DNA of 64,000 nt from Syncephalastrum monosporum B8922 (lineage: Eukaryota > Mucoromycota > Mucoromycetes > Mucorales > Syncephalastraceae). The notes beneath the pieces are model-generated. The model was not told the DNA's origin. It did no database searches and was given only the letters and a program-made list of their open reading frames with translations. Positions 1 to 64,000 of the stretch are shown one piece after another. The stretch is from NCBI GenBank assembly GCA_000697355.1, contig JNEN01001246.1, positions 1-64,000 on the forward strand, read 5' to 3'. Both the position numbers and the translations under genes were made by a program. The stretch's first letter is position 1; the number at the start of each line of letters is the position of its first letter.

Positions 1-1004
1 ACTTTCATGGCGCCAAACTGGACCAAGTAAAATACATGGACGGACGGTTGGAAAGGTCAGTACAATGAGAAAAGAAAAGCAAAATAAATAGGTACTCATA
101 TCCTTTGATAGTCTCAAAAGTGCACGGTCTTGCAGTTGGGGGGAATCTCCATCCGGGGTGGAGTAGTATCGGTAGGTCGACAAGGACGGAAACACTAACG
201 GCAACATCAGGGCGAAAAGGCGCGAAACTTGGTGCACTACGGAGGGGGTCGCCGCTGCGGGGTGAACGCCATGGCGGGGGGGGGGGCGCGGGGGGAACAA
301 GGGTTTTTGGCGGACCTAACCGCCGGAAGGGTTATAAGGAAGTTTGGGGCAATACAAACGTTTGTCCTTCAGGAGCACATCGCATCTTTTTGTGTCAAGG
401 TAAAGCACTCACTCATTGACCCACCAAGCCAAGTCCATTTATTCACGTCATTTCTATTTGATTAGGCGAAGTGACATTTTTCTCTACGACCTTGGTGGGA
501 TCATCGGGACTTGTCCCTTTTCTTTCGTTCCTCAGGTTGGTATTCGAACTACACAGGGCCTTATACCAGGAACTGACTATTAATTTTTTCTTGGTCAGTT
601 CGGATGGCACACAGACACACGACACACAACACACACAGACACACGAACTATCCCTGGCACTCACTCTCGCTCGCTTGGGAACGGACTTGGAGTGATGATC
701 AAGATCTAATACGTGCACTTCCTGCGCAAAAGGCATCAAGCAGCGAACATACATTGGCTTTGGGGAACAAAGGTCAGTCTACAACATCAATTTGGAGTGA
801 TTCATGTCTTACTCATCAGTAATATGAATAGCACAGGCTCCGATTGGACTCAGGCTTGCCTCCCTACATATGTTGCGGCGGCTACCAATATACATCCAAG
901 ATCTGGTTAACCATGTACCTTCTCTACTCTTCCGTGGTGGCGACAAGTACTCAAGGCTACGGACAGACAGACAGACAGGCAGACAATACGGGGACATCAA
1001 TACA
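1..1004. other. Gene-poor left edge, no gene recognised
   Basis: No open reading frame here resembles a known family. The only clear structure is a CA-rich imperfect simple repeat at about 604-650 (units of ACAC/AGACAC) and a short GACA repeat near 961-985. A few GT...AG pairs could be introns of a decayed gene, but no continuous coding frame links them. Confidence 0.5.
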
Positions 1005-1885
1005 AAAGGTAAGCTTTTATCATCATCCAAGTAAGCATGTTAGATACTGATATTATATCTGCATCACTGATAGGGACACATAGAAAATTGGGCGGACGCA
1101 TCAGATCGAATGGCAACTGATCACGAGGAACAACTACGACAGATACTGCACAAATAGGTATGTCATTGACTGTACGTGCACAATCATATCAAATGCTTAT
1201 CCATACATAATTCTGTTCGCTGATAGTTCACGGAAACGAATCTAAAGCACATTACCACATTTGGCGTGAAGGATCTCCATAACCCACGTATCGTGGATTT
1301 CGACATGCGGTACACCTGTTTTCGACATGGGCATTGGTTCTCAAAGGAAGAGACAAGGATGGTGGCGACCTGTTCTGCGAGCTTGACCATCGCAGCCTAT
1401 CCTTGATACGCGGCGAAAAATTCAAGGCATTGCTTTGGTTGTTCTCTTCTCAATTATGCTTTTGAGAATCCCTTGGAATGGAGGCACCTTCAAAAAGGTA
1501 AATCACACCGCAATTGCATGGCAAAGGTCTCACTGGATTTCCGTAGAGCATGTACCATATCTAATACTCGACACTCCTGCGCATACTGTGGACGATACCT
1601 TTCTCGGTACATGCATTCCGAGCTCGAAGTTATACGCTGCTTGGGTGACAAACTGTTCTCTGGATCGAACTTCTGCGGGCTCCTGTACTCATTCTTGGCT
1701 GGCTGCGACAACGGAAAACAGGAAAAACAAAAGAAAACAAAAGAAAAAAAAAAGAAAAAAAAAACATGCCGTTTGACACAGACATTACATGGTAAGCAAT
1801 GATGACTGCCCATGGACATGAACATTCACTAAATCCATCACTTCTCAGTGTCTTGCTTAGGTCACCAGACAAAGTAGACATCCAT
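1005..1885 (+). pseudogene. Diverged tandem duplication, copy 1 (decayed spliced gene fragment)
   Basis: This segment aligns along almost its whole length with 1886-2815. Matching landmarks include the intron-like GTAAGC...CTGATAG block near 1010-1071, GTATGTCATTGA...CTGATAG near 1159-1227, GTAAATCAC...TTCCATAG near 1497-1548 and GTAAGCAATGATGACTG...TTGCTTAG near 1791-1860. Between these, exon-like stretches keep some similarity, but every frame has stops or shifts between copies (for example a TGA after the ACCATCGCAGCCTATCCT stretch near 1390-1408). I read it as a duplicated, multi-intron gene fragment that no longer codes. I do not recognise the ancestral protein. Confidence 0.6.
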
Positions 1886-2815
1886 GCAAAAGGTAAGCGT
1901 ATAGCATAACCAAAGTAACCATATTAGCTACTTATATTATATCTGCATCGCTGACAGGGGCACAACGATAGTCGGGCGGACGCATCAAATCGAACGGCGA
2001 CTGAGTACGAGGGAACAACAACGACAGAACAACTCCACAGACGAACAACACGGGAACATTGTACGAATAGGTATGTCATTGAATGTACCTGCACATCATA
2101 TCAAATGCTTATCCAGTCATAATTCTCTTCACTGATAGTACGCAGAAACGAATCCAAAGCACACCACCACACTACCGCATTTGGCGGAAAGGTCTCCATA
2201 TGCCACGTATCGTGGGTTCCGGCATGCGGTCCTTCTAATCTCGACATGGACATTGGTGCTGAGGACAAGAAAGCTGGATGGTGGCGACCTGTTCCGCGAG
2301 CGTGACCATCGCAACCTATTCTTTATGCGCGGCGACATATCCAACGCCTTGCTTTAGTTGTTCTCTCCTCGATTATCCTTTGGAGAACCTTTTGGAATGG
2401 AGGCACCTTTAAGAAGGTAAAGCACACCGCGGTTGACATGACAATGATTATTAACTTGATTTCCATAGAGCATGTACCATATCTGTTTTCGGCGCTCCTG
2501 TACATACTGCTTGCGTTGGCTTTCCAGCTACATGCATTCCGAGCTCATAGCTGTGCTCTGCTCGGGTGGACACACTGCTCTCTGGATCGAACCTCATCGG
2601 CTGCTCTACTCATCTCGGCTGGCTGCAACAACGACGAAAAAAAGAAAAAAGAAAAAAGAAAAAAGAAAAAAGAAAAAAGAAAAAAGAAAAAAGAAAAAGA
2701 AAACACGTCGTCTGGCCCAGACATTACATGGTAAGCACTGATGACTGCTCATTGATATGATCATTCTCTAAATCCATCATTGTTCAATGTCCTGCTTAGG
2801 TCACCGGACAAGGTA
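1886..2815 (+). pseudogene. Diverged tandem duplication, copy 2
   Basis: Second unit of the tandem duplication. It repeats the landmarks of copy 1 in the same order: GTAAGCGTATAGC...CTGACAG (about 1892-1958), GTATGTCATTGAATG...CTGATAG (about 2070-2139), GTAAAGCAC...TTCCATAG (about 2417-2468) and GTAAGCACTGATGACTG...CTGCTTAG (about 2731-2800). The A-rich tract of copy 1 is expanded here to a long AAAAAAG repeat. Exon stretches of the two copies prefer different frames, and a TAG interrupts the best one near 2355, so it is a pseudogene unless RNA shows otherwise. Confidence 0.6.
2637..2700 (+). repeat. (AAAAAAG)n-like microsatellite
   Basis: About nine A5-6G units in a row. The duplicated unit upstream carries a shorter A/G tract at the matching place (about 1731-1765), so the array predates the duplication and has since changed length. 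Confidence 0.85.
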
Positions 2816-2854
2816 GACGGACACATGCATCAAAGTCCCTTTCTACGACGAAGA

Positions 2855-3010
2855 TCTATTGGAAAGCGTCGTCCGGCCCAGACATTACATGGTAAGCAAA
2901 TATGACAGTTGATTTGCATAGTCAGGCGCTGATTCCATCATTGTTCAATGCCTTGTTTAGGCCACCGGACATGGTAGACGGACACATACATCAAAAGTCA
3001 CCCTCTACAA
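2855..3010 (+). pseudogene. Partial third copy of the tandem unit
   Basis: Repeats only the 3' module of the duplicated unit: the AGACATTACATG donor flank at 2880-2890, a 70-nt intron-like GTAAGCAAATATGAC...GTTTAG, and the following CACCGGACATGGTAGACGGACAC exon-like stretch. The same module is at about 1780-1870 and 2720-2820, which gives three copies of this part against two of the rest. Confidence 0.6.
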
Positions 3011-3613
3011 AGATCTATTGCCCTACGAAACCAGTAGGCATATCCAAAGCAATATCTTACTTGATATGCTTTCATAAGCATTAGCTATCAGCGAATGCAC
3101 CGCAGCACTAGCAAGAGAAAGAGCAAGACGACTACATGATGCGATGTCCAGCGGACGCACTAATTCCTTCGAGCAACATGGTCTATAGCTCCTTGTATAA
3201 ATAAAAATGCAACCCATTTATACCATGACATGTAGTGGATCTTGACAGTATTTATAGAATGTCAGTGGTGTGCACACTGTGTGCTGTACAAGCTGTATAC
3301 GCAAAGGTGATAAAACTTTCCTACGTGAGAATTCTGGTTCGTCCCTTGTTTATCTCACGCCTTCATGGACGCACACAGATACGAAGACTGCTGCATTGTT
3401 TGATACGAGGGAGTAATTTTTACATATCACTTTGTAGGTGGAAAAATATCCTAGATTATATTTTGGCACGCGCGCGGGCCTCAGCCAGTTCTTTCTTCAA
3501 ATTCTCTTGCTGGGTTACCATCATGCGAGGTAAAATATCGATAACTTCATCGTTAAACATGGAAGCTAGACAGACGATAGTCACCATTAGCAACAAAATC
3601 AAACGTATTATTT
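3011..3613. other. Intergenic, nothing recognised
   Basis: A/T-rich DNA between the duplicated fragments and the 3' end of the dehydrogenase gene. I see no conserved coding frame, RNA gene or repeat. Confidence 0.5.
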
Positions 3614-4781
3614 CTAAGGCTTACGGTGTGGTTCGATCCGGGGTTGCGATACAACGCCATCAGGTAGACACATCAATGTCTCGCCTATATTTAAATTATA
3701 GCTGGATCAGTACAGGATCATATATAGAATATCTATAGTGTGATTTACCAATCATGTTATTGTCCGTGATACACTGCATAAATGCACCCACCACGATGGG
3801 CATAGTGGTCTTTGGAGTTTTGGCCATATATTCGGCAACCTCAGGCCGAAGCAAATCCCCCTGGATCATGTCCGTCTCTATATCGCACGTATTAATTTCA
3901 TGGTCTACATTGAATCTAATGGTTTCAAATTGTCACTTACCAACCCAGAACGGACACACTGCATTCACGCGCACGTTACACAGCTCGTCCAGATGATCCA
4001 GCGAACGCGTCCAGCCCATCACAGCATGTTTTGTGGCATTATATGCGTTGAGGCCACTGCATGCAAAGAACAAAAAAAGTCAGTGGTCGCATGTGATCAT
4101 ATCATGAACTTACCCCATGGTCGAAAAACTAGCGATCGAGGCCGTGTTGACAATGACGCCGCCTCCACGCTTGGCCATATGCAAAAGTGCGACTTTGGTA
4201 CCTGAAAAATCGAAAGAGAAAAAATTCGTTTGATTGATGTTCTGCCACGTGCATAGTTCACATATACCTTTAACGACACCGCCCACATTAATTTCGTAGA
4301 TTTTCATGTCTGCCTTGTCGTCCATGGGAGTGAAAAGCGCATTAGCGCCGTCACCAATGCCGGCATTCAGTATAGCAATCTAATGGATGTAATGTCATAA
4401 GGCACGGAAAGGTAGAGGACAATAATGCGCATACATCGACACCACCGAACGTCCGCTCCGCGAGGTCGAAGAGGGCACGAAGGTCCTTGTATTTCGTTAC
4501 GTCGCAATGGGCATACGCGGCCACCTGTTTCCCAGCCCTGAAAGAAGAATTAATTTACATGAAAAACCATTTCCGCTTATGGAGGGAATGACGGGCTGGG
4601 TTTGTCAGGCTTACCTGGAGTTCCATGCCTCGGCAGCTTTCTGTCCTTCGTTATCGAGAATATCACCAATAACCACGCGAGCTCCCTGTTGAATAAGAGC
4701 GTCACCAACGGCGTGGCCAATACCTCGGCTACCGCCTGTGATGACAGCGACTTTATTTTGAAGAGAAGAAGCGGAAGACAT
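3614..4781 (-). CDS. Short-chain dehydrogenase/reductase (classical SDR)
   Basis: An NAD(P)-dependent oxidoreductase of the classical SDR family, about 260 residues, substrate unknown. The N-terminus (MSSASSLQNKVAVITGG) leads into the cofactor motif TGGSRGIG. An LNAG motif follows at mid-length, then the catalytic region with Ser in NTASIAS and Tyr/Lys in YNATK. The reading frame is built from about seven exons with GT...AG introns (first intron about 4538-4614, last about 3682-3748). The last exon gives a short tail ending PHRKP and the stop at 3614-3616. The start is the only ATG ahead of the Rossmann fold. The pattern is close to 15-hydroxyprostaglandin-dehydrogenase-like SDRs, but that does not fix a substrate. 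Convergence or operon-like context is absent; the giant ligase gene lies upstream on the same strand. Confidence 0.88.
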
Positions 4782-5081
4782 GATTGGAAACTGAACTAAG
4801 CCGGTGGATGGGATTTATGAATGGGGTCGGACTTTCGTTACCCCGCATTTACATAATGTAATCATCTTTTAGCCACATTCAGATTTCCCCACGTATTATT
4901 GATGACTTCTCACACCTCGGTAATGTCATCGGTAAGCATAAACACATCACATACGGGAAAAGCATTTATATTTGGAGAGAAAAGAAAGGTGAGAGTGAAA
5001 ACAAAAGATGCAAGGACAAAGAGAAGAAATAGATTGGGAAAGGACAATAGGATAAAAAGAAAAGTAGTTGAAGCGGGATCT

Positions 5082-8000
5082 CTATACAAAGCCAAAGCCA
5101 GTGGAGCACTCGTTAATCGCCTTGAAGAGGTTGCTGCGCAAACTCTCATACGTGTCGTACATCGGTAAGTCCACCTGGTTAAAACTACAAAGAGTAAATA
5201 AAATTGTACGTGAGTATGTCGTTCTGCATTGCCCAGTGGTCGTTGTACCACATACCATGTGTGTGCGGATGGGAGGCGATTCTCGCCACCAAAGTCCTTG
5301 TGGATCTGGAACTTCTGGACGCCACCCGAGCCTTGGAGTTGTGTGAATCCTTCCAACGGCACCTTGGACGTGCCTGTGGCGAATTGAAGGAGTTTGGCAC
5401 GTTCTTCCTGGTCAAAGCTACGGACGGCACGCCAGAACCACTGAATTTGCGGCGACGCGGGTGTATATCCTTGATACTCTGTGTTATTCTTCCAGTCATC
5501 AATGTCAATATCCGGCATGCCAGAAATCAGCAGCTCCAACTCCTGCTCGTTGAAAATTTGAATGAGGGGTGCTTGGATGACATCATGGAAGCCCTGGAGG
5601 AAAGCATTGATCTGGTCCTTGATAGCCGTGGTCAGCTTTTGCTCGGTCACCAACGCAACATATTCGTGCTTGTTCTCCTCAGTCACGGGGATATCGCGTC
5701 CATTGGGCTTGAGGTCAATCACCTCGGTCGTGCCAAAGTCGTCTGTTTCGAGACTGAAGGTCAAATCAATGACGTCGGTGATGTCATTCTCGAGCATCCA
5801 CACCAAGCTCTTGTAGTATTCGGGGTCAATCGCCTCTACGTCGCGATAATCGACTTGGCGGCCCAAGATATGCTTGTAGAACGAACGTGTAAAGTAGGCA
5901 TCCAGCAACCGGCCGTCGTAGATGGCTTTGCCGATCACGCGGCCTACAAACTTGAAGTAGCTCAAGTGGTCTGGATTGACGTACGAGGCGCGATTGGGCT
6001 GATAGGTGAGCTTGTCGGCGGCAGAGGTGATGAACAAGGCGTAGTTGGGATCAAACATTTGCCGGGCAAGCACCGAAAACCATTCGCGCGCGACACCACC
6101 GGCGTCCACACCTTCTTCATCGTAAAATCGGACGCTGAGCTTGCCAAACTTGATCTCGTCGCCAGTGCGGCCGAGCAGCTGATGATATGAGTCCTCGAAG
6201 ACGTATTGTCGGCGCACATTGAGCTGCAGAGGGGCGTAGTGCTCGCGAGGACCGGTGCGCTTGTGGAGCTGCTGTACAAAATAGTTGCGCTTGTTGTCAA
6301 ACTCGAGCATCTTGGGGTTGCGCACGAGCAGCGAGAACGAGCCGCTCATCAATGACGGGTTGTTGCGCACCATAATATTGAGGATCTTCTTGTGCTCTTC
6401 TGTGAACGCAAAGAAGAAGTCTTCGGAGGTACTGACATCGGTAGCAGGCTGTTCCTTGGTGGGTGAGGCGGGCGGCACATAAACACCACCGCGTGTGGTC
6501 TGGCCTTTTTCAGCCGCATATTTGGACATGACCATGAACGCCTCAATCAACGGCAGCAGAACAGTGGCCACGTTGATATAGTCCTCCTTCTCGTGAATGA
6601 CAGACAAGCATTGGCCAAGCATTTTCCACAGAGGCAAGAAATTGAGCTCTTCGTAGATCTCGAGGACACGCTTTTCGTTCTTGGTCGTCTCTTCGTCGCT
6701 GGGTTTGTCGTGATCAGCCGATGTGGCAGCCACTGCTGGCTTGCGCGAGTACATGTAGTCGATCGTCTTGAGCACGCGGAGCAGCTTGGCCTGGTGGGAC
6801 GACGCGGCGGAGAAGTTGGAGAGGGCAGAGCCCTGGATTTCTGTACCCGGCATGGCGTCCTCGAGGACTTGGAGCAGACTCTGAAGGTCGCGTTGGATCT
6901 GCTGACTGGATTCCTTGGCGTCTTCGACGAGCTCATTGGTGATGGTACGTTGAGCACCATTCAGGGCGGACAGATGGGAAAGAGCACTCAGCGTATACTG
7001 GAACGTCTTACTGGAGCACTCGCCCGTGGTGAGTACATGAACAACAAGCTTCAGATAGTGGTCGGGAATGGTCGGCGGCTTGGGAAGAGGTCGATCGAGT
7101 TCCTTTGACTGTTGCTGCTGCTGTTGCTGCTGCTGTTGCTGCTGCTGCTTGTTATCGGTCGCTTCGCCTTGCTCTCCGACTGCAGCCTGCTCTTCCTCTG
7201 CCTTTTGCTGCTGCTGCTTACGCTCGACTTTTTCGACGTACTTCTTGATCAGTACCGGGAACGGGCGGCAAATGGTGCTAATAAGGTGCATCAGCTCCTC
7301 CATTAAGCTCGGGTTCTCGATAAACACCGGTCGGTCGAGGAGGCTCATGAGGACCAACAAGGGGTACTTGCTCGATGGAGTCGACTTCTCCTTGCCCTTG
7401 CTCTTGCGCAGACTGGATCGCTTCAGCTCGGCCAGACAGTCGTTCTCGGTCAAAAAGTAGGTCAACGATTGGTCGTTCCACTGCACGACATGCATCAAGA
7501 ACTCCAGGCAGCGTTGGGTGATCAGATTCGGTACGTTTTCACCCGGAGACAGCGACACCATGGACGCCATGGGCGGTTTGGATTTGCTTGCCGATTTAGG
7601 AGCTTCCTTGGACTGCAGTGAAAGCTGAGCGAAGCTTCGATCAACCGCGGCAAGGTCACCACTACCATCGTGGAGGACACAGATGAGGAAAGAAAGAAGA
7701 TCGCTCCGTGTCTTGTTGTTCTCGCACAGGTTGATAAGCAGACGGTTCAACACTGACTTTTGGACGGACTGGGGAACAAACAAAAGCCGTGCCAGCGTCG
7801 CCAGCTGCGCTCGATCGACAAGTTGCATAGCACTGCGGTGGACGCCGGCTTTGCGTTGGGCAGAGGATCCTGCAGCAGAAGTGGCACTTGCGGCTGCAGC
7901 AGCCAAGGGACTGGGGCGCGTGAAGCGTGGCAGTGTGTCGTCACCTAAGCCTATGAGCATCAGAGTCAGTACCTTCTAATCAAGAGAACGATATACCAAA

Positions 8001-11000
8001 CGTACCAGTCTCACGAGGCGCGCCTGGTGTCGGCAAAGCGCCCTGGCGCCGTCGAGAAAGTCGGTTACGCTCGATGGCTTCCTGATGGATCACCTCGGCG
8101 CGAATCTCCGGAGGAAGGGCGTCCAAAAACTCGGGGCTGATGGCCTCGTCGGTCGCAGTCTCGGTGGCGGTACGATGCTCGCGCACATGTTGGCTGACGA
8201 CCTCTTCACGCAGGTCTTCGGGGAGTGCTTCCAAAAACTCAATGTCGATACCGGTACCCGAGATATCAATGTCCTCGCCATTGATCGTTATCGTCGACCG
8301 CTCGTTCTGGTTCTCGCCCGCGTTGGCATCTTCGTTCTCTACAGGGGTCTCGGTATTGCTACCTTCTTGTGCGGCTCGGGCAGCTTGCGCCTCGCGCTCC
8401 TCCGCAGCGCGGCGTTCCTCCTCCTCCTTGCGCTTGCGTTCTTCTTCCTCACGCTTCCAACGCTCTTCTTCAGCCTTTTTGCGCTCTTCTTCCTCAATGC
8501 GACGCTGTTCCTGGCGGCGCTTTTCTTCCTCGGCACGGCGTTTCTTTTCATCCTCAATAGCGACCGGAATCAGCGCGTTGAGAAGCGCGTGGGACAGCTT
8601 CAAGGCCTTGTCGGTCAGTGAATTGCCGTACATCATGCGTGCCTCCTGGTGCCAGCGATCGGCCGAGGTCATGGGCTGAAAGTCGTGGAGGACGGCCATG
8701 AGCTCACGGTTCTGGTCGATGGCTTGGCCGTCGCCGGTGCGTCCCTGGCCGCGGTGGCCGATGGGTGGGATGTGATCAAACTCAAAGGAGCGGAGGATAC
8801 TGCCCGTACGGCCCTGGACGTCGACACGCATGGGACCTGCCTGCGTACTCGGTGGGGCTTGGCTGAGGAAGCTCTCGAGGAGGCGGAAGGCGCTACCGCC
8901 AATGATGTCTTCAAACGCCTGCCAGCTGCTCAGGCCGTTCGAGCGGGGTCGCGCCGCTGCGGTCATGTCGCGCAAATGGCGGCTGTGCGACTCGCCCGCG
9001 TTACCGGGTCGGTTTTCTGCCAACAGTGGGTGGGTGATGATGTCGTCTTGGCCAGGCGCATTGCCAGCTCCTAAAGAATCACGGAAACGAGTCAATCCTA
9101 ACGAACCTTACATCAGATATGACAGCGTCATATGCACAAGACATACCTGATTCACCAGGGATTCGGCGGCTATGGACAGGTCTGTGGTAGCGGCGCAAGT
9201 TGAACGATGACGAGCCGCGTGGGCGAGGCTCATCTTCAAACAGCAAGCCATCGGACTGCAGGTCTTGGGTCAGGAACGGATTGTCAGCGTCCTCATCGTC
9301 GAGAAGAACACCGTCGTTGAGTTCGGCCGGGTCACCTTCGTCCAGGTTATCGGATTCTTCGTCTTCGTCGAAATCAGACTGGTCGGCTGTGTCCAGTTCG
9401 TCGTCATGACCCTACATTGGGTTGAGCCATGGGTTACGCATAAGCATGGGCAAGAAGCCTTGACTTACCTCATCGAAAGGATCATAATCATGCGGTGTGT
9501 TGGGCGTGGTGTCGACATCGACTTCAGCTTCTACCTGTATGACTGGGTCGTTCTCGATATCTTCGAGTTGCCAGGTCATCTCTCGACCTTCTTCTTCCTC
9601 CAGGTCGTCCTCATCGTCGTCGTGGTCGTGATCAAGATCATCATCGTCATCCGTATGACGGTGGCTTCCATCTTCGTCTCCGCTTTCGTCCTACAGACGG
9701 ACGGAAAAGTCATGAGCGACACACGTCCTGGGCTGCACGATCAAAGACATACCTCATCCTCATCCATTTCTGTATCGTACTGATGCATGATCATATCATC
9801 GTCCATGTCTTCTCCTGCGTCGTCACCTTCACTCATATCCGACAGATCGCTTCCCGTATCTTCATCAAAGTCCTCCTCATCGAACCTAAACCATTCATGC
9901 AATGAGCACACATCGCATTGCTTCCTCCTCATTCCAAATACTTACGTTTCTTCATCCTCTTCATCGGAATCGTACTCGTCCATATCATCGTCTTCGATGG
10001 CGCTGCCATCAAACATACCAAGCGCCGAGTTGCGGTACAAGTCGGGCGCTTCTTCACCATCACCGCGACCGGCTGGCACGTAGGCCGAGTATTCCTCGCG
10101 CTTTTTGTCATCCTCTTTGGAGTTCTCCTCGGAAATGCGGATGGCAATCTTGGTCAGCTGCTCGAGGGGTCGCAGCATCGCGTTGAGGACCGTCTTGGCG
10201 TGAGGGTAGTTGATATCGACGTCGCTGATGGCTGTCGTGAGCACACCGACAAAATTCTTGTCGAGCATGATTTTGGCAATGCTCGTGGCGGTGTCGTCCT
10301 TGGGGCGCTGGGCCTGCATCGCAGTGTTGGGGCGTGCGTTCAAAATGCGGTGGCACAGGTCAGAGAGGGCCAGGAACTTGCCGTACTTTGTGGACAGCGG
10401 CACGCTCGAGGCGGTTGCGTCCTTGAGGGAGCGAATCAGGCCATCAAAGACGTATTTGCGCACCTGGGTCAGGTCGTGCTTGGGGTTGGTCTCGGACGCT
10501 TCCGAATCCGAGCCCGAGTCGTAACACATGGCCACCAAGACGGACGCGGTCCACATGGAGAGACCTTGCTGCTTGCGGGACTCTTCTGCGGTGGGGTTGA
10601 TCGCGTTGCAGGGCAAGAGCTCGTTGATCAGGAGATTCAGGATGGGGCTGTTGCGCGAACTCTTGCTGTTGCCGTCCTTGCTGTTGCGGCGTCGGCAGAA
10701 TGCGAACACGTCGTATTTGCAAGACTTGTAGGATGACACGAGCTCGACAAGGCATTGCAGGATGAAGCCCGTGTAGGCGTAGCGGATGTTCTCCGCCTTC
10801 TTTTCGTCCTCAGTGGCTTCGGTCTTATCATCCTGGGAGCGCTTTTCCTTGGTTTCGGTGTGCTGCACAGCCATAAGCTCGTTCAGCAAGTGGCTGATAA
10901 CATGCGGCGAGTTGGATCCTTTCAGAGGCTGTTCGACCGTGTTGTCTTGAGACAAACTCTCTGCCGGCTTCATCTCGCTGTCCTCGTCCGCTGGCTGGGT

Positions 11001-14000
11001 CTCTTTCTTTGCGTCGGCCTCAGCAGGCTCATCCTTGGTGAGTAGCTTGACTTGGTGGTTCACATCATACTCGTCGTAGTGGGTGAGGCGAACGATGCGA
11101 CTGGCCACCTCGAGGAAGATGCGTGGCTCGCGCAGGGCCACGGGCGCATTGTTACGCAAGAAGGTACTGATATCCATGTTGCGCGGGCGTGGGATCGTAA
11201 ACCAGGTGGTGATCATCTCCTCAATGCTATTGCGCAAGACGGCTTCGTCTTCAATGATATGGCGCAAAATAAGAATGATAAAGGCCTGTTGGCCCTGGAG
11301 ATCTTCAAAGGTCGAGCGCGGCTTTGTAAACAACAGGGGCAGACCACCCTTCTCGACAAATTGGACGGCAGCGCCATTGTATTTTGTAAGACGGACAAGG
11401 ATACGCAGGATCGCATATGCGTTATCACGCGAGAGGTTGGTCCGTTTGAGGAACACCACGCAGTTGTCGAGCAGCTCTGCGCGTTGGCCATCCGACACGA
11501 TCGCGCTCGGCTCAATATCGTCTACACTCGGGTCCGGGTTACCTTCCTCGTCGTTCTCGTCGTCTTCACTCATGCGGTCCGACGTGTCGTCATGGAACTT
11601 TTGCAACTTGACCTTGCGTGGCTCGTCCGCCTCGGAGATGAAGGCTTCCAGGACAAGAAACACGGTGGTCGTCCAGGGCGGCAGGGGCTCTTCCTCGGCA
11701 TTGGCTTCGGATGGCTTGCGTTTCGCCAGATCGCTGACCATGCCAAAGAGGAATGACAGGCGCGGCGTGAGCGACGCGGTGGCGGCTTCCATCGTGGGTT
11801 CCTTCGACAAGAGGGCCAACAGGCGAAGGCGAGTGCTGAGGGGTGACGTGGAGCCCAGGTCGTGGCTCGCGGCCTTGATGCGCTCGATCAGAAGCGAAAG
11901 GATCACCTTGGCATGCTTGTTGTCATTGTCGCCCTTGCAGAAAGCCACGAGTAGATCGCGCACATCAAAAATGGCGTCTTCCCGCTTGTCGACCAGTTCA
12001 AGCAGCATGGGTGGCAGCGACGCTTTGATACTTTCACGAATGTCCTTGAGTTTCTGAACGTCAGCTGAGATGTCAGGCCTGGGTGTATCGGCAGCATCCG
12101 GCTTTTCAGCGGAAGAGGAGCCTTCATTCGCAGGAGACGAGGATTGCTGATCGCTAGAAGAAGCAGCAGCGGACGTGTCGGGCCGAGCGGGGGTATCATG
12201 ATTCTCGTCCACGTCGGCATAGGTTTCCTCCACATCCCCATCGCTGTCTTCGTCTTCCGAGGCATGGTCAGCACGCTGAGCAGCTTCATCTTGGCCTCCT
12301 TCTTCGCCGTCCGATGTATCATTGCTCTCCTGCGTATTGCCCTGCTGAGCCTGCTCACGACCAGCACGGTTACCTGCTCCGGTCAAGACCGGCGCAGGGT
12401 GGGTAAAGAGATAGTCCACCGCGCGGGAGATCTGGTTGTTGCAACGGATCATAGCCTGCTCGGACGCGTGGCGGTCAAAGCCCATATCAACAAGATGCTG
12501 CACGCCACGGTCGTCGGCCGTGACAGGCGCACGCAGCAAGGTGAAGGGAGAAGCAAGTGGCGTCGTGATCAACGGGTCGGAACGCATGAGAGTCTCGCCT
12601 TCGCCCTTGAGGATCTCCATAATGATTTCAAACATGACGTGGATGACCGGCTTTGCCGTCTCACTGATCTCAGGACTCTTGACGTACTCAACAAGCGTTG
12701 ACAGCTTGAGCTTCATGGCAATGATCCACTCGTAAGGGTCGAAAAAGTCGGGTGAGTGGCGGTCCTTGTTGACAATGGGAGCGGTGTACGGTGAGTCCTG
12801 CAGGAGCTTGGACGAGCCAAGGTAGACAAGGATGGTGAGGAGCATCTCGAGGTTGGCTTGCATGCGGGGAAGGATATCCTCTTCTTGACTGGAGCGCTCT
12901 TCCTTGGACTTGCTTCCAATCTTGGCCGCGGCTGTCCAGGTGTCTGCAAACGATTGGAGGAGCAGATCGGTGCCGCCCTGGCGGTGAAAGGTAACTGCCA
13001 GCGGCGTGTGCAGGTGCGCTTGCGACCGGTCATCCAGGAGTAGCAACGAGACCATGGTATACGTCGTGGCAATGTAGTCGTACTTGCTCGGTGGCGCATC
13101 GCTGCGCGTCACGCAGGGCCAAGTAAAATTTTCCTTGAAGAGCTGGGTCATGTAACCCGATAGCTTGAAGGCTTGCGCTTTTTGAGCAGTATCCATGACG
13201 CGTCGGCTCATCGACACCTTGATCAGACCTTGGAACATGGGCATCAAGAATTGGGGTATATCGCCAAAGAGCAGCTTGAAGTGCTTGATGTTTTGCATGC
13301 GTGGGTCGTTTGCGTCCGGTGTCGAATCTTGCTCTTTTTCCGTGTCATCTTTCTTGGCCTCAGGAGCCGGAGACGCACTCTCGGGTGCCGTTCTCGAAGC
13401 GGTGGCGTCAGGTGCAGGCGCAGAGGTATCACCGCCGCTGCTGCCACCCTCGGCCGGGCTAGCCGCAGCCTGGTCGACGCCAAAGATACCCAGAGGGTGG
13501 TCGGCCGTGGTGCCTGCGTTCTTCTTGGGCGGTTTGAAAGCATACCACGCCGGCGGAAGGAACTCCTTGAGCAAAAAGTTTTCCCACAAAGCCGTTCTAA
13601 TAATGAGGAAAGAAAGGAAAAAAGGAAGATGAGATGCCAAAGCCCCATCCATAGACAGTCCACCAAACGTACCTGTAAAGTTTGCCGAGCAGGAGAATCA
13701 TGTTTTCCTGTTCATCTTCCGAGATGAATTCAGCCACTAGGGAGGCACCATTTTTGCCTGGGGCGAGGCCAGACGAGCAGCAGAGATTGGACAGCAGTCC
13801 GACATAGCCGTGCATAATGATGAGCTTCCGGAAAGTCTCGTTGCCGCTCTGAATTTTGGCATCTTCGTTTTCTGTCTTGACGTGAGTTTTTCTGTCTGTC
13901 TTTTTTTTTTTTTTTGTTACGCATGACGACCACTTACCCTTGATATCAATGTAATCCTTCACCATGGAATCCTTGCGAGGCGAATCGGAATCGATAAAGA

Positions 14001-16964
14001 AACGCATGGAGGCCTTGGCCTTTTCTGCGATGGCCATGATGGTGGGCACGGTGCTGACCTCGCTGATCATCTTCAGAACATAGGCCAGCGAGTCGGAGGC
14101 GATAGTGACAGAGAAGTCGGCGGGGAGGAGCGGCAGCGTGTAGTAATCCAGCAAAACATCGGGCAGATCGCCCTTGACAAACTCGCGGATGTTGCTCTGG
14201 TTCTGAAACAGGCCCTCGAGAAACTAAACAGGATTTCGGTGAGAAACATGCACATACACACGCACACACACAATGCCTCCTCGCATGCTGGGCACTTACT
14301 CTTGCCACCATGTCGATGAAGGAGACCAACAAACAGTCGGTCTTCTCTTCTTTCTTGGGGTCTTCTGGGCTCTTTTTGTTGGTGGTACTGGAGCTGGCGC
14401 TCTCGGTCGCGGTCATCTCCACGTCCGCCGATTCCTCGTCCTTGGGCTTCATCAACTGCAGACGGTGGCTGTCGTCACTGGGTTTTCCCGAAACGTCGTT
14501 ACCGATCTTGATGACCTTGCGGATCATGTCCGCCACGCACTCGAAAACGGCCGGGCGCAGGGACGGGTGGTGACGAACCAGCTCATCGATCGAGCCACCC
14601 AGCGGGGTGGCACTGTCGACCTCGGTAGCCGTCCGCAGAAAGTCGGGGTCGGTCATGAGCTCGAAAAAGTGCGGGAGGGGCTTGTGTTCGTTAAACATCT
14701 CAATGCCAGGACCGTTCAAACAGATGGCGCCAAACGCGTTGACGGCGGCGAGGAGCGTCTCGCTGTTGGACTGTTTGTAGGCGCAGATGGATTCGAGGAA
14801 GGTCTGGGGGAGCTTAGCCTCCTGTAGGATGGCAAGCGAAGTCGGTTCATTGTGGATAAAGGTAGTCATCACATTGACACCTATGAACACGTGTGGGGAT
14901 AAGTCTCCAACCGTGACATGAGGAAAAAACGCGTCGCGGCGTGAACTTACTGAGTGTAAAAACGCTCGGACCAAACACTTTCGGCTTAGCGACAATCTTG
15001 AGCAAGGAGTGTGGGATGGAGGACTCGATGAGGTTGCGCAGGCCGTCTGCGGTGCCGGACGACTCCATCATGCGGAGCAAGAATTTGAGCATGGACTTGA
15101 TGGCCGAGCAACGGTCGTACGGCGCGAGCGTGCCGGATGCAGCGGCTTCGGACTCATCCATTGATTCGTCTGCTTGTTCCAGCCCCGCATTCACCTCGGA
15201 TTTGATGCGTGCCAACAAAGTGTCAAGGCCGCCAGCCGTGCAGAAGTTATGAAACGAGGAAGTAAAGGCATTGATGATGGTATCGAGCAGACTGATGATT
15301 TTGGAAACATACTGTGATGAAGAAGCACCGACATAACGAGTGAGTACTGTTTCCTCATGGATAAATAAAAACGTGACCCTTTTCATTTTACCTTTGTCTG
15401 AATGCACTGCTGGTTCCCGAGAATATTTACAAGCGTCGGAATGATACCGGCCGACATGAGCATCTGGCCGCCGGGCTGGTTCTGGAGCAGACAAGCCAGC
15501 AAGGTGAAGAGGGCATCCAGGAACTCTTTCGGGTATTCGCGGCTCGTTTCCTGGTTGATTTTGCGCAGAATCTGCAATAAAACGCCGTGGTTGGCAGATG
15601 CATTGAGCGCAGTCAGGACTTCGGAAAGCTTCCCACGGTGCTTGGCGATGCCATCCAACGCAGAGAGAGCATACGCTTGCATGTCCTAGATATATACATA
15701 GACACACACACAGAGGAGGATGAGCATACAAGAAAAAGAAACGAAATACACATGTGTTGCAATGTAATGAGAACGTACGTAGTGGATGCCATTCTCGGCA
15801 TGCAAAAGCTCGGCGAGGTGGGCGACGAGGTGAGGCTCGTAAATAAAGACCTTATTCTGTGCCGTTGTCTCCGAGACGGTGTGGGCTGAAAAAAAAAGTA
15901 TAAAGGACGGGAATGAGTGCATCCGTACGCATGTGTCCATGTGGGCTCCTTAGCCACTGAACTTACACATGACAGCAATGGCGAGGATTCGAATATGCAA
16001 GAGCTTCCGACGGGTGTCGGGGTGGGCAATGTGTTTAGCTATCCGAAGTCGGTTGGCAAGCTCGAACTGGTAGTCCTGAGGAACCTTGTGCTGCTGGACA
16101 AGGTCCTGAAAGACCTGGACATCGGATTGCGAGGCGTTGGCCATTTGAGCCGAGATGACCTGCACTCCTTCGGCGTCCTGGCCGGTGGGCTGTTTCTGTT
16201 TTTCGGACGTATCCGAGTCGGTGCGGTAGAAACGTAGCTTGAGCGTCGTCATGTCCTCGGTCACGTCCAGCCGAGGGCTGTAGAGCTCGACGAGGTTCTG
16301 CTGGAAGCCCCAACCACGGGCAAGCTCCGTGATTTTATCTTGTGGGGCGACGTACGAGGAGCGGATGGCGCGTGGATTATTAATCCGCTGAGCTGGACGC
16401 ACGGTGAAGCGTAAGACGGCTTCCAAGACATCAATGTCGACGGTATTAAGGAGAGCGTTCATATGCTAGGGGAGAAAAGGGAAAAAATCGAGAGAATGAC
16501 AAAAACGTTGTGAATGAGTAAGAAAAATATCGATGGAAAAAAGCAATTGAAGCAATAGTAGTAATACCTCATAGGAGTTGTAGATATTGCGGTTTGTACA
16601 ATTCTCGAACAGGAGCCTAGAAAGGTTGATGATATCCAAAAGGATTTTTTTGGTGTCCTTCTCAAAGTCCCGGGCCTGGGTGTGCTGCAGCTTGTATTCG
16701 TCACATATGCGTTCCAGGATCGTATCGAACCGGTTCAGCACCTGGGTCCAGTGGAAAAGATCGCCACGCGGGTAGTGCCAGTTGGTCAGAAGCGCAATCC
16801 CACTCCCGATCTCCAGCTCCGGACCTTGTTCGAGCCGCTCGATCAAATCGCGCACAGGCTGAGGCTGCGTCGTCATACCCGAAATCAGCACACATAAGAG
16901 CAGCAGCTCGTTTCGATCTTACCAAGGGTGCGAGCTTTTTCGAGGGAGTCTTTTTGATCTTCAT
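5082..16964 (-). CDS. TOM1: HECT E3 ubiquitin ligase, Tom1/HUWE1 family
   Basis: A giant single-polypeptide E3 (about 3,600 residues) that transfers ubiquitin through a HECT cysteine; family members act in nuclear and cytoplasmic quality control and histone/ribosomal-protein turnover. The N-terminus MKIKKTPSKKLAPL plus RGDLFHW and VLNRFDTILE matches the DUF908/DUF913 armadillo region. A UBA domain (QHLVDMGFDRHASEQAMI) lies near 12420-12520. Acidic Asp/Glu segments lie at 9200-9950, LP-type ubiquitin-binding motifs (FLEALPEDLREEV, FLDALPPEIRAEV) near 8080-8250, and a Glu/Arg coiled coil near 8340-8560. A glutamine tract is at 7109-7152. The HECT domain occupies about 5082-6250. Its catalytic Cys is restored only by splicing 5183-5256 (SAHT|CFNQ), and the protein ends FGFV. 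About 15 introns; the largest exon is about 9950-13595. Intron edges near 13.9 and 15.3-15.8 kb are less certain. Confidence 0.95.
7109..7152 (-). repeat. Poly-glutamine (CAG/CAA) tract inside the HECT ligase
   Basis: Mixed CAG/CAA codons give an uninterrupted run of about 14 Gln, with further Gln-rich stretches just downstream in the gene's antisense coordinates (7200-7225). It sits in the disordered linker before the C-terminal helical region, outside the HECT domain. Mixed codons suggest selection for Gln content rather than pure slippage. Confidence 0.85.
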
Positions 16965-17417
16965 GATCGTCGACTGCTAAGAAGAAAAGAAGAGCCCAGA
17001 TAGCCACGTCAGCGGGTTCAGTTCCGACTCTCGAGTGGGGCAATTACCTGAGCTAATATAAAGCGGTTGTCCTTTTTACTTTTGAATGGTAATCGTGGTC
17101 GGGCTGAGAATCCAGAGGCAAAGGTCTAAGGGAGCGAAAGGGGCGAGAAGAGAAAGAGGAAAAGGCTGAAGTAATTAGGGAAATGAAAGAAAAGAAAAAG
17201 GACGAGAACCGGTCAAGTCAAGCGGTGCTACGGGACTGAAGCGCGACCGACTGACTCGACTTTTTAGGTCGCAGCTGCGTCATATCCGCTCATCGGGGTT
17301 TTCCTACAGTTGTCCATTCTCATGCTCTTTTTTTGCACCCGCCTACGCCCATTTACTTCCCATTTTCACTCTTTCCACTAGTACAGTATCTTGCTTTAGC
17401 ATCACGTACAGCCACCC
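16965..17417. promoter_or_regulatory. Shared divergent promoter region, TOM1 and RMD5
   Basis: 453 bp lie between the start codons of two divergently transcribed E3 ligase genes. It contains pyrimidine-rich stretches typical of fungal promoters (about 17280-17400 toward RMD5) and purine-rich ones on the other side (about 17100-17210). I see no precise factor site that I can defend. It may also contain 5' UTR introns. Confidence 0.6.
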
Positions 17418-19004
17418 ATGGACGACTTGATTAGGCACTCAAGGGCCATTGAAAAGTCGCAAAAGAAGCTGGAGGACGAACTGTCGTCTTCTCTCGACGA
17501 CCTCTCGGTCTTGCTTGAACAGACAAAGAACACAATCACACAAGGTAGAACAGACGCAAGTCGACTCCTTCTGTAACTCACTCATGCCCTTGCCCAGATC
17601 CCACGCGTCTCCAATCCAGCTTGGCCCACCTTCAAGAAACCACACAAAAGCAGTTCGAAAAGCTTCCGGACGAGAAAGTCGGCAAAGACCACGACAAGCC
17701 CTTCTTCAGGGTGCAGCGCGAATACAACAGCGCTGTTAACAAACTCAAGAGCGATATCGAGAAGGTATACGCAGAAGAAACAGAAGTGATACGCACAGTA
17801 CACTCACACGCCTGTTCCATCGGCTAGCGCTTCAAGCAGGACCTGTCCGTGATATCCAATCCAGAAGCCTTTTCGGGCAAATCACACCTTTTACACCGTG
17901 CGATGGCCCTCCATTTTATCCGCGAGGGTCAATTCGAACTGTGCGACACATTCATGAAGGAGTCCGGCATCGATGATGAGGACGAGCTGTATGTCAAGAC
18001 CGAGCTCTTGAAGGGCGAATTCCGCAAAATGTATTCCATCATGCAAGAACTCGAGAAAAGGGACCTTACGAACGCCATCACGTAAGTCTCAAACCCCGAT
18101 CCATGCACACACGACACGAGACGACGAAGTACTTATCATTCTGATCATTTTCATGGATACAGATGGGCTCGTGAAAATCACGAAGCACTCCGGAAAATGG
18201 GCAGCAGTCTCGAGTTCAACATACACCGCCTGCGTTATATCCAACTCTTGGCCGAACAGAAGCCGATGGAAGCCCTCATTTATGGCCGTGAATTGTTCGC
18301 TCCCTTTGCTGACAAGCATTTGACAGGTAGGCAAGAAAAAGAAGACAGCACTGGAGTCAAGTCATTAAACATCCACGTTTGCTTTTCCGACAGAAATCAA
18401 GCGCCTGATGACCTCCATGATCTACTACCGTGATATCGCCGATTCGCCCTATGCAGACATGTACTCACCCACGCTGTGGGCCGATATCCGGATAGAGTTC
18501 CAACGCGACTTTTGTGCTCTCTTGAACATGAGCGCAGACAGCCCACTTTACGCTAGGTATGAAGTCAGGCTCCCCGTGTGTACTTTATATCTCACTTTCA
18601 CCCGCATAGTGTGCTTGTCGGTACCACCGCGCTGCCCGTGATCATGAAGCTCTACAAGATCATGAGTGCGAAAAAGACAGAGTGGTCGCAGCAAGACGAG
18701 TTACCAGTTGAGATTCCGTTGTCGGAGGATTTACGGTTCCATTCCGTCTTTGCATGCCCGGTGAGCAAGGAACAGGCGACAGACGACAACCCACCCATGA
18801 TGATGGTCTGTGGACATGTGATTTGTCGAGAAAGTTTAACACGTCTGAGCCGCAGCAGCCGCTATGGACGGTGAGTTACTTCATTGTTCCCTGTGTATCT
18901 CCACTCATTGAAATTGAGTTGTATCTAGAAATGCCATGCGATTCAAGTGTCCGTATTGCCCCTCAGAATCAGCGGCTGATCAGGCCATCCAGGTCTACTT
19001 TTAG
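17418..19004 (+). CDS. RMD5: GID/CTLH complex RING-type E3 ligase subunit RMD5
   Basis: Orthologue of Rmd5/Gid2 (RMND5 in animals), a RING subunit of the GID/CTLH ubiquitin ligase that in yeast degrades gluconeogenic enzymes. The product has about 390 residues. After a coiled-coil start ([15 protein letters not shown]) comes a LisH-like segment ([17 protein letters not shown]), then a CTLH/CRA helical region ([32 protein letters not shown]). A degenerate RING closes the protein: FACPVSKEQ ... [10 protein letters not shown] ... FKCPYCPSE. As in the family, the RING lacks some canonical zinc ligands. Introns occur at about 17541-17597, 17766-17827, 18082-18161, 18326-18393, 18557-18608 and 18870-18928; the frame joins cleanly across each. 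Stop at 19002-19004. Confidence 0.93.
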
Positions 19005-19401
19005 TTCACCACCTAGTCATATCCTTCCGCATCCACAGCCATATCCATATCCGCCCTCCCTCCTCTAACTCTCGGTTTACACGTCACGTATCCACATACA
19101 GTCTACAGTTCATGCTTGAACTCTCGAGTACAACAGCACGTCAGGAGTATCTTTCTTTTCTTTTTTCCTTTCCTTTCTGCTTCTGGTTTTTTCTTCCCGG
19201 GCCTTTGAGAGTGGTCTATATTGCAAATAAGGTATGGGTAGCCAAAAAGAACAAATGAAATAAAAGAAAAGGGTGCTCGTGACAGCATGTATATATAAAG
19301 TGTGCAGGAAAAACCTTGGAGTCTGGTAGAAGCGTAGAAGATAATAATAGAAGGGAAAAAGGGGGGGGGTTGTTGCGTGCGTTGGGGCCAAGTGAAACCC
19401 G
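19005..19401. other. Convergent 3' region, RMD5 / YKT6
   Basis: 397 bp between two stop codons. It holds pyrimidine-rich stretches, a poly-G/poly-A run near 19350-19372 and AATAAA-like signals on both strands (for example near 19257-19266). No gene seen. Confidence 0.6.
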
Positions 19402-20276
19402 TTACATGACAACGCAGCACGAGTTCGTTTTCTTGGCTGTCTTGTAAAACATCTTGGACTGACTGGACAAAGCCTCGGATCTATCGACGAGCGAGTCAAG
19501 CTAGGAGAGGAACGATGGCCGTGTTAGAGTCACCAGAAAGAGCATGTGATCTGAGACTAGTGTATACCTTTTCGCCACGTTGCAGGACGGAGTCGATGGT
19601 TTTTTGCTAGACAAAAAGTTAAGAAAGTGAGTCTGTGCTTGCCCACACCCCATTCCTAGTAGTTTGAGTCGTTACCAGAATGGCAGTAGTTTCATTCAGC
19701 TCGTCCTGGACGCGCATGATGGTATCGGCTTGCTTGGGGTCCTGGTACTTTTTCAGATAATCTTCGAGCTCAGGGTAAGGCAGGTTAGGCTTCCAGGTTT
19801 CTGCGGGGAACTTGACAAGGAACTCGTCGAGGATCTTGTTGAGAAGACCAAAGGCGACTCGCATCGGATATTCCTTGTCGCTAAAGATGACGCCGGTGAC
19901 ACCGCGAGGATGGCTGTACACATGCGCAACGTGATCACTCTCTACACAAGCGGAAGAATGAAGAGAGATGAGCAACTCCATGCCAAGGACTCAATACACA
20001 AGGGTCCTACCGTTCTGCTGCACGCTCTGACGCACACCTGGTTGCGTTCGTTCGGCGATGGTAGCAGCTGTAAACGTCATGAACTCTTTGACGCTGAAGG
20101 GCGATGCATAAGTTTCCTTTATCGAACCAGAATTCAGATGCCTAAAAAGCAATAGCCGAGTTTTACCTGCCACGCTCGAAGAAGCTGAAGCTTCGAGTCA
20201 GATCAAAACTAGATGTCAGGACTTCCGCCTTTCCGTCAGCACCGGTGCGCAACAGCAGAATGGATAAAAGCTGCAT
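19402..20276 (-). CDS. YKT6: R-SNARE YKT6 (longin-type v-SNARE)
   Basis: Membrane-fusion SNARE acting in ER-Golgi, endosomal, vacuolar and autophagosomal transport. About 200 residues, the family's usual size. The longin domain starts [12 protein letters not shown] and includes [23 protein letters not shown] and [21 protein letters not shown]. The SNARE motif follows ([14 protein letters not shown] ... [17 protein letters not shown]) with the central Arg of an R-SNARE. There is no transmembrane segment: the C-terminus [10 protein letters not shown] is the dual lipidation signal, with a palmitoylatable Cys followed by a CVVM prenylation box. About six exons. It converges with RMD5. Confidence 0.96.
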
Positions 20277-22195
20277 AATAAAAACTGGGATGAACAAAAA
20301 AGAAAACGAAGACAACCCTTTCCCGCACACACGTCGATCGCAGCGGCGTGATGCTGCCAATTTGGAACGCCGATTAAGCACCGCACTGGAAACAAGAGAC
20401 AGTTTTTATCTTCGAACGCCGTAACCAAATGCAAGCAAACACTTTGGCTTTCCTTGACGCAGCGTTACCATAATCTATTAAGCTTTTTAATGAGCTAATA
20501 AACTACTCAGATACCGACAAAGCCGAACAAAAATGTTAGAGCACACTGTAGAAAAAAGGAGAGACAGAGACGATGTCATTAACACGAATTGTAACTCTTT
20601 CCAGACGGTAGACACACCTTATCCCACGCAATACTGGTACCAAAAAATCAGTGCTGCTGCAGTTATCGCGCGTTCAAGGATCTTGGACTGCTACATATAG
20701 GATAGAGCCTGTTAAATCCGCTTTCGCAATTTAAACTACAAAATCATACCTGAATAATCACGCTAAGCCAAGCAGAATATGTAGCCTCCGCGTATAATAC
20801 ACTGGATAAATGTAAGCTTTTTGGTGTAGATGGATGTATTTTCGTTGGACGCTTCGTAAGGAGCCTCGACTAAGAGCGAACTAAGTGCGCAAAGCATGTC
20901 ACGTGGCTTAATCTACAACTAGGGAATACCGCGGCTTAGTCCTTTTAAGCTTGTCACAGAATTATAGTAACTCCTGGTGAAAACACGCGACAGACCATAT
21001 AGTTTGGAGATTTATCCCTTTATCTGAAGAAACAGCTTTTACACAATCTGAGATAAATGTAAAATCAACAACAAAGAGAAATATCTGACTCGACGTATTT
21101 TGTCCAAGTCCAGCTAAGTCGGCTGGTGTCCTATTTTATGAGGAAAGAGTGCGATCTTCAATTCTTGCCTTGCATACACCGTTAGGTTTTTCAGCAGCAT
21201 TTCTGTCAGTAACAGTACAATTCAGCTGTCAAATTAAACACTAGGGGAAGTCCTTGGATCGTCGTTCGTATTGAGAAATTGCAACATTCCATACCTTTTG
21301 CAAGGATGTAGTCTGCAAGGGAAATTTGCACTCACTCAAATCCTCCTACAGGAAGCTGGAGCTCTGGATAGTTGCTAGCAAGTATATGTCGCCAAGAGAG
21401 CATGCGCTCTTTACCAGTACTTGGAGCAGGGTCGCGACGTCGCTGACGCCGTCGCATCTCGTAACCCCTTGCACAACGGCGCTCACCATCAGGATAGAGG
21501 AGATCTTTCTAGTCTATACCCCGAATTTGTAGGCGACATGTGGCGCAGAGTGCCCCTTCCCTAAAATTCTGGGAAATTTGGAACCATCTTGGCCAAACTT
21601 CGAAGAGCACGCTGTGCAGTACTGTACTGTACATACAAGGTTCAGTACTGCACTCCCCTATAAATGGTATGCATGCGTGCGTTGTGTACGCTGATTTGTA
21701 CAAACATGTAGCCAGTCTATGAAACTTCGTGCAGGTGGCCTTACTATGAGAGACAAAAGAAAGAAACACGTATTTTGGTGCGCAGATGCGTATCGTGCTC
21801 CTCAGACATGAAGTTACCATTTGGACGCAGAAAAAAAATCACAACATATGACTTGAGTGGCGTAGTGGCGTATTTCTCCGGTAATAGCATAAACATTGGC
21901 CTAATTCGACCCAACCGATACTTTCGCCATCATATTATAAGTCCTTATCTAACAGCGCGTGAAATCAAGAAGTTCTCTGAGCATGTAGGACAGCGGCGTA
22001 TAAAGTCGAAGTCAGCCGCCTCCCCTATGAATACCGAACACCTGAAAATTGCTTTGCTGCTCTTTCATTTTGACTAGCGGAAGAACACTACCTTTACGTG
22101 AGTGAATTTCCCTTATATCGGTCGAAGACATATAGGACTTGCATGATATACTGATAGCTATAGCTATCATGCACTATAAGCGTTTTGAAAAATCA
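20277..22195. other. Long gene-poor A/T-rich interval
   Basis: Nearly 2 kb without a recognisable gene. Scattered intron-like GT...AG pairs and a short open frame near 21390-21560 (read + strand, ending before ATTCTGGG) suggest debris of old genes or transposons, but nothing matches a family I know. Near 21601-21660 a short self-complementary CAGTACTG stretch recurs (GTGCAGTACTGTACTGTAC and TTCAGTACTGCAC). Confidence 0.5.
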
Positions 22196-22269
22196 TTAGT
22201 CAACAAATAATATAATGAGAGTCGCACCCCAGAAAGTCTGCTCAGAGGAAATATCGCTATGACAAGGGC

Positions 22270-22690
22270 TCAAGGTGAGGTATGCACACGCCAGTACGAG
22301 ATCATAACGTACCTGGTCAAGGATGTAGTCCTTGGCCTCCCTTGATGTCCTTCTCTTCCAAGCGGGACAGTCCTTGGGCAGAGCGGACTTAATGGCCCAC
22401 TTCGAGTCAACAGACGAAGTCTTGCCAGGAAACGACGCCGTGGACGACGAGGCAACAGGCGACGGGACAGACTTGCGCATGGGCTTCTTGGCCTTCTTGT
22501 CTACCGCTTTGGGGACCTTCCTTCATCTCGACATCTTCAGGCTCAGCCTGGGAGGTGGGCGTCGACACGACAGACTCCTCAGTATCCTGTTGCTGAGGTT
22601 CTTGCGGTTGCTGCGACTCCTAGGGTAGCTGTTGCTCTTTGGCAATATTGAGAGCATTGATGCTCTCAGTCACTTTGTCTATGAGATGAC
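22270..22690 (-). pseudogene. Broken Gln/Glu/Lys-rich ORF, origin unknown
   Basis: On the minus strand a protein-like stretch runs from IDKVTESINALN through EPQQQDTEESVVSTP and EPEDVEMKEGP, then, after a one-base shift near 22510, continues as KKAKKPMRKSVPSP ... KWAIKSALPKDCPAWKRR. An in-frame TAG lies near 22621. The amino-acid bias and the two lesions point to a decayed gene rather than a coding exon. It could be the remnant of a retroelement Gag or of a disordered nuclear protein; I cannot decide. Confidence 0.5.
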
Positions 22691-23120
22691 TTCTATAAAG
22701 TGCCCAGCGGCAAGGTGGATTTATCCGCCTTTTTTTTATTGTTATTTTTTTTTGGTAAAAAAGAGAAAATAACCGTGCTCGAGCGCGTTAACATGTAGCG
22801 AGCAGGTCGGAGGGAGCTCGCATTATCAACTGGACGACTTCTTTTTGCTACGTGACACATATTACTGAAACTGCTTCTTGGTTGTTTCTCGTCTCTTTCT
22901 GCATCGCATGCATACATACTTATCTGTCACGAAAGCAACTACTCGATTTCCGGAACAAACAGTAGACGTCTTGTGCCTGTATGTATCACAGCCATAAAAA
23001 AGTACAAATGGGAATAGGACCGAAGAGTGCAGCGAAGAACAATTTCTATTTTTGGGGGAAGCGCGTCTTTTTGAGTCCGGAAAAGAGAGCACTGTATCAT
23101 AAAGACTGGACACTTTTGCT
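22691..23120. other. Upstream region of CLP1
   Basis: 430 bp with T-rich tracts (22729-22754) and no recognised gene. It presumably contains the CLP1 promoter. Confidence 0.5.
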
Positions 23121-24859
23121 ATGCAGGACATTGTACGTATTCAACCATACGCTCGATTCAGTTCTTTTACTCTTTACTCACTTTACATTAGCCCGATTCT
23201 GAACCATGGCGTACCATTGAGCTGGGCCGTGACCATGAATTTCGTTTCGAAGTCGAGTTCAACCAAAAGGTGCAGATCAAGGTAAGCAGAATGGACAAGT
23301 CAAGAACGATCTCTATCCTCTTGAGCTCACGCTGGCCTATCAACAAGCTTGTCAAAGGCACGGCTGAGATCTTTGGTACCGAGATCGCAGAGGGTGTGGT
23401 TTACAACTTTAGTGGTCGAAAAGCAGCCGCGTATACGTGGCACGGATGTATACTGGATATATCCTTTTTTTTTTTTTTTTTTACAAGTGTATACACGTGT
23501 AGAATATGAACTCACGCTGACCTGACGCGTTCATGCACTGCTGTCTTCTATCCCATCCTTAACTCGTTCCTACGTCCGTGGAAACTTCCTAGTAGAATAC
23601 ACGGCCAACGAGACGCCGATGACGAGCTACCTCAACCTACACCTGACACTCGAGCATATGCGCGACCTGGCACGAAGACAGACCGAGATGGGTCCTCGCG
23701 TAAGGATGGAGACACACGCAATACATATCGAACTTTGAGACGTGCTCACACGCCTGAAAGGTACTGGTGGTGGGTCCGCATGATGTCGGCAAATCGTCGT
23801 TGTGCAAGATCCTTGTCAGCTACGCACTGCGCCAAAGCGAAAAGCCAATGTATATTTCCCTGGATACCTCCGAGGGCACGTTCACCATGCCGGGATCCAT
23901 GACAGCCACCTCGATCAGCCACATCATCGATGTCGAAGAAGGCTTTGGCTCCTCCGCCACGACGGCCGGCGTCGGCTCGTCGACGATGCCTCTCGCGTAC
24001 TACTACGGCTACGAATCGCCTGCTGAAAATACCAAGCTATACAAGATGCTCATCTCCAGACTCGCGCAGGCGGTCCGTGCGCGCGTGGCGGTAGATGACA
24101 AGACGCGAACGTCCGGTTTTATTATCGACACCACCGGCTTGATTGATCACGTCGGATACGACCTTATCCAGCACGCGATTGAAGAGTTCCAGGGTAAATT
24201 CGAGATACATGATAGATACGTCAGCTGGACAAGCCGACTGAATCAGCTATCTTTTAGTGGACGTGGTGGTGGTTCTGGGCCACGAGCGATTATACAGCGA
24301 TATGCTTCGGCTGCACCGAGACCGGCCTGGGATTGCAGCGATTGTGAAGCTGACCAAGTCGGGCGGCGTGGTCGAACGCGACCGGCAGTTCAAAGTGCAG
24401 CTCCAGCGCAGCAAGATACAAGAGTACTTTTACGGCACGCCCAAATGCGAGCTCTCTCCGTACTCGATGCTGGTGGGTTTCGATGAGGTCAAGATCTGGC
24501 GCGTGGGCGAAGCGCTGGCGCCGTCGTCTGCACTGCCGCTCGGCATGGAGAGCAGCGAATCGGAAACACAGATCGTCAAGGTGGATGCGATGGACATGTG
24601 TCTGCACTCGATCCTGGGTATCATCGACGCCAAAGAGGGCGACCCTGAATCCAGGCTGCTGGAAAAGAACGTGATCGGATTCATCTATGTGTATGTACGA
24701 GGGAGAGGGATACAGACGAATAGGAAAGGCTCACGTTTTTTGCAATGCAGATCCGAAGTAGACGAGGAAAAGCAGAAGATGACGATTCTCTCGCCAGCAC
24801 CTGGCCGCCTGCCGCGTATCCACCTGTTGATGGGCGCGTTCAAATGGATGGAGACATAA
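23121..24859 (+). CDS. CLP1: Polynucleotide 5'-hydroxyl kinase / mRNA 3'-end factor CLP1
   Basis: Orthologue of CLP1, a subunit of cleavage and polyadenylation factor IA (and, in animals, a 5'-OH RNA kinase in tRNA splicing). The short first exon codes MQDI and splices (23133-23191) to PDSEPWRTIELGRDHEFRF, the start of the N-terminal domain. The P-loop GPHDVGKSS is near 23771-23800, followed by PMYISLDTSEGTFTMPGSM, the kinase-type core region, VEEGFGSS, VDVVVVLGHERLY, KSGGVVERD, EYFYGTP and a C-terminal domain ending SPAPGRLPRIHLLMGAFKWMET. The Lys and Ser of the P-loop are intact, so ATP binding is likely; kinase activity is not shown. About seven exons. One of them is bounded by an apparent AT-AC intron (23459-23573, listed separately). 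AATAAA overlaps the stop codon. EMC8/9 starts 93 bp downstream on the same strand. Confidence 0.95.
23459..23573 (+). other. Candidate U12-type AT-AC intron in CLP1
   Basis: The 115-nt intron begins ATATCCTTTTTT, an exact match to the minor-spliceosome AT-AC donor consensus (ATATCCTT), and ends with TAC. TCCTTAACT, an exact U12 branch-site consensus, is at 23556-23564, with its adenosines 11-12 nt before the intron end. Removal joins GAT to GTC in frame, giving WHGCILD|VRGNFLVEYTANETPM, which aligns without gaps to the human CLP1 region WQGCSLQL...KDTPM as I recall it. No GT-AG pair in the same stretch restores that length. Between donor and branch site lies a T18 run. Confidence 0.85.
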
Positions 24860-24952
24860 ATAAATTCGTTATGAACCACCAAAAGTAGCATTTCGCCTCA
24901 ATTGAACAGCCGCGTATCCTTTAAGCACTCTTGCTTTTTTGCTTTCCTCACA

Positions 24953-25732
24953 ATGTCAACGATTACAGTGGCGGCAGACGCGTATGCTTTACCTCTTTTG
25001 CACGCAGCAAAATACCCTCATGAGCAAGTGTGCGGTGTGCTTCTCGGCGAGATCACGCCTCAGGGCGCCATCCACCTCAAGACGGGCATTCCCTTGTTCC
25101 ATCATTGGACGTCCCTGACTCCCATGCTCGAAGTCGCTCTTCGACAGGTACCTTAGTGCCGGGTACAAGCTACATGTACTTACTGAGAATAGGCGGATCT
25201 GTATGCTGCTGGCAAGCAACTCCACGTCGTAGGCTGGTATCAGGCCAACGCAGACGAACGCGATTCCAATCTGCACGAGACCGCGATTCGGATTGCCAAC
25301 ACCATTCGAAAGAACGCAGGCCAAGCCGTCATATTCAACGTAAGCCAGTCGAGTCCTCTGACCGTACATTTGTATTGACATCCGTCTTTTGTAGGTGAAC
25401 AACCGACGCCTCGCCCACCTGGAAGATATGGCCCAGGAGAACCCTATCGTGGTACGTGTGTCTGTGTCTGGCGTTCGATCGTTCATGTCGTGCTTATGGT
25501 GATGATGACGATGATGATGATATAGCCGTATGTTTTTGATACCAACGCCTGGGTGGGCGTCAAGAACCCATTCTCGGACAAGAGCTCAGTGACGCTGACC
25601 TACGACGAGACATACGCCAAAGTGCGAGGGATGATCAGCTCAGCCAAGTATAACCAGCTGTATGACTTCGATGACCATCTCGATTCCGTCCAACACGACT
25701 GGCTGGCCTACCCCAACTCCAGTAGCAAGTAA
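24953..25732 (+). CDS. EMC8: ER membrane protein complex subunit 8/9
   Basis: Subunit of the EMC, which inserts tail-anchored and multi-pass proteins into the ER membrane. The protein (about 200 residues) is an MPN-type fold without a JAMM metal site: MSTITVAADAYALPLLHAAKYP, EQVCGVLLGE, LFHHWTSLTPMLEVALRQ, then VVGWYQANADERD and YVFDTNAWVGVKNPFS. Introns lie at about 25148-25193, 25340-25394 and 25452-25525. Fungi usually have one gene for the EMC8/EMC9 pair, so the symbol stands for that single orthologue. It follows CLP1 closely and converges with the lectin gene (110 bp between stops). Confidence 0.92.
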
Positions 25733-25842
25733 CCCATCGCACGCCCTTCACCAGTCTGTATTCATCCCTCTGTGCACGCCACATACCTTTTTCTCTCTTT
25801 TGTCCCTGCCATCCTTTTTCTTTTTTTGTTTATTTCATTCAA

Positions 25843-27928
25843 TTACAAGAACTTTTTCTCGTTACGGTCTACCCGAAGCTTATAGTAAAGGTACATCGCA
25901 AAGCCCACCACGCCTTGGATCAAAAAGGCATAGAGGATATACTTGAACATGGTCGACATGGTGCCACGCGTCTCGTTCGAAGCCTTCGTCATGTCATTCA
26001 TGCGTTTTTGCTGAACCGACATGCGTTTCTACAAAAAATGTATCACTCCGGTGAATACCTGACCCCAAAAGACACCCAAGATCCGTTACTTACATCCAAT
26101 CCCGTCATCAGCTTTTCGAGCCGCTCCAAAGAATCATGCACGTCTTGCGATTTACGGTCTTGGTCCCGCGAGACCCTTTCGATCTGCGATGCCATCTGTG
26201 TAACGATACTCCGGGTTTCCTGCTGCATCTGCTCGGCCAGGCGGGTGACCAGCGCGCTGTGGAGATAGCAGATTATAAGTAATGGCATTCCACCTTGGTA
26301 CACTCCACTTACGAGATCTCCTTATTATCGCCCGTAGCCACAATGGGCTGCTGCTGTGTGGGTGCTTTGGCTTCAAAGTTGCCCTGAAGAAGCTGCTCAG
26401 GGGAGGGTGCACCGATGGCCTCTACCTGCATCTGCATGATTTGCAGGTCTTCCATGATCCGTCGCTGCGTATCGTAGACGGCAGCCTATGACTGCCTGTC
26501 AGTCGACATGGTATGATCCAGTCTGAAGTGATCTTACCAAGGTTGCGGACGTTTCATCTTTGACCGATTCGCCTTCGGCTTGCTCCCGCATACGGCGTAC
26601 TTCATATTCGGCTTCTTCAATTTTCTATTATGACCTATATAAGCTACCGCACTCCAGCACGTTCCCTTTTGTCCCACCTTCTTTTGCTCTTCGGTCAATT
26701 CTTTGAACTCTTGTCCTTGTGCGATTTTCTCTTCTTCGAGCGGCCGCTTTGTTTTCTAATTTGGGGTGTAAGTCGTGCCAGACACATGACTGAAAGGACT
26801 GACTTACTTGAACCTTGGCCGGAGGATCCAGCTGGAAGGTTTGGAAAGAGATAATATCATGATCGTCTGTACCCAAACCGTTTAATTAACGACAGATTAT
26901 CCAATATCGGGCCGGTACATTACCTGCGGGATTGCTCGAAGCAGCCTATCATGTGTAGATTATAGAAGCGTGAGACAGAAAACCCATGGTGGAGAAGTCG
27001 TCTTACCGAGATGCCAAAATGGTACCCTTTCGGCAGATTGATGCCGGACTTTTGCAAACACGTGCGGTAATCCCTGCCCTCGCCGGTCGGGTCCAGCATA
27101 ACCTATCATAATAAAGAGCCATAAATTATCTGAGTCCAAGGCGTACATCGTCCCATGGCCTGGAGCTTACAGTGAGCGTATTGGCTTTGTATTTGACGCT
27201 GAGGTGAGCATTCACGTTTCCTGTATTGCGGTAGTTGATAGAGCATTGGCCCATGATGTATTTCTTGGGATCGACGCGACCGGAAAAGGCAATCGTGCCG
27301 TCGTTGAGAAGGGCCATCGTGGTAGGGGTGTTGGACTAGTGATAGCAATAAGCATCGCCGTGATGATCTATAAAACATATGTATCTACCTGAGGGTTTGC
27401 CGAGTCAAGCCAGATAGCGAGACCATCCCACTGGTCGCCACCGCCAAAAATGGGGCCGTCTGGCTTAGGGTCCTTGGTGTACCAGAATGCGAGACCGCGC
27501 CCGCCATGCATATGACTCCCCGTCACTCGGAACGCGACATGCGCCATCCATTCATCATGCGGATTGGGCTGATCCGACCACAGCCACCCGCGCGAGCCTG
27601 GTACAGACGAAGCCAGGCGTATAAAGTCGGTGGCGGTGATCACATCTAGATTCGTTGCAAAAAGACGCGCGTCGAAGGCATTGGTCGTCTAATCATGTGA
27701 ATCTGCAGCAAAGTTACCTCCTCCTGCATTCCAGAAAGGCACCGTTCCGTTGTACAGGTATGGTTTTTTGAACGATTGCTTGTAGTCGAACTTGGCGGGG
27801 GGTGCCTGACCGGCTGCCTGGGCGGCTGAGTCGGGCTGGTCACTGGAGGATCCAAACCAGCCAGCGTGCGAGGGCGTGGTGCAGTAGCCGGCTACCAGCA
27901 GCAGTGCTGATATCGCGTGCAGTTTCAT
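25843..27928 (-). CDS. ERGIC-53/Emp47-like L-type lectin cargo receptor
   Basis: Type I membrane lectin that carries glycoproteins from ER to Golgi. A signal peptide (MKLHAISALLLVAGYC) precedes the L-type lectin domain: KKPYLYNGTVPFWNAG, GGRGLAFWYTKDP, GGGDQWDGLAIWLDS, TMALLNDGTIAFSG, FGISAASSNPAG, DDHDIISFQTFQL. A long helical/coiled-coil stalk rich in Glu/Gln follows (EEEKIAQGQEF ... LVTRLAEQMQQET ... LERLEKLMTGL). One transmembrane segment (YILYAFLIQGVVGFAMYLYY) leads to a cytosolic tail ending RNEKKFL. The dilysine fits COPI retrieval and the terminal hydrophobic Leu an ER-exit signal. About ten introns. The start gives a clean signal peptide; an in-frame ATG 21 nt upstream would add seven residues. 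Confidence 0.92.
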
Positions 27929-29333
27929 GTCAGTATCAGAGAGAAACAAAGATAGAAAGCGAACGAAGGAAGGGGTTCAACCGAGCTGTCGATGACCCGC
28001 CCGCCCCCCGCACTCCCGCTATCCAACTTGACCAAATAATCCGCGACGTGGCAGCGCATGCATGAAGGAAAATGGTAATTGTGAACTCCGATTTTGCCGT
28101 GCTGCATTTGCTCAACCAGACACAGGCTCCTTTCGTCTCCATTCTACTGTAGTTCACCCGCGGGTTTCTGTTGTCTCTTCGTGTCTTTTCCTAGTCATAA
28201 AGGGCATTGACTCGCGAGAGTGATATAATGTGCATCGTGCTTGTTAGTACATCCCGTCATCACGCCAGCGCAACCTCGTTTGCTACCCTCACATGGATAT
28301 CATATAATACAAATTAACAGACCACTGCGCACAGAGTTGCTACGCTATTTGTAATCATATTATTGCCATAAATTTGAAAAATAGCCTGAGCGTATGAATG
28401 ATAATATATATGATGCGTGCCTTCTCTTGAGTGTATACTGTAGTCCTTGGTTGGAGCAAATCAGCATCAATTATCTCTTCCTGGCATAAAAGAAAACACC
28501 TAAAACTAGCATTGATAATGAGCATCAGCTGTCATTGACAACTGCCTTTCTTATAAATTAGCAACCTTCTCTTCTAGCCTGCAAGTAAACCACTGAATGG
28601 AAATTGTAAGTGATTTTACGAGACACCATGCGCCCAAGGGGCTAAGGTATAAATTTTGGGTTTATAATCAAGCTTCTCAAAGAGCATATCGACGACCCAG
28701 GCTCGAGCTTTCGATATGGTTATTAAGCCAAAAGAGGTACTTTCAGAACGAATCCGATAGGCCAATTAACCATAGTATTCTCATTCAACAAAGCCAATAG
28801 AAATGGACGCAAGTCTTTTTTTGTTCCAAATCTACTAATGCCGTACACGTGCAGACATCCTTTGAGCTTCAAACGGCGTTACTATATGGAACATTAGGTG
28901 GTCTGTGATGTGTTGGCATGTCCGGATACAATCCCCCTAGAGCCAGGGTCTGGGGCGGGGGGACTAGAAGCCATTGCATACGACGGGCAAGATATTACAT
29001 GTCGCGTGTGTGAATGACCTGCCGTCTTTTTGTTGACAACTTCTGAGGGAATGACCTCGAGCACCCACCACGTAGAAGAAGTCGCGGAACGCTCTGCTTG
29101 TAGGGTCTAGCTCACGTCTAAAAGGCTGAGCGACAAGACTGTGGATGAGGTCAGCGCAGCAGCCGGGACACATTGGGCCATCCTTGCAATTTTGTCTGGC
29201 ACGGTCCGCACTTGCGCCACACAATGCAATCCGTGCCTAATTCATCAATTTTTTTTTCTTTTCCGACTTTTGTCCTTCCCTCTGTATGATCAGCAGCCCT
29301 CGACATTAGGGCCAAAGCGATCGCAAGCAAGCT
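27929..29333. other. Divergent intergenic region with one doubtful small ORF
   Basis: 1.4 kb between divergent genes. 28170-28900 is A/T-rich and without recognisable genes. On the minus strand at 28964-29224 an 86-codon frame starts MCGASADRARQNCKDGPMC and has seven Cys; it lies in the likely promoter of the plus-strand gene, has no visible homologue and may be chance. Confidence 0.5.
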
Positions 29334-30058
29334 ATGGGCGCCGAGAAAAAACCTCGCATTGGTGTCTACCACTACCGCTCCAAGCCCATTTCTTTCGATC
29401 TCCACCATTCCGATCCTCGAGAAGCCTATTTGAAACGAGCCAAACGACAGTTGGGACGCTTTATGCTCGAGGAACGGTACGCTGAGGCCAGACAACTCTT
29501 GAGTGCTCTCATTGCAACGAACCGGTACTCGCCCAAAGACTACTGGGAGGTGAGCTGCTCAACTGTATGATTCTCGTCCATTGTGCTGATTGACGCCGGG
29601 GTTGGTCTCTCTTTGTCTGTCCTGCAGATCGCGGTTCAGCTCACCGAGAAGCTGCAACCAGAACGCCTGGAAACAGTCTTTGAACGTGCGATGGCAAGTG
29701 TCCCCGTGAGTGTGGTAAGTGAAGCCTCCATCGAACGAGTCAAGTGTATCTTACAGGGACCATCATGGTTAGCAACGACCGGTTATGCATGCTTGGATGA
29801 AACACCTTATGGAAAAAGAAAAATATGAGAAGGTTGTTGATGAGATCACACTGTAAGTCCAGTATGGAATAGCGCAGCGAAGCTTTTCCCTGTTTTCTCT
29901 AATGTTTGTTTTTCATTTACAGGCGGCAGGCAAAAGCTGTCTATGCCAATGACGAATTTCTGGCAGACATTCTCAAGTTGGCAACACAAAAGCAAGACGC
30001 GTTGCTCGAAAAAAAATCACTGCCAAAAGAGCAATTCGACAACAACGATGGCACATGA
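29334..30058 (+). CDS. Small helical protein, unrecognised (possible TAF1A/Rrn11-like)
   Basis: Four exons give about 165 residues: MGAEKKPRIGVYHYRSKPIS, then HHSDPREAYLKRAKRQLGRF and MLEERYAEARQLLSALIATN (TPR-like helical pair), IAVQLTEKLQPERLETVFERA, HAWMKHLMEKEKYEKVVDEI and LADILKLATQKQDALLEK. The third exon joins in frame only if the acceptor is the TAG at about 29771. The order of helices, with a leucine-rich pair followed by an acidic tail, recalls RNA polymerase I core-factor subunits of the Rrn11/TAF1A type, but the match is weak and I would not transfer the name. The gene is real by its splicing and frame continuity. Confidence 0.7.
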
Positions 30059-30226
30059 CACACATGTTTCATCCCTGCTGCTGGGCTCGTTATGTTGATC
30101 CCTTTTTCTTCTTCTCTTTTCTTCACAATTTGCATATCTTACTGTCTCTGTATATACCATTGATCATAATACATTTGCGCACATTCATACTTTTTAACTC
30201 TCTTTGATCTGCTTGTCCTCATCCTC

Positions 30227-32656
30227 ATGGTACAATACCGGCCAGCCCCCTTCATCGAAGACGACCTTTATGACGATGTCTATCACGATCGGTCATACTT
30301 AAAGCCGGCGCGGTTCAATAGCGGCAGCAGTAGGAGCAGCAGCGCAAGTAGCGGTAGCAGCAGCAACAGCAGCAATCGCAGACAACGCCAAAAGCAGGAG
30401 GGGCAGCGGCAGCAGAGGCGGTCTCTCCTCGAAGCCGAGTATACACCGCCAGAATGGGTGCTGAATGGTTTTTTCGAAGATGAACCTTACTTTGGCTCTG
30501 TACCACCTCATCCACACGGCTATGATCCGTTTGTATTGTCCCCGTGGTACCTCGATGATGCTTATTATTCCCCCGTCAGCCGACGACGCTCGGTTGTCGA
30601 AGAACTCCATTCACCGGAATGGTACAACAATGACCCTCTATCACATGCACACTTTCGTCACCCTCATCATCCTCCTCCTTTTCAGCCCTATCTGCCCGAC
30701 TTTGACAACATCCTCGAAAATGAGAGCCAAGACGACGAGTACTACGAAGAGCCTGCCTTTATATTTCACGATCACGTCCGACCTGAACGCCGCCGATCCA
30801 TACACACCACCACGCCCTTTCCCAGCATGCCACAACCGGAGGAACCCATCCCGACGATACCGCGCCGGCATTCCTTCTATGAACAGCCGCCGTCTGCAAC
30901 TTTCGTGAGCCCCATGATGCAAACCCAACAACCACCACCACCACCACCGATGCCATCCATGCCGCAGCAGACAATGCAATCCCCTAATACACCGTGGATG
31001 CAGCCGCCGCCGCAACAGACACCTTTTCTACCCAACACGCCCATGATGCAGCCCATGTCCTTCCACAACGCTATGCCGACCCCTATGGCGCCTATGTCTC
31101 ATTTGCCTTCGACCATGCCTTCAGCTATGCCGTCAGCGATGCCGTCAGCGATGCCTACTATGGGTATGGGTCTCGGTATGGGTCTGGGTATGGGCACGGG
31201 AATGGGCATGCAACCCCCACCGGGAGCCATGAGTGACCCTCCGTTTTTACAACCTCCCGGCATCATGAGACCGCCCTTTCCGACGCCACCCATGATGATG
31301 CCCACGTTTCCGCCTCAGGGACCTATGTTTGGCCCACCGCCTCCACCCATGATGCCGCCAGGGCCGATGGGCATGGGGCCTCCTATGCCACCCATGATGC
31401 CGCCCTTCGGCGGCGGTATGATGGGACCTCCGCCTCCACCACCGCCTCCACCTTCAGCGCCCGCACCGGCACCGCAACAGCAGGCGGCAGCGCATTCACA
31501 GCCTGCTTCCCAGCCGCAACCGCAGCCGCAACAGCAGCAGGACGCCCCTCAGGCTACAGAAGGAAAGAAAGAAGGAGGAGCAGTGGCAGCCGCGGTTGCC
31601 GCCGCCGCGGCAGCCCTTGCAGGCGAAAAGAAGATCGAGAAGAAGATCGAGGAAGTCAAGGAGGAAGCGACCGAGAAAGCGGCCGCCGAACCGAGTCATA
31701 GCCATAGCACGAGCAGCAGCAGCCATAGCACCAGTGGTGGTAGCGCTGGCCATGCGAAGCACGAGGGAGGCGAGACAGGGGAGCGGTCTGTGGAAAAGGC
31801 AACGACACCCAAGGACTCCCCCAAGAGCGAAAGTGGCGAGGTAGCCAAAAAGGAAAAAGAGGCCGAAGTAGCAGAAGCCGTCGCAGGTGTCGCGGCGGCG
31901 GCGGCCGTGGCCCCGCCCGTGATCCGACAGAGCCGGTCTCTGATCAGCAGTCTCCTCGGCGGCGGCAGCGCCAAAAAGAAGCCGGCAGCCGGCAAAGCGC
32001 GCCGCCAGTCGCTCCACGACAAGACACACTGGGATCCGACCGCGCTCGTCCCGCTCGACGAAGCCGTGCCGAAACCCCCCCCACCGGGCCCGCCCCAGCG
32101 CGCCATGACACGTCCAATGTTCCCGGTCGGCCACCCGCTCAACCACTACCTGCCCACCGAAACCGCGCCGCAGGACCCGCCTGACCCGAAGCAGGTCGCT
32201 CAATCGCGCAAGGAGACGCAGCGATTGCGGCAGAAAGCCATGCGCCTCGGGAGCCGGCCGTTCATCTGGTGCTATCGCCCGCTGATGAGCTGGCCCGACC
32301 CGAGCGGCACGGTCGTTTGGGCCGCGTTCGACGTGGCCAACCAACGGCGCCTCGAGCGATTCATCCCGGCCGTCTTGTGGAACGACCCGATCCGCGAACC
32401 GGGCCACGCGAGCGTGTTCCTCAACAGCCAGCCTGAGCTACCCGGCTCGACGATCGTCATGCCCCTGATGCGCATCGGGTACCACTACAAGAGCGCGCTG
32501 CTGGCCAAGGACGACCAGCCTACCTTGCTCGAGGTCGCCCTCCTCCCGAGCGACCCGATGCGTCTCATGGTCCGAAATCAGGACACCCATACCTTTCACC
32601 TCGCCGCCAACCCACATGCCTCTTTGTCGGATCGCATCTGGCGCGCGCTCTTTTAA
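30227..32656 (+). CDS. 809-aa Pro/Met-rich low-complexity protein with folded C-terminus
   Basis: Intronless frame. Residues 1-60 are acidic then Ser/Gly-rich. About 70-190 hold Tyr/Pro/His-rich text (EYTPPEWVLNGFFEDEPYF). About 230-415 are Pro/Met repeats, including four MPSA/MPTM units followed by MGLG/MGTG units. 415-560 are Gln, Ala and charged Glu/Lys/Ser stretches. The last 200 residues look folded: RKETQRLRQKAMRLGSRPF, IWCYRPLMSWPDPSG, VWAAFDVANQRRLERFIPA, IVMPLMRIGYHYKS. The pattern W-x2-FD-x2-NQ-x2-LE resembles the core of WWE-like folds; that is only a suggestion. No signal peptide or membrane segment. Third positions become strongly G/C-rich after 31900, marking the conserved part. 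Function unknown. Confidence 0.85.
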   Translation: MVQYRPAPFIEDDLYDDVYHDRSYLKPARFNSGSSRSSSASSGSSSNSSNRRQRQKQEGQRQQRRSLLEAEYTPPEWVLNGFFEDEPYFGSVPPHPHGYDPFVLSPWYLDDAYYSPVSRRRSVVEELHSPEWYNNDPLSHAHFRHPHHPPPFQPYLPDFDNILENESQDDEYYEEPAFIFHDHVRPERRRSIHTTTPFPSMPQPEEPIPTIPRRHSFYEQPPSATFVSPMMQTQQPPPPPPMPSMPQQTMQSPNTPWMQPPPQQTPFLPNTPMMQPMSFHNAMPTPMAPMSHLPSTMPSAMPSAMPSAMPTMGMGLGMGLGMGTGMGMQPPPGAMSDPPFLQPPGIMRPPFPTPPMMMPTFPPQGPMFGPPPPPMMPPGPMGMGPPMPPMMPPFGGGMMGPPPPPPPPPSAPAPAPQQQAAAHSQPASQPQPQPQQQQDAPQATEGKKEGGAVAAAVAAAAAALAGEKKIEKKIEEVKEEATEKAAAEPSHSHSTSSSSHSTSGGSAGHAKHEGGETGERSVEKATTPKDSPKSESGEVAKKEKEAEVAEAVAGVAAAAAVAPPVIRQSRSLISSLLGGGSAKKKPAAGKARRQSLHDKTHWDPTALVPLDEAVPKPPPPGPPQRAMTRPMFPVGHPLNHYLPTETAPQDPPDPKQVAQSRKETQRLRQKAMRLGSRPFIWCYRPLMSWPDPSGTVVWAAFDVANQRRLERFIPAVLWNDPIREPGHASVFLNSQPELPGSTIVMPLMRIGYHYKSALLAKDDQPTLLEVALLPSDPMRLMVRNQDTHTFHLAANPHASLSDRIWRALF

Positions 32657-32950
32657 TGCATACGCGTTTTGTTCTTTCACTTTGCATGATATATAGCAAC
32701 TCCGTTTCTTTACATGTTCATCTGTGAGTGCGTGTTGTGCGTGTTTGTGTTATCGAATTTTTATGAGTGAAAGCGTGCGAGTGCGTGTGTATATACGTGT
32801 GAGTGTGTGCGAGAGAGAGAGAGTTTGGGTGCATGGGTACTGGCTTAAGAATGGAAAAGCGGGAAGTGGGTGGGTAAAGGGGGGGGGGGAGAAAACATCA
32901 TGGGATATGAAAAGGTAGTATTATACTGGATGATTTATGTTACTATAAAG

Positions 32951-34879
32951 CTACAGATCACAGGTGGCCGCGGCACTGCCACTCGTTTCCGGCCCTGGGC
33001 CGGCAAACACCTTTTGCAGACTGAAAAACGTACTGGCCACCATGATGGCTAGGCCAAAGATCAGACATGCCCAGTGCGGTATTTTCGAATAATGCCAGAT
33101 GGACCCTGTCGCGAGCTTGAGATAGCACAGCGGCGGCAGTATGTAGGCCAGTGCGGTGGCGGAGAAGCCGCCTGTCAGCTCGAGGACGATGCCGAGGTTG
33201 CACGTGAGCAGCGACACGGTCAAGGCGATGAGAATGAGCGCGGTCGTGATGGCAAAATGGCGAATCACATCAAACGCGGCTGTCGGCCAGAAAAAAGTCT
33301 CGAGGACCTCACGGCAGACAAACGCCTCGAGCGGTATCGTCGTAAACATGTTGAGACCGAACGCGAGACGTGCCACGTTGATAAAGATATTGTCGGAAGG
33401 GAAGTTATTGAGGATGTTGCCGGCTGTCTTGTCGGTGAAAACGAGGTAGCCCGAGACGGCCAGAGTCATGCAGGTCACAAACGAGATGAACATGCTCCAG
33501 TGCGTCACCACCGCGAAGCGGTTCAGTGACGGCTGCTTGAGGGATCCAAAGATGAGGAAGCTGTTGTGGTGACACACAAAAGCTACACACAGAGAGGATG
33601 AGCCTTTGTCTATGCTAGCCGGCATACCCAACATCCCCATTTCCTTTCTGCTTACCAAAACTGATGACGGCAATGGCCTGGATGACTTCGTCGTTGACAA
33701 AGGTGAAGCGCTGGTCGGGCGAGCCGCGGATCTCGGCCGGCATGCGTGGGCCTTCGATGGCCACGCTGACAATGATGACGAAAATGGCAATCAGGGCCAG
33801 GGCACTCGTCTTGGCCAACTTGCTGATGTCTCGGTAGAGAGACAAGGGGTATGATACAAAAAGGGTGAAAAAGGTGATGCACAGGCGGCGGTTGGCAAAG
33901 AGCCATACCACGGGCATTTGGTCGATGGAAGGCACAAGCGACTTGATCACGTGCGGAATCGTATCCCCTGGACAGACAGACACTTCAGAAACATGAAACA
34001 CGCTTATTTATCTCCTCCACTTACCGAGAATGACACAGTATGCGCACATACCTAGCATGTACACGCACACATAATAGGTTCAATAAACTGTGATGACCCG
34101 TTTTATCCACCATGCACTGTTTGCTTACCTCCGAAGCCAAAGGCAAACTGAAAGATGGAAATGGCAATGAGACCGGCGCGACCAAAGGCAAACTCGAGCA
34201 AGTCCTGGTAAGTGGCACGACCGGCCAGCTTTCCGTTGTGCATCAAGAGACGCACTGTCCAATCTGGGATAGAAAAAAGAAAAGTCAGCTTCCCGTCGAT
34301 CCCTTTTCCATCCAGATCACTACTCACCGACCACGACAGTCAAGGCGATCAACAGGATCAGACCCATACCAAAGCCCTAGGACAATGACAGTCAGCCTGC
34401 CGTTCTGAAACAATAATACACCACTTACAGCCTCTTTGAATGAGAATGGCAGACCAATGATGCCTGCACCAATGATACTGTTGGCCATGTTCAGCTAGAC
34501 ATGATGAAAGTTAATTACCATGCACGAGTGCGGGGTATCAGGAGAGATACTAATGAAATAATAATACTAGCTGGAAAAAAAAACTTACGAAGCTAGCGAA
34601 AATAGTGCCGCCTTCGGTGGGTAATCGGTAAAAAAGCGGTTTGGGTTCGTCATCTGACAGGCTGGCTTCGTCGTCTTGAATGAGGCGCTGGCGGTCGGTG
34701 GAGGCAGCAGAAGCGTAGAACGGGGTGGATTCGGAATCGTCAATGTCGAGCTGGGCATACTCCGTCGTGGCTGTGGGAGAGTGCACCTGCTCAAGCGAGG
34801 GACGCAGGAGGCCCGCCTGGGGGTCGTCGCCGTCGACGACCTCGTACTTGGCATGGTGACTTGCGGGTGCGGCTGTCAT
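32951..34879 (-). CDS. Amino-acid transporter, AAAP family (Avt/SLC38-like)
   Basis: Eleven-transmembrane amino-acid permease of the AAAP family; fungal members move neutral amino acids across the vacuole membrane. A charged N-terminal tail of about 90 residues (MTAAPASHHAKYEVV ... LSDDEPKPLFYRLP) leads into TM1 with the family signature SIIGAGIIGLPFSFKEAG. Later segments include FQFAFGFGAMCAYCVILG, ITFFTLFVSYPLSLYRDI, VISFAFVCHHNSFLIFGSL and ALAYILPPLCYLKLATGS. About six introns; the frame is continuous across them. The start at 34879 puts a normal cytosolic tail in front; an in-frame ATG at 34915 would add 12 residues. Avt7/SLC38A11-like by length, but vacuolar or plasma-membrane placement is not determined. 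Confidence 0.92.
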
Positions 34880-35613
34880 GACGCATATGTATGAATTATG
34901 AACAAGATGCAACAATCAGCATACGACACAAGACAGAACGCGGCACACACTCTATACAATAAGGCTGTGTACTGTGTGTCTCTTCTTCTTCGAGTGGTAA
35001 AGCGTTTGTCTCTCTCTCCTTTTTTGGTTTTTTTTGGCCGACTTGTTCCGTTCAAAAGGTAGAGATGAGGAAAAGGGAAGAAAGGAAACAGAAGAAACAG
35101 CAGAAGAAAAATGAGGGCGAATCATACAAGGCGCGGCGCGGGCATGATGGAGCCTTTTTTTTCTGCTCTGCTGAGTTTCCATGACGACATGGTTTCCCAT
35201 TATGGATCGTTTCACGCCAGCAGAGCGGGGAGAGAGAGACACACACAGAGAGAGAGGGAGGGAGGTGATCTCGCTACGCGCGCACCAACCTGCTGCGAAC
35301 TAGGTTCCGTAGGGTTTTACAGCTTATGTCTGTGCTGCCATGCTTGTCTCATTGTCCAACCGGAATAATCTTACCCAAAAATCTGTAAATCTTATATGCT
35401 GCAGGAGTTTTTCTTATCTGTTCTATCCATTGTTCTTTTTCCTGCCGACTCGGACACAAACCAAAAAAAAAAAAAAATGATACAAAAAAAAAAAAAAAAT
35501 GATAAAAAAAAAAAAAAAAATAGAAAAGAATAACAAAAGAAATTCAGGTCATATACAGGGTGCAAGCTTCATGTGCTTACTCAATGATCTATTGTACTAC
35601 ACTATCGCTCCCC
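34880..35613. other. Intergenic with poly-A/TGAT repeat
   Basis: Upstream of the transporter and downstream of the TPR gene, both on the minus strand. It contains purine/pyrimidine-rich tracts (35020-35115, 35225-35265) and the A-rich repeat listed separately. No gene seen. Confidence 0.55.
35464..35522 (+). repeat. (A)n-TGAT short tandem repeat
   Basis: Three successive A14-A17 runs separated by TGATAC or TGAT. It lies just past the stop of the TPR gene on that gene's strand, where it reads as T-rich. Confidence 0.8.
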
Positions 35614-37308
35614 TTAAAAAAACTCGTCGTTTACCCACTCCACAAACTCCTCGTCGAGGATTTCGCTGTCTTCTGCGATATTCCCAAACAATTCGTTCGT
35701 GCCACCCCGTTTGACCCACGTATTCAGGATTTTGGTAGCCTCAGCTTGTTTGCCCGGCACATCCGCCCACGCTTCCAGCGCCCACGTACTCATGGCCCAG
35801 CCAATCCAGCCATGCATCAGATCCTGGCGGTCCGTCTCGACCGCGAGTTTGTAGTAGAACTCGGCATTCTTGAGCAACTGGGCCTGGTTGCGCTCGGCCA
35901 CGGGCAAGTCGAGGGTGCTTCGCATCATGCTCAGGTCACCCAGCTTGTTGATGATCCCGAGGTTCTTGGGCTCGATCGCGAGTGCTTCCTTGTACGATTT
36001 GTCCGCCTTGGACAGGATCTGCCACACGTCTTTGGAGAGCGGGCCGTCCTGGCGTGTGCACGCGTCGCCGTACGCCATCAGGATGTCGCCCCGGTCGCAG
36101 AGCGCCTCCACGTGTCGCGGCTCGCGCGCGAGCACCGCGTCCAGACGCTCCACCGCCACATTGTACAGCTGGTGGTCGACCTTGCTCGACGCGATCAGGG
36201 TGCGGTCGCCCAGGGCGGCAAAGGACTGGGCTTCCTTCAGATGGATCTGGATCCGCGCGTGGCAATACTCCTTGGTATCGTGTTGGTCGGTCGGCACGGT
36301 CGAGAGCCATTTCTCGGCTGTGGCGAGCTGCGTGCGTGCCTTGCTGAACATGTTGACAGACGTCTGGAACGAGGCGAGCATCGAGGCCATCGTGGTCAGC
36401 GTATCGCCGAGACAGACCAGTGTCTCGATGAGTGAGTACACCGTGGTAGGCTCGACCTCAGTGACCGTCATTTCTTCGTTGTCCTCGTTGCTCGTAGTAG
36501 GCGCAGCCGTAGCCGTGGGGTCGGAAGGTGGTGCGTCGGAAGGCGCGCTTGCTTCCGGTACAGCCTCCGGCGCAGGCGTCTCTTCGTGGACGTGTTGCTG
36601 ATTCTTGTATTCGTTCTCTTGGTCGGCGTAGACGCTTTCAAAGAGCTCAATGGCTTCCTGCAGAGCTGTACAATAGAGGATTCACATGAGAAAAGGCAAC
36701 AGCCCGTCCAAGCTTTTTTTTTTCTCTGTCTGTCTTTACTTACCCATAGCGGACTGGCTGTATGAGTTTTCGATCTCGCTGCTTTCCTGCAGGATTTCGG
36801 AACGCATATGCAAGGCCTGAGCCAGGTTGAATTGGGCATCCGTCTTGCCGCGCTCGAGCTTGAGAACCTGTCGAAACTTGGCAATGGCCTCATCGAGTTG
36901 CTTAATCTTTTCGTCGGCGGGTGTGTGCGCCGGCAAAAGACCCACGAGAATATAAAGTACGCGACCCCTAGTATATTGCGCGTGTGCGTGTGTAAGCTGA
37001 ATATGTTCCATACGCACACCCTCATTGACATGTACCAGTTGTAGAGGCAGTCGGCATCGTCTGATTTCAGTGCATAGGCTTGGCCGTATTGCGTAGCAGC
37101 GCGTCCATAATAGTGCACCGCCCGCTCGCCTGTCCCATAGCGCTCACCTTGCTCTTCACTGTCAATGCCAGCTACAAGACGGAATGAGTCATTGGCAAAA
37201 CAGAGGAGTTCTTTTTTTACCTTCGATAAAGTCGTCAAACGTCTCTGGGGCTTTGGACTTCTTTTTCGACTTTGGTTTGGGCAGTGGACGTCGTGGTGTG
37301 GGTGGCAT
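35614..37308 (-). CDS. Tetratricopeptide-repeat protein
   Basis: About 500 residues in roughly four exons. A basic start (MPPTPRRPLPKPKSKKKSK) is followed by FDDFIEAGIDSEEQGERY and several TPR-like helical pairs: RAVHYYGRAATQYGQAYAL, EAIAKFRQVLKLERGKTDAQ, NVAVERLDAVLAREPRHVEAL, KSYKEALAIEPKNLGI, YYKLAVETDRQDLMHGWIG. An acidic low-complexity spacer (EETPAPEAVPEASAPSD) divides them. The C-terminus EFVEWVNDEFF is acidic/aromatic. The Lys-rich head could be a nuclear signal. It has the general build of fungal TPR proteins such as the Ett1/Nro1 group, but I cannot confirm that. No enzymatic motif. Confidence 0.85.
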
Positions 37309-37708
37309 GAAAGTGATATATGAAATGAAAAATGAGGATTTTGAGTGGCTGATGTCTTCTAAAATTCACATCTTTTTTTATGCACACGCCGCACGCTTAT
37401 CTCGAATTAGGACGCACATCTCTTACAGTTGCATACATAGAAACTTGACGCATATGGAGAAGTTACAGAACAAGCTATCTAGTCGAGCTCTATAGCAGCA
37501 TATGGCATACATACCATTTACAGCTGCATTTCTGATGTTTTGGACACGTCCATCTTTGCCGCTGTCAGCTTAAAGAACCGGGGCTTACTGTATTGAATAT
37601 ACAGACTAGTATAGCAGAATTTAATAATGTTAAGCAGCGAGATTATAAAGGGACAATAAATGTGTGGGGTAGGACGGTACTCGGGTTAGGAAAAAAGAAA
37701 GAAGGCAT
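37309..37708. other. Intergenic, 400 bp
   Basis: Between the TPR gene start and the syntaxin stop, both minus strand. A/T-rich; no gene or repeat recognised. Confidence 0.5.
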
Positions 37709-38997
37709 CTATGGGTTGTCTCCAACACCCTATAAAAAGAAGGATAAGAGTCAGTACCCTGACGCCAGCCATGTCGCCAAGCTTTTCTATTTTTACCTTG
37801 TGGTTAAAGCCGAACCACCAGACAAGAATTGCAATGACCACGCAAAGAATAATGACAATGACGAGGCAGCACCATTTTTTCTATGTCTCCTGTCAGCGGA
37901 CGCACAGCCTTTGAAATGCCCAAACTTACGTGACGCGTAGCACGGGCAGATTGGATGGCACGATCCACAAAAGTGGTACCACGATGGATGTCTTGGGCCG
38001 TCTGCTCTGCGTGCTGATCGATTTGAACCATGACTTCGCCTTGGCGTTCGACCAGCATCTCCATGTCCTGGAAAAGTTGATGCAGTTCCTAGGGGACGGG
38101 TAGAATATGTTAATTGTGCATATATATGTGGGCCTGTGCGTTTTACGCTAGATAAATCATACCAGGAGCGTCTTCTCAATGCGTTTGATATCATCGTGTC
38201 GGGTTTGGACTTCGGAGAGAACGGCTCTGGCCTGGCTTTGTCTACCGGCTTGCAAGAGCTGGAATAGTCCAAGTCAAAAGGTAACATGAGTATACTTTTA
38301 AAAAAGAGGTCTTTCTCATGGACTCACGGATTGCGAAAAGAGTTGGTTGGACTGATCCGAGTCAATGATATCATTCACTTCTTGGGGAGTCGCCTCCGGT
38401 TTGACTAGTTTTGTCGTAAGTTTCTTCTATCTGGTAACTGAAAAGGTAGATAGCATGGAAACATACCAATCCGGATTTGACGTTCGACGCGCTGCCGGTA
38501 CTTTTGGTCATAGAGCGTCTCGATTTCTTGGTAACGGCGGATGGTCTCGACGAATCGCTTTCTCACGGCATCCAACTACAACCGGCCGCCAAACCCTGTG
38601 AGTCCTCCAAAAAACACACACGTGTTGACATCGACGTCGATTTCCTTACATGCGTTTGACGCATCTGTGCCTCGGACGGCGTCTGTGCTGTGGCGGCTTG
38701 CAGGTCTATACGCGAAAAAATAAAATCAGCCTTGCTTTTATAACGTTCGACTGGGAAGCGTACTCTGCAAACGGTCTTTGATTTCCGCATTCTGCTTGCG
38801 TGTGATGGACTGGACGCGCTCGAGCTCACGTGCAATCTGAGACGACTGCTGCTCGTTCAAACTGCCGAGGGCCGAGTTGTGCAGGCCGTCGATGGCGTCG
38901 AGGTGTTGGTTGACCTGAGCAATCTCGTGCTTGATTTCTTCGATCTAAAATAAAATACAATAAACTAAGCGGTTGCACAATACGTTTTTTAAACCGA

Positions 38998-39028
<31 letters not shown>

Positions 39029-39679
39029 TGTGTGTGTGTGTGTGTATATATGTATGGGGGGGGGTGATCTACGCACCTCTGACAGAAATCCTTGAAAGGT
39101 ATTCAAGTCGGTAGGCACGGGTGTCCGGGGCTGCAGCTCGTAGGCGTTGCCATGGTGCTGAGGGGGTGGAGGAGGCGGATAGGCAGCCTGAGGCGACTGC
39201 GGGCGTGCAAACGGGTTTGTGTCTTCAGAACGGCGTACGACGGGTGAAGGTGTGCGACGAAAACCGGTGGGCATGCGCGGTGGGCCAAAGTCATCGCTGA
39301 GAGTAGAATAGGGCATCGATTGTTTACTATCATTGCCCTGATACAGGGTTGCATGAAAAGAACGTACCTGCTGCCTCTACCTTCGAAGGAGTCCTATATG
39401 GATAGACCATCCGTTATTATCTCTACTTTTTGGTTCTGTTGTTTTATCCCTAGCGGTGACACAAATGAGGTACAGACATAAAGTCCATCCCATGTGCCCG
39501 AGCAAGAAGTAAAAGGAGCATGGAAAAGAGGGAAAACGAGAAGAAAGAGCAAATTTATCTACTGCTCCATTTTTCCTTTTTCTCGAGCCCCTGTGTCTTG
39601 TCTGAAGGCGACAAGTAAATAGAAGAAAGAAACATACCCTGAGTTCGTCGGTTCTGTCTCTGCCGTAAGAAAAAGACAT
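37709..39679 (-). CDS. SSO1: Syntaxin, plasma-membrane type (Sso1-like Qa-SNARE)
   Basis: t-SNARE for exocytosis. Two small 5' exons code MSFSYGRDRTDELR and DSFEGRGS, then a Pro-rich linker (SDDFGPPRMPTGFRRTP). The Habc bundle follows (EIKHEIAQVNQHLDAIDGLH, KRFVETIRRYQEIETLYDQK), then the linker EATPQEVNDIIDSDQ. The SNARE helix is ELHQLFQDMEMLVERQGEVM with the ionic-layer Gln, ending in VDRAIQSARATRKKWCC. A single tail anchor (VIVIILCVVIAILVWWFGF) and a short tail NHKGVGDNP close it. The last exon is short, after an intron at about 37716-37777. I chose 39679 because it gives a normal N-terminus; starting at 39316 would leave the conserved SDDFGPP without its upstream exons. About eight introns. 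Confidence 0.9.
39003..39064 (+). repeat. Compound GA/GT microsatellite and G-run inside a syntaxin intron
   Basis: (GA)12, (GT)9, a TATA-type linker and a G9 run, all within the intron of about 38946-39076. On the sense strand of the gene it is a long CA/CT pyrimidine tract followed by an acceptor, so it can act as a polypyrimidine tract whose length is likely variable. Confidence 0.85.
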
Positions 39680-40145
39680 GAGAAGAGATGGCAGAGGAAA
39701 CGAATGAAGAGAGAAATGAAGTGGATGGGATGTAAAAGAACGGAGCGGGTTCAAAAGGGACGTGTGCCAAGCACCAAGCCAGAGTTTGAGGGACAGAGAG
39801 AGAGAAGTGCGACTGATTGAAAACGGGGATTATCCCCGCCCAAAAAAAAAAGTAGCACTAAAGAGGATCGACGCACATATGAACTAGAAACACACACACA
39901 CAAAAAAAAAAAAAAAGCCAAATGCAGAGCGATGACGTTACGCCCGCCTTCCACATCCGTGCGCAACCGCATAGCACGATCAACAATGCCAAATTCGACC
40001 TTCCCATCCATCCAGTAATGATGACGATGATATGATGATTATATATGAGTGAAAAAAAAAGAAACAACAACTGCAAGCAGAAAAAAGGACAACAATGGAC
40101 GATATACATCTTTCTCTAGATACTTAAAATAGACACAATGTCTAT
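39680..40145. other. Intergenic, 466 bp
   Basis: Upstream of syntaxin. It contains poly-A tracts (39841-39852, 39901-39917) and an alternating CA stretch near 39890. No gene recognised. Confidence 0.5.
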
Positions 40146-40978
40146 TTACGAACGTTTCTTGGCAGCAGCAGCAGCCGAAGAGGACGAGGCAGCAGCGGCG
40201 CGCTGTCGCTTCAGGGCATCGTCGACGTGGCGACGCATGTTCTCTCGCTTGTCCTTTTCCATCAGGACCGAGTCCTTGAGCATACCGTGGAAACCAAAGT
40301 AGATACCAAACATCATGGACACACAGATGTTGGCAATGGTCAGCCAAAACAGGATCCACTTGCCCTGGATGGCACCTGCCAGCAGCCAAGCCAGAAAGTC
40401 CACGCGCGTCGGGTACAGCTTGATCAGCACGTAAATAAGGAAGTTTTCACCGAGATCCCAAGCGGTCGTCAGGAGATGGAGCCAGATACCAGGACGCACG
40501 AATTGGGGCGCGTTGCGGAAACCATAGTAAGTCATCAGACACAGAGGCAGGGTACGGCTCAGCAGGAAACCGCAGTCGTAGAACAGCATGGACAGGTAGG
40601 CGAGGCGGCCCTTGGCACCGTAACCCGACAGAAAGTTGTACACGTCCTCGGGTCCTTGCGGGTAATAGTATTCCATCACGTCCAGCGTCTCGCGTCCGTC
40701 CGAGTCCAGCTGCGCATTCGGGTTGACGATCTACAGAGCACAAGGATGTCAGGCTATCAGGCTATGTGTCTCGATGGTCTGTATGTCTGTGTGTATGTTT
40801 ACGTCTTGCTATTGCTTTTTCTTACCTGAGCATATTGGTAGATGCGATCCAGACAGATCTTGGTAAGAATGGCGGTCAGGATGAGAAGGCGCGGCTTGCT
40901 CATGTGCTTGCCGACCGCCTCGGTCAGACCAGGGAAGGGATCGAGTCGGATGCTCTTCACACTTTCAGGAATCTTCAT
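40146..40978 (-). CDS. Multi-pass membrane protein, unrecognised
   Basis: Two exons (intron about 40733-40827) give about 245 residues. The N-terminus is cytosolic and basic (MKIPESVKSIRLDPF), then membrane-like stretches: LLILTAILTKICLDRIYQY, LAYLSMLFYDCGFLL, IWLHLLTTAWDLGENFLIYV, FLAWLLAGAIQGKWILFWL, TIANICVSMMFGIYFG. The tail is basic and coiled (KDKRENMRRHVDDALKRQRA), then Ala/Ser-rich, ending KKRS. About four transmembrane helices. Asp/Glu residues inside the helices (FYDCG, WDLGEN) could line a pocket. I do not recognise the family. The upstream ATG at 41059 is separate from the main initiation context. Confidence 0.8.
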
Positions 40979-41437
40979 CGCGTTGCGGGGGTGGGGGGGG
41001 GAGAGGAAGAAAAGAAGAAAAACGTGGGCGACGACACTCCGCGAACCATTCGGTTTCAACTTCTGCCGATCTCATTGCAAATATAAATTAAGGATAAAAA
41101 ATAAGGTAGATAATACAATTCAACAACTCCCGCTCTTTTGGTTCGTGTCTCTCTCTCTCTCTCTTTTCCTCCTATATTCTTGCCAGTCCATACAAAAAAA
41201 AAAAAAACGATGTGCTATTTGTGGTGTTTGTGTTTGTGCGCGTGCGCGTGTGCTGTGTCATGTGTACGTATGTATGTATAGGTTATGTGCGGGTCGTTGG
41301 GTGTGATCTCTTCGTAAAAGTGTCAGATGGACGGGTAGACGTGTTATGTAAAGGAGTCGCGAAACGAAACAGGAAGAAGAGACGGGACAGAGAGAGAGAG
41401 AGAGAGAGAAAGAGGACGGACGAAAATACAAGGATCA
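40979..41437. other. Intergenic with (CT)n and (GA)n repeats
   Basis: Contains a CT run at 41146-41164, a GT/CG-rich alternating stretch at 41220-41265 (candidate Z-DNA, only by sequence), and a GA run at 41388-41410. Two same-strand genes flank it. Confidence 0.55.
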
Positions 41438-42782
41438 TTATTCAGAAGAATAGCCGAACTGGCGAAGCTCCTCGCATGACTTGAGAGGCGTTTTCAGAAT
41501 GCGCTGGTACTCTTCTTCGTTGCGGCCAATGCCCCAGAAACCGCTGGCCGCGGTGAGCTGCGAGTGGCGAAGACGCTTTTCACCTGTGCACGCGTTCTGC
41601 AGGCCCCGCACCATCTCGAGCTCGACCTGCTGCTCGACCTTGGAGAGTTTGTACCGGTCCGCGCTGGCTGAACGAAAGGCGGAGGGATTGACATAGTACG
41701 GCACGTGGTGGGCGTTGGTCTGGCGCATTTCATAAAACTTGGGGGTTTGGCGGAGCGAAAAGAGCGGGTCGGTGTCGGTGAACAGGCCGGACAGGAGGGA
41801 GTAGACAAACAGGACAAGCAAGGGCAGGACCTGGACCAGGATAGTCCATGCGTTGCCGTGCGCTTGCTGCTGTTGCTGGCGTGCTCTGAAAAACTGTTGC
41901 TGCTGCTGCTGGGCCGCGCGACGACCTGCGCCTCCGCGGTAGTAAGTGTGCGGCGCAAACCCAGGGCCGACAAACGTTGCGCTGCTGAAGCCCGGCCCGC
42001 CGAAGCCCGTGCCTCCGCCAAAGAACATGTTGAACAGATCCTCCGGTGAGATTTCGTCGCCTCCGAAAGCCGAGCCGCCACCGTACGTCTGGAATCCACT
42101 GAACCCGGACCGTGCCTGGCTGCTGCCACGTTGCTCTGGATCGCCACCGCCTGCGTCGTGGATCGCTCGTTTCTGCGGGTCACTCAGCACCGAGAATGCC
42201 TTGGATATCACTGCATCGCCTTTAGCCATCCGGTCCCATTGCCCACCCTTTCCCAGTCCCGATTTCCTTACATTTGAATGCCTCGTCTGCGCCCGGGGCC
42301 TTGTTTTTGTCTGGATGGAACTGCAACGCAAGCTATCGTGTACAGGCCATACCATGAATGCCGAGGTGAGCTCCCTCTGTTTTCTGCGGCAAAAGACCTT
42401 TCCAACGTACCTTCTTGTATGCCTTCTTAATATGCACTTCTTCGCACGTTTTGTCGAGCGAGAGGACCTTGTAGTAATCGGTGCCGCACGAGAGAATGCG
42501 CTTGACGGCAGCGACCTGATCCGGGTTATACTTTTTCTCGTCATTAGAAGCTGCCGCTTGCTGTGTTGTTTGTCTAGGTGTGGCTGGGGTATCTGAAGGG
42601 GCCGAAGCCGGTTGCGCCTCGGCTGTTTTCTCTGCCTTGCGCAAGAACTCCTGAGCCGCTTCGGTTGGGTACAGATTGATGGACTTCTTGGTCAGTCGCA
42701 GGGCTGCAGCGTAGTTGCCGTTGCCGTAATGATTCTTGGCAATCGACAGGCACCGAAGCGCTTCATCTTTGTTCGTCTCCAT
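41438..42782 (-). CDS. ER-anchored J-domain protein, DNAJB12/14 family
   Basis: Hsp70 co-chaperone of ER membrane quality control (Hlj1/DNAJB12 group). An N-terminal helical pair (MDEAL-type: ETNKDEALRCLSIAKNHYG) and a Ser/Ala/Gln spacer precede the J domain: DYYKVLSLDKTCEEVHIKKAYKK, then the catalytic HPD in FHPDKNKAPGADEAFK, and ISKAFSVLSDPQKRAIHD. A Gly/Phe region (FNMFFGGGTGFGGPGF) follows, then Gln-rich text, one transmembrane helix (ILVQVLPLLVLFVYSLLSG) and a luminal DUF1977 domain (FSLRQTPKFYEMRQT, KVEQQVELEMVRGLQ). Three exons; the HPD exon lies between introns at about 42306-42411 and 42212-42270. The size agrees with the family. Confidence 0.93.
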
Positions 42783-44263
42783 TCTCTTCTTTTTTAAGTG
42801 CGGGAAGGGAAGAGTATAAAAACAAAAAGGAAAAACAAGGCAGGGAGAAAAGAGAGATAGGTTTCTCTTACTATTCTTGTCGTGTATTAGGATTCTGAGT
42901 GGGGGAAACAGAAGAAAAGCCCACCCGCCCAATCAACTCGCGGCAACACGACAACCTTTGTGCCCCTCTCTTGCTCTCTTTTCTCTCTCTCTCCGCAAAT
43001 CTAATACCTTATTTTCCCTTTAAAAAAAATAAAAAAAAATATAAGAAAACAGCACGAAACCCACCAATGGAGGATCATTTCATGTTTGAGTATTATATTA
43101 GAAGCACTCTATCTCATTCATTCATTTAGCTTGGATCCTTTGGCATTCCAAGCTGTGACAGCCAAATGTCCTTGTTCGTCAACAGAAAAAGGTGTTAAGA
43201 TCTGGTACTGGTTACACAAACTCGGTTTTCGGATATGTGTTGTGGGCCGGCGCATCTGACAGCCCCACCGTACATTATTTCTCCACGTCATCTGCTATCG
43301 CGATAAGCACCGTCGGTGCTGATGAGGTAAAATGTTCGATTACTACCAAGTGTATCGTTTATAGGCATCGAAACATATTGCTCTCGGGATGGCATATATC
43401 TGGCCGGCAGGTACATTACGTAATGATGCATTATATCTTGTACACTTTTTTTTTATCACGTGTGCTATCTACTGAAAATTTGATTACAATGTTGCGGACC
43501 TACATTTATCTAGGGCAGCTCTAGTATTGAACCAGGCTGCAACCGACCTAGGATGAAGCTGGACATACAATTATGGTTTGCACTACCAGACTACGATCGT
43601 GTACTAGTCTCTTGGAGCCATAGCTTCATCAGGAATTCACTATCTTCCTAGAGTAGTCTTGATATGTTAATGGTAGCCCTTTCAAACCAGCTAAAGCGTA
43701 TGTATGCCTGACTCTACATGGCAACAATATGTCCTTCAAAGCAATTCACCATTAATTGTATGGATGCAAAGGGAAACCGCTCTCCTACTGTATTCTCTTT
43801 TCCTGTAGTCTTTATCGTTTCCTTTATTAATCAACCACTACCAAGGGAGTGTATATAAGTCTGATGAATCTAAGAATATGCGAGAGACATATGTAAGCAT
43901 TATGTTCTGATGGTCGATAATATAGGACATGGCGATATATTAGGGTGTATGTGTGTGTGCGCGCGACCTTGATATTCTCGGAACGACTTGCGTTGCCCAA
44001 CGTTCAAGTTGAAGACGTGTCAAAATTCCCCTTCAAAAGCTCATCAGAGGATCACGTTGTACTATTTTTTTAAAGGCGATATCTGAAAGGACCACATTAG
44101 AGTAAAGTTCTCATACAGCAAAGAAATGCAAAAACTTGAAATCCGCGGTATGAGTACGGGAAGCTTCACCAACCTGGCACAATTCCAAATTTCTTTCTCC
44201 GCTTCTTGACTGAAAGCCACAAAAGCGAACCGAACCTGTCCTCCACTCACATTATCATACGAC
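42783..44263. other. Divergent intergenic region, 1.5 kb
   Basis: Between the J-protein and the EMI1-like gene, which point away from each other. The 42783-43050 part has CT/T-rich promoter-like stretches and an A-run at 43021-43045. 43130-44060 is A/T-rich with no coding frame that I can support; a short GT/CG alternating stretch is at 43950-43965. Confidence 0.5.
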
Positions 44264-44746
44264 ATGAAGGAAGACGCCGGCACCGCTGAATTGTTCAAAG
44301 AGCTCGACGACGAAGCCAAGAATAACTATGCGACATGCAGCATGTCACAGACGTTTGACGCCGTCTGGCAATGCTACAGTACGTCATTTTCCACAATCTA
44401 CAAACAAATACTTGTGCACCCATAGACTGACTCATGGCACTCCACCCCTGACTTATAGCTCTGGGTGCCCAGGCTGTTCATTATTACCGCTACGGCGAAA
44501 AGAAGGACTGCTCAGGTCGATGGGAAGACTTCAAGTTTTGCCTGAAAACCAAGCCAAAATCGAGCGAGGAAGCCGACGTAAGCTTTCAAACAGGCCATTC
44601 GAGCAAAAGAAAGATGGAACTGAATCGATATCGATATTGTTTAGCACATGATCCGGAGGCGGGAACAAGAAAAGGCACGCGCCAAGAGGAAGCAAATCAA
44701 CTCTGAGACGGTTTGGGAAGCAAGAGATATCCCAGGCGTGCCGTGA
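44264..44746 (+). CDS. EMI1: EMI1-like small Cys protein (DUF3128)
   Basis: Three exons (introns 44379-44458 and 44578-44644) give about 110 residues: MKEDAGTAELFKELDDEAK, then Cys-rich VWQCYTALGAQAVHYYRYGEKKDC and WEDFKFCLKTK, then a basic helix and EARDIPGVP. The spacing of YRYG and the paired Cys agrees with the DUF3128/EMI1 family. The Cys pairs could form the disulfide helical hairpin of CHCH-type intermembrane-space proteins. In yeast Emi1 is linked to induction of IME1 and to mitochondrial function; the biochemical role is not known. It converges with the RING gene (303 bp). Confidence 0.85.
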
Positions 44747-45049
44747 AGAGCAAGCGTCCTTTCTTTGCTTTGTATATAGAATATCATCATTTGTAAATGC
44801 AACGGGTAATAAAAAGAAAAAAGGGATAAAAAGGATCAAGAAACAAACGGTAGGCATGGAAGCGGGAAGAGACGGAGGAGCAGGCGGTGATAGTGAGGTA
44901 GTGGTGGTGGAGGAGGACGAGGAGGAGGACAAGGTTGAGCAAAAGGGTAAGGTTAGCTAAGGTTATACGTAGGAAGGGATGCACTAGCCATGATGTCTTG
45001 TTCTTGGTGGATGTTGTTGTTGAGTTGTTATACTTTGTTGTTGTGATTT

Positions 45050-46280
45050 TCATGCATTAAGTAAAGGTGTACGTTCGTTGGAGGGTGGTTTGCAACAAAT
45101 GTCGTGCTTGCATATAGGACACTTGTGAATGCATAAATGAGTATGATGCGTTTGCACAGAAAGTAACGTGATGTGTGTGTATATGTATATATGTAGTTGA
45201 CTTACAAATTTCTTGTGCGTGGTGAGCCAAGCATCAACGCAGTGCGCATGGAACTCGTGGCGGCAAGGCAACGTGCGCAGCGTGTCATCATCGACATAGT
45301 CCTCCAGACAAATGGCACACTCGGAGTGGTCGTCTTCTTGAGGTTCTAGATGTTTCTCTCGTTTAAACTTGCGCGTCGGCAGTTTGGTGACAAAGTCGCT
45401 TGGGGCCAGCTCGTTCTTGCGTCGCTGGCGTTGTCGCAGACGCCAGGTGAGGTAAATAAAGAGCATCATCACTGCAGGTGACAAGACCACGACGAGGAGC
45501 ATGTCCAGCAACGGCCTATATATTGCCACCATATCTCATTTTAATACACCTTGCCAACGCCTTACTGCTACTCTGAATAGGGGGCTTACCAAGTCAGCAT
45601 GTCATCCTTGACGAGACGGACCAGCATGGGCTCACGGAATTGAAGGGCCAATTGCGACAATGCCTGATACTGGTGTTGTGCGACAAAGACGCTTGGAATG
45701 TGCACATCTGAGGTGTCACCTGTTCGTAGGAGTAAGGCAAGACAAAGAAGAGAGACAGAGAGGTATCGTATGTATGTGTATGTCTGTATTAGATCAGGCC
45801 GACCGAGAGTATGTGTATCTCATATATACAATCTTTACTTGCCTGGAGCGTACATGGTGATCCAGCCGTTGTAATGTTTGTCCCCGACGACGGCCGCGAT
45901 GGCTCCGCTTGCTTGCATGGCACGGACTTTCTCGACAAACGAGCACCCGCCCCGTTCAATCAGCGCCACCCAATCCACACTCGGTGGCGTGACGGGAGAA
46001 CACCCGAACTTATCCGACTCTTCTGTGGGTGGCAACAGTCGTCCTACCACGCCTTCTTCGCTTAATCGCGGTCCGAACGCTGCAATCCGGTCAATGTAGG
46101 TTTCATTTGTCGCCTTTTTCCCATCAAAAGATAAAAAGTAAGGGTAAGCCAAGACGCTTATCATCGTCGAACAGAGTGCCATGAGGAGTGTACCAGGACA
46201 ATGACCGCAGCATGGGTAAGGTGGAATGTGAAAATGAAGCCCGACAGCAGGAATATTATGCATCGGATTGACAGCCCCAT
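45050..46280 (-). CDS. PA-TM-RING E3 ubiquitin ligase (RNF13/RNF167-like)
   Basis: Membrane ubiquitin ligase of endosome or vacuole type. The signal peptide MGLSIRCIIFLLSGFIFTFH leads into THAAVIVL and, after intron 46114-46193, ATNETYIDRIAAFGPRLSEEG. The protease-associated domain continues with DWVALIERGGCSFVEKVRAM and GAIAAVVGDKHYNGWITMYA. A transmembrane helix (LLVVVLSPAVMMLFIYLTW) and a basic stretch come next. The RING-H2 finger is CAICLEDYVDDDTLR, LPCRHEFHAHCVDAWL, then CPICKHDICC: the eight ligands are C-C-C-H-H-C-C-C. The tail NERTPLLNA includes a PLL-type sorting motif. Start chosen by the signal peptide; an alternative frame is discussed in the findings. Confidence 0.9.
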
Positions 46281-49079
46281 TGTCCTTTGCAATGGGCACA
46301 GTTGAGCCTGAAAGTCACAAAAACGTGGAAAGGAGGAAGGGAAAAAGAGCAGAGGGGATAAGAAAAAAAAAGAGGAGAGGTGAAAGAAGAAAGAGTACAA
46401 AGAAGAGGGTGCGAAAGATTCAACAAGAAAAAAAAATGTCACGCTGGTCTATCCTGTATGCATCGCACATATTCTCTCACTCGAACAAATCAACTCAACT
46501 CAAAACAACTCATAAATCAATTCTGTTCCATCAGCCAGGAAAAAAAAAAGCAGAATGAGGCGCACATGCACACGCAAAAAAAAAGTTAAGGAAATGGGTC
46601 GGTGGGGGGACAACCAAGGGTGTCATGCGCAAACCTTATTTCAATGAGCGTATAGAGCAAGTGTGATCTCTGTAGGTTACCACTTTCTTCTCATACGCTG
46701 CACTTATTCCATCTTCCTCATTCTCTCGTTCGACCACCTTATTCCTCTCTTCGTCTGCATGATAAAGAAAAGTCCTGAATAAGTCGAACACCGCTGAGAG
46801 GCCATGTCTCGGGAAATTTGGCGAGCGCAGCCGGTCGCTCTCCTAAAAACAGCTGCAAGACTCTGCCATGTATGTACGTGCATACGATCCCTTGTGCATA
46901 CAGCACACACATCTGTGTACTTAAAAATACATGAAAAGGGAAGAAAGTTTATTACAGCGCTTTGCGTTTGACAATACATTTTTTCGATTCTGGTATACAA
47001 ACAATACAACTTGAATAATATAACATGCTTAATGAGCTTATACGAACATCATTGTCTTATTTCTGAGGATCTAATCCTATTTTTTGGTTTTCTTAAAGAC
47101 AAAAGATCGACAACATCACCTTCGGCAGCGATACCCTCCAATAGTATAATTATTCCGCGAGCTATTCTTGACAAAAGCCGTTGCAAGTTCCCCGTCTTCT
47201 TGAGCGTACGAAGTTACGATTGAATGGAAAATGAATCCAACTTCCACACGTTTTGCCATGACCTACCGAAAGAATCACATGGAGACGAGAAACACGAAGG
47301 ACGCGAGGAACGCACATACACACTCACACACTGTGGATCCATGTCGCTTTTATCAAGCCCGCACGTGACCCAAAATAACTAATGCATTCAGTGTCGAGGG
47401 CCATCGCATCATATCAGTTGACGCCAACCAGGCAACTACGTTTGTCGCATACACATCACGTAGAGCAAGCAAGAAAACGGAGGTAGTTTTTTCATTGTAT
47501 ACAAACGCCACAGCGAACGAGTGGCGCATTTTGCTTTGGACAAAAGTCAAAAATTGAGCAAGATCAAGCGACAGTGCAACTTCATTGCAGCTTGTGATGC
47601 CTTACTTTTGTCTGCAGTTGTGTCCTCTGTATCGACTGAGAAGCAGAAAATCAAATCATGGCGTCCGACGCATTTCACTGTCCAAAGACATTATAATACA
47701 CGCATTACTCACGTACACCATAAACATTGTTATTGCCAAACGACGCCACACAGTGACTTATTGCTAGCTAGCGGCTATGAAACGTGCCAACTGTTATTAA
47801 GGCAGCAGTAGACAGTACATATGTAGAGTACAACCGATACAGCAAGATACAGTATAATACGGTAATGTACGGTAGCACTAATAGTCCAATAGAATAGTGA
47901 TGACCTTCTGGCGTTACTCAGGGCCTCGCGAAGCCGAGTCATCGTCGATCCCCTGGTCTAACTGGTATCCCGCAGTTTACCGGTGGCGGACGATTTGCAG
48001 TAGCTTATAAAAAACGCTAAAACCGCAGAAAAGGTGTGGAATGCTATATGTCGTCGGAAGACGTTGGTTCGCTTGCTTCTTGATACACCATGGGTGAACC
48101 CATACACCCCTCCGGCAAAAGGGCCAGTCTGAGTTTTTAGGCTGGTCAGATATACACCAGGCGTTCCGTCTGCTTCCCCCGCAGGATCCGGGGGAACGCT
48201 TGTAGACAAGTCCACAAACGATTTTGAGAAACTCCCCTCTAAACGACTCCATCCCTACCCTTGAACAGCATCAAGGAAAAAGACAAAGGTAAAGTAAAAG
48301 AAAAAAAACTGCGATTTGGCATGAACTGTTTCACAAAAAAAAAAAAAAAGAGATCAATGCTGCGCAGCAGGCGCAAGTTATGCTAACCATACATCTGATT
48401 GCTGGGAAGCAGTCGCGTTAAAAAGTACGTGTGTACAGACACCAGAATATCTGAATACACAAAACCTGTTTGTGCGGAATATATGTGTAAACGCGTAAAC
48501 GGAGGGAGAGCATATAATAGAGAAGTCTAGCTTTTTCCGTTCATAAGCTGGTTCGTGTTTCCTTTGGCATGCATTGACATCATTACTGCTCGTCAGAGTC
48601 TGCGTTCAACCTGCAGACGGTAGTTCCAAAGGCACATGCTAACTCGCTTTATAGCAATGCGTCGGTACTGTCTTTTAGCAAAGTAGGCGGCGTTGTGCCA
48701 TTACTGCCACCGCCACATTATCGTGCTACGGCAGATGTATTCATTGTATCCTTTCGATAGTTCACTGGCCTGTCTGTCCTAAAGTTATGCAGGCGAAACT
48801 GCAGCTTCTACACATTTTATACTGTATATCATTTTGGACCTTATCACTGAACTGGATAATCAATGTATCTGTGCCTTGTTATGTACGGCACGCTATGTAA
48901 GACTTTATATCGCTGATAGCCGGGGTCTCTTTCGAGGTCTCTTTCGCCGACACAACCACCACATAAGGACCCTCTGACAAGGCCACGTGTCATCCTTCAG
49001 TCATACAACTGTAAGCAGCCACTTCCTTTCGCGTGACCCATACCAGCCACCGTAGCTTGCGACAAGCTGTGCATAGCAG
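46281..49079. other. Gene-poor interval before the decayed repeat family
   Basis: 2.8 kb without a supportable gene. 46290-46600 is purine-rich. 47880-48260 has a G/C-richer island with a short minus-strand frame (CGLVYKRSPGSCGGSRRNA) of unknown origin. The stretch 48590-48780 may be a 5' remnant of the first decayed family copy, but I cannot prove this. Confidence 0.5.
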
Positions 49080-51377
49080 CACCAGCAGAACTAATAGCTC
49101 TCGGATGTCAGCATTATTAGTAGCCGGATATCAGAGTAGAGGCGCTGGTTCATGGCCACCTACGTAGCCATGACTGAGGAGAAGAAGTGGAAAATCGGTG
49201 GGAAATTTGTGGAGCAGACACATCGGAGTGAGAAGTGCATAAAAGGGAGTACTGAGAAACATCGCTGCGGCTGCACTTTCCTTTTTTATTTCCCTTTTTT
49301 TTCTTTTGCAGGAAGTAGATCAGGGAGGCTTGAAAGAAATTTGACGAGCACGGATAAATTTTGGGTGGAGGATGAGGACGACAGAGTCTGACAGGTAAGG
49401 AACTGCGTAGAAGTCGTGGCGCCAGTGAGCTTGCCAGACGTCATGACTTATCGTTTGTCGTATAGCCCTTCACATGTTTAGTGTGATGCGCAGCTGAGAA
49501 GCTCGATGTACTGAATATGTGCAAGCACCCAACCTTGCTCCATTCCCGCTTGATGTACATGAATATCTCTATTCCTTCGTCGGAAAGGTAGGTAATTTTG
49601 AGTGGCATTCAGAATCTTCTTTCTTACACGCTCTCAGTAGCAAGATCTTGAGCTCCTTTATCTGCATACCAGTTCGAAGATCTTCCATCCAATTAAAAAC
49701 CAAGACCTGCACTGGGTTCAAAAAACGATGGTGGAAGCAATCGATTTCTTCTACTAGAAACTCGTACCATTGACCGATCGGTCAGAAGCAGATCTTCCAC
49801 GTCGTGTGTGGCATATCCTGGAGAAACGTTTCGACCCTGTTGGTGTGCAGGTCCGATGGTAAGCTAAATCATGTTGCTCGGACTATTTATAATGTTAACA
49901 CAACAAAAGCAGTAGTGGAAAAACGCGTACAGCGTCGTCAAAGCATCCTGTCACATCACTGTTCCAGGCTGACCAAAATCATGTTTGGTGCCAACCAAAG
50001 TCTGCTGTTTACTTCTCGATTCTGGAAGTCACTCCTTCACGCTCTCGGGGTCAAGTAGTGCACGGCCAAAGCGGGAGGACCAATGCCACGCTTGAGCAGT
50101 ACCTGTGTGCGTACGTCAGCTACCAGCAGGACGACTGGCGCGACCTCCTGCCACTTGCTGAGCTCTCGTACAACAACACTGTGCAGAGTACGACTCGGCG
50201 CGTGCCGTTCGAGGCAAATGCTGGCTTCCTAGTTTCTCCAATACGCGTGGTCCTACTGCCAGCTCGTCGGCTGCCTCGGAATCGTTCACCGAGAATCTTG
50301 CCAGTATCCACGACGCCCTCAAAGACGAAATTAAACTGGCACAGCACTAGCAGGCTGTATACTACGACTGAAACAAGCGGCCCACTCTTCACTACTCCGT
50401 TGGAGACGCGGTATACTTGTCGGCAAGAAACATCAAGATCGCACGTCCATACCGCAAGCTCGACCATAAGCAGCTCGGCCCGTTCAAGATCGCTGCCAAG
50501 GTTGGGTCTCACACGTACCGCTTGGACCTCCCTGCACCGGTGCAGGTACACCCGCTCTTCTATCTCAGCCTCCCCCGTCCCCGCGACGAGTCGTCTCTGA
50601 ACAGAACTCCCGGGGCGTCAAATGGAACCGCTACCATCTTGTGATGTCGTGGGTGAGGAGCATTTCGAGGCCGAAAAATGCTGGACAGCCGAAATCATCG
50701 CGGTCAAGTCCAGTGCTTAATCAAGTAGAAAGGGTACGACGACCTTTCTGAAAACATTCCGGAACCCATTTCCAATTTACGGAACGCAGGACAAATTCCA
50801 CACGTCCTATCCCCGGGCCGCTCCGCTGCTCTCGCAGGACTCGAGCTTAGAGGGAAGGGTGATGTCATGATCTTTTACTGGCATGTGCATACCTTAACCT
50901 GAGCCGTTGTCATAAGGTTATATCCCCTGGGCAGAACACGCTAAGACGTATCGGAAGGTGTTGATGAAGCTCAGCTGCAAACCATATGGGCACAAGGTTG
51001 CATGCTTCTCAGTTGTGGAAAGCGGCGTGAAACTCCCCGTCTCCTGGAAGATATGTTCTTCCAACTGGCAAAGGAATCTCCTTCCAGGCTGCGAGAGATC
51101 AGGATAGCACGATTTCACATCTCGGGTATGCATGCTATTTCTGTTATTACCAAGATGCAGCTACTAACTATAATTGACAGGGATGAACCTCACAGTGCTA
51201 ACCATGGAACGGTATTGACCATAATATACGGTCATACTGGAGTCTCTCTGTACTACCGAAGACCCAACGCTAGCAGACTTTGTCGAGCCAGAGCAGGAAT
51301 ACATTGTGGAGCATTCAGGGCTAGGAGAGAATATTGCTCATTTGTGGAGCTCCAGATTTGGTGACGTTGCGAAATAG
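49080..51377 (+). pseudogene. Decayed repeat-family gene, copy A (split by an insertion)
   Basis: First of three related gene remnants. Readable pieces are AAMTEEKKWKIG-type text near 49165-49215 (MTEEKKWKIGGKFVE), LDVHEYLYSFVGK near 49546-49587, a GTAGGT...CAGTAG intron (about 49588-49639), and RVWHILEKRFDPVGVQVRW near 49802-49859. After the insertion come AYGHKV-type text and VESGVKLP-like sequence near 51018-51040, DMFFQLAKESPSRLREI near 51050-51100 and, after an intron (51124-51180), GMNLTVLTMER. A C-terminal stretch DPTLADFVEPEQEYIVEHSG ends at TAG 51375-51377. Stops and shifts break it several times. I do not know its function. Confidence 0.7.
49945..50931 (+). mobile_element. Truncated Ty3/gypsy integrase fragment inserted in copy A
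   Basis: Within copy A, about 987 bp interrupt sequence that is continuous in copies B and C (flanks CGTCGTCAAAGC and GAACACG). It reads as the end of a Ty3/gypsy integrase core and its C-terminal region: [48 protein letters not shown], then after a frameshift [25 protein letters not shown] and [16 protein letters not shown]. Stops and shifts show that it is dead. No reverse transcriptase or gag is present and I see no clear pair of long terminal repeats or target-site duplication. TGTCA, a common LTR start, occurs near 49949 and 50864. Confidence 0.8.
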
Positions 51378-52690
51378 AAAGGTGTTACTTATGTAAGGTA
51401 TATGTTAAGCCGCTCACAACTTCTCTGACCTGCACAATAGCAAAAAACTGATTGGGGGAGAGTCGCTCTTGAAGCGGTGAAGAGAGCACGACCGGAAACG
51501 CCACTGAAAAGTCCTGATGGTGAAACTGGTTCTGAAACTGGTTCGACCATCATGCACAGCAATACCAGCACCACCAGCAGCGCTCGGACGTCAGTATAAT
51601 CAGCTGTTTTGACATCAGAGCAAAGGAGTTGGTTCACGGCTGCCTACGCAGCCATGACTGAGGAGAAGAAGTGGAAAATCGGCGGCAAATTTGTGGAGGA
51701 TGAAATCGCCAAACTTGCGAACAAATGCAACTATGAGCAGTAAGTTAAATTCAAGCCTCTTTGGACAATGACTTATCTTCTGTTGTATAGCCCTTCATAT
51801 TCGTTTATTATGGACCCATGTGATCCACATTGGCTCGACTGGTTCTCCGTAGAGGAACTCAATGAACTGAAAAGGTTCAAAGCACCCGACCTGCTCCACT
51901 CCCACTGGAACTAAGGATTATCTGTGTTCCTTTGTGGGAAAGGTAGGCTAATTTTGTGCGGCATTGAGAATCTTCTTCCTTATACGTTTTTAATAGCAAG
52001 ATATTAAGCTCCTCTATTAGCACACCAATTCGATGCTATATCACCCAATCAAGACGCCAGACCTGCACTGGGTCCAGAAAACGATAGTGGAAGCTCTCGA
52101 TACCTTTTTTTATAAGCTCGTACCACTGACTGATCAGTCAGAAGCATACCTTCTACGTCGTGTGTGGAATTTCCTAGAGAAATGTTTTGACCCTGTTGGT
52201 GTGCAGGTTCGATGGTAAGCTAAATCACTATTACTCTGACTATCTATTGATAATATTAAAAGTATAAAACTAAAGGTAAAAAAAAAACGAGTGCGGCGTC
52301 GTCAAGCCGCATGAACACGGGGAGGCGTATCTAGGGTGTTGAGAAGCTCGGCCGGAAGGCATATGGGCACGAAGTCGACATGCTTTTCTCGTACCTAGAG
52401 CAAGAGTATGTTGTTCGGAGGCTGGCTTGAATGGAGAAGTGACCGGCACGAAGGCAGTTGTGGAAGGCGGTGTGAAACTCCCCTGCCTTCTTAAAGACAT
52501 GTTCTTCCAGCTCGCGAATGATTCTCCTTCGAAGGATTTCTTATATCGGGTATGCATGTTATTTTTGTTATCATCAAGATGCAACTGACTAAATATAATT
52601 CGCAAGGATGAGTCTTACCGTGCTGGTCATGGACTTTCTAGAAGGCTACGTGTGCCGCATTTCTAGATTTAGGCTATTGAGGTTCCCTTC
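51378..52690 (+). pseudogene. Decayed repeat-family gene, copy B
   Basis: Second remnant. It is the most complete at its 5' side: TDWGRVALEAVKRARPETPL near 51448-51508, TGSETGSTIMHSNTSTTSS near 51530-51585, MTEEKKWKIGGKFVEDEIAK near 51655-51714, then an intron (51740-51790) and SFIMDPCDPHWLDWFSVEEL near 51803-51862. Next are the shared intron, DLHWVQKTIVEALDTFFYKL near 52060-52120, FLEKCFDPVGVQVRW, and, after another intron, the region matching DMFFQLANDSPSK near 52496-52534. Single-base shifts and stops (for instance TAA near 51913) interrupt it. It keeps the junction that is interrupted in copy A. Confidence 0.7.
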
Positions 52691-52784
52691 TTGATTTGTA
52701 TATACAGTAGCCCCGCGGTTAAGTGCAGACAAGTTATATTCTGGCCTAAGTTATTCTTTTCCAATTTCCCGAGGTGTAATTTAT

Positions 52785-53650
52785 CCGCGCAGCTGAGAAG
52801 CTCGATGAGCTGAAAATGCATAAAGCACCTGAACTTGCTCCGCTGCCACTTGACGTCCAAGAATATCTGTATTCCTTTGTCGGAAAGGTAGGTAATTTTG
52901 AGTGGCATTCAAAATCTTCTTTCTTACACGTTCTCAGTAGCAAGATCTTGAGCCCCGTTATCAACATACGAAGTCGGCGCTGTTTGATCCGATCAAGAAC
53001 CCAGATCTGCACTGGGTTCAGAAACGATGGTGGAAGTATTCGGCCTTTTTACTACGAGTTCGTACCACAGAATGATCAGTCAGAAGCAGATCTTCTACGT
53101 CGTGGTGGCATATCCTGGAGAAATGTTTTGACTCCGTTGGTGTGCAGGTTCGATGGTAAGCTAAGCCATGTTGCTCTGATTATTGATAATGTTAACGCTT
53201 CAAAAATAGCGGTGAGAAGACTAGTGCGGCGTCTTCAAGCCGCATGAACACGGGGAGACGCATCTCGGATGTCAAGAAGCTTGGTCGGAAGGCATATGGC
53301 CACAAGGTTGACATGCTTTTCTCGTACCTCTAGCAAGAGTATGGTTGTGCGGAGGCTGGCCTGAATGGAGAAGTGACCGGCACGAAGGCAGTTGTGGAAA
53401 GCTGTGTGAAACTCCACTGCCTTCTTAAAAGACATGTTCTTCCAGCTCGCCAACGATTCTCCTTCGAGGCTGCGAGAATCAGTATACCAGGATTCCTTAT
53501 CTCGGGTATGTTTGCTATTTCTATTATCACAAGATGCAACCACTAAATCTAATTCACAGGAATGGATCTCACAGTACTGATTATGGATAAAACAAATGGC
53601 TACGTGTGCCGCACTTCAAGAGTAGGGCCACTGAGGTTCCCTTCCTCAGC
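52785..53650 (+). pseudogene. Decayed repeat-family gene, copy C (5' truncated)
   Basis: Third remnant. It begins at the AAEKLDELKMHKAPELAPLP segment (52795-52855), so the upstream exons of copy B are missing. Then LDVQEYLYSFVGK, the GTAGGT...CAGTAG intron (52889-52940), NPDLHWVQK, a shift, ILEKCFD-type text, an intron near 53158-53211, RMNTGRRISDVKKLGRKAYG (53243-53300), KVDMLFSYL, CAEAGLNGEVTGTKAVVES, DMFFQLANDSPSRLRES and, after an intron (53508-53561), MDLTVLIMDKTNGYVCRTSR. A TAG near 53331 and one-base shifts break the frame. Confidence 0.7.
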
Positions 53651-56205
53651 AGAGGAAGAAGCAGGGACGCACCGGGGCCCGGGACTTTCGGAAGCGAGCC
53701 GCTAAGCGTTAAGCTAGCGCTCAGAAGTTTTCTCCAAGTCTTAACATAAAACGACATTCCACTACAAGAATAAATTATGCATGTAAAAGCCAATGTTTAA
53801 TTAACTTTTGCCTTGCTTGCGATCATATGTCAAATACGCAATATGATGAAAGCGACAATTGAAGCTACTGAACCCGACATCATTTTCATAAGCACTCTTC
53901 TTTCTCCCACTGGTACAGGCGTCTATGTTATGGCATAGAAGCCCAGAGTCTGTTCATGAAAGACGCTGGTTTTCGCCGCGTTTACCTTTCTCTTCTTTTC
54001 TTTTACTCTGGTCAAAGGCTTTCCTAGCAATTACATACAAAAGGATATAAAGGATATACCAATAAGCGCAACATGGATACATAAGTTTTCTATTATACCA
54101 TCGGTTTCCCGGCCTAATTGTGGTAGTGCGTATGAAAGTGAGTGGTCGTGTCTAGGAGTACAACATTTCAAACATCACCACCTTTTCTCCATGGTACGTA
54201 GCCTGCCGTCACCTGTCTCTCTCTCTGTCTGTCTTCTCCGTCTGTCCCTTCCCCCTTCTGTCCATTCGCGTCCTCTGAGACAGTGGCCAGCACGTATCGA
54301 CGGCACCTGCTCCGCTACTTAGGTTTGTAAAAAAATATGGTTTTTCTAGTCCACATGTATCGGTTTCAAAACGAAAAACTATAGGCTAGTAATATCATCA
54401 TATTCACTATAATGTAACCGATGCATACTTCTCAGCTACCCAATGACGGGAATACCGATGTGGACGAGATCATGGCCAATGTTGCACTTCCATCTAACTA
54501 TAAAACTGGGAAATTGACAAAGGGGCAGGTGACAATGGACCTGAGATGATGGAACAGATCCTTATCGAATTGTTTGCACATAGCTGGATATGGGAAAAGA
54601 TGGCATTCGTGCCCTTGTTCCAATGATACAGACAGTAAGCTCATATGAAAAGATAAGGCTATATCAACTATCATGGTATGCTACTTGTAGGATATTGGAT
54701 GTTTGTATCAGCATGCAACGCCAGGCACCAATGTCATGATGCAGGCGTATTTGTTGTCAACTGGACAGCAATGAAATCTCAGACCATTGGTAGTACCGCT
54801 ACTGAGGTTTTGTCAAAGAAGATGCGAGAGAAGGCCACGTAAAGACCCACGCGGCCAAAAGGAATTTAAAAGAGAGGTATGTCAAAATATGTTACCTTTA
54901 ATCATGAAATCATTGTCTGCTTTACTTTTTCGAACGCAAATCACTGTATGGTGTTCATACTATCTCAAAAAGAGCTCAGAGCGTGCCCTAAAAAGACAAT
55001 CCTTCTTTTTTTTTTTTTTTTTTTGCTGCTACGACATCCCAAGCATCGTTTTATTTAATGTTTCATCCTCTGCTCTTTAATGCCGAGGGCTCATCCATCT
55101 TTAGCCAGGAGCGGAGGCGCTGGTCAAAGAAACAAAACCATTGGTTCATGCTCTCATAAGAAATTGAAATAAGCTTCTCACTCTGATCCTTGGAAGTGTA
55201 CATACAGATTTTTGATGAACATATGTGGTCCTAGGAAAGCACACGAGAAACGCATGGGACATTGCCCCGTAGGAGCGTTTGTACTAGATTCAGCGAGGAC
55301 GTGCACGCACAATAATGGCTGTGTACTTGTACATCAAAATCCATGCAGACAACAAAGCGGGAGAGTCAGGCGATTTGCTCCGCCCTTCTCTGCTGAAACC
55401 ACTTGCTAATATTAAATATGCGAATGTCCCTACTGTTATAGAATCCAGCATGCCATATCTCTATATACGTTGATATCCAATAGTTCCTCAGATCCCTTCC
55501 AGAGCAAAAAACTCGGCAGAAAAAAAAAAAAAAGAGAAGCTGAAGAAAACGGGGGATCGACGTTATGTCGTGGCACGAAGTGTGCACGGGCACGTCATAT
55601 ACAATGTATGCGTCCATTGCCAATAGTGACAATCCACGTTTTGGGCTCCACAGTGATGGCGCATGTTTCCGTGCAGCCCCTGTCAGAGGCGATCTGGTAG
55701 ATATTTTCTGCTTTCTTCAGCTGAAAATACCAAATGAGCTGACTCCGTTTGACAGATTTTTCTTTTTTGGATCATTCGGATCTTTGTATTCTCCTCATCA
55801 TCTCAATTGATTATCTCCACACTTCGGGTACGTTGTCCTGTACTAACTTCTCCAGTGTTGTATCTGTGCATGAGCAGAGAACGTTCTATGATCCAGATGG
55901 TGGCGAGAATACAAGATGGATTAAAATAAGAAAATGTGTTTCCCCTAATGGGGTAATTGTTGTATGTAATAATGCAGGATGTGTGTGCGATGCGGCGTTT
56001 ACTCTGATGACAAAAACATTAGCCGCCCGACCCGACCTTTCCCCGGTCCGCCATTTTTTCTCCCCATGTGAAGAAAATAATGCTTTGTCAAGTGATTTAT
56101 ATATACCCACCAGCGGTTTCTTTTCTTTCGTTCTATATCTTTTTATTCCCACCTTATTCACAAAGTCTATACAACCACACAACCACACATAAAGCACGAT
56201 AGAGC
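53651..56205. other. Gene-poor interval with gene-like debris
   Basis: 2.5 kb without a supportable intact gene. 54190-54290 has a CT-rich stretch, 54998-55024 a T23 run, 55520-55535 an A-run. Within 55565-56060 two frames look protein-like (see the next entry). Confidence 0.5.
55565..56060 (+). pseudogene. Possible decayed gene, origin unknown
   Basis: One frame reads TSYTMYASIANSDNPRFGLH then SDGACFRAAPVRGDLVDIFC; a second, after an intron-like gap, reads VSVHEQRTFYDPDGGENTRW, IKIRKCVSPNGVIVVCNNAG and AAFTLMTKTLAARPDL. The composition is that of a folded protein rather than chance, but I cannot connect the frames into one gene and do not recognise a family. Confidence 0.35.
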
Positions 56206-56724
56206 ATGCCGATCGCCACCGCCTCGTCTTCCAAAAGTGGGTTTCCACGCACACAGCGCCATGATGCGGTCCTGGACGTGTTACTGCCCAGGTTCTACGA
56301 ATATGACATGATGTCAGACCAAGACCATGACACCAACTTTCGACGGTCCTCCGGATCCGACCCTGAACTGGCTGTCGAGGATGATGCGCTGTACGCCGAG
56401 ACGCTCCTCAACTCGGATTTTGCGGCCTGGCTGAAAGCCGACGAAGACGACCCTTCCTCCTCCTCTTCATGCAGCACGACCTCGCTAGAACGGCTGCGTA
56501 TGCTCGTCGCACACATCGGCCAGTCGCTGCAACCCGCACCGACCCTCCTCTCCCTGCCACCCTCGTCTACACCCACCAGCTTCCGCTCCGCATCCCAACA
56601 CCCCTCACCGTCTTCATCCGCGTCGTCCTCATCAACAGCATCTCCTTCCATACCTGTACATACGCCTCGGCAGGCCGATATGAAAGGCAAAAAGAAAAGT
56701 AGGCAGTCGTCCTGGTTCCCATAG
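56206..56724 (+). CDS. Ser-rich acidic small protein, unrecognised
   Basis: Intronless, 172 residues. An ordered-looking middle (AVLDVLLPRFYEYDMMSD, DDALYAETLLNSDFAAWLKA, SLERLRMLVAHIGQSL) is flanked by Ser/Pro-rich, probably disordered text and a Lys-rich C-terminus (MKGKKKSRQSSWFP). No signal peptide or membrane helix. The coding frame has no stop over 172 codons, and a normal start context and a CT-rich upstream region support it. The phosphoesterase gene follows 59 bp later on the same strand, so this could also be a separate short transcript. No function assigned. Confidence 0.6.
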   Translation: MPIATASSSKSGFPRTQRHDAVLDVLLPRFYEYDMMSDQDHDTNFRRSSGSDPELAVEDDALYAETLLNSDFAAWLKADEDDPSSSSSCSTTSLERLRMLVAHIGQSLQPAPTLLSLPPSSTPTSFRSASQHPSPSSSASSSSTASPSIPVHTPRQADMKGKKKSRQSSWFP

Positions 56725-56783
56725 CAATGCCAACCAAAAAAATACATACTTTATACCTACAGTAAAATGAAATTCCCCCAAAA

Positions 56784-59260
56784 ATGGCACCAATTTTTCA
56801 TGTGTGTGGGGCCCAAGTCATGCTGCTTCTTTTTCTGGTCGTTCAGTGGACCCTGCTCTTTGGCGTGGCCTCTGCTTTCATTACAGACCTGAAGCTCACG
56901 CAGTGCGACACAACGCAGTATGCATGCCCCCATTTCCCGCAGTACAGAAGAATACCCGTCGACCTGCTTGCAGGATCACCGCGGCAAGGCGCGCTTTACC
57001 TGGAGCTGAAGGACGATCCTGCAGCGGACCCCATCACAGGCCTTCAAATCGTGCAGGGCGATGCGTTTGCACTGCCTAAATCGTGGCATCGCTTGGAGAC
57101 GCCGCTGGGGAACACCGACAACGACAAGGAGACGCTGTGGCTTCTGTATACAAAAGACAAGGCCAAGAATCCGGTCTCGTCTGTGCTTATCAAATCCGGT
57201 GCGCATCCCTCTGTGGCGGCCGAATACCTCCGCCTTCCTGTCAATCTTAATCCAGACGGATCCGATCCGCTCTATCTTTTCTATGCTCAAGACGGTCCTC
57301 TCGACCCGATCACGGCCATTACCGCCAAGGAATGCTTCACCGACGACTGCTATCTCGAGGTAGGATGACGTGACGCTTTCGGATTGAGTTCGCGTGTGTT
57401 GACCCCATAGTCATCATGACAGGGTTGGGAGCGTGTGGAGAAAGATCTCAACGAGGGTATCCTCATTGGTATGCGCGTCTTCCTCTTTTACCAGCGCGTC
57501 AAAGGCGAGCCTCCTGTCACAGAGTAAGTCCGATACTTGGATAATGCACCCTCCCTGACATATCCATATGCACTCGCCTATCTCTTCAGTGTGGCCGTGA
57601 TCGTCAATGATCAAACACCGCCAGAAGGCTACCACAAGGTACAAGTTGATCTGAACGCGGTGACGCTCCGGGGCGCCTCAATCCATCTATGGTATAAGAC
57701 TTCGCCAGAACCGACGGCGGAGGAACGGGAGAGTGCCATTCAGTCGCTTGCCATTGAATACGGCGCCCCTTCTGTCACTCCCTTTGGCTGGGAAAAGATC
57801 CCTGTCGATCTCAACAGCGATGACGACGAGGGAAGCCTCGGTGAGCCTACCTTCTTGTTTATCAGACGGGGCTATACTGCCTTACCCAAAGTGCCGCCCT
57901 TGACCTTTAACAACAACGGCACCTTTAAAATCCTACAACTCGCTGATCTGCACTTTACGAACGACAACGGCCACTGTCGAGACGTGGCGGCTGACGTAAG
58001 GATTTCGATAGCTCATCTTTTCCCAGGGAAAACTCATTGTTCTTCCTTTTTTCCCGGTTCCGTCTGCTCAGTTCCCTTGTGAAGGTGATGTGACCACGGT
58101 TCATCAAATCGAGAGGCTGCTTGATCTAGAGAAGCCGGACCTCGTAGTCTTTACCGGGGACAATGTGGACTCGGACGGTGGTAACGGAGGTAAGAAACAA
58201 CGCAAAAATGCGCATCTCAGATACTGACCGACTTTGCGCTAGACGTCAGTGATGCTAGGGCAGCGACCTTCAAATTCGCCGACCCCGTAATACAACGCAA
58301 AATCCCTTGGGTAAAGCATCTAGGCTTTCGCGCTCCCTATTTCATAGCACTAACATAGACTTGAATATGTATCTGCAGGCCACCATTTTCGGCAATCACG
58401 ACGACCGCAACGACCTGACCCGGGAGGAGCTGTATCAAGTCATCCATAAGATGCCCTACTCGGTCATGGAACGCGGCCCTATGAGCATCTCTGGCGTGGG
58501 CAACTATGCGCTTCAGATCCAGTCGAGCGTGGACGGCAAAAGCAAGCACGCGTTTTCCATCTATTTTCTGGATTCCCACGGCTACGTGAACGGTACCACC
58601 ACAGAGTATGACTGGCTGAAGCAGGACCAGTTGGATTGGCTCGTCGAGACGAGCAACGGATATGGACCTCATAAGCCGAACGCCCTTTTGTTTTTACATA
58701 TACCCTTTTGGTAAGTCTGGCGCACGAACGCGCGACCCTGAAACTCGACCTGGCGCTAACGGTTCTCATTAACTTTTTAAAAAAAGGGAATATCATGGTG
58801 AGCGAAACCCGCCCAAGCTGGGCGATCAGCGCGAGCAAGTGAGCAGTCCCCAGAAAAACAATATTCGTGTGATGGGTGCCCTGCGAAAAGGTGAGGCTCT
58901 ACTCCATTTAGATATACCAGAAGAACCATATGCTAATTTCATCACACATCATGTCAGCGGGCGATATCCGTGCGACAGGCTGGTAAGTTTCGACGTGTCC
59001 CTGATGGATGCCGTTACTGACTGCAACCATACACGTTACATAGCGGACACAATCATGTCAATGATTATTGCATGGACCAAGACGGTATCTTTCTCTGTTA
59101 TGGAGGCGGCCTCGGCATAGGCGCGTACGGCGCAGGGCACCTGGGCTGGGCACGCCGGGCGCGTGTCTGGGAAATCAATGACGACGGCCATACCATTGTC
59201 ACCTGGAAGCGCCTCCACGACGAGACATGCAGCATGATCGAGTATCAGACTTTAGTGTAG
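56784..59260 (+). CDS. Calcineurin-like phosphoesterase, DCR2/SIA1-like
   Basis: Secreted or membrane-anchored metallophosphoesterase (about 640 residues). A hydrophobic N-terminus (QVMLLLFLVVQWTLLFGVAS) is followed by three repeats of a MABP-like module, each with a DP-I or TPP turn (LYLELKDDPAADPITGLQIV; LYLFYAQDGPLDPITAI; AVIVNDQTPPEGYHKV) and a PVDLN or RVFLF edge. The catalytic domain then has the five metallophosphatase motifs: LADLHFT, FTGDNVD, FGNHDDR, LFLHIPFW and CGHNHVND. All metal ligands are present, so it should be active. Introns lie at about 57361-57421, 57523-57589, 57996-58070, 58191-58242, 58312-58378, 58711-58787, 58891-58958 and 58983-59041; the frame joins at each. Yeast Dcr2 affects Sic1 turnover, but the substrate here is unknown. 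Confidence 0.9.
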
Positions 59261-59320
59261 ATAGAACATCTCTAACCGTCAACGTATATAGCTTATATGA
59301 CAAAAATAGAATAAAACAAG

Positions 59321-59354
59321 ACACACACACACACACACACTCTCTCTCTCTCTT
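59321..59354 (+). repeat. (CA)n(CT)n dinucleotide repeat between two convergent genes
   Basis: (AC)10-11 followed by (TC)6, between the stop of the phosphoesterase (59260) and the stop of the kynurenine monooxygenase (59372). Confidence 0.85.
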
Positions 59355-59371
59355 CCATTCTATCCCATTGA

Positions 59372-61190
<1,819 letters not shown>

Positions 61191-61425
61191 GGCGCACAAA
61201 GGAGAACCGTGGAAAAATAAAATAGAAATAGGCAATGGCAGGAGGAGCAGCGGGGACAACAGCAACACCGCAAGGCTAATTTTATACTGTCCACGACGGG
61301 GCCAAGTGGAGCTACAAACATGGATCGGACTTTGGCCGCCCGTCGCTTTAATGTGGCAATGACGTCGGGCCGCGCTTGCTTGTCTTCATCTCGAGTCGAC
61401 TGCCCAGCGTCCTTGTCTTGAATCC

Positions 61426-62763
61426 ATGTCCAATCCCGTTGTTTACGATATCTCTACCAAGCCCATCACGGCGCATGCCTTCCACCAAGACCGTACGTGG
61501 TGAATGACACGTCTCTACGCATGGCCATCGGCTTATATCCTTCTTCTTCTTCAGAGCTCATCGTGTGCCCCAACACGAACGAGGCCCAGATCTTTAAGCA
61601 GACTGGTGGCAGCTTCCAGCTGCAGCACACCCTTCGCGACGTAAGCTACCATGACGGTGCATCATTAGCAGAAGGCTCACTCTGCTTTTTTGCAGCACGA
61701 CAAGGTGATTACGAGCATCGACGTGGCTCCCAACACGAACCGCATCGTGACCTGCTCGCAGGACCGCAACGCGTACGTGTGGACGCAGGAGGGCGGTGTG
61801 TGGAAGCCCGGCCTTGTGCTGCTGCGCATCAACCGCGCCGCCACCTACGTGCGCTGGTCGCCCAAGGAAGACAAGTTTGCGGTCGCAAGTGGCGCGCGTG
61901 CCATTGCGGTGTGCTACTTTGAGGAAGACAATGACTGGTGGGCCAGCAAGCACCTCAAGCGGCCCATCCGAAGCACAGTGCTGTCTCTCGACTGGCACCC
62001 GAACAACGTCCTGCTCGCCGCCGGTTCGGCCGACATGAAAGCCCGCGTCTTTTCGTCGTTCATCAAGGGCCTCGACAAGAAGCCGGAGCCGACCGTGTGG
62101 GGCGACAAGCTGCCCTTCAACACCGTCTGCGGCGAGTTCTCCAACGGCCGCGGCGGCTGGGTCCACTCGGTCGCGTTCTCGCCCTCCGGCAACGCCCTGG
62201 CTTTTGTCGGCCACGACTCGTCTGTCTCGGTGGCGTACCCCGCTGCGGACGGTGGCGCGGCCACCGTCATCACCGTGCCCACCGCGACCCTGCCTTACCG
62301 CTCCATGATCTGGGCAAACGAGAACCAGATCATCGCGGCTGGTTTCGACTGCGCCCCGCATCTCTTTGAGACTTCCAACGGCACCGACTGGCACCTCTCC
62401 GGCTCGCTCGACGTCGGCCGCAAGAAGCTGTCCACGACCAGCTCCGTCCTGAACCGCTTCAAGTCCATGGACTCGCGCGGTCAGGAAAACCAGGATACCG
62501 ATCTCGCTACTACCCACCAGAACACGATCATGTAAGACTTTATCCTCATCCTTTACCGCCTATGTCCCCACCCCCGCAGCCGCACGCATCTCATACTCTT
62601 CTCTTTCTACTTTTCGTTTTCCATAGTGAGGTCCGCCCTTATGCTGGCACCCGCGAGAATCTCACCCAGTTCTCGACCTGCGCCCTCGACGGCAAGGTCG
62701 CGGTCTGGCAATTCGACCCGAGCCATCTCTCGACCGACCTCGCTGGCCTCAAGCTGCAATAGT
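61426..62763 (+). CDS. ARC40: Arp2/3 complex subunit 1 (ARPC1/Arc40)
   Basis: WD40 subunit of the actin-nucleating Arp2/3 complex, needed for endocytic patches. About 370 residues. The first exon (MSNPVVYDISTKPITAHAFH) joins at about 61493-61553 to QLIVCPNTNEAQIF. WD-type blades follow: HDKVITSIDVAPNTNRIVTC, VLLRINRAATYVRWSPKEDK, RPIRSTVLSLDWHPNNVLLA, GWVHSVAFSPSGNALAFVGH, and the last blade LTQFSTCALDGKVAVWQFDP. The loop with KKLSTTSSVLNRFKSMD is the family's protruding helix insert, which contacts actin. Introns at about 61640-61695 and 62533-62625. It is divergent from BNA4 with 235 bp between the start codons. Confidence 0.95.
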
Positions 62764-63078
62764 CTTGAGTGAACAAAAAGGATCAAGTAACTTTATTACG
62801 GTGTTATAAAGAAAAGGAAACGCACCTCAATGCGTGCTACCTTCTGGCTTACAGGATGCATAGTGTGTGGGTGGGTGGGTGTGTGAAAGAGGTGTAATCG
62901 TATGTAATAGTACATCATCTATGTGCGTAAAGGCGGAGAACAACAAAACAAAGAGGAAGAAAAAAAAGGATGGGAAGATGGTAAAAGGAAGAGGAAGAGG
63001 AAGAGGGACGAGGAGGGCGAGGAGGAGGAGAACAGTGCAGATAAGAGACAATGGGGGAAAACTCAGAGATAAAAGAGT
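62764..63078. other. Convergent intergenic region, 315 bp
   Basis: Between the ARPC1 stop and the carrier stop. GT-rich at 62860-62885 and purine-rich (GGA/AGA) at 62930-63030. No gene seen. Confidence 0.6.
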
Positions 63079-64000
63079 TTACCGAGCATTCATGGCATCC
63101 TTGCACCACTCATAAGTCACAAAACTGACACCGATGGCGGGAGCGACCTTGAGGTAGTTGGGAATCATGCCTTTGTATAAGCCGCGGACACCTTCGTTAC
63201 GGACCATGGTGCGGACCGCGTCCCAGGTGCCGGAGTACTTATAATCAATGGTCGCCATGCCAGTGACCTGCATGCGTCTTCGGAGCACGTCGAGGGGATA
63301 TGTGATGGTTTGTGCGATCGAACCAGCCAAAGCACCGCAGATCAATTTCCGAGTCGCGGACGGTGTGTCACTGCCGGGCGGGATCAGCAGGAATTTCAAG
63401 CCCTCATAGCATTGAAAGTTGAGCGCCACATAAGGGGCGACGCCCTAATCCAGGAAAAACAATAATAATTAGGTTCATTCGTTCCGCGGGATCGGTTCAA
63501 CCCTCCTCCATTCTGCAAAAACCCCCCCCCAACCCTTCCCCCACCTTCTCGATTGAACACTTACCAGCGTCGTCGGCCAAAGACCGCGGTAAAGACCCAC
63601 CATGCCGCCCTCGGTACGGTAGATCTGGAGCATGGTCGGCAGGATACCGGGCAGCTTCTTCTGGGGCACGCCGTTATTGTTGCGGATGTTGCCCTCGAGG
63701 GTGGCAGACTGGACGGAGAGACGGGTGCGGACAATATCGAGTGGGTAGGTGCACACGACCGAGACAATGCCCGCGATCGCACCGGCGGTCAGGCGACGTG
63801 GCGTGTCCAGCTCGGTTTCACCGGGGCCCATCAGCAGCGTCTTGCAGTACTCGTACGCGGCGAATTGCGACGCACTGTACGGCACGATGCGGACCACGTT
63901 GGTGCCGTTACCGCGCATCATACCCATAAAACCCTCCTCGCGCCACATCTTGGCCAGGGTCGGGAACACGCCCTCGTAAGCAGCCGGCTCAGGTCCTTGC
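63079..64000 (-). CDS. Mitochondrial carrier, YPR011C-like (5' end beyond window)
   Basis: Solute carrier of the mitochondrial inner membrane; the nearest family I recognise is yeast Ypr011c, a carrier of adenosine 5'-phosphosulfate and PAPS. The visible part covers the end of repeat 1 and repeats 2 and 3: MMRGNGTNVVRIVPYSASQF, the carrier signature CTYPLDIVRTRLSVQSA, GLYRGLWPTTL, then after intron 63445-63564 GVAPYVALNFQCYEGL, and the second signature TYPLDVLRRRMQV, with IGVSFVTYEWCKDAMNAR at the end. No calcium-binding part is visible, but the N-terminus is cut off by the window edge. Related CoA/ADP carriers (SLC25A42/Leu5) are an alternative. Confidence 0.88.

Follow-up and report, generated by a model that had tools for sequence, protein, structure and literature searches.

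The third intron of the CLP1 gene in a Mucorales fungus is, judging from its sequence, very probably (about 93%) a U12-type AT-AC intron, removed by the minor spliceosome. It lies in a 64-kb stretch of DNA (the window), part of an assembly of 27.5 Mb in 198 contigs, and the type and coordinates proposed for it in the initial annotation are borne out by its motifs, its termini and the reading frame left by its excision. The same annotation had named the gene as CLP1, a pre-mRNA 3'-end processing factor, and its host as an early-diverging fungus, and a number of results agree with both: firstly, the joined exons make 1314 nt, or 437 codons and a stop, and their translation is identical to the 437-residue query protein; secondly, the Pfam families CLP1_N, CLP1_P and Clp1 all score over their cut-offs in this product, and its residues 6–435 align with human Clp1 (8hmy) at 5.3e-103; thirdly, a tree of 26 CLP1 sequences places the query inside the Mucorales, grouped with 21 mucoralean rows at a support of 100/99, with Umbelopsis outside. 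Among the 120 homologues listed, of 920 found, the closest are Mucorales CLP1s (Radiomyces, 72% identity; Lichtheimia, 74%), and none is near-identical. The five other introns of the gene are all GT-AG and measure 59–66 nt.

Table 1. Features of the CLP1 gene and of its predicted minor intron, in window positions.
Feature	Position	Strand	Description	Basis
CLP1 coding region	23121..24859	+	seven exons, stop included	gene call by translation, Pfam, human Clp1
CLP1 exons	23121-23132, 23192-23281, 23348-23458, 23574-23699, 23761-24193, 24258-24690, 24751-24859	+		
Predicted U12-type AT-AC intron (CLP1 intron 3)	23459..23573	+	115 nt, phase 0	
5' splice site ATATCCTTT	23459..23467	+	exact U12-type donor	
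T run, 18 T	23465..23482	+	directly behind ATATCC	
Branch site TCCTTAAC	23556..23563	+	adenosines 23561 and 23562	
3' splice site AC	23572..23573	+	end of terminal TAC	

The signals of intron 3 follow one another in the order ATATCC, T run, branch site TCCTTAAC and terminal TAC. Its donor, ATATCCTTTTTT, begins at 23459, where ATATCCTTT satisfies the U12-type consensus ATATCCTT, and the branch site likewise matches the minor-spliceosome consensus exactly, as had been claimed. U12-type branch sites of the form TCCTTRAC usually lie ~10–15 nt from the intron 3' end, and the branch adenosines of CLP1 intron 3, 12 and 11 nt from its last base, fall within that range. The distance of 11–12 nt first given for the branch adenosines is right when counted from the last intron base (23573), but not from the terminal TAC, whose T is 10 and 9 nt away; the original wording was inexact by the length of the TAC itself. 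On its two strands the window holds 11 RTATCCTT and 7 TCCTTRAC sites, and only in CLP1 intron 3 does a TCCTTRAC follow an RTATCCTT donor within 400 nt. The donor and branch pattern in reversed form occurs 4 times in 27.5 Mb, a rate of ~0.01 per 64 kb before the AC distance and a restored frame are required.

With the intron excised, GAT is followed by GTC in phase 0, so that TWHGCILD runs directly into VRGNFLVEYTANETPM, and this junction aligns to human Clp1 without a gap. We scored against three Mucorales CLP1s every splice in this region that removes at least 30 nt, begins at 23400–23559, ends at or before 23639 and keeps the frame open (n = 4108). The AT-AC splice scored 942 against a maximum of 943, ranking 4th of 4108 and first among those with canonical termini; three splices at 943 and two more at 942 are all shifted by 1–3 bases from the AT-AC pair, and their termini belong, to our knowledge, to no known intron class. 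The AT-AC splice restores the conserved protein, as the initial annotation had held. An ordinary GT-AG intron, beside which the AT-AC signals would be coincidental, is highly improbable: although the best such splice (23487–23592) leaves the frame open, and at least one public model, that of Zychaea with ISFFSIEY, looks like such a choice, it is the best of all GT-AG or GC-AG splices and yet ranks only 1181st of 4108 (847 against 942 for the AT-AC splice); where a conserved strand should stand, it puts ISFFFFFFT, encoded by the T run. This is the loss of conserved residues that had been predicted for a GT-AG intron here. In most Mucorales proteins among the homologues listed, by contrast, this strand is clean, just as after AT-AC splicing.

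AT-AC termini by themselves do not settle the class of an intron, and U2-type AT-AC introns carry a U2-like donor. Removal of the CLP1 intron by the major (U2) spliceosome would be compatible with our failure to find U12 and U4atac in the genome with Rfam models and motif patterns; it is nevertheless less probable still than a GT-AG intron, since donor and branch are U12-type to the letter, and since U11 and U6atac genes are present. Equally improbable is a decaying gene or an assembly error with no functional intron, for while the length of the 18-T run in the assembly may deviate from the true genome, that length touches neither the motifs nor the spliced frame, and the remaining exons show no damage, with conservation extending over 437 aa.

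The minor-spliceosome machinery, whose complete absence the initial annotation would have taken as refutation, is represented at least by two RNA genes: U11 (C183:461390-461530) scored 77 bits against an Rfam cut-off of 39, and U6atac (C173:105472-105600) 54.2 bits against 33, while all matches to these two models in bacterial and archaeal control genomes fell under the cut-offs. The U6atac model had 12 matches in the genome, the four ranking next after U6atac being ordinary U6. Four ordinary U6 genes (L003, L004, L005, L006) form two pairs of equal score (82.9 and 80.0 bits). The other two RNAs for which a search had been proposed were not found. For U12, the Rfam model RF00007 gave no match at E values up to 10 (42 of 1191 candidates scored), and each of three motif patterns stayed at background: GAGTAAGGAAAATAACG with up to two mismatches matched 10 times (15 in the reversed control), AGTAAGGA followed by ATTTTTG 7 times (control 11), and AGTAAGGA followed by AATTTT 12 times (control 17). 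A cmscan of 28 of the 29 U12-motif loci, omitting one (L056) that occupies the same place as L045, likewise identified no U12. We set aside one of these motif loci, L050 (G000:C58:94027-94087, minus strand), in which ATGAGTAAGGA precedes AATTTTTT, with what may be a short stem between them, a shape recalling the U12 reported for Lichtheimia; Rfam does not support it, and we do not claim it as U12. For U4atac, the search of the genome with RF00618 found no gene, a match at 24.3 bits proving to be an ordinary U4 at 102.8 bits, and a pattern built by complementarity to the genome's own U6atac matched 3 times against 1 in the control. The CENATAC profile (PF14968) had no match in the genome, but none in the control either.

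A separate observation concerns locus L055, at 442–961 on its minus strand (G000:C154, ~305–308 kb, on a contig of at least 694 kb), where two stretches of large-subunit rRNA stand out of context, one matching model positions 2394–3000 (279.6 bits) and the other 59–103 (43 bits). They may stem from mitochondrial DNA inserted into the nuclear genome.

Beyond CLP1, a strict pattern (TATCCTT, 31–91 nt, TCCTTRAC) matched 20 times across the 27.5 Mb, against 4 times for the same pattern reversed. Ten of the 20 were judged by eye to be minor introns (L013, L014, L018, L020, L022–L026 and L029, with L025 being that of CLP1), a number that is a floor, as it covers one spacing range and exact motifs only. 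Nine of these start with AT and one, L029, is GT-AG, an excess of AT seen in small numbers. For seven of the nine, AC yields the longest open splice or the sole one; L018 and L023 could use AG too. Splicing at AC restores PPME1 (1.9e-12) in the AT-starting L020 (C155:138303-138377) and importin-9 (3.6e-5) in the AT-starting L024 (C167:197384-197471). Support is weaker for six others: matches across the junction of L013 and L029 stay under the domain cut-off, with no PDB match, L022 has a CNH match under cut-off that starts behind the junction, and no family matches L014, L023 or L026. The other ten matches (L010, L011, L012, L015, L016, L017, L019, L021, L027 and L028) were dropped by eye because their first base was not A or G, the T tract was absent or no sensible spliced frame resulted; all ten carry TCCTTGAC, while all eight strict matches with TCCTTAAC were retained. 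With a relaxed pattern there were 37 matches against 24 in its control; on this ground we treat the TATCTTTT class as background, and our counts come from the strict pattern only. One further locus, L082 (C174:92582), contains both ATATCCTTTTT and CCCTTAAC but has no clean AT-AC splice, and was excluded from the ten.

Minor introns are known in animal voltage-gated channels. L018 (G000:C149:33676-33756) is an AT-starting minor-type intron in a voltage-gated-channel-like gene, where an Ion_trans match over cut-off (1.8e-6) spans the junction and the PDB channel 4dxw matches at 0.0013.

The T tract behind the donor may aid pairing with U11. In the ten minor introns and L082 the run behind RTATCC is 4–18 long (median 6), as against 1–4 at a further 21 RTATCCT sites in the window, a comparison that is partly circular, as the strict pattern demands two T and the tract was itself a selection criterion; the eight strict matches with TCCTTAAC, selectable without regard to the run, all show at least four T. 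Both the U11 and the U6atac gene hold bases complementary to the CLP1 donor, and U11 starts with AAAAAGG, the exact complement of CCTTTTT, that is, of CC and the first five T. We propose that U11 would pair through these bases with the donor and U12 with the branch site, that U6atac (AAAGGA) would next take over TCCTTT, and that cleavage would follow at AT and AC. Full-length CLP1 would then depend on the minor spliceosome.

The position of the intron is probably old. The comparison of orthologues suggested earlier was made on protein models, in the alignment of the 120 listed homologues with Dikarya assigned from names, and revealed both breaks and read-through peptides at the junction. Deletions of at least 5 residues span it in up to 15 of 101 non-Dikarya rows and in none of 19 Dikarya rows; six of the 120 models begin just behind it. 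Several of the models broken here belong to Glomeromycotina (Gigaspora, Ambispora, Cetraspora, Dentiscutata, Funneliformis and Diversispora), and these lack the residues behind TWH. Near residue 256, an ordinary GT-AG intron disrupts models too, in up to 8 of 101 rows, so that broken models alone prove little. Read-through peptides carry more weight: in the models of Zychaea (TLE-ISF-FSIEY) and of the chytrid Polyrhizophydium (VLQ-ISF-SFYIEY), the ISF right behind the junction is what ATATCCTTT would translate to, and an odd stretch in the Apophysomyces model ends right before the junction in SLTIPN, as TCCTTAACC...AAC would encode. Back-translation of this peptide (TCC TTA ACC ATH CCN AAC) would place a branch site 11 nt ahead of an AC terminus, but as it is degenerate, the evidence from read-throughs is indirect. 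Together, these breaks and read-throughs in early-diverging fungi suggest that the position is shared by at least some other Mucorales and a chytrid. Many Mucorales models have a clean junction, the intron being either correctly annotated or lost.

The rarity of minor introns in fungi, as first stated, was overstated: they have been described from Phycomyces, Rhizopus, Rhizophagus, Basidiobolus and chytrids, and the CLP1 intron adds to those already published for Mucorales, Glomeromycotina and chytrids. One study reports their loss from Ascomycota and Basidiomycota, with no convincing cases there, and describes them in the early-diverging Rhizophagus irregularis, Basidiobolus meristosporus and chytrids, where, as here, they persist, some at positions common to other kingdoms (PMC10639083); a review agrees in brief on this distribution (PMC8199999). 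The former gives counts of 205 and 249, far more than here, and all four minor snRNAs in Rhizophagus, as compared to two in our genome (PMC10639083). Closer relatives are the Mucorales Phycomyces blakesleeanus and Rhizopus oryzae, for which minor snRNAs are reported, along with minor introns of both the AT-AC and the GT-AG type that carry the motifs seen here; Phycomyces has 8–9 AT-AC with 8–12 GT-AG and Rhizopus 1 with 2–3, whereas nine of our ten strict candidates start with AT, and the available account of those introns does not name CLP1 (PMC2846911). In the open-licence literature, at the level of main texts, we found no minor intron in a fungal CLP1; one may stand in a published table.

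The partial set of minor snRNAs also has precedents. Lichtheimia corymbifera is described, like our fungus, as having U11 and a U6atac, there divergent, with U4atac not detected, and differs in an atypical U12 without stem III (PMC4133162); in Apophysomyces, U6atac was reported and U12 and U4atac were not found (PMC5604411). These reports suggest that mucoralean versions of U12 and U4atac may evade the standard models. A bolder scenario, which we consider unlikely as a whole, is that a small set of minor introns has drifted almost wholly to AT starts with a stretched U11 match, the T tract, that U12 and U4atac have gone or become too changed for standard models, and that the CLP1 intron is a survivor from before the chytrid–Mucorales split.

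A well-supported minor intron is hereby added in a fungal RNA-processing gene. As automatic annotation seems to break repeatedly at its position, errors there are probable in some of the public CLP1 models for early-diverging fungi. Fungi whose minor introns are few and near-uniform would suit studies of what in the minor spliceosome is able to change or vanish, and of why the last such introns persist.

Downstream of CLP1, the next gene on the forward strand (24953–25732) appears by eye to contain several GT-AG introns, and its product presumably resembles EMC8/EMC9, again by eye.
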